Origin: a virus
Length of the DNA: 20,164 bases
IMG/VR virus record: IMGVR_UViG_3300020380_000013
Span: 1 to 20,164 of that record
Reading direction: 5' to 3' (one strand)
The position numbers and the translations under genes are program-made. The notes under the pieces are model-generated. The model did no database searches. It worked only from the letters and a program-made list of their open reading frames with translations, and was not told the origin of the DNA. Positions 1 through 20,164 of the stretch are shown here, one piece after another; the stretch's first letter is position 1, and every line of letters begins with the position of its first letter.

Positions 1-1
1 G

Positions 2-58
2 GAAATAAATATGCTTGCGTGTCTTACCGAAATTATGGTGGAGTGTGAATTCAAATGA
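2..58 (+). CDS. 44: Sliding-clamp loader large subunit gp44, C-terminal end only
   Basis: An open frame enters from the left edge and stops at 56-58. Its last 18 residues run EINMLACLTEIMVECEFK. Compared from memory with the T4 gp44 C-terminus (ELHLAYLFIQLACEMQWK) the two align without gaps, sharing the first Glu, a Glu five residues from the end and the final aromatic-Lys pair. gp44 is the AAA+ ATPase subunit that, with gp62, opens and loads the gp45 clamp on primer-template DNA. The identification is supported by gp62 and RegA downstream, as in T4. The stop overlaps the next start codon (ATGA at 55-58), so translation is probably coupled. Only the tail is visible; the ATPase motifs lie outside the window. 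Confidence 0.72.
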   Translation, partial: EINMLACLTEIMVECEFK

Positions 59-348
59 TTGATGTAAAACTTATTCGTATTGTGACTGGTGAAGAAATCA
101 TCGCAGAGGTTGTCTCTGAAGATGAAAATAATATCACCGTCAAAAATGGTCTGGTGGTCCTTCCCAATGCAACTGGTGTAGGATTTGCTCAGTGGGCAAC
201 TGTGATTGATCCTGATAATCCAGAAGTTACAATGAAACAACAACATATTGTATATGTTGTTGCTGTACAAGAAGATGTTGCCAAGAAATACAATGAAATG
301 TTTGGTAGCAAATTAGTAACGCCGTCTAGTAAAAAACTAATTGTATGA
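55..348 (+). CDS. Small Sm-like (LSm-type) protein, copy A
   Basis: A 97-residue protein. It starts VKLIRIVTGEEIIAEVV, a hydrophobic strand, a Gly turn (G12) and a second strand, followed by a charged turn and ITVKNGLVVL. This is the pattern of the Sm1 half of the Sm/Hfq small beta-barrel fold. Two other genes in the window (3993-4373 and 4312-4569) begin the same way, so it belongs to a local paralogous family. It overlaps the gp44 stop by four bases and the next gene by four bases, inside the clamp-loader operon. RNA binding or ring formation would be expected if it is a true Sm fold, but that is inference; no Sm2 motif is obvious by eye. Conserved but uncharacterised small proteins of this sort are common in marine T4-like phages. 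Confidence 0.6.
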   Translation: MIDVKLIRIVTGEEIIAEVVSEDENNITVKNGLVVLPNATGVGFAQWATVIDPDNPEVTMKQQHIVYVVAVQEDVAKKYNEMFGSKLVTPSSKKLIV

Positions 349-554
349 AATCCGCAAAAGAAAAAATTAGAGCACAAGTCAAATCTAAGTGGTATTACAT
401 TTTCTGGGGTACTGCTACGGTATCTGTTGTTCTTGGACAACTTTATGTTGGCACAGGATACCGATACATGTATGATGGTATGCAAGAATTACTACAAAAG
501 GTTGATGGAGTGCTTCTCCATGCTAACCCTGATAAAGGACCTAATTATCTCTGA
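345..554 (+). CDS. Small single-pass membrane protein, unknown function
   Basis: A 69-residue protein with a basic N-terminus (KSAKEKIRAQVKSK), then one hydrophobic stretch at about residues 16-39 (WYYIFWGTATVSVVLG onward), then a short polar C-terminus. The positive-inside rule would place the N-terminus in the cytoplasm. The start overlaps the previous stop (ATGA) and its own stop overlaps the methylase start (TGATG at 552-556), so it is tightly locked into the operon and likely real despite its size. I recognise no family. A membrane role such as superinfection exclusion or host-membrane interaction is possible, but nothing in the sequence decides it. Confidence 0.6.
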   Translation: MKSAKEKIRAQVKSKWYYIFWGTATVSVVLGQLYVGTGYRYMYDGMQELLQKVDGVLLHANPDKGPNYL

Positions 555-1429
555 TGAAAGCACTGAAAACCCCTCTTCGTTATCCTGGTGGTAAATCCAA
601 AGCCATCAAAACTCTGTCTGCTTGGTATCCCAAAGTAATTTCAGAGTATCGTGAACCCTTTATTGGTGGGGGTTCCATTGCTATCGACGTAACAAAATCT
701 AATCCAAGTATTCCCATTTGGATTAATGATCTGTATGTGCCACTTTATAACTTCTGGGTCCAACTACGGGATCGTGGTCAGGACCTTTCTGAGAGTGTCA
801 GAGAGCAGAAAGAGAAGATGCTTGAGAGTGGCACTCAAGAGGAGAAAGACAAGTTTGCAAGGGCACTGTTTGATCAGTATGCTGCTGAGATTGATACTTA
901 TGATGACTTTCAGAAGGCAGTTGCTTTCTTTATCATGAATAAGTGTAGTTTCTCTGGTATGACTGAGAACAGCACTTTCTCTCGCACTGCTGCTAATTCT
1001 AATTTTTCTTTGGCTGGTGCAGATAAACTATATTGGTTCTCCAATCTTATCAAAGATTGGAAAATTACTAACATTGATTACTCTAAAGTAATGAATGCTG
1101 ATGGTCCTAAGAATACTTTTGTATTTCTTGATCCTCCTTATGATATCAAAGATTTTCTTTATGGAAAGGATCGTGAGATGCACAAATCATTTGACCATGA
1201 AGTATTTGCTGAGAACGTTTACAAGTGTCCTCACAACTTTATGATCACTTACAATGTGAATGATCGTCTTCTTGAGTTGTATAAAGATTATCACCTTGAG
1301 TATTGGAAACTACGTTACTCTATGGTTCATCGTGGTGATAAGAATACTCAGGACAATGTAAAGACCGAACTTCTGGTCACTAACTATTCCCTTACTCCTA
1401 AGACACCTCTGGAGGAGCAATGGAACTGA
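554..1429 (+). CDS. dam: DNA adenine N6-methyltransferase (D12 class, Dam-like)
   Basis: A 291-residue protein of the D12-class adenine methylases, which transfer a methyl group from S-adenosylmethionine to the N6 of adenine in DNA. Visible motifs: TPLRYPGGKSK near residue 6, the SAM-binding PFIGGGS at 35-41, and the catalytic FLDPPY with D193-P194-P195-Y196. The order motif I then IV is that of the alpha group, as in Escherichia coli Dam and T4 Dam. The length is near that of the family (about 260-290). It is coupled to the upstream gene by TGATG and overlaps the gp62 start by ten bases. The target sequence cannot be read from the protein; GATC is the usual Dam target. Its place inside the clamp-loader operon is notable. 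Likely roles are protection from host restriction or marking of phage DNA. Confidence 0.9.
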   Translation: MKALKTPLRYPGGKSKAIKTLSAWYPKVISEYREPFIGGGSIAIDVTKSNPSIPIWINDLYVPLYNFWVQLRDRGQDLSESVREQKEKMLESGTQEEKDKFARALFDQYAAEIDTYDDFQKAVAFFIMNKCSFSGMTENSTFSRTAANSNFSLAGADKLYWFSNLIKDWKITNIDYSKVMNADGPKNTFVFLDPPYDIKDFLYGKDREMHKSFDHEVFAENVYKCPHNFMITYNVNDRLLELYKDYHLEYWKLRYSMVHRGDKNTQDNVKTELLVTNYSLTPKTPLEEQWN

Positions 1430-1788
1430 AAGATTGGTTGAACTCTATTAACTTTAACAAGGAAGATCTAAGTGCGGACATTAGCTCTTACCCTCCATAT
1501 ATCATTAATCGTTGTCTGTCTGGGCACCTTGATTGTGTCATGTTTGCTAATGAAATGAACAAACATCATTTCTTAGATAAGGATATGCAATATTCTTTTT
1601 ATCTAAATACTTTGAGGAAAAAGAAGAGATTCTCTCCCTGGCTCCGAAAGGATAAAGTCACGGACCTAGAATGTATCAAAAAGTATTATGGATACAGTAA
1701 TGAAAAAGCATCTCAAGCTTTGAAAATCCTGACACAAGAACAAATCAACTTTATTAAACAACGACTTGACACTGGAGGAATGAAATGA
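1420..1788 (+). CDS. 62: Sliding-clamp loader small subunit gp62
   Basis: A 122-residue protein recognised as the T4 gp62 family by its content (LKDWLNSINFNKEDL, SSYPPYIINRCLSGHLDCVMFANEMNKHHFLDKDMQYSFYLN in two parts) and its place directly before RegA. The SSYPPYIINRCLS segment is characteristic. gp62 forms a complex with four gp44 subunits and positions them for clamp opening; it has no ATPase motif of its own, and none is seen here. It is shorter than T4 gp62 (187), as is usual in marine relatives. A strong Shine-Dalgarno (GGAGGAG, 1410-1416) lies inside the end of the methylase gene, so it can be initiated independently, consistent with the need for a set subunit ratio to gp44. Confidence 0.88.
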   Translation: MELKDWLNSINFNKEDLSADISSYPPYIINRCLSGHLDCVMFANEMNKHHFLDKDMQYSFYLNTLRKKKRFSPWLRKDKVTDLECIKKYYGYSNEKASQALKILTQEQINFIKQRLDTGGMK

Positions 1789-2222
1789 GTACTACGGTAG
1801 AACCTACGGTACAGTGGTCTCAGGATCAAATGGTGGAAGTGCTTCTGAATGAACCAGATGATTTCCTAAAGGTTCGTGAGACTCTTACACGCATCGGAGT
1901 TGCATCACGCAAAGAGAAGAAACTCTATCAATCATGCCATATTTTGCATAAGCAAGGAAGATACTTTATCGTTCATTTTAAGGAACTGTTTGCCCTGGAT
2001 GGCAAACATGCCAATCTGACTATCAATGATGTTCAGAGACGTAACCGTATTGCTAAACTGCTTGCAGATTGGGGTCTGATTACAATCGTCAAACCAGACT
2101 CTGTAATGGATATTGCTCCTCTGAACCAGATCAAGGTGCTTGCATATAAGGATAAGTCGGACTGGATTCTGGAGCAGAAATATAATATCGGTAAGAAAGG
2201 CAAGACCCAGGAAACCGAATAA
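1785..2222 (+). CDS. regA: RegA translational repressor
   Basis: A 145-residue protein containing the RegA hallmark DDFLKVRETLTRIGVAS, then KEKKLYQSCHILHKQGRYF and IVHFKELFALDGK, nearly identical to T4 RegA from its fourth residue on. RegA binds AU-rich sites around start codons of early phage mRNAs and blocks ribosome binding, including those of the clamp-loader and polymerase genes. Compared with T4 (122 residues) there is about a 15-residue N-terminal extension (MSTTVEPTVQWSQDQ) and a polar C-terminal tail. The start overlaps the gp62 stop by four bases and is preceded by GGAGGA a few bases upstream. It is the last gene of this operon: a hairpin terminator follows 50 bases after the stop. 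Confidence 0.97.
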   Translation: MSTTVEPTVQWSQDQMVEVLLNEPDDFLKVRETLTRIGVASRKEKKLYQSCHILHKQGRYFIVHFKELFALDGKHANLTINDVQRRNRIAKLLADWGLITIVKPDSVMDIAPLNQIKVLAYKDKSDWILEQKYNIGKKGKTQETE

Positions 2223-2272
2223 ATAAACCTGCGATCTTTCGTGCGGTCGCTTCAAAAGTCGGAAACCCGAAT

Positions 2273-2303
2273 CCCAGGACGTGCTTGACACTCCTGGGGT
2301 TTT
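2273..2303 (+). terminator. Rho-independent terminator after regA
   Basis: CCCAGGA (2273-2279) pairs perfectly with TCCTGGG (2292-2298). Inside, GTG (2281-2283) pairs with CAC (2289-2291) around the loop CTTGA, with one bulged C at 2280. TTTT follows at 2300-2303. The U-tract is short, so termination may be partial. The loop and inner stem carry the -35 box of the next promoter. Confidence 0.75.
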
Positions 2304-2313
2304 CCCTTATAAT
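2285..2313 (+). promoter_or_regulatory. Consensus sigma70-type early promoter
   Basis: TTGACA at 2285-2290 and TATAAT at 2308-2313 are both perfect consensus boxes, separated by exactly 17 bases. Transcription would start at about 2320. This is the strongest host-type promoter in the window and should fire immediately after infection. It drives the gene at 2359. The -35 box sits within the terminator hairpin of the upstream operon. Confidence 0.9.
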
Positions 2314-2319
2314 ATGTGG

Positions 2320-2342
2320 GTAAACAAGCCTGACGGCTTTAC
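2320..2342 (+). promoter_or_regulatory. 5'-leader hairpin of the early transcript
   Basis: AAGCC (2326-2330) and GGCTT (2335-2339) form a stem with loop TGAC, extended below by GTA (2320-2322) with TAC (2340-2342) across a three-base bulge. The stem begins at the predicted transcription start, so it could protect the 5' end of the mRNA or affect translation. No Shine-Dalgarno is seen between it and the ATG at 2359. Confidence 0.4.
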
Positions 2343-2358
2343 AACCCTCAAAACTAAA

Positions 2359-3339
2359 ATGTTTATCAAAATTCCCAAGAAAGGCGTGCCCGCCAACATT
2401 AGGAAACAAGTGGAAGCAGCACTTCCAGAACCTCTGGTTGTTGCTGGATGGAAATTTGTACGATATGTTTGGCGTCGTCTTGATCAGGTCAACACCAAGG
2501 ATGCTGATGGAAACAGTGACAACACTGTTCGTATTGGTGGCACTGGTGCAAACGATGTTCTAAAAAACTCCCTTGCAAAAGGTATTAATACTTCTAAACT
2601 TACTCCCTCAATCTTTCCAGATGACAATCTGTTGAACGGATTTAACCGATTTAAGAACCTTGCTCTTAATGGATATGAAGAGTGGATCTTTGCAGAATAT
2701 GAAATTGACGAGTCCACTAAAACTGAGTTCCAAGTAACTAAGCAAGATTTCATTGATGATTTCCGTGCTGCTGCTAATGGTGGTGACGGTGCAAAGGTTA
2801 TTACCAAAGAAGAACTTATCGAACTTGGTCGCAAACGTTTTGAAAGCCGACCTGACCGCAGTAAGAAAGCAGTTGCTCGTTGGGTTCATAGTCTCGACTT
2901 GAATCTTTCTAATGAGCAAGTCAATGGCATTGCACAGACGGTCTCAAAAGATTTTGCTCGTCGTGGTATCATCAACTCTTTTACCCGTGAGGAAGCTGAG
3001 ACTCATGTTGCAAAAAAAGGATTTGGTGCTGATGTCTTGAATACTAAAGACAGCACTCGTACTCTTCGTATGTTCCCTAAGATTATGAAGAACTATGTAA
3101 ACAATGGAACTATTTTTAGGTACGTTGATTATAATAGTGATGCTACAACTCACAAAGAGATTGATGATGGACGTTATGATTCTCAAAAAGAATTGATGAC
3201 TATGCATAATTTGTGTTTAAAGTATGCAGCTACCGTTCAATTGAATGATGGTAAAATTTCTTGGGAACGTCTTGGTGGTTTGGCACAAAAAATTGGTGCT
3301 GAAAAGGAAGGAACTGATGGTCTTGCGGTTGACTGCTGA
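2359..3339 (+). CDS. Hypothetical early protein, possible ParB-like domain
   Basis: A 326-residue protein beginning MFIKIPKKGVPANIRKQ. The frame stays open upstream to a GTG at 2281, but that would run through the terminator and promoter; the ATG at 2359 lies 39 bases after the predicted transcript start and is preferred. Residues of about 90-115 read FPDDNLLNGFNRFKNLALNGYEEW, which resembles the ParB/sulfiredoxin-fold signature (a Leu-Leu/Val-x-Gly-x-x-Arg strand-turn followed by a helix and Gly). The rest is charged and helical with no motif I recognise. It is a single-gene transcription unit: its own strong early promoter in front, a terminator behind. The early timing suggests a role in host takeover or DNA handling. 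The ParB similarity is by eye only and could be coincidental. Confidence 0.6.
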   Translation: MFIKIPKKGVPANIRKQVEAALPEPLVVAGWKFVRYVWRRLDQVNTKDADGNSDNTVRIGGTGANDVLKNSLAKGINTSKLTPSIFPDDNLLNGFNRFKNLALNGYEEWIFAEYEIDESTKTEFQVTKQDFIDDFRAAANGGDGAKVITKEELIELGRKRFESRPDRSKKAVARWVHSLDLNLSNEQVNGIAQTVSKDFARRGIINSFTREEAETHVAKKGFGADVLNTKDSTRTLRMFPKIMKNYVNNGTIFRYVDYNSDATTHKEIDDGRYDSQKELMTMHNLCLKYAATVQLNDGKISWERLGGLAQKIGAEKEGTDGLAVDC

Positions 3340-3356
3340 TAACCGAATAAAAAATT

Positions 3357-3381
3357 ACGGGGTTCACTACCCCGTTTTTTT
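3357..3381 (+). terminator. Rho-independent terminator after the early gene
   Basis: ACGGGGT (3357-3363) pairs perfectly with ACCCCGT (3369-3375) around a five-base loop TCACT, followed by seven T (3375-3381). A strong, textbook terminator. Confidence 0.93.
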
Positions 3382-3392
3382 ATGTTCTGTGC

Positions 3393-3400
3393 TATAAATA
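3393..3400 (+). promoter_or_regulatory. T4-type late promoter of hsp20
   Basis: TATAAATA, an exact match to the T4 late promoter box recognised by the gp55 sigma factor, lies 12 bases after the terminator and 59 bases before the hsp20 start. There is no convincing -35 box, as expected for late promoters. Confidence 0.75.
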
Positions 3401-3427
3401 TGTGTGGATGCCTTCGGGGTCCACACA
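3401..3427 (+). promoter_or_regulatory. Leader hairpin with a UUCG tetraloop, hsp20 mRNA
   Basis: TGTGTGGA (3401-3408) pairs perfectly with TCCACACA (3420-3427). Within it CC (3411-3412) and GG (3417-3418) close a TTCG loop. There is no U-tract, so it is not a terminator. It lies directly downstream of the late box and 33 bases before the start codon, leaving the Shine-Dalgarno free. A role in mRNA stability or temperature-dependent folding is possible. Confidence 0.6.
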
Positions 3428-3459
3428 ATCAAATCTCGCTTAGTAAAGGAGAAGTACAA

Positions 3460-3894
3460 ATGGGAAACCTGATGAAGTACAACGCTGCCGACATATCGCA
3501 GTTGCTAGATCGGATAAATAAGAATAGTATTGGTATGGATGAATATTTTGGTAAGTTGTTTGACCTTCACGAAACAACTTCCAATTATCCGCCATATAAC
3601 CTAGTGACAGTCAGCAACGTTGAATCTAGACTGGAACTAGCACTAGCAGGATTCAAAAAGAAGCAAGTCAATGTCTACACACAAGACGGAAAACTCTTTG
3701 TCGAAGGACAACGAGAAGATGGAGAAACTGGAACAGAATACGTCCATAGAGGAGTGGCTCAAAGATCTTTCACTAGATCATGGACCCTCAGTGACGAGAC
3801 GGAAGTTAGATCAGTTAGCTTTGAGGATGGGTTGTTGAGTATTACACTTGGTAGGATTGTTCCTACTCATCACCAGAGGAAAGACTGGTTCTAA
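3460..3894 (+). CDS. hsp20: Small heat-shock protein, Hsp20/alpha-crystallin family
   Basis: A 144-residue small heat-shock protein. After an N-terminal arm (about residues 1-40), PPYNLVTVSNVESRLELALAGF, VNVYTQDGKLFVEGQ, the FTRSWTLSDETEV segment and DGLLSITL follow the alpha-crystallin domain order strand by strand. Such proteins are ATP-independent holdases that keep unfolding proteins soluble; hsp20 is a recurrent core gene of marine T4-like phages. The start at 3460 is chosen over an upstream in-frame ATG at 3382 because AAAGGAGAA precedes it at 3446-3454 and because 3382 lies between the terminator and the late promoter. The classic C-terminal I-x-I/V motif is represented at most by GRIVP near the end. 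It stands alone between two terminators. Confidence 0.93.
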   Translation: MGNLMKYNAADISQLLDRINKNSIGMDEYFGKLFDLHETTSNYPPYNLVTVSNVESRLELALAGFKKKQVNVYTQDGKLFVEGQREDGETGTEYVHRGVAQRSFTRSWTLSDETEVRSVSFEDGLLSITLGRIVPTHHQRKDWF

Positions 3895-3917
3895 ATACTA
3901 TTGAATATCGTCGCCGC

Positions 3918-3959
3918 AGAGGGGCAACTGGCACAATCCAGTTGACGCCCCTCTTTTTT
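3918..3959 (+). terminator. Rho-independent terminator after hsp20
   Basis: AGAGGGGC (3918-3925) pairs with GCCCCTCT (3947-3954), and inside it AACTGG (3926-3931) pairs with CCAGTT (3938-3943) around a CACAAT loop, with GAC bulged. A run of T covers 3954-3959. A very stable two-tier terminator; its 3' arm carries the -35 box of the next promoter. Confidence 0.93.
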
Positions 3960-3970
3960 ATTGCTAAAAT
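3942..3970 (+). promoter_or_regulatory. Sigma70-type early promoter of the replication operon
   Basis: TTGACG (3942-3947) and TAAAAT (3965-3970), each one base from consensus, are separated by exactly 17 bases. The -35 box lies in the 3' side of the upstream terminator, repeating the arrangement at 2273-2313. The predicted start is about 3977, 16 bases before the first gene. It would transcribe the Sm-like genes, gp43, UvsX and gp41. Confidence 0.72.
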
Positions 3971-3992
3971 ACAGATGAGGAAATACTGAGTT

Positions 3993-4373
3993 ATGACTAT
4001 TAAACTTTTGCTTTTGAAGTCGGGTGAAGATATGATTGCCGACATTAGTGAAATGGCATATGGTGAAGATGATGATCGACGAGTTGTTGGTTATTATCTA
4101 AATAAACCTTGTGTAATTAAGATGCGGGATCCTAATACTCTTGATGATATGAGTGAGGGTCGTGGAAGAAAAGCAGGTTTTGAAGTATCCCTGTTTCCCT
4201 GGATACCACTGTCTGCTGATGAAAATATCCCAATCCCAGCTGATTGGCTAGTAACAATGGTAGAACCCACTGCTAAATTAACCGAAATGTATGTTGAGGA
4301 CATCGTAAAGTATGGAAAAGATAATCAAGGCAATAGTTCTGACAAACAACAAAGTCCTAGTAAGTCAGATTGA
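3993..4373 (+). CDS. Small Sm-like (LSm-type) protein, copy B
   Basis: A 126-residue protein starting IKLLLLKSGEDMIADISE, the same strand-Gly-strand opening as the gene at 55 (KLIRIVTGEEIIAEVV), and with YLNKPCVIKM where that protein has VKNGLVVL. A second block, FEVSLFPWIPLSADENIPIP followed by WLVTMVEP, may provide the later strands of a small beta-barrel. The last 20 residues are polar and rich in Ser, Gln and Lys, a disordered tail. It is preceded by AGGAAA (3978-3983) and is the first gene after the early promoter. It overlaps the next gene, also Sm-like, by 62 bases in another frame. Function unknown; an RNA-binding or replisome-associated role would be inference from fold and position only. 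Confidence 0.65.
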   Translation: MTIKLLLLKSGEDMIADISEMAYGEDDDRRVVGYYLNKPCVIKMRDPNTLDDMSEGRGRKAGFEVSLFPWIPLSADENIPIPADWLVTMVEPTAKLTEMYVEDIVKYGKDNQGNSSDKQQSPSKSD

Positions 4374-4569
4374 TGAAGTTGGTGCTGATGTTGGTGAACC
4401 AGATTGTAAACTGACCAATCCTTATATATTGAAGGATGATGGTACAATGGAACCCTGGTTACTCAGTGTCTCTCGTCAAGACATTTTTATGATCAGTTCT
4501 GATAAGATCCTAACTCTTACAGAACCAATGCCCACCCTAGTTGAAAAGTACGAAGAGTTAACTAAGTAA
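4312..4569 (+). CDS. Small Sm-like (LSm-type) protein, copy C
   Basis: An 85-residue protein, IIKAIVLTNNKVLVSQIDEV at the start, then CKLTNPYILK and a final strand region (ISSDKILTLTEPMPTLVEKYEEL). It aligns with the two other Sm-like proteins in the first two strands and in the N/K-x-P-x-I-L strand; the usual Gly of the first turn is replaced by Asn-Asn. The start lies 62 bases inside the previous gene; no strong ribosome site is seen, so it is probably translated by coupling. Its stop overlaps the polymerase start (TAATG at 4567-4571), so its translation level may set that of gp43. In T4 no gene of this kind precedes gene 43. Confidence 0.65.
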   Translation: MEKIIKAIVLTNNKVLVSQIDEVGADVGEPDCKLTNPYILKDDGTMEPWLLSVSRQDIFMISSDKILTLTEPMPTLVEKYEELTK

Positions 4570-7064
4570 TGCGTTTCTACACTAATGTTCAGTTGATTGG
4601 TAATCAGTTCCTTGTTCGGGGAGTTGAGAATGGTAGGAGATATGAGCACAGAGATGAGTTCTTTCCTACCCTGTATGTTAAATCTAAAAGAGACTCAAAG
4701 TATAGAACATTAAGTGGAGAACCTGTAGAGGAAGTGCATCCTGGCACAGTTCGAGATTGTCGTGAATTCTATAAGAAGTATGATGAGGTTGATGGATTTG
4801 CTATCTATGGGAATGATCGTTACATCTATCAATACATTTCAGAGAAGTATCCTGAGGATGAAATCAAGTTCGATATCAGTCAAATCAAACTGGTAACTCT
4901 TGATATTGAGACCACCGCTGAACATGGATTTCCTGATGTAGAGTCTGCATCTGAAGAGATTCTTGCCATTACAATTCAGGATTATACAACCAAGGATATT
5001 ATTACGTGGGGAGTCAAACCCTTCATTAATAAGCAGAAGAATGTTACATATCATTATTGTCCTTCGGAGCAAGAACTTCTAAATCACTTCATTAATCATT
5101 GGATGCAAGATGTTCCTGATGTGGTGACTGGATGGAATGTTCAACTGTTCGATATTCCATACATCTGCAAACGACTTAATCGTGTGTTGGGTGAGAAGTT
5201 AATGAAACGTTTTTCTCCATGGGGTCTTGTAACTGAGAATGAAATTTATGTGAAGGGTAGAAAGCAGGTTAGTTTTGATGTTGGTGGACTCACGCAACTC
5301 GATTATCTTGACTTGTATAAAAAGTTCACCTATAAAGCACAAGAGTCATATCGTCTTGACTACATAGCTGAGGTGGAGTTGGGTCAGAAGAAATTAGACC
5401 ACTCTGAGTTTGACACTTTTAAAGATTTCTATTCTAAAGGGTGGCAAAAATTTATCGAATATAATATAATTGACGTTGAACTTGTTGACCGTTTGGAAGA
5501 CAAGATGAAACTGATTGAACTTGCCTTGACAATGGCCTATGATGCTAAGGTCAACTATAATGATGTGTTCTATCAGGTCCGCATGTGGGACAACATTATT
5601 TACAATTATCTAAAGAAACGTGACATCGTTATTCCTCCAAAGATTCGTTCAGATAAAAACGAAAAGTACGCAGGAGCATACGTTAAGGAACCGATCCCTG
5701 GAAAGTATGATTGGGTTGTTAGCTTTGACCTTAATAGTTTGTATCCCCATCTTATTATGCAATATAATATTTCCCCTGAGACACTCTTGGAAGAGAAACA
5801 TCCCACAGCAACAGTTGATAGAATACTTAAGGAAGAAATAAACTTTGAGTTGTATAAGGATAATGCGGTATGTGCAAACGGTGCCATGTATCGTAAAGAT
5901 GTTCGTGGGTTCCTACCAGAACTGATGGATAAGATGTATGGTGATAGGGTAATCTTTAAGAAACGAATGCTTCAGGCAAAACAGCAATATGAAAAGACTC
6001 CTACTAAGGCACTGGAGAAAGAGATCGCCCGTTGTAACAATATCCAAATGGCTAAGAAGATTTCACTCAACTCTGCTTATGGTGCTATCGGTAATCAGTA
6101 TTTTAGGTACTATAAACTGGCCAATGCGGAGGCGATTACGCTTTCTGGTCAAGTCTCTATCCGTTGGATTGAGCAGAAGATGAATGACTATCTAAATAAA
6201 CTGTTGTCTACAACCGAAGAGGATTACGTTATTGCATCTGACACAGATTCAATTTATCTTAATCTCGGACCTATTGTTGATAAATTTCTTGGTCATAAGT
6301 CTGGTGATAAAACTGCAGTTGTGGAATTACTTGACAAGATCTGCCAAGACAAACTGGAACCGTACATCGATACATGTTACCAGAACTTGGCGACGTATGT
6401 TTCGGCATACGATCAAAAAATGCAAATGAAACGTGAGAATATTGCTGATCGTGGTATTTGGACTGCAAAGAAAAGATATATCTTAAATGTGTGGAACAGT
6501 GAGGGTGTTGCATATGCAGAACCCAAACTTAAAGTCATGGGTATTGAGTCCGTAAAATCATCAACTCCAGCACCCTGCCGCAAGATGCTCAAGGATGCAT
6601 TTCAGATTCTCATGACTGGAACTGAAGATGACATGATTGCATTTATTGATAAGAGTCGTGAGGAGTTTAAGAAACTTCCACCAGAGCAGGTGTCATTCCC
6701 TCGTTCTGCTTCTGATGTTGTAAAGTACAAATCCTCTTCTGACATTTACATCAAAGGAACTCCTATTCACATTCGTGGAGCACTGTTATTTAATCACTAC
6801 ATTAAAGAGAAAAAACTTACTAATAAGTATTCCTTGATTCAAAATGGTGAAAAGATTAAATTTTGTTATTTGAAAAAACCAAATATTATTCATGAGAATA
6901 TTATCTCTTTTATCCAGGACTTTCCACGGGAACTCAATCTTGACAAGTATGTTGACTATGACCTACAATTTGAAAAGTCCTTTGTCGAACCACTAAAGGC
7001 AATCCTCGATGCTATCGGTTGGAATGTCGAAAAAACTGTAAACCTAGAACTATTTTTCTCCTAA
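4569..7064 (+). CDS. 43: Replicative DNA polymerase gp43, family B
   Basis: An intact 831-residue family B polymerase with 3'-5' exonuclease. Exonuclease motif I is LDIETT with D112 and E114, the same residue numbers as in T4 gp43; motif II is TGWNVQLFDIPYI; motif III is YNIIDVELVD. Polymerase motif A is FDLNSLYP with D387, motif B KISLNSAYGAIG, and motif C SDTDS with D558 and D560, all catalytic acids present. The C-terminus (NLELFFS) resembles the T4 clamp-binding tail ending in DFLFG, so gp45 interaction is expected. It is about 70 residues shorter than T4 gp43. No intron, intein or split is seen, in contrast to some relatives. The coupled starts on both sides (TAATG) place it in one operon with the Sm-like genes and uvsX. 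Confidence 0.98.
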   Translation: MRFYTNVQLIGNQFLVRGVENGRRYEHRDEFFPTLYVKSKRDSKYRTLSGEPVEEVHPGTVRDCREFYKKYDEVDGFAIYGNDRYIYQYISEKYPEDEIKFDISQIKLVTLDIETTAEHGFPDVESASEEILAITIQDYTTKDIITWGVKPFINKQKNVTYHYCPSEQELLNHFINHWMQDVPDVVTGWNVQLFDIPYICKRLNRVLGEKLMKRFSPWGLVTENEIYVKGRKQVSFDVGGLTQLDYLDLYKKFTYKAQESYRLDYIAEVELGQKKLDHSEFDTFKDFYSKGWQKFIEYNIIDVELVDRLEDKMKLIELALTMAYDAKVNYNDVFYQVRMWDNIIYNYLKKRDIVIPPKIRSDKNEKYAGAYVKEPIPGKYDWVVSFDLNSLYPHLIMQYNISPETLLEEKHPTATVDRILKEEINFELYKDNAVCANGAMYRKDVRGFLPELMDKMYGDRVIFKKRMLQAKQQYEKTPTKALEKEIARCNNIQMAKKISLNSAYGAIGNQYFRYYKLANAEAITLSGQVSIRWIEQKMNDYLNKLLSTTEEDYVIASDTDSIYLNLGPIVDKFLGHKSGDKTAVVELLDKICQDKLEPYIDTCYQNLATYVSAYDQKMQMKRENIADRGIWTAKKRYILNVWNSEGVAYAEPKLKVMGIESVKSSTPAPCRKMLKDAFQILMTGTEDDMIAFIDKSREEFKKLPPEQVSFPRSASDVVKYKSSSDIYIKGTPIHIRGALLFNHYIKEKKLTNKYSLIQNGEKIKFCYLKKPNIIHENIISFIQDFPRELNLDKYVDYDLQFEKSFVEPLKAILDAIGWNVEKTVNLELFFS

Positions 7065-7234
7065 TGGACCTCCCTATTAACGATAAAGAACTTGCTACTA
7101 TTGTCAGTGCATTACGATTGGGTGGTGATGCAGCACTTTATCAGAAACTGAATAAGATCAAAGAGATTCGTGACGCCAATCCTGGTGGTCCATATAAGAA
7201 AACTGCCCGTGAAGAATTTGGATTTGTAATTTAA
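7064..7234 (+). CDS. Conserved small protein between gp43 and UvsX, unknown function
   Basis: A 56-residue, mostly helical protein: MDLPINDKELATIVSALRLGG, then LYQKLNKIKEIRDANPGGPYKK. An in-frame ATG at 7019 would give 71 residues, but the ATG at 7064 overlaps the gp43 stop (TAATG), and its own stop overlaps the uvsX start in the same way, a regular coupling pattern that supports the shorter form. No signal peptide, membrane segment or known motif. Its fixed place between polymerase and recombinase suggests a small replisome accessory, but that is inference. Confidence 0.65.
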   Translation: MDLPINDKELATIVSALRLGGDAALYQKLNKIKEIRDANPGGPYKKTAREEFGFVI

Positions 7235-8238
7235 TGGATTTTTTAAAAGAAATTGTAAAAGAGATTGGAGATGACTTCACAAAAGTCGCAAGAGACATTG
7301 ACGAAACTGAAAACTTTGTTGACACAGGTTCGTACATTTTTAATGGACTTGTTTCAGGGTCTATATTTGGTGGTGTATCTGGGAATAAGATTACTGCCAT
7401 TGCTGGTGAGTCTAGCACTGGAAAAACTTTTTTCTCTCTTGCTGTCGTCAAGAACTTCCTTGATGCTAACCCTGATGGGTATTGTTTATATTTTGACACT
7501 GAAGCCGCTGTTAACAAGTCTCTTATCGCAAGTCGTGGGATCGACCTAGATCGTCTGGTTGTTGTAAACGTTGTTACAATTGAAGAGTTTAGGACCAAAG
7601 CCTTGAAGGCAGTAGATATATACCTTAAGAAACCAGAAGACGAACGCAGACCTTGCATGTTTGTGTTAGACTCTCTGGGTATGCTATCCACAGAGAAGGA
7701 GATCACTGACGCACTGAATGACAAACAAGTTCGTGATATGACCAAATCCCAACTGGTCAAAGGTGCATTCAGAATGTTGACTCTGAAACTGGGACAAGCA
7801 AACATTCCTATGATCGTTACGAATCACACCTACGATGTCATTGGCGCTTATGTACCTACAAAGGAAATGGGAGGAGGCAGTGGCCTCAAGTATGCAGCAA
7901 GTTCAATCATCTATCTCAGCAAAAAGAAAGAGAAGGATGGAACAGAAATCGTCGGAAATCTTATCAAGGCTAAGACTGCTAAGTCGCGTCTAAGTAAGGA
8001 GAACAAAGATGTTACGGTGCGTCTTTATTACGACGAGCGTGGTCTTGATCGATATTATGGTCTTCTTGAGTTGGGAGAGATTGGTGGTCTCTGGAAAAAT
8101 GTGGCAGGTCGTTATGAGATAGACGGCAAGAAAGTCTATGCCAAAGCAATCTACAAAGATCCAGAAGCATACTTTACCCCTGAGGTAATGGAAAAACTGG
8201 ACGAGATTGCTAAGGAAGAGTTTAGTTACGGTTCATGA
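7234..8238 (+). CDS. uvsX: RecA-like recombinase UvsX
   Basis: A 334-residue RecA/UvsX-family strand-exchange ATPase. Walker A is GESSTGKT at residues 58-65, Walker B is CMFVLDS with D146, and the segment PMIVTNHTYDVIGAYVPTKEMGGGSG matches the RecA loop 2 / DNA-binding region with the Asn-His sensor. UvsX coats single-stranded DNA and drives recombination-dependent replication and repair; it works with UvsY, gp32 and the gp41 helicase, whose gene follows. The length is close to that of T4 UvsX (391 minus its C-terminal extension), and the C-terminus is acidic. The start overlaps the preceding stop and the stop overlaps the next start (ATGA at 8235). Confidence 0.96.
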   Translation: MDFLKEIVKEIGDDFTKVARDIDETENFVDTGSYIFNGLVSGSIFGGVSGNKITAIAGESSTGKTFFSLAVVKNFLDANPDGYCLYFDTEAAVNKSLIASRGIDLDRLVVVNVVTIEEFRTKALKAVDIYLKKPEDERRPCMFVLDSLGMLSTEKEITDALNDKQVRDMTKSQLVKGAFRMLTLKLGQANIPMIVTNHTYDVIGAYVPTKEMGGGSGLKYAASSIIYLSKKKEKDGTEIVGNLIKAKTAKSRLSKENKDVTVRLYYDERGLDRYYGLLELGEIGGLWKNVAGRYEIDGKKVYAKAIYKDPEAYFTPEVMEKLDEIAKEEFSYGS

Positions 8239-8777
8239 TTAAGGTTCTCAAGACTGGGATCAACGTTGACAAAGTAGTACAACAACTAAAGAAATATCCA
8301 CAGGATTGGGATCACCAGAAAACTCTGGAAGGGTCTCAATCCTTAGTTGATAGAGGATTTGATGACTTGCCAGTCAGTGCTCTTCAGCTTATAATAGGTG
8401 GGGTCAAACACAAAGAAGACTTTGTGGGAGACTCTGAGATCAACATCAAAACTCCTGCCTATGCTCATCATAGTGAGATCCGAAAGATCATACGTAAGCA
8501 ATTTAAGAATGCAGACATTCACAGATGCGGTTTTCTTTCACTCCCTGTAGATGAGATTGTAGGAGCACATATTGACGAGGGAACTTATTACCTGAGCAGA
8601 AACAGGTATCACCTTTCTATACTTGGAAGGTATCAGTATTTCTGCGGCAAAGAAACTGTCATTGTTGAACCAGGAACTCTTCTCTGGTTCAATAACAAAC
8701 TACCTCATGGCACCGTTAATATCGGTGACGAGACACGCATAACATTTGTATTTGATATCCCTCATGGACAAAGTTGA
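8235..8777 (+). CDS. 2-oxoglutarate/Fe(II) oxygenase-like protein, Asp/Asn hydroxylase type
   Basis: A 180-residue protein whose C-terminal half shows the double-stranded beta-helix signature of 2OG-Fe(II) oxygenases: AHID (H112, D114) for the first two iron ligands, then VEPGTLLWFNN, LPHGT with H158 as the third ligand, and R168 in ETRITF as the candidate 2-oxoglutarate-binding Arg. The PGxLxxFNNxxPH spacing resembles the aspartyl/asparaginyl beta-hydroxylase branch more than prolyl hydroxylases. All ligands are present, so it is likely active, on a substrate that cannot be told from sequence. Such oxygenases are common in marine T4-like phages. It is coupled to uvsX by ATGA and overlaps gp41 by 14 bases, an odd position in the heart of the replication operon. 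Confidence 0.75.
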   Translation: MIKVLKTGINVDKVVQQLKKYPQDWDHQKTLEGSQSLVDRGFDDLPVSALQLIIGGVKHKEDFVGDSEINIKTPAYAHHSEIRKIIRKQFKNADIHRCGFLSLPVDEIVGAHIDEGTYYLSRNRYHLSILGRYQYFCGKETVIVEPGTLLWFNNKLPHGTVNIGDETRITFVFDIPHGQS

Positions 8778-10140
8778 AATTTTAATCCTAAGAAATCTAC
8801 TATACAATGAGGAGTATCTTCGTAAGGTTATTCCTTTTATCAAAGCAGATTATTATGAGGATTCAAACCAGAGGATTGTGTTTGAAGAGATTGAGAAGTT
8901 TGTTCATGAATACAATCAACCAGCAACCAAAGAAGTACTCTGCATTGAAGTAGAAAAACGACAAGACATTAATGACACTACCTTTCAAGAAATCACTAAG
9001 TTGATTAGTTATCTTGAGGATGTTCCTACTGACTATGATTGGTTGTGTGACACTACAGAGAAGTGGTGTCGGGATCGTGCTATCTATTTGGCACTGATGG
9101 AATCCATTGCTCTTGCAGATGGAGAAAGTAAAGAAAAAGATAGGGGTGCTATTCCTAGCATTCTGTCAAATGCTTTAGCAGTTTCATTTGACACACATAT
9201 CGGTCACGACTACCTGATTGATTATGAAGAAAGATACGAAGCATATCACAAAAAAGAAGACCTCATCCCGTTCGACCTTGAGTACTTCAACAAGATTACG
9301 AAGGGTGGTCTTCCGAACAAGACACTTAACATTGCTCTTGCTGGCACTGGTGTCGGTAAAAGTTTGTTTATGTGCCATGTGGCATCTTCCGCACTCTTGG
9401 GAGGGAAAAACGTATTATATATCACGCTTGAAATGGCTGAGGAGAAAATTGCAGAGCGAATCGATGCTAATCTTCTCAATGTGCCTATCCAGGAGATAAC
9501 AGAACTACCCAAGGTGATGTTTGAGGATAAGGTGACAAAACTTGCAAACAGAACTCAAGGATCCCTAATTATTAAAGAATATCCAACGGCATCTGCACAT
9601 GCAGGACACTTTAGGTCACTTCTTAATGAACTTGCACTTAAGAAATCATTTAGACCTGATATTATTTTCGTTGATTACCTTAATATATGTGCTTCCGAAA
9701 GGTATCGCGCAGGCAGTAATGTCAATTCATATACAGTTGTCAAAGCAATTGCTGAAGAACTTCGAGGACTCGCTTGCGAAGCAAACGTACCAATCGTCTC
9801 TGCTACTCAAACCACTCGTTCTGGTTATGGGAGCTCTGATGTTGAGCTTACTGATACTTCTGAGTCCTTTGGTCTCCCTGCTACTGCTGATCTTATGTTT
9901 GCCCTTATTTCAACTGAAGACCTTGAGGGGCTTGGACAAATTATGGTGAAGCAGTTGAAGAATCGATATAATGATCCAACCATTTCTAAGAGGTTTGTGG
10001 TTGGTATTGATCGTGCTAAGATGCGTCTGTATGATTGTGAGCAGTCAGCACAAGATGATATCATTGACAGTGGTAAGGAGGAAGAGTATAATTACGAGGA
10101 AGCAAAACCAAAGAAATCATTTGAGGGATTTAAGTTTTGA
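8764..10140 (+). CDS. 41: Replicative DNA helicase gp41, DnaB-like
   Basis: A 458-residue hexameric 5'-3' helicase. An N-terminal helical domain (residues 1-150) is followed by the RecA-like core: Walker A AGTGVGKS at 193-200, LYITLEMAEEKIAERI (motif H1a, with the catalytic Glu), Walker B IIFVDYLNIC with D304, and VPIVSATQTTRSG (motif H3). The C-terminus is acidic and ends in basic/aromatic KKSFEGFKF. gp41 unwinds the fork and associates with the gp61 primase encoded at the end of this window. The start at 8764 (MDKVEIL) is preferred to the in-frame ATG at 8746, because T4 gp41-like proteins begin with this helix. It overlaps the oxygenase gene by 14 bases. Confidence 0.96.
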   Translation: MDKVEILILRNLLYNEEYLRKVIPFIKADYYEDSNQRIVFEEIEKFVHEYNQPATKEVLCIEVEKRQDINDTTFQEITKLISYLEDVPTDYDWLCDTTEKWCRDRAIYLALMESIALADGESKEKDRGAIPSILSNALAVSFDTHIGHDYLIDYEERYEAYHKKEDLIPFDLEYFNKITKGGLPNKTLNIALAGTGVGKSLFMCHVASSALLGGKNVLYITLEMAEEKIAERIDANLLNVPIQEITELPKVMFEDKVTKLANRTQGSLIIKEYPTASAHAGHFRSLLNELALKKSFRPDIIFVDYLNICASERYRAGSNVNSYTVVKAIAEELRGLACEANVPIVSATQTTRSGYGSSDVELTDTSESFGLPATADLMFALISTEDLEGLGQIMVKQLKNRYNDPTISKRFVVGIDRAKMRLYDCEQSAQDDIIDSGKEEEYNYEEAKPKKSFEGFKF

Positions 10141-10454
10141 ACGGATACTACTCTGTCTTCGATCCAGACGGTAAAAAGATTGCTGACTGCGGTATCGAAA
10201 GAGATGCAGTCAATCTCATGAGTACAAGAAACAAATACTGGGATGGACACTATTTTATGTTCAATCCTTTGCCCGGTGACATCATTGATGTTTCTAATAG
10301 CAGGCAACTTCCCACCCGTGACATAGTAGTCAATATGGACGGTGGTGTTGGTGGTAGCTGGAAAGAAGTAGAGTATATTGAAGTTGGTGGTGTGAAACTA
10401 CCAACTCAACAAAACCTTCCCCAATCTAATTCTAAACCTATTGATTTAAAATGA
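10137..10454 (+). CDS. Hypothetical protein between gp41 and MazG
   Basis: A 105-residue protein read from a TTG start that overlaps the gp41 stop (TTGA), with GAGG about ten bases upstream. The opening MNGYYSVFDPDGKKIADCGIERDA looks like an ordered beta-hairpin plus helix and would be lost if the first ATG (10218) were used, so TTG is preferred. The later part, SWKEVEYIEVGGVKLPTQQNLPQS, is a short strand and a flexible tail. No family recognised. The stop overlaps the MazG start (ATGA). The DPDGKKIADC segment suggests a domain that packs around nucleotides or metal only vaguely; no function is proposed. Confidence 0.6.
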   Translation: MNGYYSVFDPDGKKIADCGIERDAVNLMSTRNKYWDGHYFMFNPLPGDIIDVSNSRQLPTRDIVVNMDGGVGGSWKEVEYIEVGGVKLPTQQNLPQSNSKPIDLK

Positions 10455-10855
10455 CTGTAGACACCGAAAAGTATGTTGAATTTGTAAAAGGAGTTACCAG
10501 TGAACCTAGTCTTGACTATGGTGCCATGGGATCTCGTCTTGCAGAACTTGAAGTAACTGGAACTAATACATCTCAGTTGCTCACTGCTGCTCTTGGTCTT
10601 ACCGCAGAGTCTGGTGAGTTTACTGAAGTTGTGAAAAAAATTCTCTTCCAAGGTAAACCATATAATGAAGATAATGTTTTTCATATGAAACGTGAACTGG
10701 GTGACATCTGCTGGTATCTGGCACAGGCATGTATGGCACTTGACACATCCTTTGATGAGGTGCTAGAAATGAATGTGGACAAACTCAAAGCACGTTATCC
10801 TGGTGGTGAGTTTGATGTTCATAAATCTGAAAATCGTAAGGAGGGAGATTTGTGA
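10451..10855 (+). CDS. mazG: MazG-like nucleoside triphosphate pyrophosphohydrolase
   Basis: A 134-residue all-alpha NTP pyrophosphatase. The metal-binding pattern E53-x-x-E56 (LTAESGEFTEVVKK) and E82-x-x-D85 (RELGDICWY) is intact. MazG proteins hydrolyse NTPs or dNTPs to the monophosphate and pyrophosphate. In marine cyanophages mazG is a core auxiliary gene; it was proposed to adjust host (p)ppGpp, while later biochemistry reported a preference for dGTP/dCTP-type substrates, consistent with recycling GC-rich host nucleotides for an AT-rich phage. Its position directly after the helicase genes fits nucleotide supply to replication. Coupled to both neighbours by ATGA and GTGA overlaps. Confidence 0.93.
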   Translation: MTVDTEKYVEFVKGVTSEPSLDYGAMGSRLAELEVTGTNTSQLLTAALGLTAESGEFTEVVKKILFQGKPYNEDNVFHMKRELGDICWYLAQACMALDTSFDEVLEMNVDKLKARYPGGEFDVHKSENRKEGDL

Positions 10856-11037
10856 TCAATCTAGAGATGAGTATGAATAACGCAGTTCTTCTACGTCATA
10901 CTCTTTTTATGTACACAAAAGATCACCCTGATTTCTTCTCTGATAGTGCTATTCTAAAAATCAGAGAAATATCTAACCAGTTAGATAAAGAAATTGAAAG
11001 AGAGTTTGACATTAAACAAAAGGAGGAGAACCTGTGA
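10852..11037 (+). CDS. Small tandem-paralogue protein, copy 1
   Basis: A 61-residue protein from a GTG start overlapping the mazG stop, with AAGGAGG at 10838-10844, one of the best ribosome sites in the window. Its sequence, MNNAVLLRHTLFMYTKDHPDFFSDSAILKIREISNQLDKEIE in two helices, aligns along its length with the next gene (positions N-A-V-L-L-R versus D-A-A-L-I-R, L-F-M-Y-T versus L-F-Q-Y-T, I-R-E-I versus I-R-E-F, Q-L-D-K-E-I-E versus Q-L-D-E-Q-I-E). A tandem duplication followed by divergence is the simple reading. Two-helix fold, no known motif, function unknown. Confidence 0.65.
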   Translation: MINLEMSMNNAVLLRHTLFMYTKDHPDFFSDSAILKIREISNQLDKEIEREFDIKQKEENL

Positions 11038-11225
11038 GTTGCGACATTAACATTGATTTGAAACTGAATATTCACGATGCAGCATTGATTCGTTCTGCTT
11101 TGTTTCAATATACCAGACAAGATAGTTATGAATTTCCATCACAAAGAGCATCAACTATCCGTGAGTTCATCCGACAACTGGATGAACAGATTGAAGCAAA
11201 TCTTCCTGAAGATCACGATCACTGA
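11034..11225 (+). CDS. Small tandem-paralogue protein, copy 2
   Basis: A 63-residue protein, again with a GTG start overlapping the upstream stop (GTGA), and AAAGGAGGAG just before it. The core, DAALIRSALFQYTRQ then STIREFIRQLDEQIEANL, is a clear paralogue of the preceding gene, with a slightly longer N-terminal strand (INIDLKLNI) and an acidic/His tail. This is the last protein of the long replication operon; it ends 15 bases before the tRNA. Function unknown; the strong ribosome sites of both copies point to high expression. Confidence 0.65.
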   Translation: MSCDINIDLKLNIHDAALIRSALFQYTRQDSYEFPSQRASTIREFIRQLDEQIEANLPEDHDH

Positions 11226-11236
11226 CCCTTCGGGGT
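11225..11236 (+). other. Small UUCG-tetraloop hairpin before the tRNA
   Basis: ACCC-TTCG-GGGT at 11225-11236, between the last stop codon and the tRNA. Its ten bases CCTTCGGGGT (11227-11236) also occur in the hsp20 leader hairpin (3411-3420). Without a U-tract it is not a classical terminator; RNA processing or stability is possible. Confidence 0.4.
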
Positions 11237-11240
11237 TCAC

Positions 11241-11313
11241 GGGGTTATAGCTCAACTGGTAGAGCGCCTGCTTTGCACGCAGGAGGTTTGGGGTTCGAGT
11301 CCCCATAACTCCA
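11241..11313 (+). tRNA. tRNA-Ala, anticodon UGC
   Basis: A complete 73-base cloverleaf. Acceptor arm GGGGTTA pairs with TAACTCC (one G-U pair), the D arm has AGCTCAACTGGTAGAGC, the anticodon stem is CCTGC/GCAGG with loop TTTGCAC and anticodon TGC at 11274-11276, and the T arm contains GGTTCGAGTCC. The discriminator base is A; CCA is not encoded, so the host enzyme must add it. tRNA-Ala(UGC) is one of the more frequent tRNAs carried by marine T4-like phages and reads GCA, a codon common in this phage. It has no promoter of its own that I can see and is probably cut from the long early transcript. It marks the left edge of an AT-rich block. Confidence 0.96.
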
Positions 11314-11314
11314 T

Positions 11315-11322
11315 AATAAATA
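11315..11322 (+). promoter_or_regulatory. Late promoter box before the AT-rich gene pair
   Basis: AATAAATA, the marine T4-like variant of the late box (N-ATAAATA), begins two bases after the tRNA and ends 15 bases before the ATG at 11338. The transcript would have a leader of only a few bases. Confidence 0.55.
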
Positions 11323-11337
11323 CTTTTAAAAAGTATT
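11319..11337. repeat. Perfect 19-base palindrome abutting a start codon
   Basis: AATACTTTT (11319-11327), central A, AAAAGTATT (11329-11337). The nine-base arms are perfectly complementary. It overlaps the last four bases of the late box and ends directly before the ATG at 11338. No Shine-Dalgarno is present. It may be an operator, or in read-through RNA a hairpin hiding the start codon. Confidence 0.6.
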
Positions 11338-12768
11338 ATGGCACCAAAAATTAAAGCAAATATATCAAATCTTGAGGATTTTTTATATGAAATTGGTCCT
11401 GTAAATACTAAAGAACAGGTGTCATATAATAAAACGTTGTTTGAAGTTTATAAAAGTAGAGGAGGTTTAGAAATATACGTCGAAAATCCTCCTGGTAAAA
11501 AAAGTGAATTGAATAAATTTAGAAACGGAATAGTAAATGAAATAAAGGGTAAGTTTACGGGCATTAATATTTTTAAAAATGATGGTGTGCCATATGTTAA
11601 AGTGGGTCCGCAAACTATCACTTTTGATATAGAAGAGGATGTAGATATTGGAGGTGGTGGAGTCATACCTACAAAAATTCAAGAAGAGGGAACCACAGTT
11701 GTTTTAAATCAAGTATTGCATAATAATAAAAAATTTGATAAAAAAGAAGACATACTGGATGACTTGGAGACTGCCAAAGAATTGAAAAAATTATTTGGTA
11801 AAAAGTATGAAGGCAGGTTAAAAGAGTGGACGCATAGTTACTTTGAGCAACAAAGAGAATTCTTAAAAAAATTTCAAAGTGCGAAGTGGGATGTCTTTGT
11901 ATATGGAAAGGATGATTTTGTTACTTTCTTTTCTAAACAAATAAAAAATGTTGCCAGATCACTTGATCCAATAAAACCAGTAGGAAACTACACGACTTGG
12001 AATCCATCTGATATTTGGGCTGTCTATGAGGGAGATAAAGTTAAAAAAGAAATAGAAAAAAATATTAATCCAAAGACTCAAAATTTAGTTGAATTAAATA
12101 ATCTACTCATAAATTTATTTAAAGAGAAAAAACTAATTGGATTGTCTCTTAAAAAAATTGCATCTAATAAATCTGCTAAATTAAAATTTGTTAATATCGA
12201 CACATCTACCATGAAAATAGGTGAAATTGAAACTTTCGATATGAAAGATATATCATTTGATATTGATAATATTTTTATCGGAGATAAAGTAACAACATAT
12301 GTAAAACTGGGAAGGCAAGGTGAATATTCAATTAATATCACAAGAGCAGGACAAAACTTAAGTTTCAATACTGCAATTAAAGCAACACCTGCAGCTCAAG
12401 GTGGTCAAGCACCTGTTAAGATGATTCAAGATATTTTGAAAAAATCTGGACCAACTTCATTCATCAATGATCATAATAAATATCCACAATCTATTGTAGA
12501 ATATCAAAAAGAGGCAAAAAAATATTCAGAAATGTATAAATTTTTAGGGAAATATTTTAAAAAATCTGTTCCTTACTCAGAATTTGAGAGTAATCTTTAT
12601 GCTGTGTATAGTAAGGATAAACGAAATGCAATTGTTAAACTGATGACACTTAACTTTTTTCACGACTCTTTAAAAAATAATTCTAAAGATAAAGAGTTCT
12701 GGACTGATATGTTATATCTTGGTATGAAAGTAGGGAAAAGATTCTCACCTCACGCAAAGATATCATAA
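11338..12768 (+). CDS. PD-(D/E)xK nuclease-like protein, AT-rich gene
   Basis: A 476-residue protein. Residues 221-227 (WNPSDIW, D225) and 268-273 (GLSLKK, S270, K272), with a helix LNNLLINLFKEKK between them, match the restriction-endonuclease-like pattern 'W-x-P-S/A-D-I-W ... G-I/L-S-L-K-K' in which D and K are active-site residues. The N-terminal 140 residues look like separate strands (KVGPQTITFDIEED). The C-terminus is helical. Homing, restriction-type or DNA-processing nucleases share this core; which one cannot be told. The gene is very AT-rich (one counted 60-base stretch, 12121-12180, is 14 G/C), Lys/Asn/Ile-rich, and has a late box but no ribosome site. Transcription would be late, so a role in host DNA breakdown early on is unlikely; packaging, competitor defence or a virion-borne nuclease fits better. 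Confidence 0.6.
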   Translation: MAPKIKANISNLEDFLYEIGPVNTKEQVSYNKTLFEVYKSRGGLEIYVENPPGKKSELNKFRNGIVNEIKGKFTGINIFKNDGVPYVKVGPQTITFDIEEDVDIGGGGVIPTKIQEEGTTVVLNQVLHNNKKFDKKEDILDDLETAKELKKLFGKKYEGRLKEWTHSYFEQQREFLKKFQSAKWDVFVYGKDDFVTFFSKQIKNVARSLDPIKPVGNYTTWNPSDIWAVYEGDKVKKEIEKNINPKTQNLVELNNLLINLFKEKKLIGLSLKKIASNKSAKLKFVNIDTSTMKIGEIETFDMKDISFDIDNIFIGDKVTTYVKLGRQGEYSINITRAGQNLSFNTAIKATPAAQGGQAPVKMIQDILKKSGPTSFINDHNKYPQSIVEYQKEAKKYSEMYKFLGKYFKKSVPYSEFESNLYAVYSKDKRNAIVKLMTLNFFHDSLKNNSKDKEFWTDMLYLGMKVGKRFSPHAKIS

Positions 12769-12774
12769 TAAATA
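12767..12774 (+). promoter_or_regulatory. Late promoter box before the second nuclease-like gene
   Basis: AATAAATA overlaps the stop of the preceding gene and ends nine bases before the ATG at 12784. With a start site some six to eight bases downstream, the mRNA would be practically leaderless. Confidence 0.45.
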
Positions 12775-12783
12775 AAGATAAAA

Positions 12784-13605
12784 ATGGCAAACAAGGGTCT
12801 ACAATTTGAACATGCAGTAATGTATGTTGCAACATCTAGAATCCTACAAAGAAATGCTGAGCAAGAATCAAACTTTGCTGATGCTGCTAATAGATGGTCT
12901 CTGATACCAGCAGATATAAAGAAAAAGGCTGAAGATATAGTTTTAGAATTAGCTCCTAATGGTGAAAGAAATCGTCAAGACTATTTTGGATCATTTAAAA
13001 AAATGAGTGGTGGTGGTGAGGAACCTAAAACTGATATACTTTTTAAGGTAGGTAATAAAAAATATAAGTGCTCAATGAAGTGGGGAAAGTCTTATCAATT
13101 AACTAGTGCTGGAGTTGATAAATCCATTCAAGTTTTCACCAAGGTCTTAAAAAAAGTTGCACAAGATCTTGGTACTAATAATATGAGTATCGATTCTCTT
13201 GGAAATTTGCAATTGATATTTGAAAATATATCAAATAAATTTGAAAATAGAATGGGAACCATGGATCAATCCACAGCAAAGAGATTGATGGGTGATGTTA
13301 AAAAATCTGGTGGAATTAATGAACAACTTCAAGAGGTTTTAGGATCAAAGAAAGCACCAACAGGGGATGTTGCATATGAAACTTTCAAGTTTGAATTAAC
13401 AAAAGAATGTATGACAGGTGATATGCTTTTTAATGGAGACGATAGAGCAGCTGATCATTTATTTACTGAAGATGGTGTTAAACCAATCACAGACAAAGTT
13501 GTCAGAGACGTTATGAAAATTGCTGGAGTTAGACTCTCACTTAAGGGTCGTGGTAAAAAGAATGGAGTTAGGCAAAATGCAATCTCTATTAGATATGAAG
13601 TCTAA
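12784..13605 (+). CDS. PD-(D/E)xK nuclease-like protein, second of pair
   Basis: A 273-residue protein. EPKTDILF (D84) and, 12 residues on, CSMKWGKSYQLTSAG (S97, K99) match the pattern 'K-T-D-I/L ... I-S-L/M-K ... G-G-S-Q-L-x-S-G' of restriction-like nucleases, where D and K (and often an upstream Glu, here possibly E9 in LQFEHAV) build the metal site. The second acidic position is Ser, as in its upstream neighbour, which is an accepted variant. The rest is helical, ending in LSLKGRGKKNGVRQNAISIRYEV, a basic strand-turn-strand that could touch DNA. Start 12784 has no Shine-Dalgarno. It is AT-rich like its neighbour, separated from it by 15 bases, and the two probably moved in together. An alternative is a structural nucleic-acid-binding role. 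Confidence 0.6.
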   Translation: MANKGLQFEHAVMYVATSRILQRNAEQESNFADAANRWSLIPADIKKKAEDIVLELAPNGERNRQDYFGSFKKMSGGGEEPKTDILFKVGNKKYKCSMKWGKSYQLTSAGVDKSIQVFTKVLKKVAQDLGTNNMSIDSLGNLQLIFENISNKFENRMGTMDQSTAKRLMGDVKKSGGINEQLQEVLGSKKAPTGDVAYETFKFELTKECMTGDMLFNGDDRAADHLFTEDGVKPITDKVVRDVMKIAGVRLSLKGRGKKNGVRQNAISIRYEV

Positions 13606-13631
13606 ATAATGTATAAGGATTATCAATATAG

Positions 13632-14852
13632 ATGAAAAGTTTCTTTCAGTTTCTGAATGAGGCGCAGTCGCAAGCATCAATGCAGGCGAAAAAACTGAAC
13701 CTCAAGAGTGATGGTCACGGTGGTTGGTTAGACTCCCGTGGAAAATTTGTTGCGACTACTGAAGATGGTAAACTGAAGTTTGTTGATAAAAAGAAAAAGA
13801 AAGTAGAAGATGAACCAACTGCAAGACCCAGAGCAGCAAAACCAGAACCTAAGGAAGAACCCAAGAAGACTGCACTTAAAAAGACTAGTGCGGTGACAGC
13901 AAAAGCAGGTGAGGGAGAGACTGATGCAAAGACTTCAGAGGTTCTGACTGTTGCATTTGGACGTTTTAATCCTCCAACTGTAGGTCACGGTAAACTTCTA
14001 TCTGCTGCAAAGAAAGCATCAGAGGGTGGAGACTTAAAAATATATCCCTCACGATCGCAGGATGCTAAGAAAAATCCGTTGGATCCTGATATGAAGATTT
14101 CTTTTATGAAAAAGATGTTCCCTGATTATTCAGAGAACATTGTTAATGATGATGAGATGAGATCTATTTTTAATGTTCTTACCACAGCATCCGAGGGTGG
14201 ATATAAAGATGTAAATATTATTGTAGGATCGGATCGTCAAGCAGAGTTTGAGAACCTTGCAAACAAGTACAATGGTGATCTTTATGACTTTGAAAACATT
14301 CGTGTTATCTCTGCAGGTGTAAGAGATGCAGATGCTGAAGGTGTTGAGGGAATGTCAGCATCCAAGATGAGAAAGGCAGTTGTTGATGGAGATTTTGATG
14401 CTTTCCGTCGTGGGACTCCAAAAGATCTAAATGACGGTGATACTCGGGCGTTGTTTGATGCAGTCCGATCTGGTATGGGAGTTAAAGCAAAGAAAGAAGT
14501 TAAAGAAATGTGGGAGATTGCTCCTAAGTGTGACCCCAAAGGTTTGAGAGATAACTATGTTTCAGGAAACATTTTTAATATTGGTGATATTGTAGAGAGT
14601 CTTCACACTGGTTTGATTGGTAAGATTGTTCGTCGTGGAACAAATCATCTTATCTGCGTTACCAAAGAAGATTATATGTTTAAATCCTGGATTCGTGATG
14701 TGATGGAGGCAGTACAAAACTATCCAGGTCCATCTGGTGTTCCCTCTGATCAAAGACTTGTAGGAACTGATGCTCATCGTGAATATGTAATGAGACTAAC
14801 GGGAACTGCTGGTATAAAGAATTTAATAAATAAGTATAAGAAAAAGAAGTAG
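13632..14852 (+). CDS. Nucleotidyltransferase-domain head protein with capsid-targeting N-terminus
   Basis: A 406-residue protein in three parts. Residues 1-11, MKSFFQFLNEA, parallel the T4 internal-protein targeting peptide (MKTYQEFIAEA, from memory), including L-x-E followed by A at the same position, the gp21 protease cut site. Residues 12-100 are a Lys/Pro/Glu-rich linker. Residues of about 104-290 are a cytidylyltransferase/NMNAT-like Rossmann domain: GRFNPPTVGH at 110-119 (nucleotide-binding; the first His of HxGH replaced by T116) and MSASKMR at 241-247, matching the I-S-x-S-K-M-R motif. A C-terminal module (FNIGDIVESLHTGLIGKIVRRG) looks like a small barrel. Substrate unknown: nucleotide plus phosphate compound, NAD synthesis or protein/nucleic-acid nucleotidylation are options. 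AAGGA lies at 13615-13619. A one-mismatch late box (TCTAAATA) is at 13601-13608. Confidence 0.75.
   Translation: MKSFFQFLNEAQSQASMQAKKLNLKSDGHGGWLDSRGKFVATTEDGKLKFVDKKKKKVEDEPTARPRAAKPEPKEEPKKTALKKTSAVTAKAGEGETDAKTSEVLTVAFGRFNPPTVGHGKLLSAAKKASEGGDLKIYPSRSQDAKKNPLDPDMKISFMKKMFPDYSENIVNDDEMRSIFNVLTTASEGGYKDVNIIVGSDRQAEFENLANKYNGDLYDFENIRVISAGVRDADAEGVEGMSASKMRKAVVDGDFDAFRRGTPKDLNDGDTRALFDAVRSGMGVKAKKEVKEMWEIAPKCDPKGLRDNYVSGNIFNIGDIVESLHTGLIGKIVRRGTNHLICVTKEDYMFKSWIRDVMEAVQNYPGPSGVPSDQRLVGTDAHREYVMRLTGTAGIKNLINKYKKKK
14825..14832 (+). promoter_or_regulatory. Possible late promoter box inside the end of the preceding gene
   Basis: AATAAATA ends 30 bases before the ATG at 14863. It also encodes residues of the preceding protein (N-K in LINKYK), so chance is possible; position favours a promoter. 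Confidence 0.4.
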
Positions 14853-14862
14853 TTGTATCACC

Positions 14863-16683
14863 ATGTCTGGAATTCATTTGAAAGATCTCTCTAAGGTCTA
14901 TAAAGAACAGATTGCAGAGAAGAAAGACGATTCATATCTTGAAACTGATATGAAAAAACGTCAGAAAAATAATGAAAAGGCACGTAAAGATATGAAGAAG
15001 ATGGGTTCTATGAGCAACCCACACTTTGGAGATGGTCCAACAGGTAGTATGTCCTCTGAGGAAGTTGAGGTTGATGAAGCAATGTCCTCTTATGATAGAA
15101 ATCGCAAGAGAGCAGCACAGAGAGCAGCAGATAGAAATGCTGCCCGTGCTGCTGGTAAGACTGGTGTAGTGCCTGGTGTTGGATATGTATCTCCTAGAAA
15201 GGAGAGAGAAACTTATGTTGATTCTGCAGGTACAACTAGACACAAGTCAGGTGCAAAGATGGAAGGACTTGATCCTGTAGGTAAGGAAGATGGTGATGTC
15301 AATAATGACGGTAAAAAAGATAGCACCGACTCATACTTGATGAAGCGTCGTAAGGCAATCGGTAAGGCAATCAAGAGTAAGATGTCCGAAGGTGTTCGTG
15401 ACATGGATCCTGAGAAAGGAACTGCTGAAAGAAAGGCACGTCTTGAAAAGAAACGTGGTATGAAGATGGATGATCATCCTGAGTATAAGAAAGAGGAATA
15501 CATCCCTGAAGTCATGACAGACAGTATGGACGAAAAACCCATCAAGGAAAAGAAAGTAAAGAATATTGTAAAGATTAATCCTAAAATGGGTGAATCTGTA
15601 GAAGAGATTGGTGGTGAACTAATTGAAGCAGTTGAAATCTTTGATATCCTTGAAGAGATCACTGATGAAGAACTGAGATTCATCTCTGATAAAATGATTA
15701 ATGAAGTTGTAGAGGAGTTCTTTGCTGAAGCAGTGGAGAAAGATGAGGATCTTGAGGTTCTTCAGCAAAATCTTTGCGAATCAATTGATTTATCAATCAG
15801 TATTCTTCTGGAGCAAGATGCTGGTGCAGAAGCACGTAAGCGATTAATGAGTCGTCCTTCTAGAGCATCTGTCATGGACAGAGTAAAGTCTGCTGTTAAG
15901 AAAACAGGTAAGGCAGTAGCAAGAGGTGCTGGATATGCTGCTGGTGCTGCAGTAAGAGGAGCAAAAGCAGCAGGTAGAGAGTTCTCTAAAGGATATGAGA
16001 GAGGAAGTACAGGTTCTTCTGGATCCTCTGATTCTTCATCCTCGAATTCTGATTCATCATCATCTTCTGCTCCTAAGAAGAAAGGACCAGGAATGCTTAG
16101 CAGAATTGGTGCTAAACTCAAGAGAGGTATTGGTAAAGCAGCAAGAGCAGTATCTAGAGGTGCTAGAAACGTAGCACGTAAGATGGATGAGGCAGTTTAT
16201 GGTGGAACTCCTGCTAAGAAGGAAGCACCAAAGGACAATCGTATGGTAGTCACTGCTGCTGACAAGAAAGGAAATACTCCTGCATATCAGAGATATAAAG
16301 CAGGTGACAAGCGTTATAAGGCTGCTGACCATATGGGTGAGGAAATGTCTCCTCAAGAAATACAAATGCAGAAAAAGAAGGCAACTCTTGATAAGATGAT
16401 TGCTATGAAGAGAAAGCAGCAACTTGATAAGACAAAAGCAGAACCTGTCAAGGCAATGGGTGAAGAAGCATCGGATGCGATGAAAGATCGTCGTATGGAA
16501 CGTGGTGGGGTTGCTGGTAATCAACGTTATGATCGTCCTGCCAAGGGTGTAAAAACCGGTCCCATGTCTGATGCTGAAAAGAAAAAGTCAAGAGAAGCAT
16601 CATCCAGAGCAATGGACTTTGTAAGAGCATCCATCACATCTAAGTATGGTAAGGGTGCCATTATCGATACCAAGAAGAAGTAA
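14863..16683 (+). CDS. Large basic low-complexity protein, probable head/core component
   Basis: A 606-residue, strongly charged protein. Near the N-terminus VYKEQIAEK resembles the I-x-E cut site of T4 prohead peptides. At 145-156 a calcium-loop pattern (D145, N147, D149, D153, D156 in GDVNNDGKKDSTD, followed by LMKRRKAI) closely resembles one dockerin/EF-hand half-repeat. Residues of about 250-315 are acidic helices (LEEITDEELRFISDK). Two Ala/Gly/Arg/Lys-rich stretches (337-378 and 405-440) flank a Ser-rich linker (381-404) and look histone-H1-like. Several L/I-x-E-A sites occur inside. These traits suit a scaffold or internal core protein that binds DNA and is cut during head maturation. 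No exact T4 counterpart is recognised. The start has no clear ribosome site; the stop overlaps the next gene's start (TAATG). Confidence 0.65.
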   Translation: MSGIHLKDLSKVYKEQIAEKKDDSYLETDMKKRQKNNEKARKDMKKMGSMSNPHFGDGPTGSMSSEEVEVDEAMSSYDRNRKRAAQRAADRNAARAAGKTGVVPGVGYVSPRKERETYVDSAGTTRHKSGAKMEGLDPVGKEDGDVNNDGKKDSTDSYLMKRRKAIGKAIKSKMSEGVRDMDPEKGTAERKARLEKKRGMKMDDHPEYKKEEYIPEVMTDSMDEKPIKEKKVKNIVKINPKMGESVEEIGGELIEAVEIFDILEEITDEELRFISDKMINEVVEEFFAEAVEKDEDLEVLQQNLCESIDLSISILLEQDAGAEARKRLMSRPSRASVMDRVKSAVKKTGKAVARGAGYAAGAAVRGAKAAGREFSKGYERGSTGSSGSSDSSSSNSDSSSSSAPKKKGPGMLSRIGAKLKRGIGKAARAVSRGARNVARKMDEAVYGGTPAKKEAPKDNRMVVTAADKKGNTPAYQRYKAGDKRYKAADHMGEEMSPQEIQMQKKKATLDKMIAMKRKQQLDKTKAEPVKAMGEEASDAMKDRRMERGGVAGNQRYDRPAKGVKTGPMSDAEKKKSREASSRAMDFVRASITSKYGKGAIIDTKKK

Positions 16684-17543
16684 TGCCTGCGGTATCTAAA
16701 AAGCAGCAACGGTTCTTCGGAATAGTTCGTGCCATTCAAAAAGGTGAGATGGCACCTACTACTCCTGAGACTGCGAAGGCAGCTGCTGACATGAAAAAGA
16801 GTGATGTAAAAGATTTTGCATCTACCAAGCATAAGAAACTCCCTGAGAAGAAAGTTGCAAAAGAAGCAGCAGATTTTTCTGAAAGAGATAAGATTATGAA
16901 GAGAGCAAAACCTCTTCATAAGCATCTCTATAGTAGACTACACAAGAAAGATGCGTCTGGTGATGTAAACGAGGAATCAAATCCTCGTATTCCTAGAAAG
17001 AAAGGACAACCCGCAAACTCTAAGAAGCATTCTGATCTTTACACTGACGAGAATCCCAAGGGAACTATTCATGGTTTAGGATTCAAGGATGTTGCAACTG
17101 CCAAAGCATCTGTAACGAAGATTCGCAATTCATCTAGATCTCATGCTCATAAAATCCAGGCAGCAGTTGCCATGGAACAGAGAGCAAGAGAAATGGGAAA
17201 GACTTCAGAAGCAGCAGTTTATAGAAAATATATCAACTCAATGAAAAAGAAGACCAAGAAAATGAATGAGGGTTGGTCTGACAAATATAAGAAATCTATC
17301 GACTGTAATAATCCAAAAGGATTTTCTCAGAGAGCACACTGTCAAGGTAGAAAGAAGAAAGTTTCTGAAGAAACTAAGTATGATAGGTATGACAAGGAGA
17401 AGAAACAGTTTGCTAAAGCAGACCGTAAGATGAAGTTTGGTAAGTTTTATGATAAAGCAAAGGAAGCAAAGAATCGTCTTCGTCCTGGTGAAGTCAAACG
17501 TTACGACAAAAAGTTAGGTAGATACGTTTCTAATAAAGATTGA
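16683..17543 (+). CDS. DUF3008-type virion protein with fused C-terminal modules
   Basis: A 286-residue, Lys-rich protein made of several modules. Residues 1-58 (MPAVSKKQQRFFGIVRAIQKGE, then KSDVKDFASTKHKKLPEK) are the DUF3008 signature, usually a stand-alone small protein of about 60-75 residues. Residues of about 115-195 (ENPKGTIHGLGFKDVATAKAS, HKIQAAVAMEQRAREMGK) form a second module, and 198-225 (MNEGWSDKYKKSIDCNNPKGF, SQRAHCQGRKKK) a third with a C-x15-C pair. I recall the latter two from other marine phage proteins as separate units, so this looks like a fusion. A final basic coiled region follows (to VSNKD). Basic small proteins of this kind are plausible DNA-associated head components. 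Function unknown. The start overlaps the upstream stop (TAATG). Confidence 0.7.
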   Translation: MPAVSKKQQRFFGIVRAIQKGEMAPTTPETAKAAADMKKSDVKDFASTKHKKLPEKKVAKEAADFSERDKIMKRAKPLHKHLYSRLHKKDASGDVNEESNPRIPRKKGQPANSKKHSDLYTDENPKGTIHGLGFKDVATAKASVTKIRNSSRSHAHKIQAAVAMEQRAREMGKTSEAAVYRKYINSMKKKTKKMNEGWSDKYKKSIDCNNPKGFSQRAHCQGRKKKVSEETKYDRYDKEKKQFAKADRKMKFGKFYDKAKEAKNRLRPGEVKRYDKKLGRYVSNKD

Positions 17544-17574
17544 CGATATATAGAATATACTACCGAGGTTCATC

Positions 17575-17784
17575 ATGCTTGCATTTTTACTCCCAATAGC
17601 ATCAAAGGTAATTTCTGATGCGGTCAAAAAGATTCCAGAGAATGAAGAATTGGGTGAGAAACTCATTGAGATTTGTCTTGTTATTCTTGCTAAGGCAGTT
17701 AAGTTGACTAAGACAGATATGGATGATCAACTTCTAGAAGTTGTTTCTAAAGCAATTAAAACACGCGAAGAAGCAGCAGAATGA
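17575..17784 (+). CDS. Small amphipathic helical protein, unknown function
   Basis: A 69-residue protein, MLAFLLPIASKVISDAVKKIP, then EELGEKLIEICLVILAKAVKLTK and a charged C-terminal helix. Two moderately hydrophobic helices are visible; neither is long enough to be a clear membrane segment, although a holin-like or membrane-surface role cannot be excluded. The start is preceded by a weak CGAGG at 17564-17568. It lies 31 bases after the DUF3008 gene and directly before a terminator, the last gene of the late unit. Confidence 0.55.
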   Translation: MLAFLLPIASKVISDAVKKIPENEELGEKLIEICLVILAKAVKLTKTDMDDQLLEVVSKAIKTREEAAE

Positions 17785-17787
17785 TTC

Positions 17788-17819
17788 AAAGGAGACCAAA
17801 TTACAAGGTCTCCTTTTTT
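17788..17819 (+). terminator. Rho-independent terminator of the late unit
   Basis: AAAGGAGACC (17788-17797) pairs perfectly over ten bases with GGTCTCCTTT (17807-17816) around a nine-base loop AAATTACAA, with T at 17814-17819. Its last T is the first base of the next late promoter box. Confidence 0.93.
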
Positions 17820-17826
17820 ATAAATA
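17819..17826 (+). promoter_or_regulatory. T4-type late promoter
   Basis: TATAAATA, exact consensus, beginning on the last T of the preceding terminator and lying 32 bases before the ATG at 17859. Confidence 0.78.
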
Positions 17827-17858
17827 TCTTATAGCAAATAAATTTTCGGAAGAGAAAC

Positions 17859-18416
17859 ATGGCACTCTGGGGCAATAATGATAACCTGAACTCTAATGGC
17901 ACTGTGACCCTTGACTACAGCACTAACGTAGTAACTGGCACAGGAACCACTTTTGGTGCAGCAGGTGCTGGACATACTGAAGCACAAGTTGGTGATATCA
18001 TCAGATTTGGAATTAGAGACGCTGATACATCTAATGGGTTTACTACTTATTTTGGTGATGCTGTAATTGTTGGTATCGCAAGTACAACTCAATTAACGAT
18101 TGGATCGACTGCGAACTTAACTGGTGGTGCAATTGGACCAATTGGCACATCATTTACTATTTCTCAGTGTCCTAAGAGCACTATTGTTGATTCAAATTAT
18201 AGTCAACTTAATGGTGACAAGGACACCTTTGTTTATGGTATTTCTACCACTGGTGCTCAGAATGCGAATGCCACTGCATATGAAACTGGTGTAGGTTGGG
18301 TTGGTATTACTACTTACACTGACCAGCACGGAACTCTGAGAGTTAAGAAAGAAGTCTTGGTTGCAATGTCTGGAATCACGACTGGCAACGTACCTGCTTT
18401 CCCTGATGCTAAGTAA
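17859..18416 (+). CDS. Virion structural protein, beta-rich
   Basis: A 185-residue protein, MALWGNNDNLNSNGTVTLDYS onward, rich in Gly, Thr, Ser and Asn with alternating short strands and few charged residues, typical of a surface-exposed virion component. The TVTLDYSTNVVTGTGTTFGAAG region is a beta-solenoid/beta-sandwich-like run. A purine-rich GGAAGAGAAAC precedes the start. It is first behind an exact late promoter and insulated from upstream by a terminator, indicating high, strictly late expression. Known relatives in marine T4-like phages are, to my recollection, annotated as virion structural proteins. A small head- or tail-decoration protein is the best guess; no specific T4 gp number is claimed. 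Confidence 0.65.
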   Translation: MALWGNNDNLNSNGTVTLDYSTNVVTGTGTTFGAAGAGHTEAQVGDIIRFGIRDADTSNGFTTYFGDAVIVGIASTTQLTIGSTANLTGGAIGPIGTSFTISQCPKSTIVDSNYSQLNGDKDTFVYGISTTGAQNANATAYETGVGWVGITTYTDQHGTLRVKKEVLVAMSGITTGNVPAFPDAK

Positions 18417-18433
18417 TTGATACGTAATGATAT

Positions 18434-18826
18434 ATGATTTTTAATGAGTTGAATGAGGATAACTTCCTTTTGTTTGCCATTAAACATTATGAAAATCCTC
18501 AAGCGGTCACAAAGGAAGATTTTGATAGGGATTTAAATCATTTCAAATACATCAAAAGACTATTGAAACGATATAAGAATACAGGTCAACTTAAGACCCA
18601 TCTTCTTTTAAATCACTTTATTATTCTTTATAACATCTTTGGTGAAGCAACAACTCCGATGTTATTTTTCAAAATCGAAAGAGAATTATGGTCTGCCATG
18701 AAAAGCTTTATTGTTTTTCTTGGCAGATTTCCTGAATATCCACATTCTGATATTCATGATATTCAAGTAGATATGTTATGTTTGACTGAACTTTACAAAA
18801 TCTACAATGCAAAACAAAGCAATTGA
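18434..18826 (+). CDS. Conserved hypothetical protein, mixed helical
   Basis: A 130-residue helical protein: MIFNELNEDNFLLFAIKHYEN, then FKYIKRLLKRYKNTG, LLLNHFIILYNIFGEA, LFFKIERELWSAMKSFIVFLGRFPEYP and a C-terminal VDMLCLTELYKIYNAK. Rich in aromatic and large hydrophobic residues but soluble in character. I recall this arrangement (short protein, then a GGGKIAGT protein, then a coiled-coil membrane protein, then gp61) as typical of marine T4-like phages, where it is uncharacterised. It overlaps the next gene by 20 bases. No motif of catalytic type is seen. Confidence 0.65.
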   Translation: MIFNELNEDNFLLFAIKHYENPQAVTKEDFDRDLNHFKYIKRLLKRYKNTGQLKTHLLLNHFIILYNIFGEATTPMLFFKIERELWSAMKSFIVFLGRFPEYPHSDIHDIQVDMLCLTELYKIYNAKQSN

Positions 18827-19007
18827 TAAAGTATTAGACATTATTCGTTCTAACTTGTATGAGCAACCAACTAATAATGTTGGTGGTGGAAAGATTGCTG
18901 GCACTGTTGAGGCAGGGGACGACCCTCCTGTCAAAAAGAAAAAAAGATATATCTATCAAAAGGGTCTAAGAAAAATGTGGAAACCCGACGATGGAAGAAG
19001 AAGTTAA
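18807..19007 (+). CDS. Small Gly/Lys-rich hypothetical protein
   Basis: A 66-residue protein: a helix (MQNKAIDKVLDIIRSNLYEQ), then NNVGGGKIAGTVEAGDDPPV and the basic KKKKRYIYQKGLRKMWKP. The conserved-looking central GGGKIAGT followed by a basic/aromatic tail suggests a surface that contacts DNA or a partner. It overlaps the preceding gene by 20 bases and the next by 17, each in a different frame, so it is part of a tightly nested set. Function unknown. Confidence 0.65.
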   Translation: MQNKAIDKVLDIIRSNLYEQPTNNVGGGKIAGTVEAGDDPPVKKKKRYIYQKGLRKMWKPDDGRRS

Positions 19008-19392
19008 GGTTGCAATTCTAGAAACAAGATTAGAAAACTTTGAGACACTAGTCACAAGGTTAGACTCTGCCATAGAAAAAATTGCAGAGGTAAATAATAA
19101 TGTGTCTAGGATGTTAGCCGTCCATGAGCAGAGAATTACGAAGCAGGAAGAGATCGACGAAATATTGTTTGATAAGATCGACAAACTCCGTGATAAAATG
19201 GACAGCGATCATGACAACGTTACTCAACGATTATCATTACTGGAACGGAAACTTTGGATTGGCATCGGAGCACTGGGAGCAGTACTGATAATTACTAATC
19301 CGCAATCCATCAAGATGATCAAACCATTGCTTTCGTCAGCAGAAAGTGCTATAGTGCGACCAGTGGTAGCGTCTGTGAATGAATCACGTTGA
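18991..19392 (+). CDS. Coiled-coil protein with C-terminal membrane anchor
   Basis: A 133-residue protein with a long coiled coil (about residues 5-88, heptads such as LETRLENFETLVTRLDSAIEK and MLAVHEQRITKQEEIDEI), then a charged LERKLW boundary, one hydrophobic segment WIGIGALGAVLIITNP (about 89-104) and a short tail. This order, coiled coil, E-R-K-x-W, then one membrane helix, resembles the haemolysin XhlA/holin-associated family, which sits at the inner face of the membrane, but the length and context allow other roles such as an anti-superinfection or replication-membrane tether. It overlaps both neighbours (17 and 14 bases). Confidence 0.65.
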   Translation: MEEEVKVAILETRLENFETLVTRLDSAIEKIAEVNNNVSRMLAVHEQRITKQEEIDEILFDKIDKLRDKMDSDHDNVTQRLSLLERKLWIGIGALGAVLIITNPQSIKMIKPLLSSAESAIVRPVVASVNESR

Positions 19393-20164
19393 TTCAAAGT
19401 TTATTAATCTTCTTTCCGCAAAACTACAAAGGTTTAAAAGAGTAAAACCAAACCTATACAACTTTCGGTGTCCAATTTGTGGAGACTCGCATAAGAATAA
19501 GTCAAAGACAAGAGGTTACCTTTACTCAGTAAAAGCAGATGTTAACTATAAGTGTCACAACTGTGGTGCTTCGATGACGTTTAGTAGTTTCTTAAAAAAA
19601 CAAGATCCTATTCTTCATAAACAATATGTGTTTGAAAGATTTAAAGAGGGTAAAACTGGTCGAACAACAGTAGTAGAAGAACCTAATTTTAAGTTTGAGG
19701 CACCTAAGTTTAAGAAGAAACTGAAGTTGCCTAAAGCATCTGAAAATCCTAAATCTTCTGGATATCTAACTGCAAGACAACTTGATCCTGATAAGTTTTA
19801 TTATGCACAGAACTTTAAAGAGTTTGTAAACAGTCTCAAACCTACTTTTGATGACACAAAGCATGATGAAGAGAGAATAATCATTCCACTTTATTATGAA
19901 AAGAACTTAATTGGACTTCAGGGGAGATCTATAAATCCTAGCCCTGTTAAATACATTACCGTGATGCTTGATGATGACGCACCAAAAATCTACGGATTGG
20001 ATAACATCAGAAGAGATGCTCCAGTCTACATTACAGAAGGACCTTTCGACAGCACGTTCATTCGCAACGCGATTGCTATGTGCGGAGCTGATCTTGATAT
20101 CAGTCGTTGGGGGATTAGCAATCCTGTGTGGATTTATGATAACGAACCACGCAACAGAGAGATT
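19379..20164 (+). CDS. 61: DNA primase gp61, N-terminal 262 codons
   Basis: The frame runs from ATG at 19379 (MNHVDSKFINLLSAKL) to the right edge and continues beyond it. A zinc-ribbon is clear: C31-x-x-C34 (CPICGDS) and C59-x-x-C62 (CHNCG), used to read the priming site. The TOPRIM catalytic core follows: VYITEGPFDS with E220, and the acidic WIYDNEP with D254 and E256. gp61 makes the RNA primers for lagging-strand synthesis on the gp41 helicase. Compared with T4 gp61 (342 residues) about 80 residues are missing from this window. The start lies 14 bases inside the upstream gene. As in marine relatives, gp61 is separated from gp41 by structural genes, whereas in T4 the two lie near each other. 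Confidence 0.95.
   Translation, partial: MNHVDSKFINLLSAKLQRFKRVKPNLYNFRCPICGDSHKNKSKTRGYLYSVKADVNYKCHNCGASMTFSSFLKKQDPILHKQYVFERFKEGKTGRTTVVEEPNFKFEAPKFKKKLKLPKASENPKSSGYLTARQLDPDKFYYAQNFKEFVNSLKPTFDDTKHDEERIIIPLYYEKNLIGLQGRSINPSPVKYITVMLDDDAPKIYGLDNIRRDAPVYITEGPFDSTFIRNAIAMCGADLDISRWGISNPVWIYDNEPRNREI

Follow-up and report, generated by a model that had tools for sequence, protein, structure and literature searches.

The window, by which we mean the whole stretch of DNA that was analysed, is a virus record of 20,164 bases whose nearest named relatives are T4-like cyanophages, with S-SM2 the closest (82% identity over 60%) and Bellamy, SynMITS9220M01 and S-SCSM1 following. The gene at 13632-14852 encodes a protein of 406 residues that is matched by 531 phage records in tblastn and has a 48% identical homologue in P-SSM2 (PSSM2_194, which is T4-GC190). 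Its N-terminus is MKSFFQFLNEAQSQAS, in which we read the leader as MKSFFQFLNE|A. The features of this gene and its neighbours are listed below.

11315-11322, plus strand: AATAAATA, late-promoter-like motif before 11338 (motif scan).
11338-12768, plus strand: PHROG_1462 protein of the same cluster, no known function (PHROGs).
12767-12774, plus strand: AATAAATA, late-promoter-like motif before 12784 (motif scan).
12784-13605, plus strand: PHROG_22045 protein of the same cluster, no known function (PHROGs).
13601-13608, plus strand: TCTAAATA, one mismatch from NATAAATA, 23 bases before the enzyme start codon (motif scan).
13632-14852, plus strand: leader-bearing, predicted HIGH-type nucleotidylyltransferase, 406 aa (PHROG_395 'cytidyltransferase', profile E 6.7e-105).
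13632-13661, plus strand: putative capsid-targeting leader, residues 1-10, MKSFFQFLNE (T4 comparison, conservation in homologues).
Between bases 13661 and 13662, plus strand: predicted gp21-type cut after E10 (leader match).
13680-13781, plus strand: small beta module with SDGHG, residues 17-50 (model; common to the S-CREM2 virion proteins gp12 and gp14).
13782-13931, plus strand: low-confidence linker, residues 51-100, probably disordered (ten-residue pLDDT means 50-58).
13935-14486, plus strand: nucleotidylyltransferase domain, residues 102-285 (GRFNPPTVGH, MSASKMR, model, fold).
14559-14711, plus strand: small all-beta C-terminal domain, residues 310-360 (model; phrog_4808).
14825-14832, plus strand: AATAAATA, late-promoter-like motif before 14863, inside the end of the enzyme gene (motif scan).
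14863-16683, plus strand: next gene, 606 aa (short matches to S-SCSM1 virion ORF89, 39 residues, and ORF92, 211 residues).
16683-17543, plus strand: MPAVSKKQQRFFG protein, 286 aa (N-terminus matches S-SCSM1 virion ORF93, 72% over 57).
17859-18416, plus strand: homologue of S-SCSM1 virion ORF95, 60% (TATAAATA at 17819).

An AlphaFold2 model of the enzyme, built on a 57-sequence alignment (mean pLDDT 81.8, pTM 0.56), places a short helix at leader residues 4-10, followed in order by the small beta module, the low-confidence linker, the nucleotidylyltransferase domain and the small beta domain. The GRFNPPTVGH and MSASKMR motifs that an earlier note on this DNA had assigned to the enzyme domain were located there, at residues 110-119 and 241-247. 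By eye, the C-terminal beta domain resembles a small S-PM2 gene, S-PM2p144.

Comparison with T4 gives the leader its meaning. According to the accessible text of PMC9026906, the first ten residues of T4 IPIII are enough for packaging, with residues 4 and 7 acting in targeting and residues 8 and 10 in cleavage, and gp21 cuts after L/I-x-E. In the T4 record, IPII and IPIII both open MKTYQEFIAEA (cut MKTYQEFIAE|A), and the window leader agrees with IPIII in length and at all four functional positions (F4, F7 and L8-N9-E10|A11), in keeping with the T4-like capsid-targeting leader proposed in the earlier note. The further likening of this leader to IPI-III as a group is exact for IPII and IPIII alone, because the T4 record gives IPI a longer leader, MKTFKEFTSTTTPVSTITEA.

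We assessed how often such a leader arises by chance. A DNA pattern for MK[ST][FY]..F[IL].EA has one match in the window and none in 100 dinucleotide shuffles. In S-SCSM1 (282 proteins) the strict form M..[FY]..F[LI].E was found at a single protein start, that of the enzyme homologue; none of the 1217 internal Met begins it, and it matches once among all 70146 positions. Across ten phage genomes a related leader pattern gave 13 matches, spread over 7 of the 10, and the backwards pattern gave 0; an in-frame stop lies no more than 14 codons upstream of 12 of them, while at the thirteenth, S-CREM2 gp154, the frame stays open 54 codons further upstream and yet the match coincides with the annotated start. 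The T4 matches are exactly ipII, ipIII and gene 61.1. The product of the last (L272:967-1131), a candidate T4 internal protein judging by its sequence, opens with the leader-like MKTFKEFIKED and is encoded directly before primase gene 61 in its reading direction; a primase gene also follows the cyanophage cluster, as gene 61 follows T4 61.1.

The same contrast was seen in viral contigs, where a DNA pattern for MK.F..F..EA gave at least 120 stretches and a control pattern with F4 and E10 exchanged gave 41 matches in the entire collection. Our leader counts use 119 of the 120 stretches listed (L026 was left out; locus labels L095-L213), which hold 124 places, 120 of them evaluable. Among the matches listed, 119 of the 120 evaluable places begin an ORF of 60 residues or more that is preceded by an in-frame stop no farther than 32 codons upstream, the remaining one being a short ORF; only 5 of the 41 control matches open such an ORF and 35 are short ORFs, and five of the six control ORFs of at least 60 residues also start near an upstream stop. 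A T4-core neighbour was present at 81 of 114 leader loci, again among the matches listed, compared to 1 of 41 control loci.

Conservation was examined in homologues fetched by peptides outside the leader, namely the best 80 of 227 viral-contig relatives, which amount to 70 distinct proteins. Within these best 80 of 227, K2, F7 and E10 are constant in all 70 distinct proteins, position 4 is F in 65 and L in 5, position 8 is L in 66, F in 3 and I in 1, and position 11 is A in 69, with position 9 drifting among N, S, T, G and K. Far homologues that were likewise not picked by their leader also have one (S-RIM2 MKKFSAFLTEA, ACG-2014d MKKFSDFLSEA, P-SSM2 MKSFSQFLTET and S-CREM2 MKNFSSFLTEA), and in S-SZBM1 the leader, MRFRQFIIEA, is shorter by one residue. 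The leader is not universal, as the P-HM1, S-PM2 and RaK2 enzymes are without it, and P-HM1 and RaK2 retain the enzyme domain with neither leader nor tail. The earlier note had allowed that its reading would fall if homologues did not conserve the leader; in those looked at, near and several far homologues keep it, though some do without. The invariant M1, K2, F4, F7, E10 and A11 of alignment A1, which lies behind the residue 1-55 profile described below, were not used as evidence because A1 includes sequences picked by the leader pattern.

Homologues of the enzyme have been reported in virions by mass spectrometry, as given in the accessible text of each source: S-SCSM1 ORF91, which is about 70% identical (PMC9602691), S-SZBM1_140 (PMC9146016), S-CREM2 gp154 (PMC10665884) and, in S-SM1 virions, the cyanophage-core 'citidylyltransferase' T4-GC190 (PMC3037559). 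Absence from virions, which the earlier note had offered as a refutation, thus did not come true for homologues in purified virions, contamination not being excluded and this phage's own protein not being among those reported. In the accessible text of the S-SCSM1 and S-CREM2 papers, host delivery is proposed and carry-over after CsCl purification is allowed for (PMC9602691, PMC10665884), and we therefore tested the leader against the virion lists. For S-SCSM1 we used the 48 virion proteins marked in the record (45 in the paper) and 234 others; for S-CREM2, the 52 of the paper's Table 3 among 219 coding genes, leaving 167 others. The strict and loose leader forms were fixed after the S-SCSM1 N-termini had been seen and were applied unchanged to S-CREM2. 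A first, broader N-terminal pattern, which in S-SCSM1 matched 5 of 48 virion and 9 of 234 other proteins without a significance test, was dropped as too loose.

In S-CREM2, the strict leader was found on 3 of 52 virion proteins versus 0 of 167 others (p 0.013) and the loose leader on 5 of 52 versus 1 of 167 (p 0.003). S-SCSM1 alone was not significant with either form (strict 1/48 versus 0/234, p 0.17; loose 1/48 versus 1/234, p 0.31). When both phages were combined, the counts were 4 of 100 virion versus 0 of 401 other proteins for the strict form (Fisher p 0.0015) and 6 of 100 versus 2 of 401 for the loose form (p 0.0011), with the qualification that Fisher tests assume independent genes and that the strict matches ORF91 and gp154 are not independent, because they are homologues of each other. 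The strict S-CREM2 matches, namely the SAM hydrolase gp6, the APH-like kinase gp14 and the cytidylyltransferase gp154, coincide with the three proteins classed as regulatory in Table 3 of the accessible text (PMC10665884). A leader is also present on S-SCSM1 ORF30, which is not among the marked virion proteins, and S-CREM2 gp175, a loose match, was not detected by mass spectrometry.

A profile of residues 1-55 searched against the 501 proteins of S-CREM2 and S-SCSM1 returned four matches, all of them virion proteins: S-SCSM1 ORF91, S-CREM2 gp14 (kinase), gp12 ('Cas9-like') and, weakly, gp154 (E 0.0022). The informative matches are gp14 and gp12, because ORF91 and gp154 belong to the enzyme's own family, and since these two virion proteins lie outside it, residues 1-50 look like a portable tag. 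On other leader proteins the tag profile scored weakly (E 1e-6 and worse), and we do not claim the SDGHG module there. S-CREM2 gp14 (L255:10579-12846) holds the module twice, at about residues 1-34 and 148-209, in BLAST with residues 1-60 alone. S-CREM2 gp12 (L255:7704-10313), annotated as Cas9-like and without a Pfam match at 0.05, shows the SDGHG module close to its N-terminus together with a leader-like PLRFASFMAEA, which sits 16 residues downstream of the annotated start; since the codon at that point is CTG rather than a start codon, gp12 was left out of the leader matches.

The setting of the gene is suggestive of late expression. ATAAATA is the late motif of T4-like phages, a role supported in S-SCSM1, where it precedes 17 of 48 virion genes, ORF91 among them, versus 9 of 234 others (p 6e-9). 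Among the matches listed, 51 of 117 leader genes have the motif in the 100 bp before them, compared to a shuffle mean of 6.3 and a highest value of 14 in 200 shuffles. The S-SCSM1 enzyme homologue has AATAAATA at about -30. The window holds nine plus-strand copies of NATAAATA and none on the other strand; four stand just before cluster genes (11338, 12784, 14863 and 17859) and five elsewhere, three of those inside predicted ORFs. Downstream, whole or partial matches to S-SCSM1 virion proteins were found for the genes at 14863, 16683 and 17859. The 14863 protein opens MSGIHLKDLSKVYKEQIAEKK (window 14863-14919) with IAE at residues 17-19, which would be another, unconfirmed, prohead-protease-like site, spaced as in T4 IPI. 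In S-RIM2 (L087:6761-9826) the leader, the nucleotidyltransferase and a long low-complexity tail like the 14863 gene make up one protein of 1021 residues. The window is a 20 kb fragment without the prohead protease region; the annotated prohead proteases of relatives are S-SCSM1 ORF40 and S-CREM2 gp143.

The leader is shared well beyond this enzyme. When the parts behind the leader are compared by BLAST, the 119 leader proteins among the matches listed form 39 clusters that are dissimilar to one another at E 1e-5, and the enzyme's own cluster accounts for 53 proteins. Representatives of 20 of the other 38 clusters were sent to Pfam; five of the 20 pass the curated cut-off, comprising DUF6267 (a cluster of 4), a lytic-transglycosylase domain (2), DUF192 (6) and two single proteins, one with a glucosaminidase domain and one with a GNAT domain. 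Ten leader proteins compared with PHROGs included one like a 5'-3' deoxyribonucleotidase and one weakly like an RNA 2'-phosphotransferase. Five contigs carry two leader genes each (L117, L125, L172, L182 and L212), as T4 has ipII and ipIII, and small leader proteins with CPxGxYxCxxxKKCKKxPxGxxxG (L114, L133, L139, L199 and L201) resemble S-SCSM1 virion ORF29 by eye. We lean towards the view that marine T4-like phages share a label, MKxFxxF[L/I]xE|A, sometimes with the SDGHG module behind it, that has been swapped onto many unrelated proteins, among them nucleotidyltransferases, RNA-ligase-like DUF6267, a kinase, a SAM lyase, peptidoglycan hydrolases, GNAT and others, so that their heads would deliver varied effectors in a set readable from sequence.

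As to what the enzyme does, the best Foldseek hits of the model are NadM/NadD (E 1e-5), and the best in VIA-align is PPAT (Z 13.6, rmsd 2.8, 150 aligned), with NadD and NadM about 1 Z below it (Z about 12 to 12.6) and 10-17% identity across the structural rows. The modelled fold is that of a HIGH-type nucleotidylyltransferase, equally near NMNAT and PPAT, and the earlier note's remark that the chemistry differs from that of T4 Alt is fair. P114, P115, H119, S140, N148, P149, K155 and G199 are invariant in 57 diverged sequences, and because the active-site pattern is kept we expect the enzyme to be active as a nucleotidylyltransferase, one that probably uses ATP. At the default Pfam limit the enzyme has no match, and under relaxed limits it scores 17.0 bits with PF01467 (CTP_transf_like), under the gathering score of 21 bits, which its homologues in P-SSM2 (44.7), S-SZBM1 (35.6) and P-HM1 (22.6) pass and that in RaK2 (16.5) fails. 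A profile search of solved structures gave nothing significant for the enzyme (best 0.011 for UPF0348 and 0.2 for an archaeal NMNAT). The name NMNAT, chosen by the S-SCSM1 authors, was not accepted, since the NCBIfam equivalog scores are far below cut-off (13.6 of 112.45 bits for TIGR00482 and 11.3 of 341.15 for TIGR01526).

We propose that the enzyme is made late together with the head proteins and that its first ten residues, as a T4-type capsid-targeting sequence, would dock it to the prohead core through F4 and F7. By analogy with T4, a gp21-type prohead protease would then cut at L8-x-E10 to yield a mature protein from A11, and the freed enzyme would remain in the head with the DNA and be ejected into the cyanobacterium at infection. 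There the HIGH-type domain would transfer a nucleotidyl group, most likely adenylyl from ATP, to a phosphorylated acceptor. Our leading guess, held tentatively, is an NMN-like acceptor, which would allow quick NAD restoration; alternatives are a different small molecule or the end of an RNA or DNA. We hold packaging in the head to be very likely, trimming at E10|A11 to be likely and ejection into the host to be reasonably probable, and we favour the explanation as a whole by a modest degree.

The main rival is nucleic-acid repair, because relatives have a DUF6267 gene beside the enzyme and the two are fused in S-PM2 and joined in PHROG_455. Here the enzyme would act on RNA or DNA ends as part of an injected repair kit together with the adjoining ligase-like DUF6267 protein, for example to counter host nucleases that cut tRNA at infection. 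In P-HM1 the gene immediately upstream of the enzyme is a DUF6267 gene (Pfam E 6.3e-137), and a KWDGAP stretch suggests the same arrangement in S-RIM2, ACG-2014d and S-SZBM1; in S-PM2 (L091:4788-6567), by eye, a frame change appears to divide a DUF6267-like gene, the second half of which is joined to a leaderless nucleotidyltransferase, and PHROG_455 covers both domains. KxDGAPA and EGxVA are invariant in 38 DUF6267 sequences, KWDGAP occurs at 75 of 80 loci, and RNA or tRNA ligases fill the eleven best structural rows for a DUF6267 model (Z 7.9 to 6.9), although a Z under 8 may reflect merely a common arrangement and Foldseek found no match for DUF6267 at E <= 0.001. DUF6267 is perhaps a ligase-like covalent nucleotidyltransferase, as far as models tell. 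The leader, in its loose pattern, is on 12 of the 80 DUF6267 loci, and as the others have none or a variant form alone, the tag seems to have been gained or lost on this same enzyme; the loci examined were L100:4695-5942, L137:6418-7623 and L273-L352. Against a repair kit in the present phage, no DUF6267 was found among the window proteins sent to Pfam or PHROGs, and we regard it as unlikely, if the strongest of the alternatives.

We consider it improbable that the leader is an assembly tag alone, in which case the protein would belong to the head or core, carry its enzyme domain as a passenger or in degenerate form, and stay out of the host. T4 IPIII does affect head assembly, in the accessible text of PMC9026906, and the enzyme has further virion proteins of unknown role around it, but active-site positions are conserved across 57 diverged sequences, and in P-HM1 and RaK2 the same domain persists with both leader and tail missing. 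That the enzyme is an abundant late cytoplasmic protein sticking to virions, its leader likeness coincidental or serving another purpose, is very improbable, for although carry-over is mentioned in the accessible text of the mass spectrometry papers and leaderless homologues exist, the leader and the tag profile pick out virion proteins, 39 clusters (among the matches listed) are dissimilar at E 1e-5 behind the leader, and the functional leader positions stay constant while position 9 drifts.

Overall, what the earlier note saw in the sequence is confirmed and its reading is supported in part; the enzyme is probably a tagged, late, head-packaged variant of the T4 internal proteins. That such enzymes occur in cyanophage virions is already known. 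What is new, as far as the open-access literature searched goes, is that these enzymes have a T4-type label, that it is conserved, that unrelated virion enzymes have it in common and that it extends across marine T4-like phages; in the portions of that literature searched, which mostly leave out subscription papers so that absence is unproven, we found no link between a capsid-targeting leader and cyanophages. The enzymes that several groups reported from cyanophage virions could be either cargo or contamination, which those groups were unable to tell apart; a conserved, T4-like loading tag with a predicted cut site makes this distinction simply testable, by asking whether the virion protein begins at A11. 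Because the same label stands on many dissimilar proteins of marine T4-like phages, likely delivered proteins might be predicted from sequence alone, which offers a way to list candidate injected proteins of uncultured ocean phages. If the proposal is true, infection of marine picocyanobacteria starts with delivered enzymes besides DNA.

Among the closest known systems are the cyanophage virion proteins called 'NMNAT / cytidylyltransferase' (S-SCSM1 ORF91, S-CREM2 gp154, S-SZBM1_140 and T4-GC190), which are homologues detected in virions by mass spectrometry; their published accounts, in the accessible text, do not mention a targeting leader and do not exclude contamination. With NadD/NadM/NadR (NMNAT) and CoaD (PPAT), whose motifs take the form GxFxPxxxGH and SxSxxR-type, the enzyme shares the same predicted nucleotidylyltransferase fold and those motifs; unlike NMNAT, it scores under the equivalog cut-offs, and structurally NMNAT ties with PPAT. 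It would resemble T4 Alt, an injected ADP-ribosyltransferase, as a head-packaged enzyme delivered with the DNA, and differs in its chemistry, in that the Alt propeptide has 7 residues and in that Alt stands, in the accessible text, outside the proteins said to share the capsid-targeting sequence. Like T4 IPII and IPIII, it belongs to a T4-like phage and has a ten-residue leader with an aromatic residue at 4, F7, L/I at 8, E10 and A11; unlike the T4 internal proteins, which are small and basic and of which IPI inhibits a restriction enzyme, the cargo here is a 406-aa enzyme with a further module of about 35 residues that is common to other cargos.
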